64,000 bases of DNA from Pseudarthrobacter sp. NamE2 (GTDB lineage: Bacteria > Actinomycetota > Actinomycetes > Actinomycetales > Micrococcaceae), in contig NZ_VAHN01000002.1 of assembly GCF_005796205.1 (NCBI RefSeq), forward strand, positions 1-64,000, written 5' to 3'. Positions within the stretch are counted from its first letter, which is position 1, and the number at the start of each line of letters is the position of its first letter. The translations under genes were made by a program, and so were the position numbers. Under the pieces are notes generated by a model. The model was not told where the DNA came from, made no database searches, and was given only the letters and a program-made list of their open reading frames with translations. Below are positions 1 through 64,000 of this stretch, piece after piece.

Positions 1-465
1 GGGACGATTGGAAGGAAGTTGTTGGGACTGCTGGCAGTCCTGGCAGATGCCCTGGTACATGACATCTGCGATCTGGATCGTCATCGGCTTGGAGTTTTCA
101 TCCCAGCGGGGCGTGAGGCAGGGGGCGTGCCCCACTGCGCAGTCCACGTCTTCCACGCGGCCGCAGCTGATGCAGATGGCGTGGTGGTGGTTGTCGCCAA
201 CCCGCGTCTCGTACAGCGCGGGGGAGTGCGGGGGCTCGAACCGGCGCAGCATATGCAGGTCGGTCAGGTCTCCGAGGACTACGTACACGGACTGTGCAGT
301 CAGCTCGGGGAGTTCCGCGCGGGCCGCCGCCAGGATGCTTTCGGCCGGGGAATGCGGGTGGCGTTCGACGGCGGCGAGTACGGCGAGCCGCTGCTTCGTC
401 ACCCGGCGTCCGTGGGCGCGCAGGGCTACAGACCAGTCTTCGTGGCCGTCAGTGTGCTCCGTCAT
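1..465 (-). CDS. Fur-family metal-dependent repressor (3' end outside window)
   Basis: This is a Fur-superfamily transcriptional regulator of the Fur/PerR/CatR kind, cut by the window edge after 155 codons. The N-terminal winged helix lies at about residues 10-80. The dimerisation domain shows the triple histidine at 93-95 followed by HAICISCG, with structural CxxC pairs at C98/C101 and C141/C144, as in zinc-stabilised Fur proteins. The ATG at 465 follows an AATGGAG-like ribosome site. A 10-5-10 inverted repeat and a DtxR-type box lie 16-55 bases upstream of the start, so autorepression and iron control are likely. In many actinobacteria such a gene precedes a catalase, but the next gene lies outside the window. 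Whether it senses iron, manganese/peroxide or zinc cannot be decided here. Confidence 0.9.
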   Translation of the reverse strand, partial: MTEHTDGHEDWSVALRAHGRRVTKQRLAVLAAVERHPHSPAESILAAARAELPELTAQSVYVVLGDLTDLHMLRRFEPPHSPALYETRVGDNHHHAICISCGRVEDVDCAVGHAPCLTPRWDENSKPMTIQIADVMYQGICQDCQQSQQLPSNRP

Positions 466-480
466 GGCTCCATTGAAGCA

Positions 481-505
481 CTTATTATGAATATCTCACA
501 ATAAG
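481..505. promoter_or_regulatory. Palindromic operator for the Fur-family gene
   Basis: CTTATTATGA and TCACAATAAG form a 10-5-10 inverted repeat with one mismatch, in an AT-rich stretch 16 bases upstream of the Fur-type start codon. Its position and its similarity to AT-rich Fur/PerR boxes suggest an autoregulatory site. Binding is an inference. Confidence 0.6.
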
Positions 506-520
506 GTTTGGCTAACCTCG
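502..520. promoter_or_regulatory. DtxR/IdeR-type iron box
   Basis: The 19 bases TAAGGTTTGGCTAACCTCG match the DtxR/IdeR consensus TTAGGTTAGGCTAACCTAA at 15 of 19 positions by eye. The box overlaps the Fur-type palindrome by four bases, so two metalloregulators could compete at this promoter. It might alternatively serve htpX, which starts 143 bases away. Confidence 0.6.
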
Positions 521-663
521 GGGCGGGAAGGCAAAAAGAGCGGAAAGCCCGCACGACGACGGCGGCGCCGGGAGCATGCCGGGCTGCAGCGGCTGGACGG
601 AACTACACCGCACGCTGCCCAGTTTCTTAAGCTGTAACAGCAGACAGGCAAAGGGGAACGGAC

Positions 664-1533
664 GTGCACAAGCACCACAATGGACTGAAGACTGTGGCCC
701 TGTTTGGCGTGCTGTGGGCCGTGCTGTTGGGACTTGGGGCCCTGGTCGGTGCCGGGACGCGCAGTTCGGCGCCCATTTGGATCATGGCGCTGGTAGGCGT
801 TGGCACCACAGCCTACGGATACTGGAACAGCGACAAGATCGCTATCCGCTCCATGCAGGCCTACCCCGTCACGGAGGCGCAGGCGCCCCAGCTCTACCGG
901 ATGGTCCGGGAGCTTTCGGCCCGCGCTAACCAGCCGATGCCGCGTATCTACATCTCGCCCACGATGAATCCGAACGCCTTCGCCACTGGCCGCAACCCCC
1001 GGAACGCCGCCGTCTGCTGCACCGAAGGAATCCTGCAACTCCTGGACGCGCGTGAACTCCGTGGTGTCCTGGGCCACGAACTCATGCACGTCTACAACCG
1101 GGACATCCTCACTTCGTCCGTGGCCGCCGCCGTCGCGGGCGTTATCACCTCGGTGGGCCAGATGTTGCTGTTCTTCGGCGGCGGCGACCGGCGCAATGCC
1201 AACCCGCTGGCAATGATCGCGCTGGCGCTGCTGGCACCTTTCGCGGCGTCCCTGATCCAGATGGCCATATCCCGCACCAGGGAGTACGACGCCGACGAGG
1301 ACGGTTCGCAGCTGACGGGCGATCCGCTGGCACTCGCCTCGGCCCTGGCCAAGATAGAGCGCGGCGTCGGCATTGCGCCGCTGCCGCAGGACCAGCGGCT
1401 GGTCAACGCGTCGCACCTGATGATCGCCAACCCGTTCCGCGGCGGCGCAATCAACAAGCTGTTCGCCACGCACCCGCCGATGCATGACCGGATCGCCAGG
1501 CTGGAGCGGATGGCCGGGCGGCTACTCCGATAA
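664..1533 (+). CDS. htpX: Membrane zinc metalloprotease HtpX
   Basis: HtpX is a membrane-embedded M48 metalloprotease that degrades misfolded membrane proteins. The 289-residue product has two N-terminal membrane helices (about 9-28 and 38-54), the zinc motif HELMH at 138-142, a further hydrophobic pair at about 152-200, and the third zinc ligand Glu in [10 protein letters not shown] (E207). Length and order fit the family. The GTG at 664 is chosen because a GGGGA ribosome site precedes it and the first residues match the usual N terminus. It is read away from the Fur-family gene, with about 200 bases between them. A strong hairpin follows. Confidence 0.95.
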
Positions 1534-1562
1534 GCGGCCGCAGCGGTAGCCCCCGGGCACGT

Positions 1563-1601
1563 ACAAGGCCGGCGCACCCCGTTCGGGTTCGCCGGCCTTG
1601 T
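1563..1601. terminator. Bidirectional hairpin between htpX and the YajQ gene
   Basis: ACAAGGCCGGCG (1563-1574) pairs perfectly with CGCCGGCCTTGT (1590-1601) around a 15-base loop, between two convergent genes. The T-rich flank is weak, but the position fits a shared terminator. Confidence 0.7.
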
Positions 1602-1650
1602 CTTGCAGCAACAGTATTTTTGCGCGTCTGCTATCGACGCACTCGGATGC

Positions 1651-2142
1651 TTAGCTGCGGAAGTTGACGAACTGCAGGTCCGCTTCCTCAAAGTCCTTCA
1701 GCAGTGCCATGGTGGCCTGCAGGTCGTCCCGGGACTTGGACGATACGCGCAGTTCGTCGCCCTGGATCTGGGACTTGACAGACTTCGGGCCCTCGTCGCG
1801 GATCAGCTTGTTGATTTTTTTCGCAAGGTCCTGGGCGATGCCCTCCTTAATGGAGGCCTCCAGGCGGTACTCCTTGCCCGAAGCGTAGGGCTCGCCGCTG
1901 TCCAGGGACTTGAGGGAGATGCCGCGCTTGATCAGCTTGGACTGGAAGACGTCGAGGACAGCCTTGACGCGTTCTTCCGAGTTGGCCTTCATGAGGATCT
2001 TCTCGCCGCTGAAGTCGATCTCGGCACCAACGCCCTTGAAGTCGTAACGCTGGGCAATTTCCTTCTGGGACTGGTTAAGCGCGTTGGCGACTTCCTGCTT
2101 GTCCACCTTGCTTACGACGTCGAACGTTGACTCGCCTGCCAT
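1651..2142 (-). CDS. YajQ-family nucleotide-binding protein (UPF0234)
   Basis: This is a 163-residue cytoplasmic protein of the YajQ family, whose members bind nucleotides or RNA; some proteobacterial members bind cyclic di-GMP. It begins MAGESTFDVVSKVDKQEV and ends LQFVNFRS, both diagnostic of the family, and carries the usual two alternating ferredoxin-like halves. The open frame continues upstream, but the ATG at 2142 is chosen because AAAGGAGAG stands directly before it and the family starts there. It converges on htpX. The physiological ligand in actinobacteria is not settled. Confidence 0.92.
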   Translation of the reverse strand: MAGESTFDVVSKVDKQEVANALNQSQKEIAQRYDFKGVGAEIDFSGEKILMKANSEERVKAVLDVFQSKLIKRGISLKSLDSGEPYASGKEYRLEASIKEGIAQDLAKKINKLIRDEGPKSVKSQIQGDELRVSSKSRDDLQATMALLKDFEEADLQFVNFRS

Positions 2143-2325
2143 GACTCTCCTTTTGCGGGTGGGCCCTGCGCGCCGGCAGGGCTGAATCTCTGCCTTCCAG
2201 CCTAATACGGATGCGCCGCCGGCCGGGCTGAAGGATTCAGAGTTCCCTCTCAGCGGACTCACGGAGGGAACGAAGGAGTGGCGGGAAGAGTTGGACCCGT
2301 TAGACAGCTGCCCGAAGGGAACACC

Positions 2326-2580
2326 ATGCACCGCAAAGCCTCCACATGCGTCACGAGAACCACGTCAGCTGCGGCAGGGGCAGTGGCGACCGCCGCAACC
2401 TCCGTGGCGGCGGCTGCGGTAGCCGCCTCCGTCATCTTCAGCCCCGCAGTGGATGCATCGTCCCGGATGGAGGGCGTCCATGCCGACCTCCAGCGGGCCG
2501 TGCAGCTAAACCAGATCACCGAGGAGCAGGCAGCCAGGTTTGAGGCGAAGCTGGCCGGAAGGATCCTCAACGAGGTGTGA
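2326..2580 (+). CDS. Small putative exported protein
   Basis: An 84-residue protein that I do not recognise. Residues 10-38 are alanine/valine-rich and hydrophobic (AAAGAVATAATSVAAAAVAA), which looks like a signal peptide or membrane anchor. A charged amphipathic C-terminal half follows (VHADLQRAVQLNQITEEQAA). The ATG at 2326 is preceded by AAGGGA at a suitable distance. It stands alone between the YajQ gene (divergent) and tRNA-Tyr. Confidence 0.6.
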   Translation: MHRKASTCVTRTTSAAAGAVATAATSVAAAAVAASVIFSPAVDASSRMEGVHADLQRAVQLNQITEEQAARFEAKLAGRILNEV

Positions 2581-2745
2581 GGATCCTGAATTCCCCGCGA
2601 TTACGGGCTTTTTGGTTCGCTGCCGGCCCCGATTCGATTCTTCGGCGGAAGTTCTGTAAAGTTGTCTTGCCCGCGGTTACTGGAAGCGGAACGGCACGGA
2701 AACTGCCGTTCTGAAGACTGCAGCCGGGGTCTTCTTTTGAAGTTC

Positions 2746-2827
2746 GGCAGATTACCCGAGCGGCCAAAGGGGGCTGACTGTAAATCAGCTGGCACTGCCT
2801 ACGGGGGTTCGAATCCCTCATCTGCCA
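2746..2827 (+). tRNA. tRNA-Tyr (GTA)
   Basis: The acceptor GGCAGAT pairs with ATCTGCC. The anticodon stem-loop TGACT-GTA-AATCA reads GTA (Tyr). There is a long class II variable arm, and the T loop TTCGAAT is canonical. CCA is not encoded. A strong terminator follows. Confidence 0.95.
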
Positions 2828-2833
2828 CAGCGG

Positions 2834-2873
2834 ACCCGTCCGGATCTCGTGCGAGATCCGGACGGGTTTTTCC
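2834..2873 (+). terminator. Rho-independent terminator after tRNA-Tyr
   Basis: CCCGTCCGGATCTCG (2835-2849) and its exact complement at 2852-2866 form a 15-bp stem followed by TTTTTCC. It also lies at the 3' end of the convergent lipoprotein gene. Confidence 0.9.
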
Positions 2874-2912
2874 TTTTTGAGGTTATTGCGCGAAGCGCTC
2901 TTGTTGCCCCGT

Positions 2913-3590
2913 TCAGTCACCCCAGGAAGCAGGCCGGGCTTCCTCTTCAGTGCCCATGCCCGAGGGCTGGACAGTCACCCGTGCGACCTTTAAAGGTAGG
3001 TCGGCGTCGGCGGACGCCAGGACGATCCTGGTTTGCTCGCCAGGAGCCGCGTCATCCAGGTTCGAGTTTTGAAGGGCTGTCGCCTCGCGCTTCAGCCCTG
3101 CACCCACACCCTCGTCCACGGGGTTGCCATCACCCATCGTCCACTTAAAGTCGTAGCTGTAGGTAGGGCCCCAGCTCTGGATGACGTCGGTGACCCTGGA
3201 AAAACTGAGCTGGCGTCCCTGGTCATCGAACACGTTCACCATGTACATGTCGACGGGCGCGTTCCCCCTGCGGTTGTCCACATCGGCTACAAGGTAGGAC
3301 ACAGGTTCCGCTCCGGCCTTGACCCTGTAAGCCTCGATTGCTTCCACAGCCGGGTCGGTGGCAGATGCCGGCAGCAGAAAGCTGATCTCCGCACCCGATG
3401 CCGTGGTGAGCTTGTAGGTCCGTTCCTGTACGGACGTTGGTGAATCCACTACCGGTGTTGGTGATGCGGGCGACGGCGGCGTGGCAGAAGAGGTTGCTAT
3501 CCCAGAGGCTGGAAGATCCTGCACGGCTGCAGGATCTGTGCAACCTGCAAGAGCCAGGACCATGACGGGCAGTATGCTCAAAGGCTTCAT
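2913..3590 (-). CDS. Putative lipoprotein of unknown function
   Basis: A 225-residue exported lipoprotein. The start at 3590 follows GAGGGA and gives a short signal peptide with the lipobox LALAGC (Cys17). A Ser/Pro/Thr-rich linker at about 24-50 precedes a compact domain rich in beta-strand-like segments (YKLTTASGAEISFLLP; APVDMYMVNVFDDQG). I do not recognise the domain. The protein should sit on the outer face of the membrane. It converges on tRNA-Tyr and is divergent from the large surface protein gene. Confidence 0.75.
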   Translation of the reverse strand: MKPLSILPVMVLALAGCTDPAAVQDLPASGIATSSATPPSPASPTPVVDSPTSVQERTYKLTTASGAEISFLLPASATDPAVEAIEAYRVKAGAEPVSYLVADVDNRRGNAPVDMYMVNVFDDQGRQLSFSRVTDVIQSWGPTYSYDFKWTMGDGNPVDEGVGAGLKREATALQNSNLDDAAPGEQTRIVLASADADLPLKVARVTVQPSGMGTEEEARPASWGD

Positions 3591-3829
3591 GATTCCCTCG
3601 CAAAACTTTGCAGCAAGACTATCGGAGGGGCACACACTGCGGAAGTGGGAAGGGATCTGTATGTACTCAAATCGCCAGGCGGTGATACTTGCTCGAGGCC
3701 TTCTGCTAGGGGCTTGCCGCCGCCGGAAAATAGGGGGGTTACGTAGCCGCAGTTAGGGATTGCTTTTGATTTTTTGGCACCTGAGACTGGACGAACTTGA
3801 GGGTTCATGTTCTATTCCAGGGAGCAACA

Positions 3830-6409
3830 ATGCGGTACGATCCCCCCTTTCTCTTTGGCAACCGCGGCAGAGGCCGCAGGAATTCCTCGTCCGGTATAGG
3901 GCGGGGTGATCCCCCGGCAGGCATTCGTCTGCATCGATCCGGGAAATTGACCCTCGGTTCCCTGTTCACAGCACTGGTGGTTGCAGTGGCTGCCCTGGTG
4001 GTGCCGGCCACGGCATCAGCCGCTACGGGTGACGTTGGCGTCGAGGGTCCCTCGCACTCAGGGACGGGAACGCCGACAGGGACTAAACGGCAGACAAACG
4101 CGCTGTGGTTCAATGACGGGATCTGGTGGGGAAATCTCTGGGACACAGCCAGTTCGGATTTCGAAATTTTCCGGTTCAATGCCTCGACGAGCACGTGGGC
4201 AAGCACGGGTGTGACCACGGACACGCGGGCAAGCACTCATCACGACGTCCTGTGGGATGGCACCACCCTGTATGTGGCGAGCTACCGGTTCGTCAATGAT
4301 GGCCTGCCTGCTGAAGTGAACTTTCCGACCACTATGCGGCGGTACAGCTACAACTCGAGCACGAAATCTTACACACTCCTTGGTTCATCCCAGATCAACA
4401 ACTACCGCGTCGAGGCGCTGTCCATCGACAAGGACTCCACCGGCCGGGTGTGGGCCACATGGCAGCAGGGGAACCGCATCTACCTGAACGTCACCGCCAC
4501 GGACGGCAAGACCTGGGGCACGCCATTCGCGCATCCTGCGTCGTTGAGCAACGTGTCGGTGGATGACAACTCTGCTGTGATTGCGTTCGGCGGGAACAAG
4601 ATCGGTGTGATGTGGAGCCGGCAGGTTGGTGACAGCACGGACGGGATGTACTGGAGCGTGCACAACGATGGAGCGTCGAACACTTCTTGGACCACTCCCG
4701 TAGCGGCGGTGAAGGGCCAGCGCAGCGGTGACGACCACATGAACCTGAAGTGGCTGGACGCTTCGTCTGACAAGGTCTTCGCCGCCATCAAGACCTCGTA
4801 CACGTCCTCGTCGCAGCCGCTGATCCAGCTGCTGGCATTGGACACGTCGACCTCGGCGTGGACGGCACACACCATCGCGACCGTGGCCGAGTGCCCGAAC
4901 CGTGTGATTGTGATGATTGACGAGGCCGCGCAGAAGCTGCGGACGTTCGCTACCTATCCAAAGCCGAGCGGGACAACGAACGCAGGGGTGTGCACCAGCT
5001 CGGGCGGAGCGATCTATGAGAAGTCCACATCGCTGGGCAGCATCAGTTTCACCACCACCAAGACGGCCCGCATCGTGGATGCGGACCAGTACGTCCACAA
5101 CGTCACCTCTACCAAGCAGAACCTCAACAGCCCGGGATGGGGCACATCAAACAGTGGATTGCTGCTGCTCGCCGACGTGAACGCGACCAGCCGGTACTGG
5201 CACCATTACGAAAGCGGCGGCGGGACCACGGATACCACTGCTCCGACGGTAACAGGTACGTCTCCGGCTGGCAGCACTACGGGTGTGGCGGCGGGGACCA
5301 ACGTGACCGGCACGTTCTCCGAAGCGATGAACGCGACCACAATCACGACGAGCACCTTCACCTTGATGGCTCCGGGAGCGACCACGCCCCTGTCAGCCGC
5401 CGTAACTTACGACAGCACAAGCCGGGTGGCCACGTTGAATCCGAGTGCGGACTTGGCAGCGGGTACGACTTATACGGCGACCATTAAGGGCGGCTCAACC
5501 GGAGTGAAAGATCTTGCCGGCAACCCGCTCGCGTCGGACCAGGTTTGGACCTTCACCACAGCCTCCGCCAGCACTACGGATACGACCCCTCCCACGGTGA
5601 CCGCAACCTCTCCAGCTGCCGGAGCCACTGGTATCGCCGTGGGGTCGAACGTGACGGGGACGTTCTCGGAGGCAATGGACGCGGCCACGATGACGTCGAG
5701 CACGTTCACGTTGACGGCGGGGACAACGACGACACCGGTGTCAGCGGCTGTGACGTATGACAGCACCAACAAGGTGGCCACGTTGGACCCGGGCGCTGAC
5801 CTGGCGGCAGGGACGACGTATACGGCGACTATCAAGGGCGGCGCCGGCGGGGTGAAGGATCTGGCCGGCAACCCCTTGGCGACAGACAAGACCTGGACCT
5901 TCACCACCGCCGCGGCCAGCAGCACATCGCATACTGTCACGCTCACGGCCACCGCTGACAGCTATGTCTCCAGCGGATCGGGTACGACGAACTATGGCAC
6001 GAGCAGTGTGTTGTCCGTCGACAACAGCCCCGTGGAGGTCACGTACCTGAAGTTCGACCTGACGCAACTTGCCGGGAAGACGCTGGAAAGTGCCACGCTG
6101 CAGCTGCGCAGCGCCGGAAGCGGGTCAACGGGCACCCAGAACGTCAAATTGGTTGCAGATGACAGCTGGACCGAAGGCGGGATCACCTACAACCTGCGTC
6201 CAACGCTCGGCTCAAGCGTCGGAACCTTTGGCCCGACAACAACCAATACCAACTACAGCATTACGCTGACGGCCAGCAGTCTCGCCGGTGAACTAGGCCA
6301 AATGCTCTCTCTCGGTATGGACGCCAACAGCAGCGACGGACTGGACCTCAACTCGAAGGAGGCGAGTAGCGGGGCATACGCTCCGAAACTGGTGCTCACG
6401 TACAGGTAA
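3830..6409 (+). CDS. Large secreted multidomain surface protein (two Big_5 repeats, CBM96/DNRLRE-like C terminus)
   Basis: An 859-residue secreted protein. The start at 3830 follows GGGAG. An unusually long basic N region (about 40 residues) precedes the hydrophobic core at 43-60, and cleavage is likely after ASA near residue 64. Residues about 65-460 are rich in Trp/Gly/Asp strands such as VLWDGTTLYVASY and resemble a beta-propeller. Two near-identical SwmB/Big_5 Ig-like repeats follow at about 468-583 and 584-697 (each DTT-PPTV to WTFTT). The C terminus, about 700-859, has the DNRLRE/CBM96 pattern (ADSYVSSGSGTTNYG, YLKFDLTQL). No catalytic motif is recognised, so adhesion or polysaccharide binding is an inference. 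Confidence 0.8.
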   Translation: MRYDPPFLFGNRGRGRRNSSSGIGRGDPPAGIRLHRSGKLTLGSLFTALVVAVAALVVPATASAATGDVGVEGPSHSGTGTPTGTKRQTNALWFNDGIWWGNLWDTASSDFEIFRFNASTSTWASTGVTTDTRASTHHDVLWDGTTLYVASYRFVNDGLPAEVNFPTTMRRYSYNSSTKSYTLLGSSQINNYRVEALSIDKDSTGRVWATWQQGNRIYLNVTATDGKTWGTPFAHPASLSNVSVDDNSAVIAFGGNKIGVMWSRQVGDSTDGMYWSVHNDGASNTSWTTPVAAVKGQRSGDDHMNLKWLDASSDKVFAAIKTSYTSSSQPLIQLLALDTSTSAWTAHTIATVAECPNRVIVMIDEAAQKLRTFATYPKPSGTTNAGVCTSSGGAIYEKSTSLGSISFTTTKTARIVDADQYVHNVTSTKQNLNSPGWGTSNSGLLLLADVNATSRYWHHYESGGGTTDTTAPTVTGTSPAGSTTGVAAGTNVTGTFSEAMNATTITTSTFTLMAPGATTPLSAAVTYDSTSRVATLNPSADLAAGTTYTATIKGGSTGVKDLAGNPLASDQVWTFTTASASTTDTTPPTVTATSPAAGATGIAVGSNVTGTFSEAMDAATMTSSTFTLTAGTTTTPVSAAVTYDSTNKVATLDPGADLAAGTTYTATIKGGAGGVKDLAGNPLATDKTWTFTTAAASSTSHTVTLTATADSYVSSGSGTTNYGTSSVLSVDNSPVEVTYLKFDLTQLAGKTLESATLQLRSAGSGSTGTQNVKLVADDSWTEGGITYNLRPTLGSSVGTFGPTTTNTNYSITLTASSLAGELGQMLSLGMDANSSDGLDLNSKEASSGAYAPKLVLTYR
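5231..5914 (+). repeat. Two 348-base in-frame direct repeats encoding Big_5 domains
   Basis: The unit at 5231-5578 is repeated from 5579 to about 5914 with high protein identity (NVTGTFSEAM, VTYDST, AAGTTYTATIKGG, VKDLAGNPLA in both). The DNA is more diverged at third positions, so this is an old tandem duplication rather than an assembly artefact. Confidence 0.85.
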
Positions 6410-6459
6410 ACCGAAAAGGACCGTGTTACCCCAGAATGGGCAGCGCTTCGTAACAGGGA

Positions 6460-6493
6460 AAGCCTCCGGAACCACAGGTTCCGGAGGCTTTTT
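6460..6493 (+). terminator. Rho-independent terminator after the surface protein
   Basis: AAGCCTCCGGAACC (6460-6473) pairs perfectly with GGTTCCGGAGGCTT (6477-6490) around a three-base loop and runs into a T tract. Confidence 0.92.
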
Positions 6494-6615
6494 CGTATGC
6501 GGGATCCGTTCCGATCGCGCCGTCGACAGTGCCCCGGGGGCGGCGTAGGCTGGCGGTATCGGCGCATGTGCTCCGATGCCCTGCGTCGATATATCCATCG
6601 ATGAAGGAGGATTCA

Positions 6616-7041
6616 ATGAGTGCTGTACGTGAGTTCATGACCACGGATGCACGGTGTATCACCGAAAACCAGACCCTGGTGGATGCAGCCAGGATGATGA
6701 TGGACCTTGACTGCGGATCGTTGCCGATTTGCGGTGACGACGGCAGGTTGAAAGGCATGATCACCGACCGCGACATTGTGCTCAAGTGCGTCGCCGCCGG
6801 CCGGAACCCGGCCGAGACCATGGCGCGGGAGCTTGCAAATGGCACGCCCTACTGGATTGACGCGGATGCGAATGTGGACGAGGCCATCGACATGATGGAA
6901 AAGCACCAGGTCCGCCGCCTGCCCGTGATCTCCGACCACAGGATGGTGGGCATCATCAGCCAGGGTGACATTGCCCGGAATTACTCCGAGCAGCGCGTGG
7001 GCGAATTGGTGGAACATATTTCCGAACGCCACCACGTCTAG
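6616..7041 (+). CDS. CBS-pair domain protein
   Basis: A 141-residue cytoplasmic protein made of two CBS motifs (about 5-60: VREFMTTDARCITENQTL...GMITDRDIVLK; about 70-130: IDMMEKHQVRRLPVISDHR...GIISQGDIA). Free-standing CBS pairs bind adenine nucleotides and act as energy or redox sensors for partner proteins. The ATG at 6616 follows a perfect AAGGAGG; an upstream in-frame extension is disregarded. It is monocistronic between two terminators, so no partner is suggested by context. Related genes in actinobacteria are often stress- or dormancy-induced, which is not testable here. Confidence 0.9.
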   Translation: MSAVREFMTTDARCITENQTLVDAARMMMDLDCGSLPICGDDGRLKGMITDRDIVLKCVAAGRNPAETMARELANGTPYWIDADANVDEAIDMMEKHQVRRLPVISDHRMVGIISQGDIARNYSEQRVGELVEHISERHHV

Positions 7042-7063
7042 CGTCACTACGAACGGCATGGCC

Positions 7064-7113
7064 GTGTCCGCGGATTCCGACCTTGAGGGTCAGGATCCGC
7101 GGACAAGCTTTTG
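7064..7113 (+). terminator. Hairpin after the CBS-pair gene
   Basis: TGTCCGCGGATTC and GATCCGCGGACA form a long stem with one mismatch around an 18-base loop, followed by AAGCTTTT. It lies between convergent genes and may serve both. Confidence 0.6.
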
Positions 7114-7123
7114 ATGGGCGGAA

Positions 7124-8134
7124 TCAATTCAGCGCGATCAGCAGCATCTGGCTGGTGCCGGGAATGCAGGTCTGAAGGATCGCGCGGGGGAAGCCGCCGA
7201 ACACATTGAGGACATCGTTGGTGGTGCCTGGATTAGGGACCTGGCCCCTGGCCGTCACGGTGTAGGTTCCGTAGCCGGCGATCGTCACCGTTTCACCAAC
7301 GCCGATCCCTGAGAACCGTGCCCAGCCGCCGCAGTAGTCGTGTTCCGTGATGAACAGCGAATAACCGTCGTTCGGCGTGTAGTGGATGGGCCCGATACAG
7401 GCGTCCAGCAGCGATTGGCCGCCTGCGCCGGCAACATAAATGGTCCTGACTGCCGGGGCAGCCGGAACCGGTGCGGGAGCAGGGGCCGGTGCTGCAGCGG
7501 GCGCAGCAGCCGGCGCTGCAACAGGCTCCGCGGCGGCAACAGGCGCAGCCGGTGCAGGGGCCGCTACCGGAGGACCGGTAAGGAGAAGTGCCTCGCCCGG
7601 GACGATGATGCTGTACGGGCCCAGTCCATTGGCGGCCAGCATGGCATTCATGTCCACGCCGTGCCGTGCGGCGATTTCGCCCACCGTGTCACCGGACACC
7701 ACGGTGTAGAGATTCGAGTCGGCTGCCGGCGCGGCCGCCGGATCAGGATCAGGCGGCTCGGGAGCAGGCGGAGCAGGTGCCGGGGGCACTGGCTCCGCCG
7801 CGGCAGGTGCTTCGGCGGGTGGAACTTCGGCTGCCGGCGCGGCCGGTGCAGGTACCGGAGCCTCGGGAGCGGCGTCCGCCTGTTCCGCGGCTGCCGCTAC
7901 CTCTGCAGGTGCCGCGCCGGCAACCTGGCCGGCCGGCGTCGCGCTTTGCTGAAGGGAATCCGGCAGGGGCGCGAGCGCCCCAACGCCTACCGCTGCCACG
8001 ACGGCGGCGGTGGCCATGCCTGCCCATAACTTGTTGCTGATGGCGGGGCGGCCGGTTGTGAGACCGTTGCGGGGTTCATCGGTGGCGAAACTTCTGCTCT
8101 CGGTTTCGCCGGTGGTGGTGAAAGGCTGGTTCAT
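7124..8134 (-). CDS. LysM cell-wall protein with a sortase-like C-terminal region
   Basis: A 336-residue membrane-anchored protein. A cytoplasmic stretch of about 35 residues precedes a helix at 36-56, then a very long Ala/Pro-rich linker (about 60-140), a LysM peptidoglycan-binding module at 143-186 (YTVVSGDTVGEIAARHGVDM), a second Ala/Pro linker, and a C-terminal domain at 230-336. The C-terminal domain shows FITEHDYCGG (H265) and LQTCIPGT (C323), which recalls the His/Cys pair of class D-F sortases, but the usual Arg after the Cys is not seen. The ATG at 8134 lacks a clear ribosome site, yet the upstream codons do not look coding. The role is probably extracellular wall binding. Confidence 0.75.
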   Translation of the reverse strand: MNQPFTTTGETESRSFATDEPRNGLTTGRPAISNKLWAGMATAAVVAAVGVGALAPLPDSLQQSATPAGQVAGAAPAEVAAAAEQADAAPEAPVPAPAAPAAEVPPAEAPAAAEPVPPAPAPPAPEPPDPDPAAAPAADSNLYTVVSGDTVGEIAARHGVDMNAMLAANGLGPYSIIVPGEALLLTGPPVAAPAPAAPVAAAEPVAAPAAAPAAAPAPAPAPVPAAPAVRTIYVAGAGGQSLLDACIGPIHYTPNDGYSLFITEHDYCGGWARFSGIGVGETVTIAGYGTYTVTARGQVPNPGTTNDVLNVFGGFPRAILQTCIPGTSQMLLIALN

Positions 8135-8508
8135 GGGTGGCCCATCGGGGTCGGTCCCGGCTGGCGGAGCCACAGTCGTTGTAGCGGGCAGCGGGGCGGA
8201 TCGGGATGCAGCACCGCGGCGGCACCGGCCAATGCCGGAGCCGCCAAACGGCGCACGATGGAGGCGCCCGCATACCCAGAAAATGCGGAGGCTCCGCGTG
8301 GAAGCGGGCACCCGGAAGGCCGGCCCGGGTGACCCGCAGTGCGCGTTTGGTCCTAGGAATCCCGAGTCTAGGGAGCAGCCGGAGGCGGTAGCACCAGTAG
8401 GAATTACCCGAATTTCGGGGACGGCTACTTGATGGCTGCCGGACCTGCTACGCAAACACAAAACACCGGCTACTTGCCCGACCCTTGGCCCGGCCAGGCG
8501 GAAAGCTG
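8135..8508. other. Gene-free leader of the LysM gene
   Basis: This 374-base stretch holds no convincing gene. On the minus strand it should contain the promoter and 5' leader of the LysM gene. There is a short palindromic segment CTAGACTCGGGATTCCTAG near 8350. I looked for the ydaO (c-di-AMP) consensus, common before actinobacterial wall-remodelling genes, and did not find it. Confidence 0.4.
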
Positions 8509-9006
8509 CTACGGCGTGCGCTCTTCCTTAAGCTCCGCGATTTCGCGGCGCAAGGAGGCAATCTCGGCCACGAGTTCCGCCACCTCGGTCCTCACCGGTT
8601 CCTCGACGGCTTCGGCGACGGTCTCTGCAGTGTCCTCCACCCGCTGTACCAGCCATGACGCGATGGATGCCGTCACCACACCAAGGACTGCGATGCCGCT
8701 CATCATCAGGGCGGCGGCCACCAGCCGGCCGATGGGCGTCACTGGAAAGAGGTCGCCGTAGCCCACGGTGGTGATGGTGGTGATGGCCCACCACAGAGCA
8801 TCGCCGAAGGTGACGATCTTTGCATCGGGTGCCGCCTGCTCCACATCCAGCACTGCCAGGGCGCCCACGAAGATGAGCATGGCCGCCGATCCGGCCACGT
8901 AGGTGACCACCCGGCCCCGAAGGGTTTCGCCCACCGTCCGGTGCAGGACGGACAGCAGGGTGACCAGCCGCAGCAGGCGCAGGGGCCAGCCCAGGGCCCG
9001 CCACAC
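8509..9006 (-). pseudogene. Potassium channel lacking its N-terminal half
   Basis: The frame encodes the C-terminal part of a voltage-gated-type potassium channel: an S4-like segment (PLRLLRLVTLLSVLHRTVGE), S5 (VVTYVAGSAAMLIFVGALAV), the pore helix and selectivity filter (WWAITTITTVGYGD), S6 (MMSGIAVLGVVTASIAS) and a C-terminal coiled coil (about the last 40 residues). Full-length relatives run to about 250 residues with S1-S3. Here only about 165 codons remain from the first usable start, a GTG at 9006 with no ribosome site, and upstream codons run into the divergent thioesterase gene. It is either a decayed gene or a minimal S4-S6 protein. Confidence 0.7.
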
Positions 9007-9034
9007 CGATGTTACCCGCGGGTAGCATGAGGGA

Positions 9035-9589
9035 ATGCACCTGCTCCTGAGAACCTTCATCCTGCTGTTCGCGTCATCCCGCCGGCCGCCGCTTCGGGTG
9101 TGGGACAGTGCCTCGCTGCCGCTTCGCGTCCTGCCGACGGATATCGACATCGCCATGCACGTCAACAACGGCATGTACCTGTCCCTGATGGACCTGGGCC
9201 GGTTCGATCTGATGGTGCGCAGCGGGGTGTGGAAACGGATGCGGCGCCGCGGCTGGAGCCCCGTGGTTGCCGCGGAAACCATCTCGTTCCGGAAGTCGCT
9301 GCAGCTTTGGCAGCAGTACACCATCGAGACCCGGATCATCGGGCTGGATGCGAAGGCCATCTACTTCGAGCAGCGGATGGTGGCCGACGGCGAGATTTAC
9401 GCACGTGCCTACATCGCCACCCGCCTGGTCACCAAGGCTGGGCCGGTCGGCCTGGAGGACATCTTCCGCGAGTTCGGCGCTCCGCCTGCGGACCTGGTGC
9501 TGCCAGCGTGGCTGCACGAATGGCGCGCCTCAAGTGCCCTGCCCGGCAGCCGCACACCTGCCCCGCACCTGTGGGACGCGGGCGCCTGA
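9035..9589 (+). CDS. Hotdog-fold acyl-CoA thioesterase family protein
   Basis: A 184-residue protein of the 4-hydroxybenzoyl-CoA thioesterase/THEM6-like hotdog family. The segment LPTDIDIAMHVNNGMYLSLM carries the family Asp/His-Asn-Asn motif (about residues 38-57), and VAAETISFRKSL is the expected second strand region. Such proteins hydrolyse acyl-CoA thioesters, but the substrate cannot be read from sequence. The ATG at 9035 follows GAGGG. Only 28 bases separate it from the first usable start of the divergent truncated channel, an unusually small promoter space. Confidence 0.82.
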   Translation: MHLLLRTFILLFASSRRPPLRVWDSASLPLRVLPTDIDIAMHVNNGMYLSLMDLGRFDLMVRSGVWKRMRRRGWSPVVAAETISFRKSLQLWQQYTIETRIIGLDAKAIYFEQRMVADGEIYARAYIATRLVTKAGPVGLEDIFREFGAPPADLVLPAWLHEWRASSALPGSRTPAPHLWDAGA

Positions 9590-9740
9590 TTCAAACGCCG
9601 TCGTCGCGCCGTTCAAGCGCGGCGGCAGCGCACTCCGGGGTGCTTTGTAGGGCCCGTCCCGGGTTATTCCCAATGACGCGGGAAGCGAACATGGGCACCC
9701 CGGCCACGACAAAGGGCGCCAACCCGCGTAGCGTGGACCC

Positions 9741-10163
9741 ATGGCTACCCTTGACATCACAGGTGAACAGTTCGCATCAACCATCGAGGGCAACGACATT
9801 GTCCTGGTCGATTTCTGGGCTGACTGGTGCGGGCCCTGCAAGCAGTTTGCCCCCACCTACTCGGCTGTTTCCGAGAAGCACCCGGATGTCCTCTTCGCCA
9901 AGGTGGATACGGACGCCGAACAGCAGCTCGCCGCTGAAGCGGGCATTTCCTCCATCCCCACGCTGATGGCCTTCCGCGAGAAGGTTTTGGTCTTCTCCCA
10001 GCCCGGGGCGCTGAACGCCCAGCAGCTCGAACAGGTGGTGGACGCGGTGAAGGGCCTGGACATGGAGGAAGTCCATGCGCACGTGGCGCGCCAGCGGGAA
10101 GAAGCCGCCGCCGCCAGCAAACAGGCCGGCCCGCAGGACGGCACGCAGATTCCGGACCTCTAA
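9741..10163 (+). CDS. Thioredoxin
   Basis: A 140-residue thioredoxin-fold protein with the active site WADWCGPCK at about residues 28-36 and the cis-proline loop SSIPTLMAF at about 71-79. It reduces cytoplasmic disulfides. It has a charged Ala/Gln-rich extension of about 30 residues after the fold (AHVARQREEAAAASKQ), which classic TrxA of about 108 residues lacks. The ATG at 9741 gives the standard N terminus. It is monocistronic and ends just before a 20-bp terminator stem. I do not assign trxA because actinobacteria carry several paralogues. Confidence 0.92.
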   Translation: MATLDITGEQFASTIEGNDIVLVDFWADWCGPCKQFAPTYSAVSEKHPDVLFAKVDTDAEQQLAAEAGISSIPTLMAFREKVLVFSQPGALNAQQLEQVVDAVKGLDMEEVHAHVARQREEAAAASKQAGPQDGTQIPDL

Positions 10164-10170
10164 GGCTCTT

Positions 10171-10218
10171 TAAACGCCGCACGGGACCTTTCAGCTGGAA
10201 GGTCCCGTGCGGCGTTTA
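10171..10218. terminator. Strong bidirectional terminator
   Basis: A perfect 20-bp stem (10171-10190 with 10199-10218) around the loop TCAGCTGG lies between the convergent thioredoxin and monooxygenase genes. The arms begin and end with A/T runs suitable for both strands. Confidence 0.92.
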
Positions 10219-10226
10219 AGTCTTCT

Positions 10227-10505
10227 TTAGATGCGCTCCACCTTGACGGGCTCTGCCAGCAGCGCGCTGAGGGACTCGTTCAGGTCCTGCACGGCGATGC
10301 CCCTGGAGTGCTTGTCCAGGTCCTCCTCGGAGGCCCACTGCTCTGTGAGCACCAGCTTCTCCTCGGTGGCTTCGGTAAGTTCGTAGCGGATGCAGCCCGG
10401 CTCGTTCACCACCTCGTCGATGGCGATTTCCAAGGCGAGCTTCACGCGGAAGAACTCGCCGTCATTAGGGATGAACGTTGCCTGCAGGTCGATGGGTGCA
10501 CTCAT
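10227..10505 (-). CDS. Antibiotic-biosynthesis-monooxygenase (ABM) fold protein, putative quinol monooxygenase
   Basis: A 92-residue protein with the dimeric ABM ferredoxin-like fold. Motifs include the family pattern NEPGCIRYELTEA followed by LVLTEQWASEEDLDKHSRG, where the conserved His sits in KHS. Relatives oxidise quinols without cofactor or simply bind small aromatic or heme-like ligands. The ATG at 10505 is used; an in-frame ATG at 10517 is possible. It converges on thioredoxin. Confidence 0.85.
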   Translation of the reverse strand: MSAPIDLQATFIPNDGEFFRVKLALEIAIDEVVNEPGCIRYELTEATEEKLVLTEQWASEEDLDKHSRGIAVQDLNESLSALLAEPVKVERI

Positions 10506-10733
10506 GCATTTCACCATACCGGCCCCGGCTGATGGTCCGGACACCCACTACAAGTCCGACGGCGGCAGTCACCGCTGCTGCCACGAGTCCCCACAGTGAA
10601 TGCTTACCGATGGTTCCGGCAAAAAGCTCACGCTCGGCAAGGCCCAGAAATGCCACGAGCTCGCCGGGGGACATACGTTGATTTTGGCGGCCAGAGCAGA
10701 TTTCACGTCTGGACGTACCGTCTCAAAGTCTGC

Positions 10734-11111
10734 TCAGGGCGTGCCGCTCATCGCCCAACTGAGGGCTTCAGCGCGGGAGGTAAAAAACCGGGTCGGACAC
10801 GGGGGAATGTGGACGCCGAGGAAAAAATTGGCCAGGATGCGGTCAACCGGGCTGGCACCCAGAAGCGCGATCCGGGAGGCCGCGCAGGGGATAGAAAACA
10901 CCGCCCGCGCCTGCCGGGTCACCGATGCTGTGCTGGCCATGTCGACAAGCAGCGGGTATTCAGCACCGCCAGCTATTTCGTTGACTGCAGCCATCGCCGC
11001 CTTGGCATCCGCTTCCTCGATACGGACTTGTGTATCCCACACAAGGTGAATCAACCCCGGTGGTTCCAGACTCACTACACCTTTGCCGCCGTCAACCTTA
11101 AGCGGTTCCAT
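10734..11111 (-). CDS. DUF7793/STAS-like hypothetical protein
   Basis: A 125-residue cytoplasmic protein resembling the small STAS/SEC14-like family (DUF7793) found in multiple copies in Arthrobacter. The alternating strand-helix pattern (GLIHLVWDTQVRIEEADAKA; EYPLLVDMASTASVTRQAR; RIALLGASPVDRILANFFLG) fits an anti-sigma-antagonist-type fold. The ATG at 11111 follows GGGGAG. No partner kinase or sigma factor is nearby. The family name is from memory and should be checked; the function is unknown. Confidence 0.65.
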   Translation of the reverse strand: MEPLKVDGGKGVVSLEPPGLIHLVWDTQVRIEEADAKAAMAAVNEIAGGAEYPLLVDMASTASVTRQARAVFSIPCAASRIALLGASPVDRILANFFLGVHIPPCPTRFFTSRAEALSWAMSGTP

Positions 11112-11246
11112 AAATTCGCTCCCCAGCTGAGCCTTCACCGGCCTGTCGTTGTACCGTCCCCACATTACAAGTCCGTTCTCCGCTGGCCACCCCCTAAACA
11201 CGAAAGGGTCCGCAGGTTTCCCGACGGAGCCTTTCGTTCTCTATGT

Positions 11247-11426
11247 CTACTTTGCAGCGGCGACCAGCACCACGACCTTGTTCCATGCGTTGTTGACGGC
11301 AGCTTCAAGGGTGCGTGAGGACTGCACACCTAGGGGCCAGGAAAATTCTTTGCCTTCATGCCGCAGCAGGTGTTGGTAGCCGGCATATGCGGTGATGTCT
11401 GCCAGCTGCAGAAACAACTCGGCCGA
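11247..11426 (-). pseudogene. Gene remnant, C-terminal fragment resembling DUF3800
   Basis: An open frame of 59 codons bounded upstream by an in-frame TGA and with no ATG or GTG start. The translation contains LQLADITAYAGYQHLLRHEG, like the C-terminal end of DUF3800 proteins, which closes with a conserved LADxxAY motif. No N-terminal part is seen in any frame upstream. The assignment is tentative. The rest of the 11112-11503 gap shows nothing convincing. Confidence 0.35.
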
Positions 11427-11503
11427 TCACTCCGTCCTCACGACGTCACCGCCGGGCGCGCCCGTCCACGCCCCTTCTGCCCGGCTTGGGCAGGGGCTTC
11501 CGG

Positions 11504-12502
11504 CTAGTGCCGCCGGTGGTCCTGAATCGTCATCCGCGGACCGAACGTGGGTTTGCGAAAGCCGGTGCTCTGGATTATCCGCACCACGCGCTGGCGGTGG
11601 CCCTGCCACGGCTCCAGCAGCCGGAGCATTCCGGCGTCATCCGTCCGCCGGCCGGTAAGAGCGGCACCCACATACCCGGCGAGGTGGTAGTCGCCCACGG
11701 AGATGGAGTCCGGGCAACCGTGCGTCCGCTGCACAACCTCCGCCGCCGTCCAGATGCCGATGCCGGGGATGGTCTGCAGCTTCGCTCCCGCCTCGCCGGC
11801 CGGCAAAGCAGCCAGGCGCTCAAGCGCGGCGGCGGAATGCAGCGCCCGCATAACGGTCGCCGAACGCTGCGGCCCCACGCCCGCCTTGTGCCACTCCCAG
11901 CTGGGGACCTGCAGCCACTGTGCAGCAGTGGGCGGCACCACCAGGCCGGGAGGCGTGGAGGACCCTGCCCGCGGTGCCGGTGATCCAAACCGGTGCACCA
12001 GGTACCGGTAGGCCCGCCGCGCCTCAATCACCGTGACCTTCTGCTCCAGGATGATGGGCACCAGTTGGTCCACCATGCGCCCGCTGGCCGGAAGCCGCAG
12101 TGCCAGGCTCCGGCGTCGTGCTTCCCGCACCATGTGGGGAAGCGTGGCGTGGAAGGCCGGCTCGTCGAAGCCGCGCCAGTCGTCGTCGCTACCCAGCAGC
12201 CGGGGCGCTGCTTCCACCGCGGCGGCGGCGCCCGGACCCCAAGCCTGGATGTCCACGAATCGCTCCGGCAAGGCTTGCGGACCTGTGCCGCCGCCCGCCG
12301 GGCTGAGCCGGAGCGTGGCGGGGCCGTCCGGCGTCGTAAAGGCATTCCAGATAACGCCGCCCTGGACACTGAAGGAGGGGTCGCTGTTGCCGCGCAGCAG
12401 GGGCCCAAGGGTCCGGCCCAGGCTGTACGGGGCACCGGGATACCAGCGCAGGGACACGTCAGCCGCGGCAGCCAGCCGGGAAGGTGCCTCTGCAATGGTC
12501 AT
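11504..12502 (-). CDS. AlkA-type DNA-3-methyladenine glycosylase (HhH-GPD)
   Basis: A 332-residue DNA repair enzyme that excises alkylated bases. The helix-hairpin-helix is LQTIPGIGIWTAAEV (PGIG at 246-249) and the catalytic Asp is D271 in SISVGDYHL. The N-terminal half, about 10-130, is the AlkA-like beta domain. The ATG at 12502 is preferred because the residues before it lack similarity. It stands alone, divergent from the VOC protein gene. The substrate range (3-methyladenine or wider) cannot be inferred. Confidence 0.85.
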   Translation of the reverse strand: MTIAEAPSRLAAAADVSLRWYPGAPYSLGRTLGPLLRGNSDPSFSVQGGVIWNAFTTPDGPATLRLSPAGGGTGPQALPERFVDIQAWGPGAAAAVEAAPRLLGSDDDWRGFDEPAFHATLPHMVREARRRSLALRLPASGRMVDQLVPIILEQKVTVIEARRAYRYLVHRFGSPAPRAGSSTPPGLVVPPTAAQWLQVPSWEWHKAGVGPQRSATVMRALHSAAALERLAALPAGEAGAKLQTIPGIGIWTAAEVVQRTHGCPDSISVGDYHLAGYVGAALTGRRTDDAGMLRLLEPWQGHRQRVVRIIQSTGFRKPTFGPRMTIQDHRRH

Positions 12503-12656
12503 GTTTCCATCGTCCCACGCTCCTGTGACATCGGGCTTCCGCAGGATGGCCCGCGGGCAGGGAAAAATGCGCTTAACCAGCGCGGATACCGGGACTAGAC
12601 TCCACCCTGTAGGAGCCGGCAAAGGCGCCGAACGGCCCGGAAACCAGGAGGAAGCA

Positions 12657-13094
12657 ATGGGCGGAGTAGTGCATTTCGAAATTCCCGCGGACGACCAGGA
12701 GCGGGCAAGGAAGTTCTACCAGGACGTCCTTGGCTGGCGGATCGATCCCGTCCCCGGAATGGACTACAACATGGTGGTCACCACGCCCATGGATGAGTCC
12801 ACCGGCCAACCCACCGAACCCGGGGCGATCAACGGCGGCATGTTTGCCCGCGAGGCGGACCTGAAGACACCGGTGATCACGGTGGACGTGCCGGACATCA
12901 ACGCCACCCTCCAGACCGTGGAGTCCCTGGGCGGTGCCGTGGTCAAGCCCAGGGAAACCATCCCCGGCATGGGCGCATTCGCGTACTTCCGGGACACCGA
13001 AGGCAACGTAATGGGTTTGTGGGAGAACCTTCCCTCGGGGCAGGCGGGGCAGGACGCGGGCACTGATTCAGCGGCGGACAGCTTCTCCATATAA
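12657..13094 (+). CDS. VOC/glyoxalase-family protein
   Basis: A 145-residue vicinal-oxygen-chelate fold protein with two beta-alpha-beta-beta-beta modules (VVHFEIPADDQERARKFYQDV at the start; TPVITVDVPDINATLQTVESL in the middle). It ends AYFRDTEGNVMGLWE, the usual second half-site with the metal-binding Glu. AGGAGGAA stands before the ATG. Known members include dioxygenases, resistance proteins and isomerases, and no specific reaction can be assigned. It is followed by cystathionine beta-synthase on the same strand, 92 bases on. Confidence 0.85.
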   Translation: MGGVVHFEIPADDQERARKFYQDVLGWRIDPVPGMDYNMVVTTPMDESTGQPTEPGAINGGMFAREADLKTPVITVDVPDINATLQTVESLGGAVVKPRETIPGMGAFAYFRDTEGNVMGLWENLPSGQAGQDAGTDSAADSFSI

Positions 13095-13186
13095 GCGTTC
13101 GGGTGCAGTCATTCTTCCCCGCCGTGATTCTCCGGCTGATGTTCGCCGCCTGAGCATGCCGGGCAGGAAGCGGTAGCTTTGTACCT

Positions 13187-14572
13187 ATGAAGTACGCCCA
13201 GTCCATCCTGGATCTCATCGGCAACACCCCGCTCATCAAACTCAACCATGTGACAGAGGACATCAAGGCCACTGTCCTGGTGAAACTGGAGTACCTGAAC
13301 CCTGGCGGCTCCATCAAGGACCGCATCGCTGCGCAGATGGTCGAGGACGCTGAACGCGAGGGCAAGCTGCAGCCCGGCGGCACCATCGTGGAGCCCACGT
13401 CCGGCAACACCGGCGTCGGGCTGGCGCTGGTGGCTCAGCAGAAGGGCTACAAGTGCGTCTTCGTGGTGCCGGACAAGGTGGGCGAGGACAAGCGGGCTGT
13501 GCTGGAGGCCTACGGCGCGGAGGTGGTGGTCACGCCCACCGCCGTCCCGCCGGACAGCCCGCAGAGCTACTACGGCGTCTCGGACCGGCTGGTCCGCGAG
13601 ACGCCCGGCGCGTACAAGCCGGACCAGTTCTCCAATCCGGCGGCGCCCGGGAGCCATTACAAGACCACCGGGCCCGAGATCTGGCGCGATACGGACGGCA
13701 AGGTCACCCACGTCGTTATCGGCGCCGGCACCGGCGGCACCATCACCGGCACCGGCCGCTACCTCAAGGAGGTTTCGGCGGACAGGCCGGAGTCCGACGG
13801 CGGCGTGGTCCGGATCATCGGAGCGGACCCGGAAGGTTCGGTCTACTCCGGCGGCACGGGGCGCCCCTACTTTGTAGAGGGAGTGGGGGAGGACATGTGG
13901 CCGGCGAACTACGACAAGACGGTCCCGGACCAGGTGATCGCCGTCAGCGACGCCGATTCCTTCGCCATGACCCGCCGGCTCGCCCGGGAAGAGGGACTGC
14001 TGGTGGGCGGCTCGTCCGGCATGGCTGTGGTGGCCGCGCTGGAGGCGGCGAAGGACCTTCCGGAAAGCGCCGTCGTCGTGGTGATCCTGCCCGACTCCGG
14101 CCGCGGATACCTGGGCAAAATTTTCAACGACCAGTGGATGCGCTCCTACGGCTTCCTGTCCGGCGGCGAGGAAACGTCCGTGGGCGAGGTCATCAAGTCC
14201 AAGACCGGCGAGCTGCCGGACCTGGTGCACATACACCCGAACGAATCCGTCCGCGACGTCATCAACATCATGAATGAGTTCGGCGTCAGCCATATCCCGG
14301 TGCTGTCGCAGGAGCCGCCGGTGGTGATGGGCGAAGTCCTGGGCGCGGTGGACGAGCGGACGCTGACCGCCAAGCTTTTCCGCGGCGAGGCAAAGCTGAC
14401 GGACAAGATTTCCGAGCACATGGGCCCCAAGCTGCCCGTCATCGGCTCGCTGGAAACCATCTCGGCCGCCCGTGAGCTGCTTTCGGACGTGGACACCGTG
14501 ATGGTCACGTTCGTCGGCGCCCCCGTCGGCATCCTCACCCGGCACGACCTGCTGGCCTACCTCAGCAACTAA
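13187..14572 (+). CDS. Cystathionine beta-synthase
   Basis: A 461-residue PLP enzyme that condenses serine (or O-acetylserine) with homocysteine, the first step of reverse transsulfuration. The PLP lysine is K44 in NPGGSIKDRIA, the phosphate loop TSGNTG is at 71-76, and the C-terminal region from about 335 holds a CBS-domain pair (SVRDVINIMNEFGVSHIPVL; SAARELLSDVDTVMVTFVG). The CBS pair distinguishes it from plain cysteine synthase. Cystathionine gamma-synthase follows 69 bases downstream on the same strand, which fits a transsulfuration operon. No SAM riboswitch or T-box is visible upstream. Confidence 0.95.
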   Translation: MKYAQSILDLIGNTPLIKLNHVTEDIKATVLVKLEYLNPGGSIKDRIAAQMVEDAEREGKLQPGGTIVEPTSGNTGVGLALVAQQKGYKCVFVVPDKVGEDKRAVLEAYGAEVVVTPTAVPPDSPQSYYGVSDRLVRETPGAYKPDQFSNPAAPGSHYKTTGPEIWRDTDGKVTHVVIGAGTGGTITGTGRYLKEVSADRPESDGGVVRIIGADPEGSVYSGGTGRPYFVEGVGEDMWPANYDKTVPDQVIAVSDADSFAMTRRLAREEGLLVGGSSGMAVVAALEAAKDLPESAVVVVILPDSGRGYLGKIFNDQWMRSYGFLSGGEETSVGEVIKSKTGELPDLVHIHPNESVRDVINIMNEFGVSHIPVLSQEPPVVMGEVLGAVDERTLTAKLFRGEAKLTDKISEHMGPKLPVIGSLETISAARELLSDVDTVMVTFVGAPVGILTRHDLLAYLSN

Positions 14573-14581
14573 ATCCCGGCG

Positions 14582-14625
14582 ATCGAGCCTGCCACCTCCG
14601 GTGGCTGAGCCTGTCGAAACCCCCG
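14582..14625. repeat. REP-like intergenic element
   Basis: CGAGCCTGCCACCTCCGGTG continues into GGCTGAGCCTGTCGAAACCC. It contains a CCACC-TCC-GGTGG hairpin and the GAGCCTGTCGAAAC core that recurs between genes in many Arthrobacter-like genomes (from memory). It lies between the two transsulfuration genes and may modulate their shared transcript. Confidence 0.5.
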
Positions 14626-14641
14626 CATACGAAGGAGCATC

Positions 14642-15799
14642 ATGTCCGCGAACCAAGGCTTCAATACCCGTGCCGTACACGCAGGGCAGGATTTCGAGCC
14701 CCGTACCGGCGCCGTGGTCCCGCCCGTGCACTTTGCCACCACCTATGCGCAGGACGGGATCGGCGGGCTCCGCGACGGGTATGAATACAGCCGCGGCGGG
14801 AACCCCACCCGCGATGCCCTGCAGGAGCAGTTGGCAGCCCTGGAGCTTGGTACCCACGCGTACAGCTTCGGCTCCGGCCTCGCCGCCGAAGACGCCCTCA
14901 TCCGCGGGCTGGCACAGCCGGGCGACCACATCGTGCTCGGCAACGACGCCTACGGCGGAACCTACCGGCTCATCAGCCGGGTACTCGGCCCGTGGGGAAT
15001 CGGCAACACCCCCGTGGACATGGCCAACCTGGACACCGTCCGGCAGGCCGTCGGGGCGAACAAAACCCGCCTCCTGTGGGTGGAGACGCCTTCCAACCCG
15101 CTGATGAAGATCACGGACATCGCGGCGCTCGCCGAGATTGCGCACGACGCCGGCGCCCTCCTCGTCGTCGACAACACCTTTGCGTCCCCCTACCTGCAGA
15201 CCCCGCTCGCCCTGGGTGCCGACGTCGTCATCCACTCCACCACCAAATACATCGGCGGGCATTCCGACGTGGTGGGCGGCGCCGTCGTGGTTAAGGACGC
15301 GGAACTGGCGGAGAAGATCGGCTTCGTCCAGTTCGCCGTCGGCGCCGTTTCCGGCCCGATGGATGCCTTCCTCACCACCCGTGGCCTGAAGACCCTGGGC
15401 GTCCGTATGGACCGGCACAGCCTTAACGGCCAGGCCGTGGCCGAGTGGCTACTGGACCGTCCCGAGGTGGAGGCGGTCCTGTACCCGGGCCTGCCCGGCC
15501 ACCCCGGCCATGAGCTGGCCAGGAAGCAAATGCGGCAGTTCGGCGGCATGGTGTCCGTGCAGTTCAAGGGCGGCGAGGCGGCGGCCCGGAAGGTGGCCGA
15601 ATCAACCAAGGTGTTTATGCTGGCGGAGTCCCTCGGCGGCATCGAGTCACTCATGAACTACCCGTCCGAGATGACCCACGCCTCGGTCAAGGGCACCGAA
15701 CTGGCAGTTCCAGTCAATCTGCTGCGACTCTCCTGCGGCATCGAGGACGTGGAGGACCTGATCGCAGACCTGGAGCAGGCCTTCAGCTCGATCCCGTGA
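14642..15799 (+). CDS. metB: Cystathionine gamma-synthase
   Basis: A 385-residue Cys/Met-metabolism PLP enzyme. The Schiff-base lysine is K202 in IHSTTKYIGGHSD. The substrate-phosphate loop YSFGSGLAAE (about 74-83) and the ending LRLSCGIEDVEDLIADLEQA are typical. It makes cystathionine from an O-activated homoserine and cysteine, but the close relative cystathionine gamma-lyase works in reverse, and the neighbouring beta-synthase makes the lyase activity plausible. AAGGAGC precedes the ATG. The metB symbol is the usual annotation, not proof of direction. Confidence 0.9.
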   Translation: MSANQGFNTRAVHAGQDFEPRTGAVVPPVHFATTYAQDGIGGLRDGYEYSRGGNPTRDALQEQLAALELGTHAYSFGSGLAAEDALIRGLAQPGDHIVLGNDAYGGTYRLISRVLGPWGIGNTPVDMANLDTVRQAVGANKTRLLWVETPSNPLMKITDIAALAEIAHDAGALLVVDNTFASPYLQTPLALGADVVIHSTTKYIGGHSDVVGGAVVVKDAELAEKIGFVQFAVGAVSGPMDAFLTTRGLKTLGVRMDRHSLNGQAVAEWLLDRPEVEAVLYPGLPGHPGHELARKQMRQFGGMVSVQFKGGEAAARKVAESTKVFMLAESLGGIESLMNYPSEMTHASVKGTELAVPVNLLRLSCGIEDVEDLIADLEQAFSSIP

Positions 15800-15804
15800 G
15801 TTCC

Positions 15805-15862
15805 ACGAGATGGCAGTTACCGGCAGTCCGGGCCGCAAACATTGCCGATGACTGCCATCTCG
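15805..15862. repeat. Intergenic inverted-repeat element, copy 1
   Basis: CGAGATGGCAGT (15806-15817) pairs perfectly with ACTGCCATCTCG (15851-15862). The stem continues imperfectly through CCGGCA and TGCCGATG, leaving a small loop. It starts six bases after the metB stop, so it could terminate that operon, and ends exactly where the damaged MFS gene begins. A similarly built element is at 40463-40511. Confidence 0.7.
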
Positions 15863-15863
15863 C

Positions 15864-16249
15864 GTGCCGCTGCAGCAGGAGTTCGGCTGGTCCACCATTG
15901 TGCTCTCCGCGGCAGTGAGCATCAACCTGGTCCTGTTTGACCTGATGGCTCCCTTCGCAGCCACCGGATCGATGGCCCTGGTTTTCGCCGCCACCATCGC
16001 CAACACCTGGTTCGTCACGAGCCGGGGGCTGGTGATCGGTATCCTCACGGCCGGCAGCGCGGGCGGCCAGCTGGTGTTCCTTCCGTTCATCGCCATGATC
16101 GCGCAGGACCCGGGCTGGCTACTGACGGGCTGATCGTCACCCACTTCATCCCCTCCGCCCATGACCACGGCATGCTGGAAACCGCTGCCGCCGGGCTGCT
16201 CGCCGTCGTCGGAATCTTTGACATCGTGGGAACCATCGCATCCGGCTGG
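15864..16249 (+). pseudogene. MFS transporter pseudogene with internal deletions
   Basis: Three blocks of a major facilitator carrier survive: VPLQQEFGWSTIVLSAAVS with INLVLFDLMAPFAA (helix 1-2 region); then GSMALVFAATIANTWFV to QLVFLPFIAMIAQDPGW (about helices 4-5); and, in another frame, GLIVTHFIPSAHDHG to VVGIFDIVGTIASGW (about helices 7-8). Expected intervening helices, the start and the C-terminal half are missing, and a stop follows the second block. The gene is therefore non-functional. The inverted repeat at 15805-15862 abuts its 5' edge. Confidence 0.85.
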
Positions 16250-16360
16250 CGCCGTGCGCACCATCGCCGCCGTCATCAGCGGCACCATCCGCCGGAGCTC
16301 GGGCAGCAGGGAAGCGCAGCCGGTTCCTGCACCCTAAGCACGGGCCGTTACGCTGGTCCC

Positions 16361-17131
16361 ATGGAGACCCCTTCGCAAACCGCCGCCCGCAACGTTGCCC
16401 TGATCACGGGCGCCGGACGGCTGGCAGGTATCGGCGCCGGCATCGCCCGCCAGCTCGCAGCCGACGGGTGGGACCTGGTCCTGTCCTACTGGCAGGAGTA
16501 CGACGAGCGGATGCCGTGGGGGAGTGAGCCCGAGGATGTGGTGCGCCTGACCGCCGAGCTCGAGGCCATCGGCGCCGCCGTCCACGTCCTGTCAGCCGAC
16601 CTGCAGGATCCGGGAATCCCGGACCGCCTGGTGGCCGAGGCCGTGCAGCTGGCCGGCCCGCTGCAGGGACTGGTGCTGAGCCACGCCGAGTCCGTCGACT
16701 CGGGACTGCTGGACACCAGCCTTGAGTCCTTCGAACGGCACTTCGCCGTGAACACCAGGGCAAGCTGGCAGCTGATTGCCGCGTTCGCCCGGCAGGCAAC
16801 GGACGACGGCGGCGCTATCGTTGCGCTGACCAGTGACCACACTGCCTTCAACCTTCCGTACGGCGCCTCGAAGGGTGCGCTCGACAGGATCGTGATCGCC
16901 GCCGCCCGGGAACTGGGGTCACGGAACATTTCCGCGAACGTCCTCAACCCTGGTCCTGTTGACACCGGCTGGATGACGCCTGACGTCAGGGACGCCCTCG
17001 TTGAGCGCCAGCCGAGGGGCCGGCTCGGAACCCCGGCTGACGTCGCGGGGACGGTGGCGTTCCTGCTGTCCCCGGCCGGCCGCTGGGTGTCCGGGCAGCT
17101 GATCAAGTCCGACGGCGGCTTCTCGGCCTGA
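16361..17131 (+). CDS. Short-chain dehydrogenase/reductase
   Basis: A 256-residue classical-type SDR. The Rossmann motif begins TGAGRLAGIGAGIA near residue 16 (the 3-oxoacyl reductase-like TGxxxxxGIG spacing has two extra residues). The active site YGASK lies near residue 167, and the C terminus RWVSGQLIKSDGGFSA is typical of fabG-like enzymes. The substrate is unknown. The ATG at 16361 lacks a strong ribosome site, but the first conserved strand begins 11 residues later. The frame continues upstream into the MFS pseudogene by chance. Confidence 0.88.
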   Translation: METPSQTAARNVALITGAGRLAGIGAGIARQLAADGWDLVLSYWQEYDERMPWGSEPEDVVRLTAELEAIGAAVHVLSADLQDPGIPDRLVAEAVQLAGPLQGLVLSHAESVDSGLLDTSLESFERHFAVNTRASWQLIAAFARQATDDGGAIVALTSDHTAFNLPYGASKGALDRIVIAAARELGSRNISANVLNPGPVDTGWMTPDVRDALVERQPRGRLGTPADVAGTVAFLLSPAGRWVSGQLIKSDGGFSA

Positions 17132-17214
17132 GTGCCCGGCCCCCGTTTTACCCGCCCCCCACTCAACTTGGTAGTGCTAACTGATGCTCCTATGTCTCGT
17201 CAAGCGGCGTTGAG

Positions 17215-17424
17215 CTATTGGCGGTAGGCGTTGGTGAGGGCTGTGTCGTGGAGTTTTCCGCGTTCGAGTTCTGAGATCCGGGCTGGTTGGACTCCGAGGT
17301 GGGCGGCGGCTTGCAGGGTGAGTTTGTGGGTGAGCCGTTTGGGGCGCAGGTCCTCGATCAGTGCGATTGTGAGCGGGTTGCTCAGGGTCCGGCAGACCTC
17401 GCGGGCGATGGCTAGTTGAGGCAT
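17215..17424 (-). CDS. Small helix-turn-helix (XRE-like) protein or fragment
   Basis: A 69-residue product with a helix-turn-helix of Cro/XRE type (LTLQAAAHLGVQPARISELERGKL at about 36-59, split here as LTLQAAAHLGV and QPARISELERG). It begins MPQLAIAREVCRTLSNPLTI and lacks a good ribosome site. The region is otherwise full of broken genes, so it may be the C-terminal remnant of a larger protein or of a mobile element. I cannot decide which. Confidence 0.45.
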   Translation of the reverse strand: MPQLAIAREVCRTLSNPLTIALIEDLRPKRLTHKLTLQAAAHLGVQPARISELERGKLHDTALTNAYRQ

Positions 17425-17471
17425 CGGGTGGTTTCGCGTGTGCTTTTGCCGTCGCTGCCCGGGCCGGCCCC

Positions 17472-17701
17472 ATGCTGAACCTTCTGCGGGTGGACAGCTG
17501 CGTCCCCGCCCACTGGCCTGATGGCCGCAGTGCCAGCAGCTTCACCTGGACATAGCCGTGGAGGAACTGGACAGCACCGCGGACGCTGCCATCGCTGTGG
17601 GCGTCACCGTGGCCGCGCACCAGACCGCTTCCGGTCAGTGGCGCATGCTGCTGGACCCGGCCGACCACCCCCTCTGCCTCACGGTTGTCCGTCCCGACTA
17701 A
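17472..17701 (+). pseudogene. Frameshifted VOC-family gene remnant
   Basis: Frame 1 reads MLNLLRVDSCVPAHWPDGR. After a one-base frame change near 17530, frame 2 continues QQLHLDIAVEELDSTADAA and finishes WRMLLDPADHPLCLTVVRPD with a TAA. Together these match the second half of a VOC/glyoxalase-like protein (RVPQQLHLD, then DPxxHPFCL). The first half is absent. It is a decayed gene. Confidence 0.7.
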
Positions 17702-18131
17702 CCGGGGCTGCGGGCACGCTCCGAAGGGCTGAGGAATACCTCATATTTCCCAGCGGTGCCCGCTGGGCTTTCAGAAGGTCTCGATGTCTCTCCACCATCC
17801 CCCGTGGATAAGTAGTCCCGGGAGAAAAAACAAGTAGCGACTACTGATGGACTGCACCGAAACTATCCGTAGAGTGCGAAGGGTAGGAATAAAGCGGCCG
17901 GATACCACGTAATCCCACTAACAATTCCCATTCAAAGTGGAATAATTCCTGCATCCTGTGCCACTTCCAGTTTCAGCGAGGGTTGAAAAGATTCACACGC
18001 GCTGCGCCTCAGGCGCACCTTGAATGGGGACTCGCATAATTGCCGATAGCCCCATGCTGCAATGCCGACATTTTCGATCCTGTCTGTCACACAGCGGGCT
18101 CGAAGGTAGCAACAATCAGGAGGACGAATTT
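17702..18131. other. Gene-free AT-richer stretch
   Basis: No convincing gene is visible. The region is more AT-rich than its surroundings from about 17820 and contains a spaced inverted repeat CCCATTCAA (near 17928) and TTGAATGGG (near 18020). A strong AGGAGG lies at its 3' end in front of the next candidate gene. Confidence 0.4.
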
Positions 18132-18455
18132 ATGAGCATTTCGGCGGGGAATAGGAAAGTTGGCCAGCACTCCGGTGTGGGACCTGCCGGGAAGTTCCTT
18201 GTCCCGGTTATCCCTTCGGTTGATACAGACATTGGCCTGGTCATCTTCGTCTTCCAGCATGAAGCGCATCATCGCTGGTGTTCCGACCCGCGGCTGTTGG
18301 TTTCATTGCTGGCCAAATCCGTCGGTCCAGTCTTATGGAATGACAATTCAGCAAATCTTCGAATATCAGTTGCTGCATCCGGACACCGCCACGGGAAGGT
18401 GGTGGAAATTCCGCTGTTTATGAACCAGCAAGTAAATGCACTAAAACCACGGTAA
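18132..18455 (+). CDS. Hypothetical protein
   Basis: A 107-residue product that I do not recognise. Support for translation is a perfect AGGAGG at 18119-18124, seven bases before the ATG. The codon usage is less GC-biased at third positions than in neighbouring genes, which would fit recent acquisition or a non-coding frame. A hydrophobic stretch near residues 20-42 (FLVPVIPSV, then LVIFVF) is followed by a His-rich part (HEAHHRW). Two other frames are open in parts of the same stretch, so the call is uncertain. Confidence 0.4.
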   Translation: MSISAGNRKVGQHSGVGPAGKFLVPVIPSVDTDIGLVIFVFQHEAHHRWCSDPRLLVSLLAKSVGPVLWNDNSANLRISVAASGHRHGKVVEIPLFMNQQVNALKPR

Positions 18456-18478
18456 AAGACCGGCGCGGGTGCAAGTTA

Positions 18479-18643
18479 TTAGTGGGAGTCGCCGGCGTCG
18501 CTACCCTCCGCATAAGACCGCCATCTTTCCTTTACCTCCTCGGGCAGATCCTCCCACGCGGGGGCGGACGGCATCCAAAGGCCCGGCAACAATTTGAGTC
18601 GTTCCTCGTACAATGCCTTCCCCGCGTCTGCAAGATCAGCCAT
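18479..18643 (-). CDS. Small acidic hypothetical protein (54 residues)
   Basis: The frame gives MADLADAGKALYEERLKLLP, then GLWMPSAPAWEDLPEEVKER, and ends RWRSYAEGSDAGDSH. Strongly coding-like features are an amphipathic helix, a Trp-containing middle (PAWEDLPEEVKERW) typical of small helical proteins in actinobacteria and their phages, and no rare-residue clusters. An AGGTT lies upstream of the ATG at 18643. It is read in the same direction as the synthetase operon, about 320 bases beyond its end. The function is unknown. Confidence 0.6.
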   Translation of the reverse strand: MADLADAGKALYEERLKLLPGLWMPSAPAWEDLPEEVKERWRSYAEGSDAGDSH

Positions 18644-18964
18644 CAAAGGAACCTGGGCTCATGGTCGAAGCGGAAACCACGCGCACGTCCTTTCCCTGGC
18701 GGGATGCTCCTTCATCAGTAACTGACCTTCTTCTTGTGCACAGAGTTGTGCTGCCGGAATCGGCCCTACGGGCCTCTTTGACGATTTTATGCCTGTTGCC
18801 ACAGTGCAGGAGGGCAGCAGTGTCACACGAGTAAGTTTGACCCCCACAGTAGCGCTCCGCGTCGTTGCATCAGTGTGGCTGAGCTTTCCTCCCGGAGCTT
18901 TACTCCAAGGCTTAACCAGGGGGTTCCTCAGGCTAGGGAACGCTAGGTGGCCCAGTCCGTCAGC
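18644..18964. other. Gene-free stretch downstream of the synthetase operon
   Basis: No convincing gene, RNA or terminator hairpin is visible in these 321 bases. Short open frames on both strands lack ribosome sites and family features. Confidence 0.4.
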
Positions 18965-19846
18965 CTAGTGAAGGCGCTGGCGCTTTCGTGCGATGACGAC
19001 GACGCCCGTCAGGATGGCTGCGGCCCCCGCGACACCGGCCACGACGCGTGCCATCGCGTGCGGCATGGCGGGCTGGGGGGCGGTGGCATTTCTCGTGCCG
19101 TCTGCTTTGGGACCGGGGGTGGTTTTCGTACCGGCGGCGTAAACGGCTGGCTCCACTCCCATGACAATCCGGTCTCCAGGCGTGGCGCTTACCAGGAGGC
19201 GGGTCACAGTTTCGAGGTCTGTCGAAATACATCCGGCAGTGACTGAATTGCCGGCATGCAGGAAGATGGCGAAGGAAGCGCCCTGAACGGTAGGCATGTC
19301 CGGTTCACGGTTCCAATTGATGACCGCCGCCTGCTCGTAATCGCCCTGCCGAAGATAAAACCAGAGGTCTTCGTCGGCGCCGCCGTCTTTACCTTCGAAG
19401 TACTGGTTGTATGTGGGGCCTGGTTCACCGCCCCACCGCGAGAGGCGGTTGATCGTGTGGTATTTAAGCCTCGTTCCTGGGTTTTTCCTGCCCAGTGCCT
19501 CGGTAAAGGAAAACGACCCCGACGGCGAGTAGAGAGTGTCTTGCCACATCTCGCCCGGCGGGGCGAAACCGGACCTTCCGGCAAACCCTCTGCTCTGCCA
19601 CTCCTGGACGTACTCTTCCCCTTTCTTGGCGCAACCAGTAATGAGGACTTCGGTAGCACCATAGGATTTTGCGGTGGCGAACGTCACCCGTTTCGCGCCG
19701 TAGGTGGGATAGAGCACTTCGCCTGCAGTTAATCGTTCACACGCGTTGGTCACGATCCCCTCGAGAGGTGCGGCTGGGCTTGGGATTGGCGGAAGACCCA
19801 ACACTGCTGATAGAGCCAAAGGTGCTGCCAACAGCTGATTCATCAT
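18965..19846 (-). CDS. Membrane-anchored L,D-transpeptidase (YkuD/L,D-TPase family)
   Basis: A 293-residue exported protein. An N-terminal signal sequence (LLAAPLALSAVLGLPP) is followed by the actinobacterial L,D-TPase layout: SRGFAGRSGFAPPGEMW, PSGSFSFTEALG, then the catalytic block FLHAGNSVTAGCIST with His near 210 and Cys near 220. A C-terminal helix (ARVVAGVAGAAAILTGVVVI) with the basic tail ARKRQRLH anchors it. Such enzymes form 3-3 cross-links or attach proteins or modify stem peptides. Its ATG overlaps the stop of the upstream acyltransferase gene (ATGA; a second ATG follows directly), so it is translationally coupled to the synthetase operon. Confidence 0.85.
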   Translation of the reverse strand: MMNQLLAAPLALSAVLGLPPIPSPAAPLEGIVTNACERLTAGEVLYPTYGAKRVTFATAKSYGATEVLITGCAKKGEEYVQEWQSRGFAGRSGFAPPGEMWQDTLYSPSGSFSFTEALGRKNPGTRLKYHTINRLSRWGGEPGPTYNQYFEGKDGGADEDLWFYLRQGDYEQAAVINWNREPDMPTVQGASFAIFLHAGNSVTAGCISTDLETVTRLLVSATPGDRIVMGVEPAVYAAGTKTTPGPKADGTRNATAPQPAMPHAMARVVAGVAGAAAILTGVVVIARKRQRLH

Positions 19847-21138
19847 TGCTGTTGCGCACCTCGATGAAATTCAGTGCTGGTAGAGGCTGGCTTCCCGTCT
19901 GCCCTGCGACTCTGTGGCCCAGCCTCGGTCCTGCTACCGGAGGCTGCAGAGGGGCCCAACGGCGTGTTTTCAGCAGATAATGCTTTGCCGAGCACCCGCT
20001 GACGTGCATGCTCAGCAAGGCCGGTCACCAGCCGTTCCAGCGGCCCTTGCTTGCCGCCTGTCACGTTTCTCCAGATTATTGCCAAAACGGCCGCGACGAC
20101 CAGATGGATTGCCAGACATACGCCCGGCCGGTCGAGGAGGAAGCCTGTGGAGAGGAGTATGAGATGACCCGCGTACAGCGTCAGCGTCATTCCGCCCATT
20201 ACGGCCAGTGGCATGAGTGCTGATGCTGCCTTATTACCCAGGATCAGCATCGCGCCCAGAACGGCCACAGCGATTCCAATCGTGTTCAGGAGTTCCAGGG
20301 GCGTGGATGAATACGGCGACAGGACCGCAAGCCACCACCATGATGAAGTCGGTAAGGTCGGGTCGGGACCCCAGATCAACAGGTCACTTATTCCCTCGCT
20401 GTCCAGCCAAGGGGTGGCCTCCAGCAGTCGCGCCCTGCCTCCGAGGGGACCTAGCAGAATTTCCGATGCCAGCCACGCGCCTGTTGCCACTCCGAGCCCG
20501 CCGCAAACCATTTTGAGTTGCATCCGATGCGAACGCAGGTCAAGCCGGCCCAGAGCAAGACCCGCCGCGATATAGGCCATCCATGGGATGGCGGGAAAGC
20601 TCCCGTCAACCAATAGTACCGAGATGGTTGCAGCTGGCTCGATGATAAGTGAGGCGAACGTTGGATCGAAACCGCCAAGGTCCGGCAGGTCGTCGCGGAC
20701 CGCTTGCATAAAAATGGGGCCGAGTACGGCAAAGCCCAGGGCGGCGACTGCAAGTACGCGAGGGCCGAACCCCAACAGGGGAACCGCCATCAGGAACAGG
20801 ACCCCGTAGTAAGCCAAGATGATTGCTGCGGGAGGGTTTAGGTAGGCGATGAGTAGGCCGATGGCGAGGATGACAAGTGCTCGTACTGCCAGGGACGCCT
20901 TGGCGGCCGTCAGTGCGGGCCCTGCGAGCGGATGCATCCCGCCGGAAGAGAAGGTCAGCGAAACCCCGGCAAGGAGAGCAAACAGACCTGCCGACGTGCC
21001 AGAAAGAACGGTCCAAACGAGCGTTGGTTGAAAGTTTTCGTCAAACCCGGGCAGGACGTGGATGGCGATCATCCCGATCAATGCGATTCCCCTGGCGGCG
21101 TCGACTCCAACAAGGCGCTGCTTTTTCGTCGTTTTCAT
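19843..21138 (-). CDS. Polytopic DUF418/DUF1624-like acyltransferase
   Basis: A 431-residue integral membrane protein with about ten helices. It opens GVDAARGIALIGMIAIHVLP, the signature of DUF1624/heparan-alpha-glucosaminide N-acetyltransferase-like and DUF418 proteins, which move acyl groups across the membrane. The last 60 residues are hydrophilic and cytoplasmic (SAENTPLGPSAASGSRTEAG). The ATG at 21138 follows AAGGA; the upstream in-frame TTG at 21171 is less likely. It lies between the synthetase (82 bases upstream) and the L,D-transpeptidase (4-base overlap), which implies one transcript. Acylation of the synthetase product or of a wall glycan is an inference. Confidence 0.78.
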   Translation of the reverse strand: MKTTKKQRLVGVDAARGIALIGMIAIHVLPGFDENFQPTLVWTVLSGTSAGLFALLAGVSLTFSSGGMHPLAGPALTAAKASLAVRALVILAIGLLIAYLNPPAAIILAYYGVLFLMAVPLLGFGPRVLAVAALGFAVLGPIFMQAVRDDLPDLGGFDPTFASLIIEPAATISVLLVDGSFPAIPWMAYIAAGLALGRLDLRSHRMQLKMVCGGLGVATGAWLASEILLGPLGGRARLLEATPWLDSEGISDLLIWGPDPTLPTSSWWWLAVLSPYSSTPLELLNTIGIAVAVLGAMLILGNKAASALMPLAVMGGMTLTLYAGHLILLSTGFLLDRPGVCLAIHLVVAAVLAIIWRNVTGGKQGPLERLVTGLAEHARQRVLGKALSAENTPLGPSAASGSRTEAGPQSRRADGKPASTSTEFHRGAQQQ

Positions 21139-21220
21139 ACTTGTTCCTTGCTCATGATGATTGCGCCCCATACGGCCACCTCTCGGTTGTTTGCCCTACG
21201 ACTACCTTGGTTCTTGGGCA

Positions 21221-24200
21221 TTAATGCCTCCTCGTGCGCGGGCGAAGTGGGACCGCACCTGGCGACCATTGGCGGATTGGGTTTCCGGCCCAACGGGTGC
21301 CCGCGGGAACAGTCTCCGAACGCATCACGAGGGATGCCGCACCAACCGTGGCACCTTCCATGACCGTGCTGCCCGGCAGCACAATGCTGTTCGGGCCTAA
21401 CGTGGAATCGGTATCAAGCCGTATTTCGTCCATCCGCATGATGCGATCGTGAAAGAGGTGTGTCTGCAGCACTGTCCCGCGGTTCACGCTGACGCCGCTG
21501 CCCAAGGTGATCAGGTCGAACTCCGGCAGCCACCAAGTCTCACACCAGACGCCGCTGCCCACCTTGGTGCCCATTAACCGCATCCACCAGTTTAAGATGG
21601 GTGTCCCCAGGCTCAGCCGGATAAGACCGGGGACCGCGAGTGACTCGGCAAACACGTCGACGAGCTCGTTGCGCCAAACGAAGGAAGTCCAAAGCGGGTA
21701 TTGCGTAACTTCAAAGCGCCCCACCAGAACCCATTTCGCAGCTAGCGCCATGAGAGAAGCCACGACGCCGCTGCCCAACAGCACCGGCCCGGACCACAGG
21801 ACTGTGACGACGAAACCGGCTCCAAGGTAGATTTCGGTCAAAACCCCTACAGTGATCAAGGCGAGCCATGACGTGATGACCGCCGGAAGAAGTCTGCACG
21901 CTTCGACTGCTGCGCGTGCAATCAGGAGATGACGTGGAGGGTTGTACGTAAGGGTGGAGTCACCGTTGTCCACCGGGCGGGGAAGTTCCACGGGAGGACG
22001 TCCAAACCACGACGAGTTTATTGGCATGTCTTTTGGTGCAGAGGACAGGACAGCGAGCAGTGAGTTATCGGGAACCGTGCAGTCCGGTCCTACAATCGCG
22101 GAATTGCCGACAAAGGATCTTTTTCCCACGCTGGAAACGCCTAGATGGAGCCAGCCGTTGCGGACACGTTTCGAGGAAACCATGGAGTGATCTGCCAGGA
22201 ATGATCGGTCCGCGAACCGCGTGAGGTGCGGCAGGGTCTCTACTGTCGAGATTTCAACGTGTTTGCCAACGTGGGCGCCTATCATCCGCATCCATACCGG
22301 CGTGAACAAGCTGGCGTAGATGGGGTAGGTGGAGATCAGCGATTTCGTAAGCAAGGCTTCAGTCAACCAAGCCGCCCACGCGACTGCGCCATTCGCCGGA
22401 TGAAACCCCGGCTTTAGGAGAATGCTCAGAGCGCGCACCAACGCTACCGTCAGGGTCAGATAGACAACGAGCGTAGCTATTAGGAACACCGGACTCCAGG
22501 CCGCCAAACTCCAGAGGGCGTTTTGCAGCGAGACGCTGCCTTCAATGGCGTGCAGCGCCAGGAGTCCCCCCGGAATCACAGACACCAGAGGTATAAGGGT
22601 CAAACCGAAGAGCGAGACGGGATAAAGGAGCGAGATCATCGGTGACGGGCGGCCGTGGCAGGGAGTGGAGGGCCAATCGGTGCCCGCTTCTCCTACATGC
22701 TCCATTTGCGATCCAGCCCAAAGCTGACCCGCCGGTACCTTCCCTGTCACGGATGTACCCGGTGCAATTTCCGCGTGAGCCCCTACATGGCTGTCATTCA
22801 ATAGCGTGGAACGCGTCCCAACGCGCGCGTTGTCATCGACTCTGACGCGGCCGATGTGCAGGACGTCACCGTCGAGCCAGTGCCCGGCCAGGTCCGCTTC
22901 ACGCTCGATTGATGCGCCGGCCCCGAAGGTCGCAAGCCCAGTGACGGGAGGCATGGCATCGAGGTGGACGTCCTTGCCGACCTCACATCCCAGCGCGCGG
23001 GCATACCAGGCTGCCATGGGCGTGCCCATAAGCGGCTCGAGTTTGCAGTAGGTGGCCACCCGTTCAACAGTCCACAACCTCAGGTGGGTTGGGCCTCCCC
23101 GAGGGTAAACTCCGGGTCTGATCCCCGCAAGCAGGAGACGGGCGCATGCCACTACGAGAAGAAACCGGAAAGGAAGACTGTAGAGGACAACCCACGCCAT
23201 CATTGTGGGCAACAGCGGCGGATTCGGAACCCACAAGTAGTTACCAGTGTGGAAGAGGATGATGCAGACGATCATGATGCCGGTGATGTAGCGCAGGCCC
23301 GTGATGGAGTACAGCGCGAAGATCACTGCTGCCTGGAGCCAACCGGTGGATGCGGGAGTAGGGGCCGTGTGCCGCGTCGTGGTGACCGAACTCGCACTGC
23401 CCGCCAGATGCGTTGCCAGTTCGCCGAGGGTCGGGAACGCGTAAATGTCGGCGATCGAAATATCCGGGTAGCGAGCCCGCAAGGATGACACCAGCTGCGC
23501 GGCCGCCAGGCTAGCTCCGCCGGCGGCAAAAAAATTGCTCTTCTCGGTGAGTGGCACGGGACCAAGCAGGTCCCTCCATTGTTGAGCCAGCCAAGATAAT
23601 TCGCCTGTAAGTTCCTTGGGAGAATCCTGACTATGAGTGCCGAGCGGCCAGGGGAGGGCTTTCCTGTCCACCTTGCCCGAGGTCTTAATGGGAAGTTCCT
23701 CGATGATGCCAAGGGTGGGAACGAGTTGCGCGGGAAGCTTTTTTGCAAGAAGCGCCCGGCATTCGCCAAGATCGATAATCGAATCCTTTGCCGGCACTAA
23801 ATATCCCGCGAGCACCTTATTGCCACTGGGGCTCGTCTGGATGGCCCCGGCAGCTGCGGCCACTCCCGGCAGTCCGGCGAGAGCTTGGTCAACTTCACCC
23901 ATCTCGACACGTCGGCCCGCCAGCTTGACCTGCTCGTCGGCTCTGCCGACGAATACCAGACCGGCCGGATCCGCCAGTACGAGGTCACCGCTGCGGTAGG
24001 CCCGCGGCCACCCTAGAGCAGGGATTGGGGCGTACTTTTCCGCGTCCTTCGCCGTGTCCAAGTATCGGCCGAGCCCTACTCCGCCGATAACCAGCTCGCC
24101 CTCCTCCCCCCAGTTAACCGGTTCGCCATCCGCGTTGACGACGGCAAGGGCGTACCCGTGCAGCGGAAGCCCAATCCTCACAGGGGACTGGCCATCCACC

Positions 24201-25270
24201 AATGCTCCGCAGGCGATGACTGTTGCTTCCGTGGGGCCGTATGTGTTCCAAACTTCGCGTGTTGGGCTGGCCAGCTTGGCCACAAGGTCCGCAGGACATG
24301 CCTCGCCGCCAAAGATGAGCAGCCGGACTTTGGCCAGTGACTCGCCCGGCCATAGCGCTGCAAGGGTGGGCACTGTGGACACGACTGTTATGTGTCGTTG
24401 CGCCAGCCACGGACCGAGATCAGCGCCGGAACGAACCACGTCCCGGGGAGCAGGAACAAGGCATGCCCCGTTCCGCCAGGCCAACCACATCTCCTCACAG
24501 GAGGCGTCGAACGCGACAGATAATCCGGCCAGCACCCGGTCGCCCGGCCCGAGCGGGTTGTTGACACAGTAAAGTTCCGTTTCGGCGTCAACCAAGGCAG
24601 CCGCCGAGCGGTGGGTGATGGCAACACCTTTTGGCTTGCCGGTGGACCCGGACGTGAAAATGATCCAGGCGTCATCCTCACAGTGCGCTTCCGGGCTATG
24701 CCCCCGAGTGCGCACCCCCCCGATAAGGGTGAGTTCAAGGCCCTCACCGATAACTGCACAAACAGCTGCTTCTGACCAGACCGTTTCAGCCCGGTCCTCC
24801 GGTTCATCAGCGTCAACAGGAACATACGCCGCGCCGGCAGCCAGTACCCCCAAAATTGCGATATACAGGTCTACGGAACCTGACGGAACACGAACACCAA
24901 CACGGTCTCCAGCGCCGATATTCGCGCTCCACAGCCTCCGGGATACGTGGATAATTCGCTCGCCAAGGGCCTCATAGGTCAACACCACGTTCCCGTCATC
25001 AAGAGCCGGCGCAGCAGGGTACAACGCAATTGTTTCCTGGATGATCTGGACCAGGGTCCGTGCCTGCGGAGCTTCCGTAACCGGAAAGAAGGCTGCACCT
25101 GACAACTTCGTCGGCTGTCCGTGCAGAGCGCTGGACACGGCAGGACCCTTGATCGACTCGGTTGCCGTCGTGGAATCAGTGGGTGGCACGGCAGCGGGTG
25201 TGTCGCTGCTGCTGCCTCCCGCTGATACGACACCGCGATGTGACGTACCTGAAGAGTTTGTAGGATCCAA
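21221..25270 (-). CDS. Pls/PosA-type membrane nonribosomal peptide synthetase
   Basis: A 1349-residue synthetase with the layout of epsilon-poly-L-lysine synthetase. An adenylation domain (about 72-545) shows A3 IIFTSGSTGKPKG, A5 WNTYGPTEAT, A7/A8 YRSGDL and VKLAGRRVEMGEVDQ, and A10 Lys533 in TSGKVDRKAL. A carrier domain (about 553-623) has the pantetheine serine S587 in FFAAGGASL. Three left-handed beta-helix/condensation-like lobes (about 765-850, 1000-1090, 1235-1330) alternate with membrane segments (about 645-720, 880-955, 1120-1180). In FDASCEE, D255 is the amino-group-binding Asp and E259 the 239-equivalent, which hints at a basic amino acid. The TTG start has TAGGAG seven bases upstream. 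The product is unknown. Confidence 0.9.
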   Translation of the reverse strand: MDPTNSSGTSHRGVVSAGGSSSDTPAAVPPTDSTTATESIKGPAVSSALHGQPTKLSGAAFFPVTEAPQARTLVQIIQETIALYPAAPALDDGNVVLTYEALGERIIHVSRRLWSANIGAGDRVGVRVPSGSVDLYIAILGVLAAGAAYVPVDADEPEDRAETVWSEAAVCAVIGEGLELTLIGGVRTRGHSPEAHCEDDAWIIFTSGSTGKPKGVAITHRSAAALVDAETELYCVNNPLGPGDRVLAGLSVAFDASCEEMWLAWRNGACLVPAPRDVVRSGADLGPWLAQRHITVVSTVPTLAALWPGESLAKVRLLIFGGEACPADLVAKLASPTREVWNTYGPTEATVIACGALVDGQSPVRIGLPLHGYALAVVNADGEPVNWGEEGELVIGGVGLGRYLDTAKDAEKYAPIPALGWPRAYRSGDLVLADPAGLVFVGRADEQVKLAGRRVEMGEVDQALAGLPGVAAAAGAIQTSPSGNKVLAGYLVPAKDSIIDLGECRALLAKKLPAQLVPTLGIIEELPIKTSGKVDRKALPWPLGTHSQDSPKELTGELSWLAQQWRDLLGPVPLTEKSNFFAAGGASLAAAQLVSSLRARYPDISIADIYAFPTLGELATHLAGSASSVTTTRHTAPTPASTGWLQAAVIFALYSITGLRYITGIMIVCIILFHTGNYLWVPNPPLLPTMMAWVVLYSLPFRFLLVVACARLLLAGIRPGVYPRGGPTHLRLWTVERVATYCKLEPLMGTPMAAWYARALGCEVGKDVHLDAMPPVTGLATFGAGASIEREADLAGHWLDGDVLHIGRVRVDDNARVGTRSTLLNDSHVGAHAEIAPGTSVTGKVPAGQLWAGSQMEHVGEAGTDWPSTPCHGRPSPMISLLYPVSLFGLTLIPLVSVIPGGLLALHAIEGSVSLQNALWSLAAWSPVFLIATLVVYLTLTVALVRALSILLKPGFHPANGAVAWAAWLTEALLTKSLISTYPIYASLFTPVWMRMIGAHVGKHVEISTVETLPHLTRFADRSFLADHSMVSSKRVRNGWLHLGVSSVGKRSFVGNSAIVGPDCTVPDNSLLAVLSSAPKDMPINSSWFGRPPVELPRPVDNGDSTLTYNPPRHLLIARAAVEACRLLPAVITSWLALITVGVLTEIYLGAGFVVTVLWSGPVLLGSGVVASLMALAAKWVLVGRFEVTQYPLWTSFVWRNELVDVFAESLAVPGLIRLSLGTPILNWWMRLMGTKVGSGVWCETWWLPEFDLITLGSGVSVNRGTVLQTHLFHDRIMRMDEIRLDTDSTLGPNSIVLPGSTVMEGATVGAASLVMRSETVPAGTRWAGNPIRQWSPGAVPLRPRTRRH

Positions 25271-25885
25271 CTATGCACTCCTAAAGCGGGTAATTCGAAC
25301 GGTTCCATGTGGTGCACCCAGAGGCAGCGCAGCATGTCGCCATGCCCCGCCCTGAACCTACAAACCCGAGGTTTACTTGCTAAAAGGGTGCGCCCGACCT
25401 TCGGCCTTCGGACCAGGGCGCTGCATTCAGGAAGAGGGGCGGCGGGGGGAAAGGGGGACAGATGGCAGGGTGTAGGCACAACGCAGAAACACTCCATATG
25501 CAGCGGCAATCGCTCTTACCCTCTGCACTCTATGGACCGCCTCGGTGCCGTCCATCAGTATTTGCTACTTGTCTTTTCCTCCCCCTATTACTTATGGGGT
25601 TGCTAGGGGGCGCTATTAGGGGGCGCTATTAGGGGATGTTAGGGTCCTGCAGAACAACCCGTAGCGGGCAAATTAGGTGACCGCCGATGGGCAGAACTGA
25701 TGACCATTAACGTTGGGTGAATCTCAGGTAACAAGACTTCTACCGGTGGCTTATAATCCTGTGGCCGATGCGGTCTGAGGCAGGCGGCGATACATGGCAC
25801 GACGACAACAAGGTCCTCGCATGGTTTACATGAAACTATGTAGCCGCAACATGTACCGGCTCTAGTCGGTGCTGGTGGCCTTCGG
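25271..25885. other. Long upstream region of the synthetase operon
   Basis: These 615 bases hold no convincing gene. On the minus strand they must contain the operon promoter and a long leader. The notable content is the tandem repeat at 25604-25642 and the CCCCCTA/TAGGGGG inverted repeat around 25580-25610. Confidence 0.5.
25604..25642. repeat. Tandem 13-base repeats upstream of the synthetase operon
   Basis: TAGGGGGCGCTAT occurs twice head to tail (25604-25616, 25617-25629) and is followed by a partial third copy (TAGGGGATGT from 25630). An inverted CCCCCTATTA lies just before. It is about 335 bases upstream of the synthetase start and may be a regulator-binding array. Confidence 0.7.
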
Positions 25886-26674
25886 CTAACCAGCAGCGAA
25901 CTTGGAGATCTGGATCTCGTTTCCGTTCCCATCGACAGGGACCGTGGGATTCACCTCATAACCGTTCATTAGCCATCGGCCGTGAACCAATGCGAATTCG
26001 TAGGTAAACTCGCTGCGAAGTGCCTGGGTGAAATGCTCGTTCTTCTCTTTATCCTGCAGGTGGGCAACGTAGCGCACTTTGGCCTGCAGGGCGACTGACT
26101 CTCCGTCTTCGGCAAGCCAAACGCGTGGCGAGTCAATTACCACGTCGGAAAAGCGTGGTTTGTCCGGCTCATACCGGTAATCGATGACGCTGTCGTAGTC
26201 CGGATGCCAGGGCTGCCAAGCCGTAAATGCCACGCCTTCCTGCTTGAAAGTCTCATAAAACTCGGACTCCGCTTCGTCCAAAACCAGGTGCTTTATGGTC
26301 TCCCACCACTCGTCGAAGATGGTCAGGTCGCCGTTCAGAGGTGAGTCCAATCCGACCTCCACCATCATGTTCGTGCCCAACTGGTAGACCTCTGCGAGCT
26401 GCTCAGGGGAATACTTTTCGCGGACCTCCGGACGAACAAAATCAGCATTGTCGATAGGCGCTTGAGGAATGTCCGCCGGGTCGAGCCTGACCTGCTGGTA
26501 GGTACCGTGGGTGTTCCGGTTAGGCGCAAGGAGGAAAGCCTCTCCCGACTCCCGTACCGGCTTTTTCTCCAGTCCGGCGCCCCCCATCGAGCAGCCAGCG
26601 GTGAGTATGACGGTGCATGCCAGGAGTACCGACACTGCGGTACGCCCTGCACGGATGCAGAGTAATGACGTCAT
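25886..26674 (-). CDS. Putative lipoprotein of unknown function
   Basis: A 262-residue lipoprotein. The signal peptide ends at the lipobox ILTAGC (Cys28). The mature part is acidic and Trp-rich (FDEWWETIKHLVLDEAESEF, then FTAWQPWHPDYDSVIDY) and ends with a strand-rich region (SEFTYEFALVHGRWLMNGYE) resembling NTF2-like or conjugation-associated lipoproteins. I do not recognise the family. The ATG at 26674 follows GGGGG at nine bases. It is read toward the synthetase operon but is separated from it by 615 bases, so co-transcription is unlikely. Confidence 0.72.
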   Translation of the reverse strand: MTSLLCIRAGRTAVSVLLACTVILTAGCSMGGAGLEKKPVRESGEAFLLAPNRNTHGTYQQVRLDPADIPQAPIDNADFVRPEVREKYSPEQLAEVYQLGTNMMVEVGLDSPLNGDLTIFDEWWETIKHLVLDEAESEFYETFKQEGVAFTAWQPWHPDYDSVIDYRYEPDKPRFSDVVIDSPRVWLAEDGESVALQAKVRYVAHLQDKEKNEHFTQALRSEFTYEFALVHGRWLMNGYEVNPTVPVDGNGNEIQISKFAAG

Positions 26675-27016
26675 GAGCGTAACCCCCAAGTGTCTCTCTC
26701 AGTGCCCTGAGGTAGATGAGTCCAAAGAGATCGCTGCCCTACACCCAAGGCGCTGCCGGCAATTACCGCATCCTATCCCGAAAACCACCGATTTTCACGG
26801 TCTCAATTTGCCGCCCGCTGGAGCCGGCCACCCGTAAGCGCCGGCACAACCAGCATCAGGCATCCCGTGGTCCGCTCGACGACGGTTGGCGATGCCATTA
26901 GCCGATTTGAGAACACAGCCATGGAAATCAACACCCCTCAGTAATCAGGTGGTGCAATCACCGCATCCAGCCAAGGGTCCAGAACGACAGTTAGCGCTAC
27001 CCAGTCGGAGGAGGGG
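26675..27016. other. Gene-free stretch
   Basis: I see no gene, RNA or clear regulatory site in these 342 bases, apart from the promoter space of the lipoprotein gene. Confidence 0.4.
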
Positions 27017-28543
27017 TTACTTGGGCGAGGGGGTCGGGGAGTGGGCCGTGCGGGGCTGGCCCGTGAAGTAGCCGCGCGTGGCCGGGGCGAACCGGCAGAC
27101 GGCGGCGAGGACCACGCCCAGCGCCAGCAGCACCACGCCACTGATGAAGGCACCCCCGACGCCGAAGATCTGGGTGTCGCCGTAGGCCGGGTCCCACATC
27201 TGCACGGCGGAAATAAAGAACGCCGCGGTGAGCAGCAGGGCCCCGGTCAGCGGCAGGATCCCGCGGAACCACAGATTCCGCACCGACGCGCGGAGGGTGC
27301 CGCGAAAGTACCAGAAGCAGGCGAAGCCGGTGAGGGCGTAGTAGAACGCGATGAACAAGCTGATGGCGCTGATCGAGTCCGCGAGCAGGTTCTCGCTCAG
27401 GAAACTCATGGCCACGTAGTAGGCGATGGCTGCGGCGCCCATCACCTGGGTGGAAAAGCCCGGAGTCTGGTTCCGCGGATGGACTTCGCCGAACTTTGCC
27501 GGCAGCGCCCCATGCACGCCCATGGACAGCGTCCCGCGGGCGGTGGGAAGGATGGTGGTCTGGGTGGAGGACAGCACCGAGGCAAGGACCGCGACGACGA
27601 TCAGCCAGCCCCATGGCCCCAGCACCACATCCTTCATCGCCACGAACACGTCGTCCTGGTTGGCTTCATTGCCCAGTCCGATGCCCTCGGGGCCGACGGT
27701 GGCGTACATCATCACCAGCAGGGCCACCGACACGTAAATGGCCACCAGTACGAAGGCCGAAATCACGGCACCCCTGCCAGGGGTGGTGGCAGGGTTCTCG
27801 GTCTCCTCGTTCACGGCAAGGCAGGTGTCCCAGCCCCAGTAGATGAACAGCGCCAGGAGCGCGCCGTGCATCACGGCCCCCGGATCGGCGAAAGCACCCA
27901 CCGGGTTGAACCACTCAAAGTCGAAGGCCTGCCCCTCCGGCGCCCCGCCGACGATGCGGACAACAATGGCCAGAGCGAAGATACCCAGCGAGATGTATTG
28001 CACGTATGTGAGCACGCGCTGGACGTGTTCGCCCAGCCGGATGCCGCGGTAGTTGACCCAAATCATCACGGCGATGAACAACACACCGGTTGCAGTGACC
28101 AGCAGCTTGTCTTCGGCCAGGGACCCGTCCCCGATGAGCAACCACAGGTATTGGCCTGCCACTTGCGCCAGGTTGGCCAGTACCACGATGCCGGCGAGCG
28201 CCACGCCCCAGCCGCCCAGCCAGCCGGCCCAGGGCCCGAACGCGCGGCGGGACCAGGTGAACGTGGTGCCGCAGTCCGGAATGGCGCTGTTGAGCTCGCG
28301 GAAGGCGTAGGCGATAAACAGGACCGGGATAAAACCGACGAGCAGGATCAGGGGAGTGTAGTTCCCGTTGACCGCCACGATGAGGCCCAGCGTCGCAGCC
28401 AGCGAATAGACCGGAGCCGTGGACGCGAGGCCCAGCATCACCGAGTCGCCAAGGTCCAGGATTCCGGCGCGCAGTCCCTTGGCCGGGACCGGGGCGCCGG
28501 AGGCACCGCCCGGACCTCCCGCCGTCGTGATGTCTGTGCTCAT
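27017..28543 (-). CDS. APC-superfamily amino acid/polyamine permease
   Basis: A 508-residue carrier with about 12 membrane helices of the APC fold. The first helix carries the broken-helix glycine motif (VMLGLASTAPVYSLAATLGL), and helix 6 starts GALLALFIYWGWDTCLAVNEE. It should import or exchange amino acids or polyamines. Its ATG overlaps the stop of the preceding ligase gene (ATGA), so the two are translationally coupled. The substrate is most likely related to what the ligase uses. Confidence 0.88.
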   Translation of the reverse strand: MSTDITTAGGPGGASGAPVPAKGLRAGILDLGDSVMLGLASTAPVYSLAATLGLIVAVNGNYTPLILLVGFIPVLFIAYAFRELNSAIPDCGTTFTWSRRAFGPWAGWLGGWGVALAGIVVLANLAQVAGQYLWLLIGDGSLAEDKLLVTATGVLFIAVMIWVNYRGIRLGEHVQRVLTYVQYISLGIFALAIVVRIVGGAPEGQAFDFEWFNPVGAFADPGAVMHGALLALFIYWGWDTCLAVNEETENPATTPGRGAVISAFVLVAIYVSVALLVMMYATVGPEGIGLGNEANQDDVFVAMKDVVLGPWGWLIVVAVLASVLSSTQTTILPTARGTLSMGVHGALPAKFGEVHPRNQTPGFSTQVMGAAAIAYYVAMSFLSENLLADSISAISLFIAFYYALTGFACFWYFRGTLRASVRNLWFRGILPLTGALLLTAAFFISAVQMWDPAYGDTQIFGVGGAFISGVVLLALGVVLAAVCRFAPATRGYFTGQPRTAHSPTPSPK

Positions 28544-29751
28544 AAGGTGATACCTGCCTTGCTGGAGGATGCCTCCGCCGAAAGCGGCGCCGGCGCGTCG
28601 ATGGTGTTGGGCACGAAGCGGCAGAAGTAGTCGGTGACGGGGCCGTCGGATTCGCGGATGCCGCAGCCCACCGATTCACCGTCCACCACCCACAGGCCCA
28701 GGACCGGATGGTTCCCGTCGAAGTCCGGCAACTGCTGGTACTGCTGGTAGCACCAGCCCTCCCGGCCGTACCCGCCGGGCTGTTCCAGGTTGATGCCCGC
28801 AGCGTGGATCCTGATGTTGTCCCCTTCCCGGCCGTGCAGCGGCTTGGCCACCCATTCCTTCAAGGGGCCGGGTTCATTGAGGTAAGCCGGCAGCAGGTTG
28901 GGGTGTTCCGGGTAGAGGTGCCAGAGCGCGGCGAGGAGGGCCTTGTTGGAAAGCAGCATCTTCCATGCAGGCTCCACCCAGCGCGGATTGTGCGCGCGTT
29001 CGAGCAGCCGCGGACCGAACGGCTCCTTCATCATCAGCTCCCAGGGGTAGAGCTTGAAGATGGTGCTGATCATGAAGTTGTCCAGGTCCACAAAGCGGTT
29101 CAGGTTGGGGTCCCAGCCGATATCGGACATTTTGATCCCGATGGTGGTCCACCCGGCCTGGCTGGCCACATCCCGCATGTAGGCGGCCGTCATCCAGTCC
29201 TCACCGGATTCCTCCACCTCGGAATGGGCAACGTGCAGTGTGCTCATGCCCGTGCGGTACTGCACCTTCTTCCACTGCCGGATCAGGGCCTCGTGGATGC
29301 CGTTCCACTGGTCCTTCTCCGGAAAGACGTCCTGCAGCCAGAACCATTGCGCCACCGCGGCTTCGATCAGGCCGGTGGGGGTGTCCGCGTTGTATTCGAG
29401 CATCCTGGCGGGCCCGCCCTGGCCGTCGTAGACGAAGTCGAACCGGCCGTAGACGTCCATGTCCCCGGCCTGCAGGGAGTCAGCGGCGAGCTCCAGCGCC
29501 TGCGGGCCGATCCCGATACCTCCCATGGCCCCGGTGGCCAGGAACTTGGCCGCCTCCAGGCACATCCGGTGCATCTCCTCGGCGGTTTCCTCAAGGGTCT
29601 CCACCTCGTCCATGCTGAACTCGTAGTAGGCGGACTCGTTCCAGTACTCGATCTTCCGGCCGTCCTCCATGGTGGTGGTGGAGAAGACCAGTCCCTGTTC
29701 TTCGATTTTCTGCTTCCACCCGGGCCGGGGTTCAGACAGCAAACGCTTCAC
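28540..29751 (-). CDS. Glutathionylspermidine-synthase-like ATP-grasp ligase (YgiC family)
   Basis: A 403-residue homologue of the C-terminal amide synthetase domain of glutathionylspermidine synthase, as in E. coli YgiC. Motifs are RFDFVYDGQGGPARMLEYNADTP (the substrate and Mg region, shown in parts: DFVYDGQG, LEYNADTP), IRQWKKVQYR, and KPLHGREGDNI, the Lys-containing ATP-grasp loop. It lacks the amidase half. Actinobacteria make mycothiol rather than glutathione, so the true acceptor is unknown. The GTG at 29751 has a G-rich ribosome site overlapping the end of the upstream gene. It sits between a YgiB-like gene and a permease. Confidence 0.85.
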   Translation of the reverse strand: MKRLLSEPRPGWKQKIEEQGLVFSTTTMEDGRKIEYWNESAYYEFSMDEVETLEETAEEMHRMCLEAAKFLATGAMGGIGIGPQALELAADSLQAGDMDVYGRFDFVYDGQGGPARMLEYNADTPTGLIEAAVAQWFWLQDVFPEKDQWNGIHEALIRQWKKVQYRTGMSTLHVAHSEVEESGEDWMTAAYMRDVASQAGWTTIGIKMSDIGWDPNLNRFVDLDNFMISTIFKLYPWELMMKEPFGPRLLERAHNPRWVEPAWKMLLSNKALLAALWHLYPEHPNLLPAYLNEPGPLKEWVAKPLHGREGDNIRIHAAGINLEQPGGYGREGWCYQQYQQLPDFDGNHPVLGLWVVDGESVGCGIRESDGPVTDYFCRFVPNTIDAPAPLSAEASSSKAGITL

Positions 29752-29753
29752 CC

Positions 29754-30407
29754 TCAGCCCCCCGAGACCTTGCTGCCGCCGCTGGTGCCGCTCTTGGCGC
29801 TGGTGCCGAAGCCGCCGCGGCTGACAGTGCCGCCCTGGGTGCTGTAGCCGGTGGAGGCCTTGGCACCACTCGGGACGGTCCGGGTGTAGTTGGGCGCCGT
29901 CGACCGGTTCTGGCCGATGGGCGGAACGTAGGCGCCGCGGGAGAAGAAGTACCAGGCGTAGATACCGCCGCCTCGTCCGGCGGAGCTGTCGCAGTTGCGG
30001 TCCTCCACGCGCTCGCCGGTCTCGTCGTTGAAGCACACCTGTGCGTATTCGGGATCGTCCTGGTTGCTCGCCACGACGGCTGTGATGGTCCCTGCCAGCA
30101 GGGCGGTCACGCCCAGGCCGACGACGACGGTGCGCCGCTGGGAGCGCTTCTTCCGGGCTTTTGCCTCGTTGGCCTGCCGTTCCCGGTCCCGGGCGAAGGG
30201 ATCCACCGGCTTGACGGGCTCGTTGAGCAGTTCGGGGCGGAGCTCCGGCTTGGGTACCTGCCATGGCGGCGGTTTCGGGCTGTTGCCGCCAGGGCTGGGC
30301 GGCGCGCTGCCGCTGGTGCCGTCCGCGGGGTCCTGCTGCGCCGGATCCTGGCGCCCGGGACCCCCGTTTGGATCCTGCTTGTCCGGATCCTGCCTATTTG
30401 GGTCCAC
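29754..30407 (-). CDS. DUF1190/YgiB-like single-pass membrane protein
   Basis: A 217-residue protein with a Pro/Gln/Asp-rich cytoplasmic N terminus (DPNRQDPDKQDPNG), a basic stretch, one helix at about 93-111 (TVVVGLGVTALLAGTITAVV) and an extracytoplasmic Gly/Ser/Thr-rich domain with two Cys (YAQVCFNDET, DRNCDSSAG) and YFFSRGAYVPPIG. The pattern and the position before a YgiC-type ligase match DUF1190/YgiB. The GTG at 30407 follows GAGGGGG. Its stop lies two bases before the ligase start. The function is unknown, but the pairing with YgiC is conserved across distant phyla. Confidence 0.72.
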   Translation of the reverse strand: MDPNRQDPDKQDPNGGPGRQDPAQQDPADGTSGSAPPSPGGNSPKPPPWQVPKPELRPELLNEPVKPVDPFARDRERQANEAKARKKRSQRRTVVVGLGVTALLAGTITAVVASNQDDPEYAQVCFNDETGERVEDRNCDSSAGRGGGIYAWYFFSRGAYVPPIGQNRSTAPNYTRTVPSGAKASTGYSTQGGTVSRGGFGTSAKSGTSGGSKVSGG

Positions 30408-30566
30408 GGCGTCCCCCTCAGTCGTCCACGTGAATTGGGCACAGCGCTGCACCCCCAATTGCAATCCTCGAATCAGCGTAGTCCTTGCCAGTCCCCGCTG
30501 CGAGCAGGAGGAAGGGGAAAAGTGCCGATCAGGCCCGGTGCCAGGGCATGACCCTACACTTGTGCC

Positions 30567-31223
30567 ATGGAAACCGCGTCCCTGCTCGCTGTCTGCCGTG
30601 TCCACCAACTCCTTCCGGATGCCTCGAACGTGGGCGTGACGGCGATTGACAAGCGTCCGGCCGAGGGGCCGGTTAAGGTCCACAAACTTGGCCTCCAGGG
30701 CGACATCCAGGCCAACCGGGTCCACCACGGCGGGCCGGACCAGGCCCTCTACGCCTACTCGCAGGCAGACGCCGACTTCTGGGCTTCCGAACTCGGGCGG
30801 GAGGTTCCACCGGGGTTCTTCGGCGAAAACCTCCGGGTTGCCGGCCTTGATGCCACCGGTGCCGTTATCGGGGAACGGTGGAAGATCGGCATGGACGTGG
30901 AGGTCGAGGTGACGTCGCCGCGCACGCCGTGCGCAACGTTCCAGCGGCGGATGGGGGAGTCCCGGTTCGTCAAGCGCTTCACAGACGAGGGCCGCGTGGG
31001 CGCGTACCTGCGGGTCATCAAGGTGGGAACCATCCGGGCCGGGGACCACCTCCACAAGCTCTACGTCCCCAGGCACGGCGTGACGGTGGGCAAGTGGTTC
31101 AGCGAGCCGGATGTTGAGTCCATGGAGGCCCTCAAGGACGCGGATGCCGATGGCGAGATCCGCCTGCAGCAGCCCGAGTTCAACCAAAAGTTCGAGGCCC
31201 TGCAGCGCCAGCTTCGCGGCTGA
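30567..31223 (+). CDS. MOSC-domain protein (YiiM-like)
   Basis: A 218-residue protein with a MOSC domain at about 20-170. The family Cys is in SPRTPCATFQ, the Moco/sulfur-carrier-associated motif. The YiiM-type layout (GPVKVHKLGLQGDIQANRVHHGGPDQALY, read as GLQGDIQA and HHGGPDQALY) is clear. Such proteins reduce N-hydroxylated compounds or carry sulfur. The start ATG at 30567 is the first in frame with the conserved N terminus. It is divergent from the YgiB-like gene. Confidence 0.88.
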   Translation: METASLLAVCRVHQLLPDASNVGVTAIDKRPAEGPVKVHKLGLQGDIQANRVHHGGPDQALYAYSQADADFWASELGREVPPGFFGENLRVAGLDATGAVIGERWKIGMDVEVEVTSPRTPCATFQRRMGESRFVKRFTDEGRVGAYLRVIKVGTIRAGDHLHKLYVPRHGVTVGKWFSEPDVESMEALKDADADGEIRLQQPEFNQKFEALQRQLRG

Positions 31224-31291
31224 CGCGGGGGGAGTACGACGCCGGACGTGCGGGATGTGCCCAAGCTCACCGCCGCCGTCGGACGCTTGAA

Positions 31292-31629
31292 TTGGGACTC
31301 CCGGCACCCGGTGCCGTACACTTGAAGCATCCCCCACTCCGGAAATCCCTTTTTCCTGCCCAATTTTTGAGGCAGGACTGGCAAGTGTTGGGGCCCGCAA
31401 CTGTGATGCGGGCAGTTTCATAGGGAGAGCCGGCTGAAGAAAACGCTGTACAGACTGCTGGGATAGCAGCCAAGAGATGCAGCGGGAAGTCCTGCCACGG
31501 GATTGCGAAAGCGCCGGACTTCTGTGACCGGCCGGTCAACGTATGCCCGGCGTCCACGGCACACGTACTGCGGCTCCACTCACCTCGGGTAGTGCCGCCT
31601 GGCCCCCTATGGATGAGGAATTTTTCCCT
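31292..31629 (+). promoter_or_regulatory. Promoter and long structured 5' leader of the DEAD-box helicase gene
   Basis: TTGGGA (31292-31297) and TACACT (31317-31322) form a plausible promoter with a 19-base spacer. About 300 bases of leader follow before the helicase start. It contains hairpins CCTGCC/GGCAGG (31355-31376) and GCCCGCA/TGCGGGC (31393-31412) and further short stems. The leader resembles cold-responsive leaders of RNA helicase genes in size and structure. No known riboswitch class is recognised. Confidence 0.5.
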
Positions 31630-33648
31630 ATGCCCGAAAACCAAAACGAAATTATCGACGCCGCCGAGATTGATGCTCCGATTGCAGCGACCGAAGCCCC
31701 CGCAACGGGCCCCGAGGCGGACTCCGATGACAACACGGTGAAGTTCGCCGACCTCGGCATCGACGGCCGCGTCCTCGCCGCCCTGAAGGATGTGGGTTAC
31801 GAAAAGCCGTCCCCTATCCAGGCAGCCACCATCCCGCTGCTGCTCGAAGGCCGGGACGTCGTCGGCCTGGCACAGACCGGTACCGGCAAGACTGCAGCAT
31901 TCGCAGTGCCGGCCCTGTCCCGCCTGGCTGAGCTGCACGACCTGAACGGCCCGTCCCGCAAAACCCAGGCCCTCGTCCTGGCCCCCACCCGCGAGCTCGC
32001 GCTGCAGGTTGCGGAGGCGTTCACCTCCTACGCCAAGCACATCGACGACTTTACCGTGCTGCCCGTCTACGGCGGTTCCGCCTACGGTCCCCAGCTGGCC
32101 GGCCTGCGCCGCGGCGCCCAGGTGGTTGTGGGTACTCCCGGCCGCGTGATCGACCACATCGCCAAGGGTTCGCTGGACCTGTCCGAACTGCAGTACCTGG
32201 TGCTGGACGAGGCTGACGAGATGCTGCGCATGGGCTTCGCCGAAGACGTGGAGCAGATCTTCCAGCAGACCCCGTCGGAGCGCCAGGTTGCACTGTTCTC
32301 CGCCACCATGCCGAGCCAGATCCGCCGCATGTCCAAGCAGTACCTGAACAACCCGGCCGAGATCTCCGTCAAGTCCAAGACCACTACCGGCGCCAACACC
32401 CGCCAGCGCTACCTGCAGGTCATGGGCCCGCACAAACTCGACGCCATGACCCGCATCCTCGAGGTTGAAGAGTTTGACGGCGTTATCGCCTTCGTGCGGA
32501 CCAAGATGGCCACCGAGGACCTGGCCGACAAGCTGAAGGCCCGCGGTTTCCAGGCCGCAGCGATCAACGGTGACATTCCGCAGCAGCAGCGTGAGCGTAC
32601 TGTTGACGCGCTGAAGGAAGGCCGCATCGACATCCTGGTGGCCACCGACGTCGCCGCCCGTGGCCTCGACGTGGAGCGGATCAGCCACGTCATCAACTAC
32701 GACATCCCGCATGACACCGAGTCCTACGTCCACCGCATCGGCCGCACCGGCCGTGCAGGCCGTTCCGGTGACGCCATCCTGTTCATGACGCCGCGGGAGA
32801 AGTATTTGCTGCGTTCCATCGAAAAGGCAACCCGCCAGCCGGTGGAGCAGATGCACCTGCCGACCGCCGAGACTGTCAACACGCTTCGCCTCGGCAAGTT
32901 CGCCGACCGCATCACGGAGACCCTGGCTTCAGAAGATGTTGCGGCCTTCCGCGATCTCATCGCTTCCTACGAGGAAGAGCACGACGTGCCGGCAGCCGAA
33001 ATCGCTGCGGCACTGGCTGTGATGGCCCAGGGCGGCCAGCCGCTGCTGGTCAAGGAACTGCCTGCGGCCCCCGAGTTCCAGAAGCGCGAGCGTTCCAAGG
33101 ACGGCTTCGGCTCCCGCGGGCCGACCCGTGCGCTGACTGAGGGCAACGCCACTTACCGGATCGCCGTCGGACGCCGCCAGCGCGTGATGCCCGGCTCAAT
33201 CGTGGGCGCCATCGCCAACGAGGGCGGCATCTCGTCCTCGCAGATCGGCGGCATCGACATCCGCTCCGACCACTCCCTGGTGGAGCTGCCGGCGGACCTG
33301 AGCCCGGAGCAGCTGCGTGCGCTGTCCCGCACCCGGATCGGCGGCGAGCTGATCCACCTCGAACTTGATTCCGGACGCAAGCCCTCCGGCGACCGTGGCG
33401 GCTACCAGGGCAACCGCGGAGGCAACTTCAAGGGCAGCGGCGGGTTCAAGAAGGAATTTCGGAAGAACGACGGCGAGCGCTCCTCCGCGGACCGCGGCGG
33501 CCGCTCGTACAGCGAGCGTTCCGAGCGTTCCTTCAGCGACCGGCAGTCAAGCGACTCCCGGTATGGCGGCCACGGTGACGGCTCCCGCAAGCCCCGCCAC
33601 GGCAACGACAGCGGACACCGCGACTACAACCGCAAGGGCAAGTGGTAA
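31630..33648 (+). CDS. DEAD-box ATP-dependent RNA helicase (DeaD/CsdA-like)
   Basis: A 672-residue helicase acting in ribosome assembly and cold-stress RNA remodelling. Motifs in order are Q PSPIQ, I AQTGTGKT, Ia APTRELALQ, II VLDEADEM, III SATMP, IV IAFVRT, V ATDVAARGLDV and VI HRIGRTGRAGR. A DbpA-type RNA-binding domain follows (about 480-575: RIAVGRRQRVMPGSIVGAI), then an RGG/Ser-rich basic tail of about 100 residues. The ATG at 31630 is preferred over 31609 because GAGGAA lies nine bases before it. It is monocistronic with a long leader and a strong terminator. Confidence 0.94.
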   Translation: MPENQNEIIDAAEIDAPIAATEAPATGPEADSDDNTVKFADLGIDGRVLAALKDVGYEKPSPIQAATIPLLLEGRDVVGLAQTGTGKTAAFAVPALSRLAELHDLNGPSRKTQALVLAPTRELALQVAEAFTSYAKHIDDFTVLPVYGGSAYGPQLAGLRRGAQVVVGTPGRVIDHIAKGSLDLSELQYLVLDEADEMLRMGFAEDVEQIFQQTPSERQVALFSATMPSQIRRMSKQYLNNPAEISVKSKTTTGANTRQRYLQVMGPHKLDAMTRILEVEEFDGVIAFVRTKMATEDLADKLKARGFQAAAINGDIPQQQRERTVDALKEGRIDILVATDVAARGLDVERISHVINYDIPHDTESYVHRIGRTGRAGRSGDAILFMTPREKYLLRSIEKATRQPVEQMHLPTAETVNTLRLGKFADRITETLASEDVAAFRDLIASYEEEHDVPAAEIAAALAVMAQGGQPLLVKELPAAPEFQKRERSKDGFGSRGPTRALTEGNATYRIAVGRRQRVMPGSIVGAIANEGGISSSQIGGIDIRSDHSLVELPADLSPEQLRALSRTRIGGELIHLELDSGRKPSGDRGGYQGNRGGNFKGSGGFKKEFRKNDGERSSADRGGRSYSERSERSFSDRQSSDSRYGGHGDGSRKPRHGNDSGHRDYNRKGKW

Positions 33649-33676
33649 GCCCTGCCGCGGGTAGGCAAATAACGAC

Positions 33677-33713
33677 GGCGATGGGCCGGCTTTCGAGCCG
33701 GCCCATCGTCATT
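33677..33713 (+). terminator. Terminator of the helicase gene
   Basis: CGATGGGCCGGCT (33679-33691) pairs with AGCCGGCCCATCG (33696-33708) across a UUCG tetraloop, with ATTTAA downstream. Confidence 0.88.
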
Positions 33714-33952
33714 TAACCCCTGGGAGTTTTTGGCCACGTATGCCGGCTTGAGGGCCCTTCAGCCCTGCATATCTGGACAAAAACTCTGAGGGGTGTGGGG
33801 CTGGACACAGTTGCGCCCCCGGGACGGTCCGGAAGCGCGGCCGCGGCTCTGTTCGGGCGGCCTCCCGCAGGCAGTACTTCCCAGTATTGGCGCGGAAAAC
33901 AGGCTCAGAGCGGGACTGCATCGTAGCCGGAGCGCCCCTTCGGAGCCCGATT

Positions 33953-33980
33953 TGTTGGTGCGGAAATCTTCCGGTAGAGT
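33953..33980 (+). promoter_or_regulatory. Promoter of tRNA-Thr
   Basis: TTGTTG (33953-33958), a 16-base spacer and TAGAGT (33975-33980) lie 12 bases before the tRNA 5' end, a good housekeeping sigma-type promoter. The remaining 33714-33952 stretch shows nothing convincing. Confidence 0.65.
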
Positions 33981-33991
33981 ATTTACTCGTT

Positions 33992-34063
33992 GCCCCCCTA
34001 GCTCAGTGGTAGAGCGCGTTCTTGGTAAGAACGAGGTCACCGGATCGATTCCGGTGGGGGGCT
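33992..34063 (+). tRNA. tRNA-Thr (GGT)
   Basis: GCCCCCC pairs with GGGGGGC; the D arm is GCTC-AGTGGTA-GAGC; the anticodon loop TTGGTAA reads GGT (Thr); the T arm is ACCGG-ATCGATT-CCGGT. CCA is not encoded. Confidence 0.95.
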
Positions 34064-34074
34064 CTGAATGAGGG

Positions 34075-34114
34075 CCTGTGTCAAGGCGGTTTGACCGGCT
34101 TGACACAGGTTTTT
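34075..34114 (+). terminator. Terminator between tRNA-Thr and tRNA-Met
   Basis: CCTGTGTCAAG (34075-34085) pairs with CTTGACACAGG (34099-34109), followed by TTTTT. The two tRNAs are therefore separate transcripts, or the second depends on read-through. Confidence 0.88.
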
Positions 34115-34123
34115 CTCATTCGT

Positions 34124-34197
34124 GGCGGTGTAGCTCAGTTGGTTAGAGCGCACGACTCATAATCGTGAGGTCGGGAGATCGAGCCTCCCCACCGCTA
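34124..34197 (+). tRNA. tRNA-Met (CAT, elongator type)
   Basis: GGCGGTG pairs with CACCGCT (one G-T pair at the end); the D arm is GCTC-AGTTGGTTA-GAGC; the anticodon loop CTCATAA reads CAT; the T arm is GGGAG-ATCGAGC-CTCCC. The closed first pair and the absence of the initiator GGG/CCC anticodon-stem pattern favour elongator Met. An Ile-CAT (lysidine) tRNA is not excluded. Confidence 0.9.
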
Positions 34198-34198
34198 C

Positions 34199-34242
34199 AG
34201 GAAAAGCCCCTTGGATCTTGGATCCCGGGGGCTTTCCTGTTT
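34199..34242 (+). terminator. Terminator after tRNA-Met
   Basis: AGGAAAAGCCCC and GGGGCTTTCCT form a stem with one bulge around 34199-34236, followed by a short T run. Confidence 0.65.
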
Positions 34243-34429
34243 CCCGCTTTCTTGCATATGACTGTCCGTCGGTACTTTCCCCCTTACAACAGCTTCCGTG
34301 ATGTAAGTCTCATATCCGAGACTGCTGAGTCGCGAATTCCATTGTCCCGTCCTCCGGTCCGCGATGGGATGGTTCGGTATATGAAAGCGCTGGCCCTGCC
34401 GGGCCAGCAATATGTCAGGAGAAAGACCG

Positions 34430-35755
34430 ATGGCCATCACCTCCGAGGCCCCGCGCACCGCACCGCTCCGTCAGATGTGGAAGTTGTTTGTTTACAGCGG
34501 CATCGGCGCGTTCATGTTCTTCGTACCGGTGACGATCGGGGGCAAGAACACCATCATGCTGGATCACATCGTCTCGTTCCTGCAGGGCAGTATCGGCCCG
34601 GTCCTCCCTTACTACGCATTGGCGGTCATTATTGCAGGGGCCGTCTACCCGTTCATCACGGGCACATGGAAAAAGTCACCTGTTGAAGTGGTGTTCTCGC
34701 TGTTCAAAGTGGCGGGTATGCTGGTGGGCTTCATGATGGTCTTCAGGGTTGGGCCGGCATGGCTGTTTGAACCGGGCATGGGTCCGTTCCTGTTCGAGAA
34801 GCTGGTTATCCCGGTGGGCCTGCTCGTTCCCATCGGTGCGGTGTTCCTGGCGCTGCTTGTCAGTTACGGACTGCTTGAATTTATCGGCGTCATGGTCCAG
34901 CGCGTTATGCGCCCGCTTTGGCGCACGCCCGGACGCTCGGCAATCGACGCCGTGGCCTCCTTTGTGGGCAGCTATTCCTTGGGACTGCTGATAACCAACC
35001 GCGTCTACAAGGAAGGGAAATACACAGCGCGCGAATCGGCAATCATCGCCACCGGTTTCTCCACCGTCTCAGCAACTTTCATGGTGATCGTTGCCAAGAC
35101 GCTGGACCTGATGGGCCAATGGACCGCTTACTTTTGGATCACCTTCCTGGTCACTTTCATTGTCACCGCCATCACGGTCCGTATCTGGCCCTTGAACAGC
35201 ATTCCTGATGACTACCATCCGGAAGCCGTGCCGCAGCCCGAAGAGGAAATTTCCGGCCGTCGTTTAGCCGTGGCCTGGCGTGAAGCCCGCGCAACCCTGG
35301 AAGCGGCTCCTTCCCTTCCCGTCAACGTGTGGATCAACGTCAGGGACGGGGTACTGATGGCGATGGCAATCCTGCCGTCCATCCTGTCCATCGGCCTGCT
35401 GGGCTTGGTGCTGGCGACGTACACGCCGGCTTTCGACTGGCTGGGCTACATCTTCTACCCCTTCACCTGGGCGCTCCAATTACCCGAACCGATGCTCGTT
35501 GCTAAGGCCAGCGCGGTAGGTGTCGCCGAGATGTTCCTGCCGGCCCTGCTTGCAGCGGAGTCGGTTCCGGTCGTGAAGTTTGTTGTGGGCGTGGTCTCCG
35601 TCTCCGGAATCATATTCTTCTCGGCCCTCGTGCCGTGCATCATGGCCACGGACATTCCTCTCCCGGTGTGGAAACTGGTGGTGATCTGGTTCCAGAGGGT
35701 TGTCCTGACGCTCATACTCGTGACCCCAATGGCATTCCTGCTGTTTCCCGCCTGA
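34430..35755 (+). CDS. YjiH-family membrane protein (nucleoside-recognition/Gate domain)
   Basis: A 441-residue integral membrane protein with about ten helices of the YjiH family, whose Gate (nucleoside recognition) domain is found in nucleoside carriers and spore maturation proteins. Characteristic segments are VASFVGSYSLGLLITNRVYKEG, shown in parts as SFVGSYSLG and ITNRVYKEG, followed by ARESAIIATGFSTVSATFMV. The ATG at 34430 follows AGGAGA with seven bases spacing. A perfect hairpin TGGCCC/GGGCCA at 34391-34406 lies just upstream. The substrate is unknown. It is monocistronic. Confidence 0.82.
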   Translation: MAITSEAPRTAPLRQMWKLFVYSGIGAFMFFVPVTIGGKNTIMLDHIVSFLQGSIGPVLPYYALAVIIAGAVYPFITGTWKKSPVEVVFSLFKVAGMLVGFMMVFRVGPAWLFEPGMGPFLFEKLVIPVGLLVPIGAVFLALLVSYGLLEFIGVMVQRVMRPLWRTPGRSAIDAVASFVGSYSLGLLITNRVYKEGKYTARESAIIATGFSTVSATFMVIVAKTLDLMGQWTAYFWITFLVTFIVTAITVRIWPLNSIPDDYHPEAVPQPEEEISGRRLAVAWREARATLEAAPSLPVNVWINVRDGVLMAMAILPSILSIGLLGLVLATYTPAFDWLGYIFYPFTWALQLPEPMLVAKASAVGVAEMFLPALLAAESVPVVKFVVGVVSVSGIIFFSALVPCIMATDIPLPVWKLVVIWFQRVVLTLILVTPMAFLLFPA

Positions 35756-35814
35756 CACCAACAAAGTTCTCTATCCGCCACGCAATGGGCTGTCCGTGCA
35801 GGCAGAATGGGGCC

Positions 35815-36474
35815 ATGACCCGAATCGCTATCATCGGCGGCCACGGCAAAGTGGCCCTCCGCCTGTCCACCCTCCTCGCCGACGAGGGCCACAGCGTCAC
35901 CTCGTTCATCCGCAACCCGGAGCACGCCGCCGACGTTGAGCAGACGGGCGCAGCGCCGTCGGTCCTGGACGTGGAGAATTCGACGACGGCGGCCCTCGCC
36001 GAGGCGCTTAAGGGCCACGATGCCGTGGTCTGGTCTGCCGGCGCGGGCGGCGGAAACCCGGCACGCACCTATGCGGTGGACCGGGACGCCGCCATCCGTT
36101 CCATGGATGCGGCAGCCCAGGCCGGCGTGGACCGCTACGTGATGGTGTCATACCTCGGGGCCGCCAGGAACCACGGCGTACCGCAGGACCACAGCTTCTT
36201 CCCCTACGCTGAAGCCAAAGCGGCCGCGGACGCGTACCTTCGGGAAACCAGCCTGGCCTGGACCATCCTGGGACCGGGCTCCCTCACGGACAAACCGGGA
36301 AGCGGCCGGATCGAGGTGGACCCGCCTCGGGAAGGCGGAGCGGAAACCTCCCGCGCCAACACCGCGATCGTGGCGGCGGCGGTCCTCGATCTGCCGGAGA
36401 CAGCGGGCCGGACCATCGAATTCCGTGACGGCACTTTGCCCGTTGCCGCGGCGCTGGGCGGCCTCACCCGGTAG
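35815..36474 (+). CDS. NAD(P)-binding Rossmann-fold protein (NmrA/YhfK-like atypical SDR)
   Basis: A 219-residue atypical SDR. It starts MTRIAIIGGHGKVALRLSTL, a GGxGxxA dinucleotide-binding loop, and continues with SVLDVEN and HDAVVWSAGAGGG. The Tyr-x-x-x-Lys is replaced by FPYAEAKAAADAYL (Y and K present, as in YhfK-type sugar epimerase-like proteins). It could be an NAD(P)-dependent reductase or a redox sensor. Its last 11 bases overlap the end of the convergent ROK gene. Confidence 0.85.
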   Translation: MTRIAIIGGHGKVALRLSTLLADEGHSVTSFIRNPEHAADVEQTGAAPSVLDVENSTTAALAEALKGHDAVVWSAGAGGGNPARTYAVDRDAAIRSMDAAAQAGVDRYVMVSYLGAARNHGVPQDHSFFPYAEAKAAADAYLRETSLAWTILGPGSLTDKPGSGRIEVDPPREGGAETSRANTAIVAAAVLDLPETAGRTIEFRDGTLPVAAALGGLTR

Positions 36475-37669
36475 CTGCGGGGAGTTCCAGGTCCAGGGAG
36501 TGCTTTTCCACGTAGTCAAGTGCTCCGCGTACCGCGCCGACGGTGACAACACTGTCGCCCAACGGGGAGACAGCCACCCGGGGCGGTGTGGCGGTGAAGC
36601 TGCCCAGGCGTTCACTGATCGGTCCTAGCATCACACCGGCCGATTTGGCCACGCCGCCGCCAATCACCACGAGTTCCGGATTCCACATGGTGCCCACCGT
36701 GCCGATCACCCTGGCCATCCGCTCGGCCAGCCGGTCGAGGATCCCGAGCGCCACCGCATCCCCCTCGTCGGCGGCAGCGAAGACGTCCTCCGCTTCCACC
36801 TGTGCCGGGGCGATGGAACGGAGCACGGACGGTCCGGTACCGGCCAGGGCTTCCGCTGCCCACGTCCTGGCCAGGTACGCGATGCCGAACGTGTCGCCCA
36901 CGCCCTCAACCAGCTCCAGGTAGGCCAGCTCGCCGGCACTGCCGCGGCTGCCGTGCACCAGCCGGCCGCCGTCGATCACGCCGGAGCCCAGGCGCTCGCT
37001 CGCCAGGATGACCACTACGTCGTCCACCCCTTCTGCTGCACCCATCCAGCGGTCACCTAGGGCGGCCAGGTTGGCGTCGTTCTCCAGCAGCACCGTCCAG
37101 CCCCGCCGCTCCTGAAACGCCTGGCGCAGGTCGATGTCGAACAAGCCCCAGAATTTTTGCGTTGCCAGGACGTCCCCGTGGCGGTCAACGGGTGCTGCCA
37201 CTCCGGCGCAAACGGCCAGTACTGAATGCGGCCCGGCCCTTGCGCTGCTGAGCGCGGCCAGCGCAACGTCGTCAATATGCGCGATGCGGCCGCCGGCATC
37301 GAGCCCGGCAGCATTGAAGGGCCGGCTGGCCTTTCCCACGGTATTGCCGCGGAGGTCCGACACGACCACGGTCACCTTGGAGTACCCGATGTCCATGCCG
37401 AGGACCACGCCGGCCTGCTCGTTCAGCTCGAACCGGCGGGCAGGGCGGCCTTTCTGGTAGCCCCCCACAAACCGCTGGTTCTCCAACTCCCGGATCCAGC
37501 CCCGGTCCTTGAGGTCCTCGCACACCGCAATCCCCGTGGCGCGGGTCAGGCCGGTCGCCTCCATGACCTCCGTGACGGTCACCGCACCGGAGGACCGCAT
37601 GAAATCGAGCACCGCCCCGGCGCTCACACGGCGGAGCAGCTGGGGGGTCGCCGGAATCCAGTCGGGCAT
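36464..37669 (-). CDS. ROK-family transcriptional repressor
   Basis: A 401-residue regulator. An N-terminal winged helix (about 10-75: SSGAVTVTEVMEATGLTRATG) precedes a ROK sugar-kinase-like domain with VVLGMDIGYSKVTVVV (ATP-loop-like) and LENDANLAALGDRW (the conserved Asp). The usual ROK zinc motif CxCGxxGC and the GH of GExGH are absent (SRGSAGELAYLELVE), so it belongs to a metal-free branch or has lost the site. The ATG at 37669 is chosen over a long unconserved extension. It is divergent from the alpha-glucosidase gene, which it probably controls in response to a sugar. Confidence 0.86.
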   Translation of the reverse strand: MPDWIPATPQLLRRVSAGAVLDFMRSSGAVTVTEVMEATGLTRATGIAVCEDLKDRGWIRELENQRFVGGYQKGRPARRFELNEQAGVVLGMDIGYSKVTVVVSDLRGNTVGKASRPFNAAGLDAGGRIAHIDDVALAALSSARAGPHSVLAVCAGVAAPVDRHGDVLATQKFWGLFDIDLRQAFQERRGWTVLLENDANLAALGDRWMGAAEGVDDVVVILASERLGSGVIDGGRLVHGSRGSAGELAYLELVEGVGDTFGIAYLARTWAAEALAGTGPSVLRSIAPAQVEAEDVFAAADEGDAVALGILDRLAERMARVIGTVGTMWNPELVVIGGGVAKSAGVMLGPISERLGSFTATPPRVAVSPLGDSVVTVGAVRGALDYVEKHSLDLELPAATG

Positions 37670-37713
37670 GCTGTTGACCTTTCCGTCGAGAGGGCCGGAT
37701 AATGCTTGAGGAA

Positions 37714-37723
37714 CTAAATTTAG
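37714..37723. promoter_or_regulatory. Palindromic operator between the ROK and alpha-glucosidase genes
   Basis: CTAAATTTAG is a perfect 10-base palindrome within an AT-rich island (37711-37740) in the 96-base divergent promoter region. AT-rich palindromes of this kind are typical ROK-repressor sites. Binding is inferred. Confidence 0.5.
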
Positions 37724-37765
37724 ACCCAAAATAAATATACGCGACCAGCAGAAAAGGACCACCCC

Positions 37766-39478
37766 TTGTCCACCACCGCCACGTTGGCAACCCTGTCCGA
37801 CTCCGACCGCTTAGGCGATCCGAACTGGTGGCGCCAGGCCGCTGTCTACCAGATCTATCCGCGCAGCTTCGCCGACTCCAACGGTGACGGCATCGGTGAT
37901 CTGAAAGGCATCACCGCCAAGGTTCCGTACCTGAAGGCGCTTGGTATTGACGCCGTATGGTTGAGCCCCTTCTATCCGTCCGCGCTCGCTGACGGGGGCT
38001 ACGACGTGGACGACTACCGCGACGTCGACCCCAAGCTGGGCACGCTTGAGGACTTTGACGAAATGGCCAAGGCGCTGCACGACGCCGGCATCAAGCTGAT
38101 TGCCGACATCGTCCCCAACCACTCCTCAAACCGGCACAAGTGGTTCCAGGAGGCGCTGGCCTCACCGAAAGGTTCCCCGGCCCGCGACCGCTACATCTTC
38201 CGTGACGGCAAGGGCCCGAACGGAGAGTACCCGCCGTCGGACTGGGATTCCGTGTTCGGCGGTCCCGCGTGGGAGCGCATTACCGAACCGGACGGCACCC
38301 CCGGCCAGTGGTACATGCACATCTTTGCCAAGGAGCAGCCGGACCTGAACTGGTCCAACCGCGAGATCCGCGAGGACTTCCTCAAGACCCTGCGCTTCTG
38401 GTCGGACCGCGGCGTGGACGGTTTCCGCGTGGACGTGGCGCACGCGCTCACCAAAGACCTCACCGAACCGCTGCTCTCCAAGCTGGAACTGAGCGCGGCC
38501 AACACCGGCGTGGACGGGTTCGACGACGGCACGCACCCGTTCTGGGACCGCGACGAGGTCCACGAGATTTATGCAGAGTGGCGCGAGGTTTTCAACGAGT
38601 ACAACCCGCCGCGGACCGCCGTCGCGGAAGCCTGGGTCCACGCCACCCGCCGCGCCCGCTACGCCAGCCCGACGGGCCTCGGCCAGGCGTTCAACTTCGA
38701 CCTGCTGCAGGCCGACTTCGACGCCGCCGAATACAAGGAAATCATTACCCGGAACCTCGCCGAGGCGGCCGCCACCGGTGCGTCGTCCACCTGGGTGTTC
38801 TCCAACCACGACGTCGTCCGGCACGCCACCCGCTACGGCCTGCCCCAGGTGGCCAAGGAAAAGGCCGGAGCCAAGGGCCAGGACGGAAAAGACTGGCTGC
38901 TCGCCGGCGGTCCCGTCGACCAGCTGGACGTTGGGCTGGGTGAACGCCGCGCCCGCGCAGCCACCCTGCTGATGCTCGCCGTACCCGGCTCCGCCTACCT
39001 GTACCAGGGCGAGGAGCTCGGCCTGCAGGAGGTGGCGGACATTCCCGAATCAGAGCGCCAGGATCCTTCCTTCTTCCGCAACAAGGGTGTGGAAATCGGC
39101 CGCGACGGCTGCCGCGTGCCGCTGCCGTGGAAGGTGGAAGGCACCTCCTTCGGATTCGGTGAGGGCGGCTCGCACCTGCCGCAGCCGGACTGGTTCAGCA
39201 AGTACGCCGTCGAGGCCCAGGACGGGACGGAAGGCTCCACCCTGGAGCTGTACCGCACCGCGCTGAAGCTCCGCCATGAGCTGCAGACCGGCGAGGAGCT
39301 CGAATGGGTGGACACCGGAAACCCGGACATCCTGCACTTCAAGCGCCCCAACGGCTGGCAGTCAGTGACCAACTTCGGGGACTCCGCCGTCGATCTTCCC
39401 GCCGGGAAGGTGCTGGTCAGCAGCGTCCCGCTGGAAGATGGCAAGCTGCCGGCCAACACCACCGCGTGGCTGCGCTGA
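37766..39478 (+). CDS. GH13 alpha-glucosidase (oligo-1,6-glucosidase type)
   Basis: A 570-residue cytoplasmic glycoside hydrolase of family 13. Catalytic residues are D223 (GFRVDVAH), E288 (TAVAEAWV) and D349 (VFSNHDVVR). The calcium/loop region YQIYPRSFADSNGDGIGDL and ADIVPNHSS are canonical. It releases glucose from maltose, isomaltose or related oligosaccharides; the bond preference is not certain. Translation starts at a TTG preceded by AAAAGGA. It is followed by an aldo/keto reductase gene 31 bases on and is divergent from the ROK repressor. Confidence 0.92.
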   Translation: MSTTATLATLSDSDRLGDPNWWRQAAVYQIYPRSFADSNGDGIGDLKGITAKVPYLKALGIDAVWLSPFYPSALADGGYDVDDYRDVDPKLGTLEDFDEMAKALHDAGIKLIADIVPNHSSNRHKWFQEALASPKGSPARDRYIFRDGKGPNGEYPPSDWDSVFGGPAWERITEPDGTPGQWYMHIFAKEQPDLNWSNREIREDFLKTLRFWSDRGVDGFRVDVAHALTKDLTEPLLSKLELSAANTGVDGFDDGTHPFWDRDEVHEIYAEWREVFNEYNPPRTAVAEAWVHATRRARYASPTGLGQAFNFDLLQADFDAAEYKEIITRNLAEAAATGASSTWVFSNHDVVRHATRYGLPQVAKEKAGAKGQDGKDWLLAGGPVDQLDVGLGERRARAATLLMLAVPGSAYLYQGEELGLQEVADIPESERQDPSFFRNKGVEIGRDGCRVPLPWKVEGTSFGFGEGGSHLPQPDWFSKYAVEAQDGTEGSTLELYRTALKLRHELQTGEELEWVDTGNPDILHFKRPNGWQSVTNFGDSAVDLPAGKVLVSSVPLEDGKLPANTTAWLR

Positions 39479-39509
39479 TGCCGGCATCCGGCGAGGCCCG
39501 GAAGCGCTC

Positions 39510-40451
39510 ATGCAGGAACTGATTTACGGCTGCATGGGCCTTGGCGGCAGCTGGTCCGGCCAGCCGCATGCGAGCAACCATGTGGACGAGGCCGCTGCCG
39601 CCGTCCAGGCGGCCCTCAACGCCGGCATCACGCTCTTCGACCACGCCGATATCTACCGCAACGGCAAATCCGAAGCCGTCTTCGGCGAGGTGCTGGCCGC
39701 CACGCCCGGGCTGCGGGACCGGATCCGGCTGCAGACCAAGTGCGGCATCAGGCTGAACGAACGCGGCCTGCAGACGCACTACGACCTCAGCCGGGAGTCC
39801 ATCCTGGAACGGGTGAACGGCAGCCTGCAGCGCCTGGGAACCGACTATGTGGACATCCTCCTGCTGCACCGCCCGGACCCCCTGGCGGATCCCTCGGAGG
39901 TGGCTGCCGCCGTCGGGCAGCTGATGGCGGAAGGCAAGGTCCGGCAGCTGGGCGTGTCCAACATGTCCGGGGCGCAGATCGAGGTGCTGCAGGACCGGCT
40001 GGAAACGCCGGTGGTGGCCAACCAGCTGGAGATGAGCCTGCTCAAGCGCGCCTGGCTGGAGAGCCAGGTCCTGGTGAACCACCCAGGGCACCTGGAGTAC
40101 AGCTTCCCGCACGGCACACTGGAATACTGCACCCGCAACAACATCACCCTGCAGGCTTACGGGTCCCTGGCCCGCGGCATGTACACCGGCGCCGAGCCGG
40201 AGACCCCCGGGTCAGCGGAGTCGGCAACGGCGGAACTGGTGGCGCAACTGGCGGGGGAGCACGGCACCACCGGGGAGGCCATCCTGCTCGGGTGGCTGAT
40301 GAGGCACCCGGCGGGCATCGCCCCGGTGATCGGCACGGTCAACCCGGGCCGCATCCGCGCCTGTGCAGATGCGGCAAAAGTCGCCGCTGACATGTCCCGC
40401 GCGGACTGGTACCGACTCTGGGTCACGGCGCGCGGCAGCGACATCCCCTGA
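39510..40451 (+). CDS. Aldo/keto reductase (YdhF-like)
   Basis: A 313-residue AKR-family barrel. The catalytic Asp and Tyr are in ITLFDHADIYRNGKSE (DxADxY), the Lys in RIRLQTKCGI, and the His in DILLLHRPDP. The C terminus IAPVIGTVNPGRIRACADAA is the cofactor-phosphate region. It reduces carbonyls with NAD(P)H; the substrate is unknown. It lies 31 bases after the alpha-glucosidase, probably in the same operon, which suggests a sugar-derived substrate. A long inverted repeat follows its stop. Confidence 0.88.
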   Translation: MQELIYGCMGLGGSWSGQPHASNHVDEAAAAVQAALNAGITLFDHADIYRNGKSEAVFGEVLAATPGLRDRIRLQTKCGIRLNERGLQTHYDLSRESILERVNGSLQRLGTDYVDILLLHRPDPLADPSEVAAAVGQLMAEGKVRQLGVSNMSGAQIEVLQDRLETPVVANQLEMSLLKRAWLESQVLVNHPGHLEYSFPHGTLEYCTRNNITLQAYGSLARGMYTGAEPETPGSAESATAELVAQLAGEHGTTGEAILLGWLMRHPAGIAPVIGTVNPGRIRACADAAKVAADMSRADWYRLWVTARGSDIP

Positions 40452-40462
40452 CCTCCCAACCG

Positions 40463-40511
40463 GGTAGCAGCAAGTGACGTTATGGACCCCAAAACGGCAC
40501 TTGCTGCTACC
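40463..40511. repeat. Intergenic inverted-repeat element, copy 2
   Basis: GGTAGCAGCAAGTG (40463-40476) pairs perfectly with CACTTGCTGCTACC (40498-40511), and the stem continues as CGTT/AACG. It lies 11 bases after the aldo/keto reductase stop. Its architecture (12-14 bp outer stem, short inner stem, position just behind a gene) matches the element at 15805-15862, although the arms differ in sequence. Confidence 0.7.
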
Positions 40512-40616
40512 TGCATTCAAGGACGCGCCGGTCACATCGGGTTTAGTTCGTATTGATCCTCACAAGCAGGCCATTTTCGTCGCCGTGCCGCTTGCGGGAC
40601 GGATACTGTAGAAAGC

Positions 40617-41480
40617 ATGACGTCTACCATCGCCGCCGAAACTGTTAGGCCGGAACGCAACATCCCTGCAGAGATCGCCCGCTCCTGGCTGCTGGTCAAT
40701 GCCATGAAACCCGAGCTTTTCGACCAGTCGGCAGTGTCCCGGGCGGACTCCATCATCCTGGATATCGAAGACGCCGTAGACCCGTCGCAGAAAGACAACG
40801 CGCGCAACAACGTCATCGACTGGCTGACCGCCGGCGGCAAGGCATGGGTCCGCATCAACGACGCCACCAGCCCCTTCTGGGCGGATGACCTCGCCGGCCT
40901 GCGCGGCACTCCCGGCCTCCTGGGCGTCATGCTCGCCAAGACCGAATCGTCCGACCAGGTCACCGAAAGCTTCCACCGCATGGACGGCAAGACCCCCGTC
41001 ATCCCGCTGGTGGAATCAGCCGTCGGCATCGAAGAAGCCAACAACATCGCCAAGGCCCAGGGCGCCTTCCGCCTCGCCTTCGGCTCCGGCGACTTCCGCC
41101 GCGACACCGGCATGGCCGCCACCCCGGAGGCCATGGCCTACCCCCGCGCCAAGCTGGTGGTCGCCAGCCGCGTGGGCAACCTGCCCGGCCCCATCGACGG
41201 CCCCACGGTCGGCACCAACCACCCCATCCTGCGCGAGCAGACCGGCATCACCGTGATGATGGGCATGACCGGCAAGCTCTGCCTGGCCATCGACCAGACC
41301 CCCGTCATCAACGAAGTCATCAGCCCCACGCCGTCCGACGTCGCCTGGGCCACGGACTTCATGAACGACTTCGAAGCCAACGGCCGCGTCATCCGCGACG
41401 GCTCGGACCTGCCCCGCCTGGGCCGCGCTGAAAAGATCATGAAGCTCGCCGTGGCTTTCGGGGTGCAGCCGGCGCTCTAA
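40617..41480 (+). CDS. HpcH/HpaI-family CoA-ester lyase (CitE-like)
   Basis: A 287-residue TIM-barrel lyase. The motifs SIILDIEDAVDPSQKDNARN, AWVRINDA, LVESAVGIEEANNIA and FGSGDFRRDTGM supply the Arg/Glu/Asp magnesium site of citrate-lyase beta subunits and malyl-CoA lyase relatives. It should cleave or form a beta-hydroxyacyl-CoA, but the family also holds thioesterases and (S)-citramalyl-CoA lyases. The ATG at 40617 is first in frame. Its TAA overlaps the ATG of the next gene. Confidence 0.85.
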   Translation: MTSTIAAETVRPERNIPAEIARSWLLVNAMKPELFDQSAVSRADSIILDIEDAVDPSQKDNARNNVIDWLTAGGKAWVRINDATSPFWADDLAGLRGTPGLLGVMLAKTESSDQVTESFHRMDGKTPVIPLVESAVGIEEANNIAKAQGAFRLAFGSGDFRRDTGMAATPEAMAYPRAKLVVASRVGNLPGPIDGPTVGTNHPILREQTGITVMMGMTGKLCLAIDQTPVINEVISPTPSDVAWATDFMNDFEANGRVIRDGSDLPRLGRAEKIMKLAVAFGVQPAL

Positions 41481-42451
41481 TGCCCGCCCCCGCCGCTTCC
41501 GAAGGCCCCGTGACCGGTACCCGCTACCTGGTCCACGGGGTCTTTTGGGATGGGCAGCCAGCGTCCGAAGCAGAGTACGACGGCGGCGCCCCGGCTTTGC
41601 GCCTCCAGTCACCAGACGGGTTCTTCCGGCAGCTTTCCCTCCACCGGGGTGCACGGCTCGGCTTCCAGGTGGCGGATCCCGTGCGGTCCTGCCTGGGGCA
41701 TATCCGGGTCCACTCGTCGGCCCGGCGGGACCATGTCCTCTGCTCCGCCGGTGCTCCTGCCGCCCGGGGGAAGCAGTGTGAACGCTGCTTCATGCTGGAC
41801 GAGTCCCGGCTGATCCACGACTTCCACCGCGGCGGCCGCGTCACCCCCGGGCTGCGGGACTACCTGATGCAGGAACACTGGCTGTACGTGGCCACCTTCG
41901 CCGGCGGCAGCACCAAGGTGGGAACCGCCTCCGGCCCCCGCAAGTGGAACCGGCTCGCGGAGCAGGGCGCGGCCGCTGCCCGGTACGTTGCCCATGCCCG
42001 GGACGGCCGCGTGGTCCGGATCCTCGAGGACCTTGTCACGGCGGAGGCCGGACTGACCCAGCAGATCCGGTCCGCGGCCAAGGCCGAAGCCCTGCTCCGG
42101 CCGCTGCCCGCGGCGGAACTTGACGCCATCAATGCCCGCCGCGCGGGCGAGGTCCGCGCACTGCTGGAACGGACCGCCGTCGACGGTTTCGCCGCAGTGG
42201 ACGAATCCTGGCTGCGCCCCGCCCAGGCGGAATCGCTGCACGGCCCCGCCGCCCGCCACGCCTATCCGCATCCGCTGGACACCGGCCGGCACGGCTTCAA
42301 CGTCGCCGCGCTGACCGGCCCGATTGCCTTGGCCGGGCTGGACAATACGGACGCCATGTTCGTGGTCAACCTCGGGCAACTGTCCGCGAGGACGATCATC
42401 CTCGGAGACTATTCCTCCGACGTGCCGGCCGTGCAGGAAGCCCTCTTCTAA
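41480..42451 (+). CDS. DUF2797 protein
   Basis: A 323-residue protein of the DUF2797 family. It has the Cys cluster RGKQCERCFML (about 98-108) and a GIY-YIG-like segment HWLYVATFAGGSTKVGTAS. An upstream CxG-type context (VLCSAGAPAAR) may complete a metal site. The function is unknown; nucleic-acid or zinc binding is plausible. The ATG overlaps the previous stop (TAATG), so it is translationally coupled to the CoA-ester lyase. Confidence 0.8.
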   Translation: MPAPAASEGPVTGTRYLVHGVFWDGQPASEAEYDGGAPALRLQSPDGFFRQLSLHRGARLGFQVADPVRSCLGHIRVHSSARRDHVLCSAGAPAARGKQCERCFMLDESRLIHDFHRGGRVTPGLRDYLMQEHWLYVATFAGGSTKVGTASGPRKWNRLAEQGAAAARYVAHARDGRVVRILEDLVTAEAGLTQQIRSAAKAEALLRPLPAAELDAINARRAGEVRALLERTAVDGFAAVDESWLRPAQAESLHGPAARHAYPHPLDTGRHGFNVAALTGPIALAGLDNTDAMFVVNLGQLSARTIILGDYSSDVPAVQEALF

Positions 42452-42470
42452 AGCCCGGTAAACTGGCGGG

Positions 42471-42695
42471 GTGCTGAACGAATTCTGGGCCACTGCGCCA
42501 ACCCGTTACAAAGTCCTGGTTTTCGGCGCGATGGGACTGATCGCCGTCGGCATCATCCTGAACCTGGTGGGCAATACCAGCGGCAACCAGGGACTGGCCA
42601 TGGCATCCCTGCCGCTGATCGGGTTGGGCCTGGTCCTGCATGTCGCCGGAATCGTTGTCCGCGGCCAGGCCATCCGCAAGAACCTCCGCCGCTAG
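42471..42695 (+). CDS. Small two-helix membrane protein
   Basis: A 74-residue protein with helices at about 14-34 (YKVLVFGAMGLIAVGIILNL) and 44-64 (ASLPLIGLGLVLHVAGIVV) and a basic tail RGQAIRKNLRR, which places the C terminus in the cytoplasm. It has a GTG start. It lies between DUF2797 and the dehydratase pair. No function is known. Confidence 0.75.
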   Translation: MLNEFWATAPTRYKVLVFGAMGLIAVGIILNLVGNTSGNQGLAMASLPLIGLGLVLHVAGIVVRGQAIRKNLRR

Positions 42696-42746
42696 CTCCT
42701 GCCCGCCTTATCCGGGTGCCAGCGGCCGGGCGATAGGCTGGAGGCC

Positions 42747-43208
42747 ATGACTATCAATCCGGATCTGCAGGGCCGAAGCTACCCTGCCGCTGAGGTGTAC
42801 GACGTTGGCCGCGAAAAAATCCGCGAGTTTGCCCGCGCCGTCAAGGCCACCCATCCCGCGCACTTCGACGTCGAGGAAGCCAAGGCCCTGGGCCACAGCG
42901 ACCTGGTGGCCCCGCCCACCTTCGCGATCATCATCGCCCAGCGCGCAGATGCCCAGCTCATCGAGGATCCGGAAGCCGGCATCGACTTCTCCCGCGTTGT
43001 CCACGCGGACCAGCGCTTCACCCACCACCGGCCAATCTTCGCCGGTGACCGCCTGGTAGCCGAACTGCACGTCGACGGCGTGCGCGCCATGGGCGGCGGG
43101 GCCATGATCACCACGCGCTCCGAAATCTTCGCCCTCGGCGACGGCGATGCCCGCGAGCAGGTCACCACCACCACGTCATCCATCCTGGTCCGCGGAGAGG
43201 GACAATAA
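42747..43208 (+). CDS. MaoC-type dehydratase, HadA/HadC-like N-domain subunit
   Basis: A 153-residue hotdog protein of the FAS1-like/MaoC dehydratase N-terminal type: EVYDVGREKIREFARAVKAT, then LVAPPTFAIII and VHADQRFTHHRPIFAGDRL. In mycobacteria the equivalent HadA or HadC pairs with catalytic HadB to form a (3R)-hydroxyacyl-ACP dehydratase. The next gene, two bases on, supplies the catalytic subunit. Micrococcaceae make no mycolic acids, so a general fatty-acid role is more likely. Confidence 0.88.
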   Translation: MTINPDLQGRSYPAAEVYDVGREKIREFARAVKATHPAHFDVEEAKALGHSDLVAPPTFAIIIAQRADAQLIEDPEAGIDFSRVVHADQRFTHHRPIFAGDRLVAELHVDGVRAMGGGAMITTRSEIFALGDGDAREQVTTTTSSILVRGEGQ

Positions 43209-43210
43209 CC

Positions 43211-43648
43211 ATGAGCCCCAAGATCAGCGAACTCAGCGCAGGCCAGGAGATCGGCAGCCGCACCGTCGAAGTCACCAGGACCGACCTGGTGAAGTACGCC
43301 GGGGCCTCCGGCGACTTCAACCCCATCCACTGGAACGAGGCCTTCGCCACCGGCGTTGAACTGCCCGGCGTCATCGCCCACGGCATGTTCACCATGGGCT
43401 CGGCCGTCCAGCTGGTCACCGACTGGGCAGGCGACCCCGCCGCCGTCGTTGACTTCCAGACCCGCTTCACCAAGCCGGTGGTGGTCACCGACACCACCGG
43501 GACCAGCGAGCCCGGCGCCACCATCGAGGTGAGCGGCGCCGTTGGAAAGATCGACGCCGACGCCGGCACCGCCCGGGTGGACCTCACCGTGGTCTCGGCC
43601 GGGCAGAAGGTGCTGATGAAGGCCCAGGCCATCGTCAAGCTTTCCTAG
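43211..43648 (+). CDS. MaoC-type dehydratase, HadB-like catalytic subunit
   Basis: A 145-residue hotdog protein with the hydratase-2 motif YAGASGDFNPIHWNEAFA (Asp and His catalytic pair) followed by LPGVIAHGMFTMG. It dehydrates (3R)-hydroxyacyl thioesters together with the upstream subunit, from whose stop only two bases separate it. The pair is followed by an MFS carrier and murB; a dehydratase pair close to murB is also found in other actinobacteria (from memory). Confidence 0.9.
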   Translation: MSPKISELSAGQEIGSRTVEVTRTDLVKYAGASGDFNPIHWNEAFATGVELPGVIAHGMFTMGSAVQLVTDWAGDPAAVVDFQTRFTKPVVVTDTTGTSEPGATIEVSGAVGKIDADAGTARVDLTVVSAGQKVLMKAQAIVKLS

Positions 43649-43651
43649 CTC

Positions 43652-44926
43652 TTGGAATTACGCGCGGGAACCGCGACTACCTCTACAGAAGTCCGAAACT
43701 GGCGCAATGCCGTCGTTGTCGCTTACGCAGCCAGCGGCCTGGCGTTCGCCTCATGGGTTTCCCGGCTGCCCGCCATCCGGGACGCGCTGGACCTCACTCC
43801 GGGAAACGTTGGTGTACTCCTGCTCTGCATGACGCTGGGCTCCTTCGCCTCCGTGTCCGCCTCCGGGCTGATCGTCCTGCGGCTCGGCTCCAAGCGGACC
43901 ATCCGCACCGGCAGCATCATGGTGGGCGCAGGCCTCCTGCTCACCGGTCTCGGCACCTCGGTCCTCGGCAGCCCAGTGGCCACGGCCGCGGGCCTGGCCG
44001 TCATTGGCCTGGGAACCGGCAGCTGGAACACGGCGTCCAACGTGGAGGGCGCGGCCGTGGAACGCGCTGTTGGCCGACACATCATGCCGCGGCTGCACGG
44101 CGCCTTCAGCCTGGGGACCGTTGCAGGGGCCGGGCTGGGAGCCGCAGCAGCAGCGGCATCCCTGCCGGTGTCCTTGCACCTTGCCGCAGCTGGCCTGGTG
44201 GTTGCCGGCTCGGTGGCGACGGCGGCCTCCTGGTTCCGCGCCGACGCCACGCCGGTTGCCCGGGAACGGAGCTACACGCCGGACACCTTCGAGGACCCCA
44301 CCACGGGTCCGATCCCGCTCATCGACACAGGAACCCGGCCAGACGAACCGCTGGACAACAAGCGCAAGATCACCCAGGCGTGGCGTGACCGCCGCACCCT
44401 GCTCCTCGGTGTGCTGGTGCTGGGCCTTGCCCTCGCCGAAGGTGCGGCGGGGGACTGGGTAGCGTTGGCACTGGCCGACGGGCACGGCCAGACCGACGCT
44501 GCCGGTGCCGCCGGTTACGGCCTGTTCGTCACGTTCATGACCATTGGACGGTTCGCCGGAACCCTGGTCCTGGACCGCTTCGGCAGGGTGCCGGTGATGC
44601 GCTGGTGCGCTGCGCTGGCCGTGGTGGGCCTCGGGTTGTTCGTCTTCGCGCCCGCACCGTGGCTGGCATTTGTGGGTCTCGCCGTTTGGGGCCTGGGCGC
44701 CTCGCTGGGATTCCCGGTGGGGATGTCCGCTGCAGCCGACGATCCGGCCAAGGCGGCAGCCCGGGTGTCGGTGGTGTCCACCATCGGCTATGGCGCGTTC
44801 CTGTGCGGACCGCCCCTGCTTGGCCTGCTGGCCGAACATATAGGCATCCTGCACTCCCTGCTTGCCGTCATGGTCATGCTGGCTGTGAGCTTCCTGCTCT
44901 CGCCGGTGGCCCGGAAGCCCGCGTAG
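43652..44926 (+). CDS. MFS transporter
   Basis: A 424-residue major facilitator protein with 12 predicted helices and a long central loop (about 200-235, DTFEDPTTGPIPLIDTG). The loop 2-3 motif is modified (LIVLRLGSKRTIRTG). It resembles the YbjJ/FucP-like branch of unknown substrate. Translation probably begins at the TTG at 43652, three bases after the dehydratase stop, without a clear ribosome site, so coupling is likely. Confidence 0.82.
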   Translation: MELRAGTATTSTEVRNWRNAVVVAYAASGLAFASWVSRLPAIRDALDLTPGNVGVLLLCMTLGSFASVSASGLIVLRLGSKRTIRTGSIMVGAGLLLTGLGTSVLGSPVATAAGLAVIGLGTGSWNTASNVEGAAVERAVGRHIMPRLHGAFSLGTVAGAGLGAAAAAASLPVSLHLAAAGLVVAGSVATAASWFRADATPVARERSYTPDTFEDPTTGPIPLIDTGTRPDEPLDNKRKITQAWRDRRTLLLGVLVLGLALAEGAAGDWVALALADGHGQTDAAGAAGYGLFVTFMTIGRFAGTLVLDRFGRVPVMRWCAALAVVGLGLFVFAPAPWLAFVGLAVWGLGASLGFPVGMSAAADDPAKAAARVSVVSTIGYGAFLCGPPLLGLLAEHIGILHSLLAVMVMLAVSFLLSPVARKPA

Positions 44927-44975
44927 GTACCCTGCGTCACTGCGCCCGTCGAGTAACTTCAAGTACTGTGGTTTG

Positions 44976-46043
44976 GTGAATTCCACCCTGCTTTCCTCCC
45001 TGACTACGTCCGCCGTCGGCGGCCCTGCCGACAAGTTCATCGAGGCGCGCACAGAGGCCGGGATCATCGAGGCTGTCCGTTCAGCAGACGCTGCAGGGGA
45101 GCAGGTCCTGATCATCAGCGGCGGCTCCAACCTCCTGATTTCCGACGACGGGTTCCCCGGAACGGTCATCAAGATCGCCTCCGAGGGCTTCACGGTCAAC
45201 GCCGAGGACTCCTGCGGAGGAGTGGCCGTGGTGGTGCAGGCCGGCCACAACTGGGACCAGCTGGTGGAGCACGCCGTCCGCCACGCCTGGTCAGGGCTTG
45301 AAGCGCTGTCCGGGATCCCGGGATCAACAGGCGCGACGCCGGTCCAGAACGTCGGTGCCTACGGTGCCGACGTCGCGCAGACCATTGCCGCGGTGCGCAC
45401 CTGGGACCGCGAGCGGAACGCGGTGAAGACCTTCACCAATTCAGAGTTGAAGTTCGGCTACCGCGACTCCATCCTCAAGCAGACCACCGTCAACGGTTCG
45501 CCCCGCTACGTGGTGCTGACCGTGGAGTTCCAGCTGCCCCTGGGCCGGATGAGCGCGCCCATCCGCTACGCCGAGCTGGCGAAGGCTTTGAGGGTGGAGC
45601 CGGGCAAGCGGGCATACGCTAACGATGTGCGCCGTGAGGTGTTGCGGTTGCGGGCCTCCAAGGGCATGGTGTGGGACTCGAAGGACAGGGATACGTACTC
45701 CACCGGATCCTTCTTCACCAACCCCATCGTCCCGGCGGAGGCAGCATCAGCGTTGCCTGAATCGGCACCACGGTATCCCGCCGGCGCCGACGGGCTGGTT
45801 AAGCTCTCCGCCGCATGGCTGATCGAGCAGGCGGGGTTCGGCAGGGGCTTCGGCCTGGACCAGGACAGCGTATCCGCCGGACGCGCGTCGCTGTCCACCA
45901 AGCACACCCTCGCCATTACCAACCGCGGCTCAGCCCGGGCGGCAGATATGGTGGCGGTGGCACGCGAGGTGCGTGCCGGCGTCGTACGCCGCTTTGGCAT
46001 CGAACTGCACCCGGAACCGCTGCTTATCGGCTTGGAGCTGTAA
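44976..46043 (+). CDS. murB: UDP-N-acetylenolpyruvoylglucosamine reductase
   Basis: A 355-residue FAD enzyme completing UDP-N-acetylmuramate synthesis for peptidoglycan. The FAD domain shows VLIISGGSNLLISDDGFPG, and then GLEALSGIPGSTGATPVQNVGAYG (read as LSGIPGSTG and VQNVGAYG). The catalytic Ser is in YSTGSFFTNPIV and the Glu in ELHPEPLLIG, so this is a type I enzyme. The GTG at 44976 is chosen; a TTG directly before it is possible. It stands downstream of the dehydratase/MFS cluster. Confidence 0.94.
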   Translation: MNSTLLSSLTTSAVGGPADKFIEARTEAGIIEAVRSADAAGEQVLIISGGSNLLISDDGFPGTVIKIASEGFTVNAEDSCGGVAVVVQAGHNWDQLVEHAVRHAWSGLEALSGIPGSTGATPVQNVGAYGADVAQTIAAVRTWDRERNAVKTFTNSELKFGYRDSILKQTTVNGSPRYVVLTVEFQLPLGRMSAPIRYAELAKALRVEPGKRAYANDVRREVLRLRASKGMVWDSKDRDTYSTGSFFTNPIVPAEAASALPESAPRYPAGADGLVKLSAAWLIEQAGFGRGFGLDQDSVSAGRASLSTKHTLAITNRGSARAADMVAVAREVRAGVVRRFGIELHPEPLLIGLEL

Positions 46044-46282
46044 CCTTCGGGACGTCCCGCACGGCCTGGCGCCGCAGCTCGGCTGCTCCCATGAGGGCTG
46101 ACGCCGCCAGTCACGGTGGATGCGGACGCCCCCAAGGCTGATCCCGATCGCCGGAAAGAGTACTGCGTAACCGCCACCCAGGCTCATCACGAGGGAGGGG
46201 AGGAGCCGCAGGGGTTCGGGCTGGCTGGTGCCACCCTAACTGCCCTGCTGCCGGGGTTCCGGCACGATCGTAGGATGAGGGC

Positions 46283-47395
46283 ATGGCTGCAGAGGTGGGG
46301 AAGCGTCCGGACCGCAGGCTGATGGGCCGGCTGAGGCTTGTATCCCAGAAGCTGCTGCCCATGGGGGAGCACCCGGGGTCCGTAGCGGACGTGGTGCGGT
46401 GGATGACGGCGATGCAAGCGCAGGACTTCCAGGCGGCGCTCTGGGCCGTGGGCATCCGGCTCCCGGGTTCGGGCCTCAGCGCAATTCGCTCAGCCCTCGA
46501 TTCCGGTTCTGTGGTCCGGTCATGGCCGATGCGGGGAACCCTGCACCTGGTGGCGCCGGAGGACCTGCGCTGGATGCTGGACCTCACCGCAGAACGGCTG
46601 ACGAAGGGCATCGCGGCCCGTCACCGGGCGCTTGGCATTACCTGGGCGGACGTGGAGGCATGCCGGGACATCGCCCTCGGCCGTATCAGCGCGGGCGGGC
46701 CCGTCAGCCGGACAGACCTGTTCAAGGAGTTCGACGCCGCGGGGCAGCCTACCGAGGGCCAGCGCGGGATCCACATCCTGGGGACACTGTGCCGGCACGG
46801 ATGGCTGCTACAGGGACCAGTGGCCGGAAACCAGCAGCTGCTGGTGGCCTTCGATGAATGGATTCCTGTGTCACGCTGCATAGACAGGGCTGAGGCGATC
46901 GCAGAGTTCCTGCTCCGCTACCTCCGCAGCCACGGACCGGCCACTCTTCGCGACTTCGCGTGGTGGACGCAGATTCCGCTGACCGAGGTCAGGGTTGCGT
47001 TGGAGGAGATCCGCAGCCAGCTCGTTGAGTTGGTGTTGGACGGTACCGGCTACTGGATGTCCCCTGAGACTGCGGCATTGTTAGACGCCGGCGTTCCGGG
47101 TTCCCGCTCTGTCCTGCTGCTGCCCGGCTTCGACGAGTTCCTGCTGGGCTACACGGACCGCAGCCTGGTGCTGCCGCCCGAGCATGCCAACAACATTGTT
47201 CCGGGCGGCAACGGGGTCTTCAGGAAGACGGTGGTTGCCGCGGGGGAGGTGATTGGCACCTGGGGACGGGAAGGCACCAGCCGGACTGCCGCCGTCGTAC
47301 CCGAGCTTTTTGACAGCACCCGCGCGCTTGGCCCGGCAGCCCGAGCTGCTTTCCACCGCTCCGCCCGGCGGTACCTGGAGTTCCTGGAGACCTGA
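46283..47395 (+). CDS. Winged-helix DNA-binding protein, AlkZ/YcaQ-like (HTH_42)
   Basis: A 370-residue protein of the winged-helix HTH_42 family, whose studied members AlkZ and YcaQ are DNA glycosylases that unhook interstrand crosslinks. The segment WMTAMQAQDFQAALWAVGIR carries the family QxQ-like motif (QAQ at about 36-38). Later blocks are VRSWPMRGTLHLVAPED and LLPGFDEFLLGYTDRS. The ATG at 46283 follows GAGGGC. Actinobacteria carry many paralogues, so glycosylase activity is not assured. The 46044-46282 gap holds nothing convincing. Confidence 0.8.
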   Translation: MAAEVGKRPDRRLMGRLRLVSQKLLPMGEHPGSVADVVRWMTAMQAQDFQAALWAVGIRLPGSGLSAIRSALDSGSVVRSWPMRGTLHLVAPEDLRWMLDLTAERLTKGIAARHRALGITWADVEACRDIALGRISAGGPVSRTDLFKEFDAAGQPTEGQRGIHILGTLCRHGWLLQGPVAGNQQLLVAFDEWIPVSRCIDRAEAIAEFLLRYLRSHGPATLRDFAWWTQIPLTEVRVALEEIRSQLVELVLDGTGYWMSPETAALLDAGVPGSRSVLLLPGFDEFLLGYTDRSLVLPPEHANNIVPGGNGVFRKTVVAAGEVIGTWGREGTSRTAAVVPELFDSTRALGPAARAAFHRSARRYLEFLET

Positions 47396-47464
47396 CGGTG
47401 CCCGGGAAGCAGAGGTGGCCCCGACCCGTCTGGGCCAGGGCCGCTCGTGAGGCAGCTGGAAGAG

Positions 47465-48595
47465 TTACAGGTTGCCGGTGGCGATGTTGAGCATGCGGCG
47501 CAACGGCTCGGCGGCGCCCCACAAGAGCTGGTCGCCCACGGTGAACGCGCTGATGTATTGCGGGCCCATCTCCATTTTGCGGATGCGGCCCACGGGGATG
47601 TCCAGGGTGCCGGAGGCGGCTACGGGGGTGAGCCCGGCCATGGAGGCTTCCTTGGTGTTCGGAACCACCTTGGCCCACTCGTTGTCCTCGTCCAGGAGCT
47701 TCTCGATCTCGGCGACGGACAGGTCCTCGCGAAGCTTCAAGGTCAGGGCCTGGGAGTGGGAGCGCATGGCGCCGATGCGGACGCAGAGGCCGTCCATGAT
47801 GACGCGGTTTTCCTCGGACGTGCCCAGGATCTTGTTGGTCTCGACACCGGCCTTCCATTCTTCCTTGGACTGGCCGTTGCCCAGGTCGGCGTCGATCCAG
47901 GGGATCAGGGAGCCGGCCAGGGGGACGCCGAACTGGGTGGCGTCGATGCCGGTGCGCTGGTGTGCCAGGACCTTGCGGTCGATGTCCAGGATGGCCGACG
48001 CGGGATCGTCCAGTTCCAAGCTGACCTCGGCGTTGAGGGTGCCGAACTGGCTGAGCAGTTCACGCATGTGCCGGGCTCCGCCGCCCGAGGCAGCCTGGTA
48101 GGTCATGGAGGTGCCCCACTCCACCAGGCCGTTCTTGAACAGGCCGCCGAGGCCCATCAGCATGCAGGAGACCGTGCAGTTGCCGCCGATGAAGTCCTTG
48201 GTGCCATTGACCAGGCCCTTGTCGATGACGTCCCGGTTGATCGGGTCCAGCACGATGATCGAGTCATCGTTCATGCGGAGCGTGGAAGCGGCGTCGATCC
48301 AGAGGCCGTCCCAGCCGCGGCTGCGCAGCTCGCCGTGGACCTGCTTGGTGTAGTCACCGCCCTGGGCGGTGACAATAATGGGCAGCTTGGCCAGGGTCTC
48401 GAGGTCGAACGCGTTTTCGAGCTTGCCGGCGCCGTCAGCGAACGACGGCGCGGCACCTCCCGCGTTGGAGGTGGAGAAGAACACCGGGTTGATGTTGGCG
48501 AAGTCGCCCTCGTCCTGCATGCGCTGCATGAGGACGGAGCCGACCATGCCGCGCCATCCGACCAGGCCGACGGAAGGGGTAGCTGCTGTAGTCAT
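47465..48595 (-). CDS. asd: Aspartate-semialdehyde dehydrogenase
   Basis: A 376-residue enzyme of the aspartate pathway that makes aspartate semialdehyde for Lys, Met, Thr and diaminopimelate. The nucleotide loop [20 protein letters not shown] and the catalytic Cys in [15 protein letters not shown] are clear. The sequence is of the enterobacterial type ([14 protein letters not shown]) rather than the shorter Gram-positive type, and it lacks an adjacent lysC. The ATG at 48595 is conserved. It is convergent with the AlkZ-like gene. Confidence 0.94.
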
Positions 48596-48719
48596 TCGTC
48601 CATTTTAGACGTCGCAACCGGAAGGGCGCAGTCGGTTACGTCACTCCCGGAGAGGCAGATTACGACGGCGGGAAGCGCCTTGGTGAGGCGCCTCGCGGTG
48701 GCAGTTCCAGGCGCAGCAG

Positions 48720-49151
48720 TCAGGGCCTGTCGAACTGGCGGGCAGTGGGCTCCGGGATGCCCCGCTCTGCCCGAAGACGCTTGGCCTTTGCGGCCACACC
48801 TGCCATCCGCGCCGCGTAGAGCACGCCGCCCAAGCCTGCCACGGTAAGGAGCAGGGCGCCCCACATAGGATCCTGACCGCGGCTGGTGGGTCCTGCCACC
48901 AGGAAGACGGAAAAGACCGCCAGGGCCGCGAAGAAGACCGCCGTCACCACAAAGCCGCCCGCAGACCGCACCTGCGGGTGGGAACTGGCGGTGACCACTC
49001 CCAGTTCATCCCTGGCATAGCTGTGGAGCCTACCGTCCACGGTACGGAAAAGGACACGTTCTTCCCCGCGCGCCACCGCCTGGTCGTGGTTGAAACGGAT
49101 CTGGTCCTCGGAATTGGAACCCGGGTTGCTGCCGGGAAAACCGTTCTGCAC
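48720..49151 (-). CDS. Two-helix membrane protein in the WXG100 gene group
   Basis: A 143-residue protein. A soluble N-terminal part with strands (ERVLFRTVDGRLHSYARDEL) precedes helices at about 63-83 (GGFVVTAVFFAALAVFSVFL) and 94-112. The GTG at 49151 has AGGA six bases upstream and lies one base after the stop of the previous gene. I do not recognise a family. It is probably co-transcribed with the two genes upstream. Confidence 0.68.
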   Translation of the reverse strand: MQNGFPGSNPGSNSEDQIRFNHDQAVARGEERVLFRTVDGRLHSYARDELGVVTASSHPQVRSAGGFVVTAVFFAALAVFSVFLVAGPTSRGQDPMWGALLLTVAGLGGVLYAARMAGVAAKAKRLRAERGIPEPTARQFDRP

Positions 49152-49152
49152 G

Positions 49153-49815
49153 CTAGTCCTGTCGGATTGATCGGATGTGGTCCAGCACCTGCCCGCTGGT
49201 GAGGCCCGCAATTTCCTGGATGGGTTCAGAGGGCGCATCCAGGGCTCCGTACCCTACTGTCCAGTCCGTTCCGTTGCGTTTGATGAGGAGTTGCTTGCCG
49301 GCGCCGTCCTGCAGCAGCCGTATGGTGGCCCCGCCCGCCGGGTTGTCCTCGAGATGCTTGCGGACGATGAAGAAGTTGGCTTCTGCCGGCGTGGTATCGG
49401 GTCGCTGGGCCATTGCGAACCAGCTGAGGTAGGCGCGGGGCTGCAACAGGATCGTGTAATCCGGCGACTCAACGGACAGGACATTGTCCGTAGAGTCCGC
49501 TGTCAGGAGGTTGATCTGTACCCTTTTGGTGGCCTCCGTCAGTGCACTGGTGACGGCTGCGACGGGCCCCTCCACGGACAGTTCGCCGCCCGGGCCTGCC
49601 GTGGCGGCGCCGCGGGCCACAAGGGATGACGCACCGGCAGACAGCAAGGAGGCATCGTCGAGTTCCCTTTCAAGGCGCAGTGCCCTGGCCGACTCTTCGG
49701 CAGCGGAGTTGCGCCGCAGGTTTAGGAGCACCAGTAGTTCCGCGAAGCCAAAACCGATGGCGTCAGGAAAGCTCTTTTGGGCTGCCGGCGGGGCGGCTGT
49801 AGTCGTTTCAGTCAC
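49153..49815 (-). CDS. Hypothetical protein of the WXG100 group, EspG-like size
   Basis: A 220-residue cytoplasmic-type protein with a helical N-terminal half (FAELLVLLNLRRNSAAEESA) and a strand-rich C-terminal half (DYTILLQPRAYLSWFAM; IRLLQDGAGKQLLIKRNGTD). Size, fold pattern and position after a WXG-type gene recall EspG-like chaperones of type VII substrates, but no sequence motif proves it. The GTG at 49815 follows GGGGAA. It is 20 bases downstream of the WXG gene. Confidence 0.65.
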   Translation of the reverse strand: MTETTTAAPPAAQKSFPDAIGFGFAELLVLLNLRRNSAAEESARALRLERELDDASLLSAGASSLVARGAATAGPGGELSVEGPVAAVTSALTEATKRVQINLLTADSTDNVLSVESPDYTILLQPRAYLSWFAMAQRPDTTPAEANFFIVRKHLEDNPAGGATIRLLQDGAGKQLLIKRNGTDWTVGYGALDAPSEPIQEIAGLTSGQVLDHIRSIRQD

Positions 49816-49835
49816 TGGTTGTTCCCCTTATTTCC

Positions 49836-50804
49836 TCAGAAGCCGAAAAAGTCGCCGACAGCGTCGGCACCGTCACTGATGGCCCCGCCAACGGCCTCCG
49901 CCCCGTCCGCAATCTTGTCGCCGACGTAGTTCACGGAGTCCCGGATGACGGGCACGTTGTCATACAGGGCAAGGGCGCCGCTGGCCACCATGCAGACTGT
50001 CCCGGCGGGAGGCGGCAGGAACGAGCCGGCGCCCAGCAGGGCCTTGGTGGTGGAGTACGCTGCCGCCCCGTAGTCACCTTCCTGGAAGTTGTTGAAGGCG
50101 TCCAGACTGTCCAGGCCCACGCCGACAACGCCCAGTCCCTTACTGAAGACGTCGCTGTACTGGAATGCCCTTGACCCTTCGGCAAGGTCCAGGACCTCGT
50201 GGAACCTGCCTTCGAAAAGGTTGTTGGAAAGGTTAAAGAACTTGCTGAACTCGTTGGAGTTCTGGAACGCCCGCCAGGCCACCGGGTCCAGGAAGTCGCC
50301 GATCCGCGACTTGTGCAGCATTGCGGCGATGTCGAAGATGCCTGCACGGAAGTTTGGAAACGCCTTGGTGAGGCCGTAGATGTCCCAGCCGTCGCGGAAG
50401 GGTGAGTCCGGGTCTGCGAGCCAGTCCGGGCCCCACGGGTTGTTGCTTGCCCGCCCCGGGGCATTCCCGCCAGGACCTGTGCTCCCTGGTGTCCCTCCCG
50501 GCCCGGACCCGCCTGGGCCGCCTGTCCCTCCGGCGTTGCTTGCCCGGTCCTGTTCATCGGCGTGCGTGAGGAGCAGCTTGGATTCCTGCTTCAGTCGGGA
50601 CGCGGTCTTTTGCAGCAGCATCCGGTGGCTGCTGTTCCAGTCGGAACGGAAACGGGCGGCATCCTGGCCTTTCCAGGCGGGACTGTTGTTGATCTGGCCG
50701 CTCAGTTGCGCCGACTGCTGCAGCAGCAGGTCCGCAGTATTGCTGAACTGCTGTGCGAGCGTGCGCAGCTGCGCGACGTCGGCGCCCCACAATGTTCCTG
50801 CCAC
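49836..50804 (-). CDS. WXG100/ESX-like protein with C-terminal domain
   Basis: A 322-residue putative type VII substrate. The N-terminal helical hairpin (about 4-85) has WKGQDAARFRSDW, a WxG turn, between two long amphipathic helices. A Gly/Pro-rich linker (about 92-120) precedes a unique domain (about 120-270) with NNFQEGDYGAAAYSTTKALL and a hydrophobic stretch LGAGSFLPPPAGTVCMVASG. The extreme C terminus repeats DKIADGAEAVGGAISDGADA, followed by VGDFFGF. The GTG at 50804 follows GGGGGA; an upstream TTG at 50819 is possible. No ESX ATPase (EccC) is in the window. Confidence 0.75.
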   Translation of the reverse strand: MAGTLWGADVAQLRTLAQQFSNTADLLLQQSAQLSGQINNSPAWKGQDAARFRSDWNSSHRMLLQKTASRLKQESKLLLTHADEQDRASNAGGTGGPGGSGPGGTPGSTGPGGNAPGRASNNPWGPDWLADPDSPFRDGWDIYGLTKAFPNFRAGIFDIAAMLHKSRIGDFLDPVAWRAFQNSNEFSKFFNLSNNLFEGRFHEVLDLAEGSRAFQYSDVFSKGLGVVGVGLDSLDAFNNFQEGDYGAAAYSTTKALLGAGSFLPPPAGTVCMVASGALALYDNVPVIRDSVNYVGDKIADGAEAVGGAISDGADAVGDFFGF

Positions 50805-50920
50805 CCCGGCATCCCCCAATACTTGTCTTCATGAAGCAGCCTCTGCCACTGCGGATCCAACCTAGGCCAGGACGGGCAGGGACCGCGATGGGCTGGACTC
50901 CCCATACCCCTGCAGCCCGG

Positions 50921-51139
50921 CTAGCCGCGCTTGGTCTCCTCCACGACGGCAGCTTTCCGGGCACGCAGCGCAAAGAACGCGCCGAAGGCGAAGACCTGCG
51001 TGACCACCACGAGCACCACGGCGCCGGCGATCTTGTTGCCGCCCAGGATCATGGTGAGCCCCACAATCGCGGACAGCAGCGCCAGCAACGGCAGCAGCAT
51101 GTATCCGAGGACAAAAAGGGTTTCCGGCTTTTTCAGCAT
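50921..51139 (-). CDS. Small membrane protein downstream of dfrA
   Basis: A 72-residue protein with two helices (about 8-31, LFVLGYMLLPLLALLSAIVG, and 37-58, IAGAVVLVVVTQVFAFGAFF) and a basic tail. It starts three bases after the dfrA stop and so belongs to the thyA-dfrA operon. I do not recognise its function; it resembles small NF038396-type actinobacterial membrane proteins. Confidence 0.72.
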   Translation of the reverse strand: MLKKPETLFVLGYMLLPLLALLSAIVGLTMILGGNKIAGAVVLVVVTQVFAFGAFFALRARKAAVVEETKRG

Positions 51140-51142
51140 GTC

Positions 51143-51727
51143 CTAGCCCTCTGTCCTTGACCACTTGGTGAATCTGTAGCGTGTGCCGTTGGCGCCCGTA
51201 AGCCACCCGTCCGGCGGGACTGAGGCGGTGGCCTCCCAACTGGTGCCTAGCACGGGAGCGAACGTGTCGCCGTCGGCCTTTATGTCGATCGTGGTGACCA
51301 CAGCTACGTTGGCGAGTTCCGTGGACTGGCGGAAGATTTCGCCGCCGCCAAGGATCCATACGGTGTCGCCGCCGTCCACGAACTGCGACTCCAGCAGCGC
51401 ATCATCCAGGGAAGGAACCACGACGGCGCCCTCCGCCTCGGGCATGTCCGCCCAGTTTTTCTGCCGGGTGATGACGATATTGGTGCGGCCGGGCAGGGGA
51501 CGGTACTTGTCCGGGAAGGAGAGCCAGGTCCTGCGCCCCATGATGACCGGGTGCCCGGTGGTCAGGCGCGTGAAGTGCTTGAGGTCCTCGGGAAGGTGCC
51601 AGGGCATGTCGCCGTCCTTGCCAATGACGCCGTCGGGTGTCTGCGCCCACACCAGGCCGACGCCGGTGGTCGAGGCGGCCAGCTCCTCGGTGAATGACTG
51701 CGGGTCGGTGAAGTTTCCGGTGCTCAT
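51143..51727 (-). CDS. dfrA: Dihydrofolate reductase
   Basis: A 194-residue enzyme that regenerates tetrahydrofolate. Motifs are [26 protein letters not shown], read as [13 protein letters not shown] and DMPWHLPED (the active-site Asp lies in the latter), then [12 protein letters not shown] and [13 protein letters not shown]. It carries an N-terminal extension of about 20 residues before the usual start. The ATG at 51727 overlaps the thyA stop (ATGA), so translation is coupled. DfrA recycles the dihydrofolate that ThyA makes. Confidence 0.95.
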
Positions 51728-52527
51728 ACGGCAATCGGCGCCTTGATCGTGGGGTGGTGCTGGTAGCCGACCACTTCGAAGTCCTCCAGGGTGTAGTCGA
51801 AGATGGATTCTGGTTTGCGGCTGATCTTCAGCTGCGGATACTCGTAGGGCTCCCGGTCCAGCTGCTTGAGGACCTGGTCCATGTGGTTCTCGTAGATGTG
51901 CACATCCCCGCCGGTCCAGACGAACTCTCCCGGCTCGAGGCCCACCTGCTGGGCCAGCATGCATGTAAGCAGGGCGTATGAGGCGATGTTGAACGGCACG
52001 CCCAGGAACATGTCCGCCGAGCGCTGGTACAGCTGGCAGGACAGTTTGCCGTCCGCTACGTAGAACTGGAAAAAGGCGTGGCACGGCGGGAGCGCCATGT
52101 CGTGAAGCTCGGACACGTTCCAGGCGGAGACGATGTGCCGGCGGGAGTCCGGGTTGGTCCTGAGACTATCCACCAGCTCGGCGATCTGGTCGATGTGGCC
52201 GCCGTCCGGTGTGGGCCAGCTGCGCCACTGGACACCGTACACCGGGCCCAGGTCGCCGTCCTCGTCCGCCCATTCGTTCCAGATGGTCACGCCCTGGTCC
52301 TGCATCCACTTGATGTTGGTCTCGCCGCGCAGGAACCACAGCAGCTCAACGGCCACGGACTTGAAGTGCACCCGCTTGGTGGTGATCAGCGGGAAGCTCT
52401 TGCCCAGGTCGAAGCGCATCTGGCGCCCGAAGACGCTGGTGGTTCCGGTTCCGGTCCGGTCCGGTTTGTGCGTGCCGTTGGCCATGACGTCGCGCAGGAG
52501 GTCTTCATAGGGCGTTGGGATGCTCAC
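51724..52527 (-). CDS. thyA: Thymidylate synthase
   Basis: A 267-residue ThyA that methylates dUMP with methylenetetrahydrofolate. It shows [19 protein letters not shown], the active-site Cys in [13 protein letters not shown], and [20 protein letters not shown], split here as QRSADMFLG and VPFNIASYA (the dUMP pocket). The length is standard. It is the first gene of the operon, followed by dfrA with a four-base overlap and a small membrane protein. Confidence 0.97.
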
Positions 52528-52581
52528 GCATCCCAGTCTATCGGGGTTCCGACATGTGGCTGGAAACCCCGGAAGCAGTTT

Positions 52582-53610
52582 TCAGTCGTCAAACGGCCGG
52601 AACTGTTCGACGGCGACCACCTTGCTTTTCGCACCAGGTGCCACATGGCAGACCACCAGTTCGCCGGGCGAGAGGTACGGTTCCTCGGACGGCAGGAGTT
52701 TTGCCAGCGCGGCCGGCATGTGCTTCGCCAGCTGGCCGAGAACGGTGGGCAGCGCGGGGCGGTGGGTGCAGACAACCACGGGCCGCCGTTTGTCGAAGAG
52801 CGACTCGATCACGGCAGCAGTCTTTTTTGGACTTCGCTCGTGCCGGTGTTCGGTCAGGGCTTCGGCCATCTTCACTTTCGCGCCCACTGCCTTGACGTAC
52901 GGTGCAACGGTAGCCACACACCTCAGCCATGGGCTCGTCACCACCCGCGGCGGCTTCCAGGCCTGCAACAGACGCCCCACGGCCTGCGCCTGGCGGGTTC
53001 CGGTTACGGCGAGGGGCCGCTCGCCTTCCGCCTTGGTCCAGGACGAGCGCGGTTTCGCCTTTGCGTGGCGGAGGACCACGAGCGGCCAGGTGTCCAACTC
53101 CCCGCGTTCGTGCGCTTCGCGCAGGTACTGCAAAGGTTTGGCGTCGGTGGGATTGGACAGCAGCGTGGACGCCTTCTCCGGGGTGCACCACATGAGACCG
53201 TCCACCTCTTTGCCGTCCGGAACGAGACCGGTTCCGTTGGCCTTGACGGCCCAGTAGTGGACCACTTTGAGGCCCGACGCCACGTGGTAGTGGATGGCCG
53301 GCAGCGGAATCCCCAGTGCCGCGTCCAGCCCGATCTCCTCCCGCACCTCACGGACAGCGCATTCAGGTATGGTCTCGCCGTCGTCGATCTTGCCCTTGGG
53401 CCACGACCAGTCGTCATAGCGGGGACGGTGGATCAGCAGGACTTCCAGCCTGTCTTTGGTGACGCGCCAGGGAATGGCTCCGGCAGCAGTGACTGCTACT
53501 GGTTCCCCCGGATGGTCTGTCTGGTCAGCTACGAGTGCATCGCTCGACAAAACTGTTGCCCTTACCGCCGGCTCAGGCTGCGCTGCCGGGGACGCGACGC
53601 CAGCAGCCAT
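52582..53610 (-). CDS. mutT1: Nudix hydrolase fused to a histidine phosphatase (MutT1)
   Basis: A 342-residue two-domain protein. The Nudix box [20 protein letters not shown] is at about 73-92 (with IG following), and a phosphoglycerate-mutase-like domain begins [15 protein letters not shown] near residue 178. This is the architecture of mycobacterial MutT1, which sanitises 8-oxo-dGTP and hydrolyses diadenosine polyphosphates. The first 48 bases overlap the end of ppk, so the two are translationally linked. The adjacency to ppk is also found in mycobacteria. Confidence 0.92.
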
Positions 53611-55811
53611 GACTGGACGTCCTCAAGGGGTTTCCCGTCCTCGGTCAGGTGGTGCCGGGTCCAGTTGCCCCCGCTGTCCAGGTGCCAGCTGGCGGTTTCA
53701 GGAGCGAGGTAGCGCCGGAGCAGGTCCAGGACGTAGTTGATGTCGTCAGCGCTGCCAAGCTGCACCAGCGCCTCAACGCGGCGGTCCAGGTTGCGGTGCA
53801 TCATGTCCGCAGATCCGACGTATACCACGGGATCCCCGCCATTGGCGAAGGCAAACACGCGGGAGTGCTCCAGGAACCTGCCCAGGATGGAGCGCACCGT
53901 GATGTTGTCACTTAGTCCCGGAACGCCGGGGCGGAGCGAGCAGATGCCGCGGACCACCACGTCCACCTTCACCCCGGCCTGCGAGGCCCGGTACAGGGAA
54001 TCAATGATGGCCTCGTCCACCATGGAGTTGACCTTGATCTGCACCCGCCCGGGCACTCCGGCCCTGGCGTTGCGGATTTCGGTTTCGATCCGGTCAATGA
54101 GCCCGGACCGCACGGACCGCGGCGCAACGAGCAGGCGCTTGAACGTCGACTTCGGCGCGTACCCGGACAGCTGGTTGAACAGCTTGGACAGGTCCTCGCC
54201 CACCTGGTCGTTGGCGGTCAGCAGGCCCAGGTCCTCATAGTAGCGGGCTGTCCTGGGATGGTAATTGCCCGTGCCGATGTGGCAGTAGCGGCGCAGCCCG
54301 TCCACTTCCTGCCGCACCACCAGGGACAGTTTGCAGTGCGTCTTCAGCCCCACGATGCCGTACACCACGTGCACGCCGGCCTGCTCAAGCTTGCGGGCCC
54401 AGGAGATGTTGGCCTGCTCATCGAAGCGGGCCTTGATTTCCACCAGGGCCAGCACCTGCTTGCCGGCCTCCGCGGCGTCGATCAGGGCGTCAACGATGGG
54501 TGAGTCGCCGGAGGTGCGGTAGAGGGTCTGCTTGATGGCCTGGACCTTGGGGTCGGCCGCGGCCTGCTCCAGGAAGGCCTGGACGGAGGTCGAGAACGAG
54601 TCGTAGGGGTGGTGCAGCAGGATGTCGCGGCGGCGCATGGCAGCGAAGACGTTGGCGGCCTTGGACGTCTCGGACTCGTTAAGGAAACGGGAGGTGTGCG
54701 GGACGTGCTTGGGGTAGTGCAGGTCCGCGCGGTCAATGCCGGCGATGACGGACAGCCCGCGGAGGTCCAGCGGGGCCGGCACCGAGTAGACCTCCGATTC
54801 CTCCACGCCCAGTTCGCGGATCAGGAGCGCCCGGATGTTGGGGTTGATGTCATTGGTGACCTCGAGCCGCACCGGCGGGCCGAAGCGGCGCCGCAGGAGT
54901 TCCTTCTCGAGTGCCTGCAGGAGGTTCTCGGCGTCGTCCTCCTCGACCTCCACGTCCTCGTTGCGGGTGACCCGGAAGGTGTGGTGTTCCAGGACCTCCA
55001 TGCCCGGGAACAGCTTGTCCAGGTGTACGGCGATGACATCTTCCAACGCGATGAAGCGGGCCACCCGGCCTGGCACGGCGCCCGCGCGGGGACCGTCGAT
55101 GGAGATCAGGCGGGGCAGCTGGTCCGGCACCTTGACGCGGGCGAACAGCTCCTTGTCGCTGATGGGGTTCCGCACCACCACGGCGAGGTTCAGCGACAGG
55201 CCCGAGATGTAGGGGAACGGGTGCGCCGGGTCCACTGCCAGGGGCGTCAGGATGGGGAACACTTTCTCCGCGAACATAACGCTGAGCTGCTGCTGGGCGG
55301 CATCGTCCAGTTCATCCCACTGCATGAGGTGGATGTGCTCGTAGGCCAGTGCGGGGCGGATCTGCTCCGCATACGCCTGCGCGTGCCGCTGCTGGAGCCG
55401 GTGGGCTTCCTCGCTGATCTGTTCCAGGACCTCCACCGGGCTCAGCCCGGCCGGGGAGGGCACGGCGAGGCCGGTGGCGATGCGGCGCTTCAGCCCGGCA
55501 ACGCGGACCATGAAGAACTCGTCGAGGTTGGACGCGAAGATGGACAGGAAGTTGACCCGTTCCAGCAGATGCAGGGACGGATCCTCGGCGAGCTCCAGGA
55601 CCCGGGAATTGAAGGCGAGCCAGCTCAGTTCGCGGTCCAGGAAGCGGTCCGGGCGGATGTCTCCGTCGGGCTGCAGGTTGGGTGCAAACTCGGGAATGTC
55701 GATGCGGTCCTGGGTGGCCCGGGATGCGGGCACCTCGGATGAGCCGAAGCGGGCGCGCACGGGCACTGCAACATCCTGGGACGTGGCTGTTCCGGAAGGT
55801 TCCGGGTTCAT
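53562..55811 (-). CDS. ppk: Polyphosphate kinase 1
   Basis: A 749-residue PPK1 that reversibly makes polyphosphate from ATP. The N domain begins [20 protein letters not shown], and the phosphorylated His lies in [20 protein letters not shown], preceded by [13 protein letters not shown]. The C-terminal PLD-like half ends in [20 protein letters not shown], as expected. The ATG at 55811 follows AAAGGAGA. MutT1 begins inside its last 49 bases. Confidence 0.96.
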
Positions 55812-55940
55812 GGCATCTCCTTTACCTGGGCGCTTGATGCTGGCGCTTCCGGCCCGCGCGGTTCTGCTTCAACCTTACAAGCATCCGTATCCGGAAAGCC
55901 TTGGATTCAGGTCCTCCGGCCGTGAAGTAAGCCGACTGGC

Positions 55941-56912
55941 CTAACTGGCCGCCACCGGTCCGTACATCACGTCCATGTCCCAGCGGGTGAATCCCAGCCG
56001 CCGGTACAAGGAGACGGCGGGAGTGTTGTCCGCGTCCGTGTAGAGCATCACCGCGTGCAGGCCCAGATCCTGCAGGTACCGGATCCCGGCGATGGTCAGC
56101 GCCTTGCCAAGACCCATGCCCTGTGCCTCGGGCGCTACCCCCACCACGTACACTTCGCCGATCGCCGGGTGTGACCCGTGCTGCGGATGCACCTTGGTCC
56201 AGTGGAAGCCGAGCAAACGGCCGCCGGCATCCTCGGCAAGGAGGAAGCCGGAAGGGTCGAACCATTCCTCCGCCATCCGTGCCTCCAGGTCCGCCCGGGT
56301 GAGGCTGCCCTGCTCCGGGTGGTGCGCAAAGGCCGCTTTGTTGAGCGCCAGCCAGGCATCCTCATCCTGGCCCGGAACAAAGGCGCGCAGCGACACACCG
56401 TCCGGAAGGCCGGCGTCGGGAAGGTCGGTGCCTGCCGTCGTCATGCGCATCTTCCACAACTCACGCACCGGTGCATACCCGTAGCGGGCAGCGAGGTCGG
56501 CCGCGGCCTCATGGTTGCCGTGCGACCAGGCCTTCAGGCCGTCCAGCCCGCGGGCCTCCAGCAGGGCACCCACCAGCCGGTCCGCCACACCCTGGTTGCG
56601 GTAGGAGGGGTGGACGGCGATTTCCAGGATGCCGGTGCCGTCCGGCTCTTCAACCACGACGGCGAATCCCGCCAGGTCCTGGCCGGTGGCGGGATCGGAG
56701 TCCTCGTCAGGGGCATACAGCGCCAGGGTCAGCAACGAATGCTCAGCGGAGTTCCCGGCGCGCATGGTCACCAGTGTCTGCTCGGAGATCGAGGGGTTGC
56801 CGTCCGCCTCCTCTGCAGCTGCCAGCAGGCCGCGGCAATCCTGGAGGAGTTGCGGGTCAACCCCGCCGCGGACAACAAGGACGGGCCACTTTTCAGGGTG
56901 CGCTGGAGTCAT
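55941..56912 (-). CDS. mshD: Mycothiol synthase (tandem GNAT)
   Basis: A 323-residue acetyltransferase that acetylates Cys-GlcN-inositol in the last step of mycothiol synthesis. It has two GNAT folds: the N domain at about 10-150 with ILEIAVHPSYRNQGVADRLV, and the C domain at about 175-320 with IGEVYVVGVAPEAQGMGLGK and ending RLGFTRWDMDVMYGP. Both contain the acetyl-CoA loop. It directly follows a GlnR-type regulator, an order also seen in mycobacteria. This gene shows that the organism uses mycothiol. Confidence 0.95.
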   Translation of the reverse strand: MTPAHPEKWPVLVVRGGVDPQLLQDCRGLLAAAEEADGNPSISEQTLVTMRAGNSAEHSLLTLALYAPDEDSDPATGQDLAGFAVVVEEPDGTGILEIAVHPSYRNQGVADRLVGALLEARGLDGLKAWSHGNHEAAADLAARYGYAPVRELWKMRMTTAGTDLPDAGLPDGVSLRAFVPGQDEDAWLALNKAAFAHHPEQGSLTRADLEARMAEEWFDPSGFLLAEDAGGRLLGFHWTKVHPQHGSHPAIGEVYVVGVAPEAQGMGLGKALTIAGIRYLQDLGLHAVMLYTDADNTPAVSLYRRLGFTRWDMDVMYGPVAAS

Positions 56913-56942
56913 AGGGCAAGGCTATACGGGTCACGGCCCCGG

Positions 56943-57641
56943 TCAGGCCTCGGTGAGCTCGTCTTCCTGCTGCCGTACCAGGGTCAGGCGGTACCCGACG
57001 TTGCGGACCGTGCTGATCAGGTTCTCATGGTCCGGTCCCAGCTTTGCGCGGAGCCGCCGGACGTGGACGTCAACGGTGCGCGTGCCGCCGTAGTAGTCAT
57101 AGCCCCACACCTCGGTGAGCAGCTGCTGGCGGGTGAATACCCGGCCGGGATGCTGGGCGAGGTACTTAAGGAGCTCGAATTCCTTGAAGGTCAGGTTCAA
57201 CGGCGCGCCGTTGACGCGGGCCGTGTAGCTCGCTTCGTCGATGATGACGCCGGCGGCACGGATTTCGCTGGGCGCGTCCTCCTGCTCGGGTACCGCCCGG
57301 GCGACGGAAAGCCTGATGCGTGCCTCCACCTCTGCGGGGCCGGCCGAATCGAGGACGATGTCATCCACAGCCCAGGCGGACGACACGGCCGCCATGCCGC
57401 CTTCGGTGAGGATCAGCACCAGCGGTGCGCTGAGCCCGGTGGCTTTCAGGAGCTGGGTGAGGGAGCGGGCCCCCACAAGGTCCTTCCGCGCGTCCAGGAG
57501 CACGATGTCGCAGGGATCGGTCTCGAGCAGGGCGGTAGGCTCGGCGGGGAGGATGTGCACCCGGTGGTTCAGCAACTCCAGAGCAGGCAGGATGTCTACC
57601 GAAGAGCCGGTGCTGTTCGTCAGTAACAGGATGTGCGACAT
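56943..57641 (-). CDS. glnR: GlnR-type orphan response regulator
   Basis: A 232-residue OmpR-family regulator without a partner kinase. The receiver-like domain (about 1-115: [30 protein letters not shown] with D50, [20 protein letters not shown]) has the atypical GlnR pattern. The DNA-binding domain has [20 protein letters not shown] and [20 protein letters not shown]. GlnR governs nitrogen assimilation genes. The ATG at 57641 follows GGAGGAA. The mshD gene follows 30 bases downstream. The gene name rests on pattern and context; a paralogue is possible. Confidence 0.82.
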
Positions 57642-57975
57642 TGTTCCTCCAAGGGCTGTCCGCGCATCATTGGGCGACTAAACCGGATTTTCACCGGCCG
57701 GTACAGGCTTCCTGCCCGGATTCAAGGCCGGTGTGGAGCTGCCGGCCCGCCACCTGGACAGGGAGCGTAGCTGAACCTTGAGTATACCCGGCAGCCCCTG
57801 TTGGGCCAGAGATTACCGGGCTGCAAAGGCACGTTTTGCGACATATCCCGGTCACATAAGGCAGGATTGAGCAAGGGCGGCATGCCCTGCCATGAAGGGG
57901 GACACCCCGCCGGTCGACGCCAGGATGGGATGACAGCGCAGTGAGTGCAGAGATGAAGCGCAGGCCGGGTTCCGC
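57642..57975. other. Divergent promoter region
   Basis: These 334 bases contain no convincing gene. They should hold the promoters of glnR (leftward) and the membrane protein at 57976 (rightward). I see no clear binding-site palindrome. Confidence 0.4.
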
Positions 57976-58743
57976 ATGACGGCAGAACTGCAGGCGCCCG
58001 CGCGCTCCCTCGGTTCCTGGACTATCGGCATTGCGGGAATCGCAGGCCTGGCAGCGATCATCGCCGGCGTCTACAGCTCCCGCGAGGCCCTCGTGGCTGT
58101 TGCTGTCCTCATCGCCGCAGCGGTCGGAATCGGCTGGCCGCACTTCCTCCGGATCCCGGCCAAAAAGACGCTCGCCGCAGTCATCGCGCTGCCCGGTGCG
58201 GGATCCGCTGCCGCCGCCGCGGTCGCCCCCGCCCCCGGCTACCTGGACTGGACCCCCGGATTCATGGCGCTGGGGATGATGGCCGTGTTTGTGGTTCAGC
58301 TGATCCGCGGCACCGGACAGGCCCAACGGCTCGAATCAACGCTTGGCTGCTGCGTAGGGGTCCTGCTCTCCTGCCTGGGCTCAGGCTGGGTGGCCGGGGC
58401 CAGGTTCAACGGAATCCGGGAAATGCTGCTCGTGGCGGCCATCAGTGCTGCTGTGGCGTTGCTCACAGGGCTTATCCGCTGGCCGGACCGGATGGTGGCG
58501 CCGCTGGGCATGGTTTTGGCCGGGCTTGCCGGCCCGCTTGCCGGGCTGGTGCTGTCCGATATCGCTGTCCTGCCGGCCGCTGTTTTCGGCGTCGTGGTCG
58601 GCGCGGTGCTGGCCAGCTTCCGCCGGATGGTGACCCTCCGCGGTGCCCCCCTGAACCTTGCCGCGGCGCTCAGCATGGGCCTTGCACCCGTGTCCGCCGT
58701 GGGCTCGCTCGCCTACTTCATAGACAAGCTCCTCATCTACTAA
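57976..58743 (+). CDS. Polytopic membrane protein of unknown function
   Basis: A 255-residue protein with seven to eight helices (for example IGIAGIAGLAAIIAGVYSS, MALGMMAVFVVQLIRGTG, GAVLASFRRMVTLRGAPLNL as a loop, GLAPVSAVGSLAYFIDKLLI). I do not recognise a named family; similar proteins are annotated as hypothetical permeases in Arthrobacter. The ribosome site before the ATG at 57976 is weak. A 37-residue membrane protein gene follows 17 bases on. Confidence 0.72.
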   Translation: MTAELQAPARSLGSWTIGIAGIAGLAAIIAGVYSSREALVAVAVLIAAAVGIGWPHFLRIPAKKTLAAVIALPGAGSAAAAAVAPAPGYLDWTPGFMALGMMAVFVVQLIRGTGQAQRLESTLGCCVGVLLSCLGSGWVAGARFNGIREMLLVAAISAAVALLTGLIRWPDRMVAPLGMVLAGLAGPLAGLVLSDIAVLPAAVFGVVVGAVLASFRRMVTLRGAPLNLAAALSMGLAPVSAVGSLAYFIDKLLIY

Positions 58744-58760
58744 CGCGTTAGGATGGCATC

Positions 58761-58874
58761 ATGTCCGTACTTGCTTTTGAAATCTTCTTCCTTGTCCTGC
58801 TCGGCATCGCCAGCCTGTCCATGGCATGGTTCGCCGGCTTCGTGGTCTACCGCCTTTTCAAGGGCCAGAAGTAG
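58761..58874 (+). CDS. Single-helix membrane miniprotein (37 residues)
   Basis: The frame reads MSVLAFEIFFLVLLGIASLS, then MAWFAGFVVYRLFKGQK. It is one continuous hydrophobic helix with a basic tail, so the C terminus is cytoplasmic. AGGATGG lies at a good distance before the ATG, and it sits 17 bases after a larger membrane protein gene, suggesting a shared transcript. The function is unknown; it could be an accessory subunit. Confidence 0.65.
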   Translation: MSVLAFEIFFLVLLGIASLSMAWFAGFVVYRLFKGQK

Positions 58875-58915
58875 ACCACCCTTCACGGAGCTAGCCGTAT
58901 TTCGAGGTAATAGCT

Positions 58916-59524
58916 GTGCCCATTGAGATTCCCACGGATCTGACCCCTGAACTTGTCCCCCTTTCCTGGCTCATCGGCGAGTGGGAGGGCCGCGGCCGGC
59001 TCGGCAGCGGGGATGAGGACTCGGAGCACTTCCTGCAGCACGTTTCCTTTACGCATAACGGCCTGCCCTACCTCCAGTACCGGGCGGAGAGCTGGCTGAC
59101 CGACGACGACGGCACGCGCCTTCGCCCGCTCACTGTTGAGACAGGCTTTTGGGCGCTGGAGCGCAAGCAGCTTGATGCCGACGGCGGTCCGGGCCTGGTG
59201 CCGGCAGACATCGTGCCGGCGCTGAAGAGCGCCGATGAGGTGGAAGCCCTCCGCAACAGCGAGGGCGGCTTCGACATTTCGGTTTCCATCGCCCATCCCG
59301 GCGGCATTTCCGAGCTGTACTACGGGCAGATCAAGGGACCGCAGATCCGGCTCACCACCGACATGGTGATGCGGGGAAGCCATTCAAAGGACTACAGTGC
59401 CGCAACCCGGATCTTCGGTTTGGTGGACGGCAACCTGTTGTGGCGGTGGGACGTGGCAACAGGCGGAGGGGGCGGCAAGGGCCTGGAAGCGCACGCGTCA
59501 GCCTTCCTGAAGAGAGTCTCCTGA
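58916..59524 (+). CDS. FABP-like heme-binding protein (nitrobindin family)
   Basis: A 202-residue beta-barrel of the nitrobindin/DUF1794 family. The entry motif LSWLIGEWEGRGRLG (GxWxGxG, about 17-31) and later MVMRGSHSKDYSAATRIFGL support it. Studied members bind ferric heme and isomerise peroxynitrite. It starts at a GTG. It lies before the YgfZ gene, as in mycobacterial genomes. An internal insertion of about 20 residues (DADGGPGLVPADIVPALKSA) is longer than in short members. Confidence 0.88.
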   Translation: MPIEIPTDLTPELVPLSWLIGEWEGRGRLGSGDEDSEHFLQHVSFTHNGLPYLQYRAESWLTDDDGTRLRPLTVETGFWALERKQLDADGGPGLVPADIVPALKSADEVEALRNSEGGFDISVSIAHPGGISELYYGQIKGPQIRLTTDMVMRGSHSKDYSAATRIFGLVDGNLLWRWDVATGGGGGKGLEAHASAFLKRVS

Positions 59525-59572
59525 CCCCTGCCGGGCTGGAATACCCGCCCACTGAAGGACGTTGGCCTGAAT

Positions 59573-60658
59573 ATGACTATCCCCAGCCCTCTGTTGTCGC
59601 GCCCCGGCGCGGTTGAGGCCGCCGGTGCGGACGCGGGCGTCGCGTTGCACTATGGCGAGCCCCTGCGCGAGCAGCGCGCCCTCGCCGCCGGAACCGCCGT
59701 CGTCGATCTTTCCCACCGCGGCGTGGTGACCGTCACCGGACCGGACAGGTTGAGCTGGCTCAACACGCTGTCCTCCCAGCAGATCACCAACCTTGCGCCG
59801 GGGGAGTCCAGCGAGCTGCTGCTCCTCAGCGTGCAGGGCCGGATCGACTTCGACGCACGGGTGATCGACGACGGCGGCACCACCTGGCTGATCGTCGAGG
59901 CTGCCGAAGCGGCGCCGCTGGCGGAATACCTCAACAGGATGAAGTTCATGCTCCGGGTGGAGGTGGCCGACGTTTCCGCCGACTGGGCTGTGATGGGCAG
60001 TACCAGGGCGGTTCCCGAATGGTCCGGCCTGCTTGCCTGGCAGGACCCCTGGCCGCACGTCAGCGCAGGCGGTTACTCCTATGCCACCGTGTCCGAGGAG
60101 GACCACCCCGGCCTGGAGCGCCCTTGGTTCGAGTACCTCGTACCAGCAGCAGAGCTGGAGAAGGTTGTGGCGGACCGCCCCCTTGCCGGCACCCTGGCCG
60201 CCGAAGCCCTTCGCGTAGCCGCCTGGCGGCCGCGCATCGGCGCCGAGGCGGACGATAAGACCATTCCGCACGAGCTCGACCTGCTCCGTACCGCGGTCCA
60301 CTTGGCCAAGGGCTGCTACAAGGGCCAGGAAACTATTGCCCGCGTCCACAACCTGGGTCACCCGCCGCGGCGCCTGGTGTTCCTGCAGCTGGACGGGTCA
60401 CAGCACACCATGCCCGCCGCCGGCAGCCCGGTGCTGGCGGGGGAGCGCAAGGTGGGAACCGTAACCTCCGTTGCCCAGCATTACGAGATGGGACCGGTGG
60501 CGCTGGCGGTCATAAAACGTTCGGTGGCTCCGGATGAGATACTGACGGTCCTTGACGGGGACGAACCGTACCCCGCCAGCCAAGAACTCATCGTCGCTCC
60601 GGACGCCGGCCAGGTGGTGGGGCGCCAGACCGGATTCCTCAGGGGGCCACGCGAATGA
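59573..60658 (+). CDS. ygfZ: YgfZ/GcvT-domain folate-binding protein
   Basis: A 361-residue protein of the YgfZ family, folate-dependent factors for iron-sulfur cluster repair. The signature KGCYKGQETIARVHNLGHPP (about 247-266) is intact. The GcvT-like N-terminal domain has VVDLSHRGVVTVTGPDRLSW. The ankyrin gene begins within its stop codon (ATGA), so they are translationally coupled. Confidence 0.9.
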   Translation: MTIPSPLLSRPGAVEAAGADAGVALHYGEPLREQRALAAGTAVVDLSHRGVVTVTGPDRLSWLNTLSSQQITNLAPGESSELLLLSVQGRIDFDARVIDDGGTTWLIVEAAEAAPLAEYLNRMKFMLRVEVADVSADWAVMGSTRAVPEWSGLLAWQDPWPHVSAGGYSYATVSEEDHPGLERPWFEYLVPAAELEKVVADRPLAGTLAAEALRVAAWRPRIGAEADDKTIPHELDLLRTAVHLAKGCYKGQETIARVHNLGHPPRRLVFLQLDGSQHTMPAAGSPVLAGERKVGTVTSVAQHYEMGPVALAVIKRSVAPDEILTVLDGDEPYPASQELIVAPDAGQVVGRQTGFLRGPRE

Positions 60659-61062
60659 CCAACGACAGTGCCGAAGCAACGGCAGGGCCGGACGACGACG
60701 CCGTCGCCCTGGCGCACACCCTCTTCGAAGGTGCCCGGGAAGGGAACACGGAGCTGTTGCGTGCCTACCTGGAAGCAGGAGCGCCGGCCGGGCTGACCAA
60801 CGCCGCCGGCGATTCGCTCCTGATGCTCGCAGCCTACCACGGCCACGCTGACACCGTGCAGTTGATCCTGCAGCATGGCGCCGGGGCGGATGCTGCGAAT
60901 GACCGCGGGCAGACGCCCCTCGCTGGAGCCGCGTTTAAGGGCTACACCGACGTAGCACGCGTCCTGCTGGCCGCCGGCGCCGACCCTGACGCCGGCACCC
61001 CGTCAGCACGCGCAGCGGCGCAGATGTTTGCCCGCCAGGAGATCCTCGATCTCCTGGGTTAG
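60655..61062 (+). CDS. Small ankyrin-repeat protein
   Basis: A 135-residue cytoplasmic protein with about three ankyrin repeats: GNTELLRAYLEAGAPAGLTN, AGDSLLMLAAYHGHADTVQL and GQTPLAGAAFKGYTDVARVL (about 26-120). Such modules bind partner proteins. Its ATG overlaps the ygfZ stop, which points to a linked role, though none is known. Confidence 0.88.
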   Translation: MTNDSAEATAGPDDDAVALAHTLFEGAREGNTELLRAYLEAGAPAGLTNAAGDSLLMLAAYHGHADTVQLILQHGAGADAANDRGQTPLAGAAFKGYTDVARVLLAAGADPDAGTPSARAAAQMFARQEILDLLG

Positions 61063-61106
61063 CCTCTCCGGGTCCGCCCGGAAGCCAAACCCTGAAGGAT
61101 GATCGA

Positions 61107-62627
61107 GTGGAAAACGTAGCAAAGCCCTGGCCGGCCCTGTGGTCGCTGGTCATCGGGTTCTTCATGTTCCTGATTGACAGCACCATCGTGTCCGTGGCCA
61201 ACCCGCGGATCATGGAGGGCCTCGGCGCGGACATCAACTCGGTGATCTGGGTGACCAGCGCCTACCTGCTGGCGTACGCCGTCCCGCTCCTGATCACCGG
61301 CAGGCTGGGCGACCGGTTTGGTCCGAAGAAGCTCTACCTCGCGGGGCTGGTGGTGTTCACCCTCGCCTCGTTGTGGTGCGGGTTGTCCGCGAATGTGGAA
61401 ACCCTTATCGCCGCCCGTGTCCTCCAGGGCCTCGGCGCGGCGATCATGACACCCCAGACCATGGCCGTCATCACGCGGATCTTTCCGCCGAACCGGCGCG
61501 GGGCGGCAATGTCCGTCTGGGGCGCCACCGCCGGCATGGCCACGCTGGTCGGTCCCATCCTGGGTGGAGTCCTCGTGGACGGACTGGGCTGGCAGTGGAT
61601 CTTCTTCATCAACCTGCCGGTGGGGATCGCCGGCTTCATCCTGGTGCTCCGCAACGTTCCTGACCTCAGCACCCGACCGCACCGGTTCGACATCCCGGGG
61701 GTGGTGCTCAGCGCCGTCGGCCTCTTCCTGCTGGTCTTCGGCATCCAGGAAGGGGAGACGTATAACTGGGGAACCATTGTTGGACCCGTGAACGTCTGGG
61801 GGCTCATTATCGCCGGCCTGGCCGTGCTGGCGGCGTTCGTGGTGTGGCAGCGGTTCAACAAGGGCGAACCGCTCCTGCCGCTGGGGCTGTTCCGCGACAG
61901 GAACTTCTCCCTCGCCAACATCGGCATCACCACCGTCGGCTTCACCGTAACCGCATTCGGCCTGCCACTGATTTTCTACTACCAGATGGTCCGCGGGCTC
62001 ACGCCCACGCAGTCCGCCCTCCTGATGGTGCCCATGGCTTTGATCTCCGGCGGCCTTGCGCCGGTGGTGGGCAGGATCGTGGACCGGGTGAATCCCAAGT
62101 ACCTCGCCGTGGGCGGCCTCTTGTTGATGGCGGTGGCGCTGGTGTGGAACGCGGCCTTGATGCAGCCGGACACACCCATCCTGATGTTCCTGCTGCCCAG
62201 CGCCGTCCTGGGCTTCGCCAATGCCGGCATCTGGGCCCCGATCAGCACCACCGCAACGCGGAACCTGCCGCCGCAGCAGGCGGGTGCCGGCTCGGGCGTC
62301 TACAACACCACCCGGCAGTTCGGCGCGGTGCTGGGCAGTGCCGCAATCGCCGTGCTGATCCAGGCCCGGCTTGCCGCGGAGTTGTCCGCAGAAGGGCAAA
62401 CCGGCCCGGAAGCTTCGGGTGAGGGGATGGCCCTCACGGGTACTCTACCGGAAGCCCTGCACAACGGATTTTCGACGGCGATGGGCCAGTCCATGCTGCT
62501 GCCCGCCGCGGTGGTCCTGGTAGGCGCGGTTGTGGCGTTGTTCTTCGCGAAACCTCAGCCGGTGGGGCACTGGGGCGGGGCCCCTGCCTCAGCCAAGGTG
62601 GACGCTGGTCTGGATTCCACCGGCTGA
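61107..62627 (+). CDS. DHA2-family MFS multidrug efflux carrier
   Basis: A 506-residue, 14-helix proton antiporter of the EmrB/QacA family. It shows the helix 1 motif FLIDSTIVSVANPRIMEGL, motif A GRLGDRFGPKKLY, and the helix 5 antiporter motif C GPILGGVLVDGLGWQW. It exports drugs or metabolites. The GTG at 61107 follows AAGGATG. Its last 39 bases overlap the convergent acetyltransferase gene. Confidence 0.9.
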   Translation: MENVAKPWPALWSLVIGFFMFLIDSTIVSVANPRIMEGLGADINSVIWVTSAYLLAYAVPLLITGRLGDRFGPKKLYLAGLVVFTLASLWCGLSANVETLIAARVLQGLGAAIMTPQTMAVITRIFPPNRRGAAMSVWGATAGMATLVGPILGGVLVDGLGWQWIFFINLPVGIAGFILVLRNVPDLSTRPHRFDIPGVVLSAVGLFLLVFGIQEGETYNWGTIVGPVNVWGLIIAGLAVLAAFVVWQRFNKGEPLLPLGLFRDRNFSLANIGITTVGFTVTAFGLPLIFYYQMVRGLTPTQSALLMVPMALISGGLAPVVGRIVDRVNPKYLAVGGLLLMAVALVWNAALMQPDTPILMFLLPSAVLGFANAGIWAPISTTATRNLPPQQAGAGSGVYNTTRQFGAVLGSAAIAVLIQARLAAELSAEGQTGPEASGEGMALTGTLPEALHNGFSTAMGQSMLLPAAVVLVGAVVALFFAKPQPVGHWGGAPASAKVDAGLDSTG

Positions 62628-63305
62628 AAGGCCCAGCTTCCGCGCCAGCGCGAGCGATCCCGTGTTGCTGACGTCCGTTCGCCACTGCAGCGTCAAGCCT
62701 GCTGCCAGGGCTTCATGCGCCGCGATGGATGCCGCGAGTGACCCAAGCCCCTGCCGGCGCCATGCCGGATCCACCAGGACCCCCAGGTGGGCCAGCAGTC
62801 CCTCCCACTCGGCGTAGGCGCCGCATGCCAGGGGAACCCGCCGTCCGTCCACCTCATGCAGGATCGTGTAGCGGTTCTCCAGATCTGACAGGCCAACTTC
62901 GTTGACGTCGTCCGGCGGGCACCTGCCCTCCAGCTCTATCGCCTCCGGGTTGCCGTGCGAGACGGTCATCTCCCCGGCGGGCTGCTGCAGGGGCAGGTCG
63001 TCCGCAAAGAAGAGCGCCGCTGCCCCCAGCCCGTGCCCGCCGTGGGCACGGGTCAGGGTCAGGAGCGTCACGTGCTGTGCCATCTCCTCGTCCGGTATCC
63101 CCGCTGCCGCGTCAATGATCCATTGCGGCCCCACCAGCGCGGAACTTCCGAACAGGCGGATGAATTCCACGGTGCGGGCCGACTCGTCGGCCCGCACGAT
63201 CCGCTCGCCTGAGGCAAGGGCATCACCGAAGGCGTCGTCGTCCAGTCCCAGGCGGCGGGCCCAGGCAAGCTGGATGATGGCGGCAGAACCGGGGTCGAGT
63301 GTCAT
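62589..63305 (-). CDS. GNAT-family N-acetyltransferase
   Basis: A 238-residue protein. The acetyl-CoA loop is LGVLVDPAWRRQGLGSLAAS (about 170-189) and the ending RKLGLSAGGIQTSVHLG is GNAT-like. The N-terminal half is a degenerate GNAT-like domain (FGDALASGERIVRADES), similar to the FR47/tandem form. The substrate is unknown. It converges on, and overlaps by 39 bases, the drug carrier gene. Confidence 0.82.
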   Translation of the reverse strand: MTLDPGSAAIIQLAWARRLGLDDDAFGDALASGERIVRADESARTVEFIRLFGSSALVGPQWIIDAAAGIPDEEMAQHVTLLTLTRAHGGHGLGAAALFFADDLPLQQPAGEMTVSHGNPEAIELEGRCPPDDVNEVGLSDLENRYTILHEVDGRRVPLACGAYAEWEGLLAHLGVLVDPAWRRQGLGSLAASIAAHEALAAGLTLQWRTDVSNTGSLALARKLGLSAGGIQTSVHLG

Positions 63306-63332
63306 GCTCCCAGCCTAGGACTGCCGGAAGGC

Positions 63333-64000
63333 TCAGCCGAACAGCACCGCCGCTTCGTCATAGCGGCGCTGGGGGACGGTCTTAAGCTGGCCGAGGGCTT
63401 CCTGGAATCCTACGTGCCGGATGTCAGTGCCTTTGAGGGCCACCATGGTGCCCCAGTAGCCTTCAACGACGGAGTCGATGGCGGCCATGCCCAGGCGGGT
63501 GGCCAGGACGCGGTCGTACGCGGAGGGGACGCCGCCGCGCTGGATGTGGCCCAGGATGGTGGCGCGGGTTTCGATGCCCGTGCGGGCTTCGAGCTCGGGG
63601 GCAAGCTGGTCTGCTATGCCGCCGAGGCGGGGCCGGCCGAAGGTATCCAGGCCGCGTTCGGAGTGCGGGGTTTCCATGTGCGCCGGGACAAAGCCTTCGG
63701 CGACGACCACCAGGGGTGCGCGGCCGCGGGCGTGGGCTTCCTTCACCCACTCGGTGACCTGGTCGATGCTGACTTTTTGTTCGGGGATGAGGATGGCGTG
63801 GGCGCCGGCGGCCATCCCGGCGTGCAGGGCGATCCAGCCGACGTGCCGGCCCATGACTTCGGCGATCATGCAGCGGTGGTGGGATTCGCCGGTGGTGCGG
63901 AGCCGGTCGATGGCTTCGGTGGCGATCTGTACGGCGGTGTCGAAGCCGAAGGTGTAGTCGGTGGCGTCGAGGTCGTTGTCCACGGTCTTGGGGACGCCGA
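63333..64000 (-). CDS. pfkA: 6-phosphofructokinase (5' part outside window)
   Basis: This is the C-terminal 222 codons of a phosphofructokinase that phosphorylates fructose 6-phosphate in glycolysis. It shows GVPKTVDNDLDATDYTFGFD, AEVMGRHVGWIALHAGMA (the MGR substrate motif), VVAEGF and LGHIQRGGVPSAYDR. The Lys in PKTVDND is typical of group III enzymes, in which either ATP or pyrophosphate may be the donor. The residue that decides it (Asp or Gly in the upstream GGDGS/T-type motif) lies outside the window. Confidence 0.95.
   Translation of the reverse strand, partial: GVPKTVDNDLDATDYTFGFDTAVQIATEAIDRLRTTGESHHRCMIAEVMGRHVGWIALHAGMAAGAHAILIPEQKVSIDQVTEWVKEAHARGRAPLVVVAEGFVPAHMETPHSERGLDTFGRPRLGGIADQLAPELEARTGIETRATILGHIQRGGVPSAYDRVLATRLGMAAIDSVVEGYWGTMVALKGTDIRHVGFQEALGQLKTVPQRRYDEAAVLFG

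Follow-up and report, generated by a model that had tools for sequence, protein, structure and literature searches.

A candidate polylysine operon with a transmembrane acyltransferase and a YkuD-fold protein in Pseudarthrobacter sp. NamE2

A Pls-type synthetase gene followed by the gene of a predicted transmembrane acyltransferase is a widespread core, and among the loci examined a YkuD gene stands beside this pair only in part of one family. All three genes adjoin in the window, the whole stretch of 64,000 nucleotides analysed here. We judge the chances to be about even that they form a polylysine cassette, in which the polymer would be acylated at the outer face of the membrane and processed there by the YkuD cysteine enzyme, a chemistry that we infer.

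Operon layout and the synthetase

ORF calling placed three intact frames head to tail on the minus strand (Table 1), confirming the one-strand gene set and the four-base ATGA overlap (19843 to 19846) between the second and third frames that the sequence-only reading had described. The 82-base gap given there between the synthetase and acyltransferase genes holds when the latter starts at the next in-frame ATG (21138), but counted to the ATG upstream of it (21171) the gap is 49 bases. The synthetase start codon is preceded by GGAG, and the synthetase frames of two other loci (L062 and L063) likewise open at TTG and have a similar N-terminus. The GC content of the trio is lower than that of the window, and its flanks have nothing in common with those of three relatives except for one match of 33% identity; the trio therefore seems to move as one unit.

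Table 1. Features of the operon, with positions in the window
Feature	Position	Strand	Evidence
Pls-type epsilon-poly-lysine synthetase (predicted), 1349 aa, TTG start	21221..25270	-	TIGR02353 605 bits, cut-off 423
Adenylation domain, residues 59-544, pocket code DAESIGTVIK	23639..25096	-	638 bits to PDB 7wew
Carrier (PP-binding) domain, residues 560-622, GGxS serine	23405..23593	-	PF00550 38.4 bits, cut-off 20.8; serine read from sequence
C-terminal membrane/hexapeptide polymerisation domain (predicted), residues 691-1332	21275..23200	-	TIGR02353, PF00132
Short gap, site of dapA in most subclade relatives; no dapA in window	21172..21220	-	Sequence, locus comparison
HGSNAT/DUF1624-type transmembrane acyltransferase (TmAT, predicted), 442 aa; alternative start 21138	19843..21171	-	PF07786, motifs, HGSNAT fold Z 23.9
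Exported YkuD-fold cysteine enzyme (predicted), 293 aa; N-terminal signal (by eye), C-terminal membrane anchor	18965..19846	-	Predicted fold, sequence
YkuD-fold domain, residues 47-234; His197 and Cys206 near-invariant; Ser208 at Cys+2	19145..19708	-	Alignment, predicted fold
Long C-terminal helix of YkuD protein, residues 263-292, basic tail	18971..19060	-	Helix from model; transmembrane reading from sequence

The synthetase matched the Pfam families AMP-binding (194 bits), PP-binding (38 bits), and hexapeptide (36 bits), and its membrane domain matched the NCBIfam model TIGR02353 (cut-off, 423.1). Among the five Pfam families found up to an E value of 1, PF00501 and PF00550 were present and there was no condensation or thioesterase family. 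This domain plan, the lysine pocket, and the TIGR02353 domain are common to the window enzyme and the Pls enzymes of Streptomyces and Corynebacterium variabile (PMC8117764; 7wew). In the alignment, the pocket code differed from that of the epsilon-poly-L-lysine synthase 7wew (DAESIGTVVK) by one conservative change, and the window synthetase has the alanine at code position 2 that is tied to lysine (PMC10522769). Diaminopropionate, diaminobutyrate, and ornithine synthetases (PMC10522769 and PMC8225329) belong to the same enzyme class, but the window enzyme differs from them in having the lysine pocket. A dapA gene, encoding about 312 aa, lies 3' of the synthetase gene at 30 of the 34 loci of the subclade, and its product matched PF00701 with 252 bits in the one copy scanned; DapA beside Pls fits a supply of lysine. 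Based on the lysine pocket and the adjoining dapA of relatives, the product is very probably a lysine polymer, likely epsilon-poly-L-lysine. The earlier proposal of a basic amino-acid homopolymer synthetase is thus borne out, and at the sequence level the pocket reads as lysine type rather than as one for a non-basic amino acid. The window operon has no dapA and could for that reason be decaying, yet its frames are intact. At locus L127, an apparent DapA-acyltransferase fusion of 722 aa was rejected, because its N-terminal stretch comes from reading out of frame, with dapA itself encoded in another frame.

The window synthetase is 60 to 80% identical to 12 aligned relatives. In a FastTree tree of 64 rows, which did not contain the Streptomyces and C. 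variabile sequences, its clade excludes 16 peptidase-neighboured control synthetases, which were hand-picked and not random. A clean separation of the two synthetase types by bit score was not upheld. A gap exists between 1467 and 1399, but the types mix below it, with a peptidase-type row at 1378 and an acyltransferase-type row at 1371, and the split into types was therefore drawn from the tree.

The acyltransferase and the gene neighbourhood

The second protein matched PF07786 (HGSNAT_cat) with 50.4 bits against a cut-off of 22. TmAT enzymes are marked by DxxR in TMH1, FxxxxG in TMH2, an arginine in TMH3, and a tyrosine in TMH9 (PMC12423673). The motifs of all four helices are present in the window protein, as D24xxR27-x10-H38, F64xxxxG69, R97, and Y333, with the glycine of TMH6 left out of the comparison. 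F64, G69, and Y333 are invariant in 16 aligned acyltransferases, and D24, R27, and R97 are nearly so. Among the AF2 models, which rest on 31 and 16 sequences, that of the acyltransferase matched HGSNAT with a Z score of 23.9 (rmsd, 3.6; 298 aligned), followed by GWT1 with 13.8 and the next row with 6.8, and HGSNAT was also the best Foldseek match (E, 1.2e-3). The family, signature residues, and fold common to this protein and the HGSNAT/TmAT superfamily (PMC12423673) support its assignment as a predicted TmAT-superfamily transmembrane acyltransferase, and the sequence-only reading, which had named it an acyltransferase, is upheld. The histidine of the R-x10-H motif in TMH1 is the AT3 form, whereas HGSNAT, an amine acetylator, has asparagine at the site; the window enzyme also differs in being bacterial and in having a polycation synthetase as its gene partner. 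TmAT enzymes are known mostly as sugar modifiers, often of surface glycans (PMC12423673).

Within the family, eight GTDB genera carry loci that combine the synthetase, acyltransferase, and YkuD genes. The association, which the earlier reading had proposed to check by a search for the same gene order across actinobacteria, is therefore conserved well beyond strain level, and the arrangement is not a strain-level oddity. An acyltransferase gene lies 3' of the synthetase gene, on the same strand and within 1.5 kb, at 33 of 34 subclade loci and at all 20 loci of a neighbouring group (53 of the 54 synthetases examined in the two) but at none of the 16 control loci; neighbour counts were redone over all copies rather than the nearest only. 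When relatives were ranked by a search with Pls alone, 49 of the 54 loci came in the top 50 rows; with one of these rows left out (G376), an acyltransferase was downstream in 49 of the 49 examined. The synthetase of one subclade locus in a fragmented genome (L081 in G073) has no downstream acyltransferase and a DapA-like fragment upstream. Three more distant synthetases (L188, L192, and L198) were counted apart, and one of them has the acyltransferase downstream. Some relative of the acyltransferase is found in 324 of 395 genomes of the family.

An M1 peptidase gene lies within 1 kb downstream of 15 of the 16 control synthetases and at 3.5 kb in the other; upstream of one control synthetase (L191) there is a weak acyltransferase relative (31%). 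This layout resembles the described pls-peptidase operon, with its downstream M1 peptidase (PMC8117764), whereas the window operon has the TmAT and YkuD genes, joined by dapA in most relatives. No M1 peptidase relative was found between positions 15001 and 31000 of the window. The YkuD gene is beside the synthetase at 28 of the 34 subclade loci. It is missing from the other 6 and from all 20 neighbouring-group loci, so the core function does not depend on it.

The reverse association was examined in a profile scan of genome contigs, with an alignment built from synthetase-adjacent acyltransferases and one peptide pattern and with the best 80 of 129 kept. A synthetase was within 2.5 kb on either strand at 56 of 78 acyltransferase loci, a rate biased by this design; 13 of the 78 had no synthetase in reach and a further 6 end at a contig end. 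The adenylation proteins at two of the 56 (L246 and L276) and at two of three loci where they lie farther off (L231 and L242) have codes unlike Pls (DIWQxTxDDK) and may be ordinary peptide synthetases. The same acyltransferase family also adjoins synthetases with another pocket (DFEYxGTVTK and the like), including distant synthetases with phenylalanine at pocket position 2. Recurring neighbours were compared at 43 loci. One of about 330 aa, at first taken for a sortase, reads as an exported alpha/beta-hydrolase-like protein and had no Pfam match in the one copy scanned. No account of the synthetase-acyltransferase pair was found among the open-licence literature matches listed.

The YkuD-fold protein and the role of the operon

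The sequence-only reading had taken the third protein for an L,D-transpeptidase. Its membership of the YkuD family stands on predicted fold and conserved residues but is weaker than that reading implied, as PF03734 scored 18.4 bits, under the cut-off of 23.4; 23 of 31 aligned members match PF03734 at an E value of 0.01 or better. His197 and Cys206 are nearly invariant across the 31 rows. The best 50 rows listed for the model were YkuD-fold entries with Z scores of 9.3 to 12.7. Csd6 was the best (12.7), Pgp2 ranged from 11.9 to level with Csd6, and YkuD itself was 1.3 lower; the fold is also common to Bd1075 (11.4) and DpaA (9.8). According to PMC10653827, Csd6 and Pgp2 are L,D-carboxypeptidases, and many but not all L,D-transpeptidases have an arginine at Cys+2, which DpaA, like the window protein with its serine, lacks. 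A helix at residues 161 to 166 of the model may be the counterpart of the helical L3 loop of hydrolytic members. The serine at Cys+2 and the carboxypeptidase folds thus leave the transpeptidase assignment without support so far. In contrast to Csd6, Pgp2, Bd1075, and DpaA, the window protein has a C-terminal anchor and a place in a Pls operon, and phmmer against solved structures gave no match up to an E value of 10; a profile search of the same structures gave Csd6 only (E, 0.41).

Judged by eye, Pls-linked YkuD proteins often look membrane anchored, through a helix at the C terminus or at the N terminus or through a lipobox-like cysteine; those of L136, L142, and L158 have no clear anchor of these three kinds. 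They did not form one clade in a quick IQ-TREE search without bootstrap. Within the genus, relatives of the YkuD domain occur in fusion with LGFP or FG-GAP repeats; LGFP is a wall-binding repeat. Long open frames had suggested a direct YkuD-acyltransferase fusion, but the extra parts were LGFP or FG-GAP repeats in the copies examined.

The target of YkuD enzymes is the alpha-carbonyl at the L-centre of a diamino acid. For Braun's lipoprotein, the partner is the epsilon-amine of lysine, giving the same kind of bond as in the epsilon-poly-lysine backbone. In the mechanism that we propose, Pls would activate L-lysine, load it onto the carrier domain, and polymerise it in the membrane domain, a step well supported by the sequence. 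The HGSNAT-like enzyme would pass acyl groups, most likely acetyl groups supplied by acetyl-CoA, through the membrane to free amino groups of the emerging polycation, which would either become less charged and less toxic to its producer or be turned into a modified product. With less assurance, the membrane-tethered YkuD enzyme may act at the same outer face, where its task could be to shorten the polymer, to alter stem peptides, or to link one to the other. We lean slightly towards the polymer as the acyl acceptor; a wall glycan or lipid could take its place. Against the proposed mechanism stand the mainly sugar-directed activity of known TmAT enzymes, the AT3-form histidine, and the acyltransferase relatives that have no synthetase nearby. 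Action of the YkuD enzyme on the polymer or on a polymer-wall junction is suggested only tentatively.

Alternatively, Pls may secrete plain epsilon-poly-lysine, while its partners leave the polymer untouched and shield the envelope, the acyltransferase by acylating a wall or membrane component that then repels the polycation and the YkuD enzyme by remodelling stem peptides through L,D-carboxypeptidase or transpeptidase activity. Such self-protection would agree with the surface glycans that TmAT enzymes commonly modify (PMC12423673), with the LGFP/FG-GAP fusions, and with the L,D-carboxypeptidases Csd6 and Pgp2 (PMC10653827) as the best folds. However, the acyltransferase gene follows 50 to 310 bases behind the synthetase in two-gene loci and also adjoins synthetases whose pocket is of another kind, which favours the polymer as the target over any single wall chemistry; we hold this possible, on the unlikely side. 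It is also very unlikely that the trio are chance neighbours or a broken relic without joint function. The missing dapA and the lower GC content would suit a relic, but recurrence in eight genera, intact frames, and the identity of the synthetase to its 12 relatives speak against it.

Two further readings assign the YkuD enzyme to the polymer itself. As a hydrolase, it would cut the alpha-carboxyl-epsilon-amine bonds of polylysine as an alternative to the PldII-type M1 peptidase. DpaA, which cleaves the bond between Braun's lipoprotein and peptidoglycan (PMC10653827), is among its fold matches with Csd6 and Pgp2, arginine is absent at Cys+2, and five subclade loci without YkuD carry an M1 peptidase. 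However, fourteen loci have both genes within 6 kb, which are thus not simple substitutes, and the known degrader is a PldII-type peptidase (PMC8117764), making this role doubtful. As a transpeptidase, the role favoured by the sequence-only reading, it would join polylysine to peptidoglycan stem peptides and produce a wall-linked polycation, for which LdtA-C, YkuD enzymes that join Braun's lipoprotein to peptidoglycan (PMC10653827), offer a precedent; we infer that carbonyl and amine groups of the same type would be at hand here, and the frequent membrane anchors would suit the role. Serine instead of arginine at Cys+2, the possible hydrolase-like helix, and the lack of YkuD at neighbouring-group loci argue against such grafting, which we consider improbable. 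Just as hard to credit, if anything slightly more so, is its fullest version, in which polylysine would serve as an envelope polymer besides being a secreted antibiotic, the TmAT would acylate it at the membrane face, and the tethered YkuD enzyme would couple the amine of its last lysine to the stem-peptide L-lysine, giving the wall a covalent, tunable polycationic brush made with the same type of lysine bond throughout.

Significance of the pairing

Polylysine is an antimicrobial polymer. According to PMC9606270, it is unclear what biological significance the polycationic homopoly(amino acid)s of bacteria have, and no description of the acylation of such cationic polymers was found among the open-licence literature matches listed. 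With the acyltransferase gene following nearly all synthetases examined of the subclade and its neighbouring group and also lying beside diaminopropionate- or diaminobutyrate-like ones in other actinobacterial families, many of these polymers are predicted to be acylated. The acyltransferases are possible enzymes for making modified polylysine, and the YkuD partner might connect polylysine with peptidoglycan. The recurrence of the pairing in many relatives suggests that these bacteria chemically modify or handle polylysine at their surface in some as yet undescribed way.

Operon layout and gene products

The sequence-only reading proposed an operon of a Pls-type (epsilon-poly-L-lysine synthetase-type) synthetase, an acyltransferase, and an L,D-transpeptidase that makes a polycation tethered or accommodated in peptidoglycan. 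Re-reading of the window open reading frames (ORFs) confirmed the operon, with its coordinates and ATGA overlap correct: the minus strand encodes, in head-to-tail order, a 1,349-aa synthetase with a TTG start (gene 1), a 442-aa polytopic protein (gene 2), and a 293-aa exported protein (gene 3). The reported 82-base gap holds if gene 2 begins at its second ATG but is 49 bases with the first. Upstream of the operon is a gene for a 267-aa putative lipoprotein, which matched nothing in Pfam (E up to 1) or in NCBIfam (E up to 0.1).

Coordinates of the trio and of neighboring features in the window and in relatives' stretches (L numbers)
Feature	Location	Strand	Remark
Pls-type synthetase (gene 1)	window 21221-25270	-	
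HGSNAT-type acyltransferase (gene 2)	window 19843-21171	-	
YkuD-fold protein (gene 3)	window 18965-19846	-	
Putative lipoprotein	window 25886-26689	-	
4'-Phosphopantetheinyl transferase	L122:4840-5658	-	PF01648
4'-Phosphopantetheinyl transferase	L131:8803-9483	-	PF01648
Alpha/beta-hydrolase-like protein	L131:11049-11975	+	GYSGGAE motif; also L160, L162, L164, L166, L173-L176, L178, and others
Three acyltransferase paralogues	L139:4014-10228		one strand

The source genome comprises 4.04 Mb in 64 contigs, and the GC content of the trio is 60.8%, versus 64.7% for the window. When window ORFs of at least 120 aa between 10 and 40 kb were compared with the trio flanks in three relatives' genomes (G018, G044, and G504), the only ones with matches were the trio's own ORFs and one further gene (33% identity, L062). 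G018 and G044 seemingly have flanking genes in common, judged by eye from N-termini. The trio appears to move as a unit.

The gene 1 product carries AMP-binding, PP-binding, and hexapeptide domains (Pfam) and matches TIGR02353, the Pls/PosA family, at 605 bits (cut-off, 423). Against 7wew, a solved structure of epsilon-poly-L-lysine synthase, its adenylation domain scored 638 bits, and its pocket code is DAESIGTVIK versus DAESIGTVVK in 7wew. The residue at pocket position 2 is tied to the substrate: Ala goes with lysine, Met with ornithine, and Phe with diaminopropionate or diaminobutyrate (PMC10522769, in part). We infer that the polymer is epsilon-poly-L-lysine, a product that is now better supported. 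DAESIGTVIK occurred in 78 of 132 aligned synthetase rows, duplicates included, and DAESIGTVVK in 22, made up of the 16 controls, five loci from a single genus, and a second synthetase in L221. An unusual code, DFECLSVVTK, was seen in Pls-like synthetases of L188, L192, L265, and L266.

By family and modeled fold, the gene 2 product is a transmembrane acyltransferase. It matched PF07786 (HGSNAT catalytic), of which DUF1624 is the older name, at 50 bits against a cut-off of 22. The transmembrane acyltransferase superfamily (TmAT) positions checked, as defined in PMC12423673 (in part), were all present (DxxR, FxxxxG, TMH3 Arg, and TMH9 Tyr), as was an AT3-type His at R-x10-H. The best match of the AF2 model (mean pLDDT, 85.9) was human HGSNAT (Z 23.9 over 298 residues, rmsd 3.6), followed by GWT1 at Z 13.8 and the next row at Z 6.8; Foldseek E-values were modest, the best (1.2e-3) again being HGSNAT.

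For gene 3, the window copy scored 18.4 bits against PF03734 (YkuD), under the 23.4 cut-off, and matches with an E of 0.01 or lower were obtained for 23 of 31 aligned family members. The YkuD fold is seen in the model (mean pLDDT, 83.7, with >90 in most core blocks), with matches to Helicobacter pylori Csd6 (Z 12.7), Campylobacter jejuni Pgp2 (Z 11.9), Bd1075 and Bacillus subtilis YkuD (both Z 11.4), mycobacterial Ldt enzymes (Z about 9-11), and DpaA (Z 9.8). His197 and Cys206 are nearly invariant among aligned members. The Cys+2 residue is Ser, whereas many transpeptidases have an exposed Arg at this position and the amidase DpaA has a buried Ala, and a short helix at residues 161-166 of the model may correspond to a loop that is helical in hydrolytic YkuD members (PMC10653827, in part). 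Based on this Ser and helix, the prediction leans towards a hydrolase. By eye, many Pls-linked copies carry a helix at the C- or N-terminus or a lipobox-like cysteine, and a few carry none of these. Close same-genus relatives of the domain are fused N- or C-terminally to LGFP repeats (L065, L068, L071, L072, L085, and L087), and in L064 a close relative is fused to FG-GAP repeats; these stretches yielded no relative of Pls.

Conservation of the gene association

The family includes loci of Arthrobacter, Kocuria, Rothia, Zafaria, and Citricoccus. Of 395 family genomes, 221 had a synthetase (E 1e-100 or better), and a gene 3 relative was present in 52 of 199 relatives. Some acyltransferase relative was present in 324 of the 395 genomes, so that the acyltransferase family is widespread and it is the gene's position alone that stands out. 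The loci examined comprised 49 of the top 50 by synthetase score, the next three with slightly lower scores, and two taken from earlier searches. They fall into subclade A, with 34 loci from nine GTDB genera, and neighbor group B, with 20 loci from Kocuria, Rothia, and other genera, and were compared with 16 picked controls with synthetases of the published pls-peptidase type. In subclade A, 33 loci had the acyltransferase gene downstream in the same orientation, 30 had dapA, 28 had YkuD (18 downstream and 10 divergent upstream; eight genera), and 19 had an M1 peptidase gene within 6 kb. All 20 group B loci had the downstream acyltransferase, and none had dapA, YkuD, or M1. All 16 controls had a downstream M1 peptidase gene, 15 of them at a distance of up to 1 kb and the remaining one at 3.5 kb, and downstream acyltransferase, dapA, and YkuD were each found in 0/16. 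In a synthetase tree with seven distant synthetases as the outgroup, 41 acyltransferase-type rows (local support, 96) stood apart from 16 peptidase-type rows (100).

The dapA product, scanned in one copy, belongs to the dihydrodipicolinate synthase family (252 bits). The window genome appears to lack the operonic copy, as its nearest DapA is 48% identical to the operonic DapA of G044. A lysine supply role fits, since extra dapA raised the epsilon-poly-lysine yield of S. diastatochromogenes by 19.8% (PMC8506220, in part).

Other genes recur at these loci. In 12 loci of one genus, the downstream acyltransferase gene is accompanied by another copy that is oriented divergently from Pls (L132, L143-L151, L154, and L157). 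Three paralogues cluster in a Kocuria-type genome (g49), in a 17-kb stretch where no Pls relative was found. A 4'-phosphopantetheinyl transferase gene, expected to activate the Pls carrier domain, recurs near the Pls-acyltransferase cluster in 12 loci plus five of one genus among 43 compared; neither of these two sets includes the window. An exported alpha/beta-hydrolase-like protein, a possible deacylase partner, occurs in 15 of the 43, mostly near Pls-acyltransferase clusters without YkuD (exception, L122); the L131 copy had no Pfam match.

To look beyond the family, genome_contigs was scanned with an alignment of synthetase-adjacent acyltransferases; the best 80 of 129 matches gave 78 loci, 56 with a synthetase within 2.5 kb (36 lysine-type and 20 distant), which is not an unbiased rate given how that alignment was built. 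Three others had a synthetase within 3.3 kb, six were cut by a contig end, and 13 had none. Genera with such neighbors among the matches listed include Corynebacterium, Rhodococcus, Pseudonocardia, Geodermatophilus, Modestobacter, Kutzneria, and Micromonospora. Most distant synthetases that could be aligned had DFEYxGTVTK-like or DFECxxVVTK-like codes, indicating that the acyltransferase is not restricted to a single kind of polycation synthetase as its partner. Among the best 80 of 129 matches, the loci that lie outside the family had no YkuD relative of the gene 3 family beside them.

Proposed polymer handling and relation to published operons

The analysis established the gene order, families, folds, and pocket; the roles that follow are proposals. 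Braun's lipoprotein link joins the alpha-carboxyl of the L-centre of a diamino acid to a lysine epsilon-amine, and position 3 of Arthrobacter peptidoglycan is usually L-lysine. YkuD enzymes make or break the link between Braun's lipoprotein and peptidoglycan (PMC10653827, in part), and polylysine has alpha-carboxyl to epsilon-amino bonds (PMC9205021, in part). This likeness is suggestive of a YkuD role and, with L-lysine at position 3, the gene 3 enzyme may cleave polylysine, trim the stem peptides of peptidoglycan, or link the two. HGSNAT acetylates an amino group (PMC11357348, in part), with acetyl-CoA entering from the cytosol (PMC12423673, in part), and by this analogy the acyltransferase would acylate the polymer at the outer membrane face.

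Pls was reported in Arthrobacter and Glutamicibacter by BLAST, and the described operon partner of epsilon-poly-lysine synthetases is a peptidase gene (PMC8117764, in part). The available main text of that paper contains neither "acyltransferase" nor "transpeptidase," and that of PMC4668381 and PMC8225329 neither "acyltransferase" nor "acetyltransferase." The available text of PMC12067966, which compares epsilon-poly-lysine clusters of Microbacterium and Agrococcus, names no acyltransferase or YkuD partner. Among the titles and abstract starts listed in searches of open-licence papers, none dealt with a Pls gene adjoined by a gene for either an HGSNAT-type acyltransferase or a YkuD protein. 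The association of the synthetase gene with a TmAT acyltransferase gene, which is strong, is one that we did not find described; within part of a single family, dapA and YkuD genes accompany the pair.
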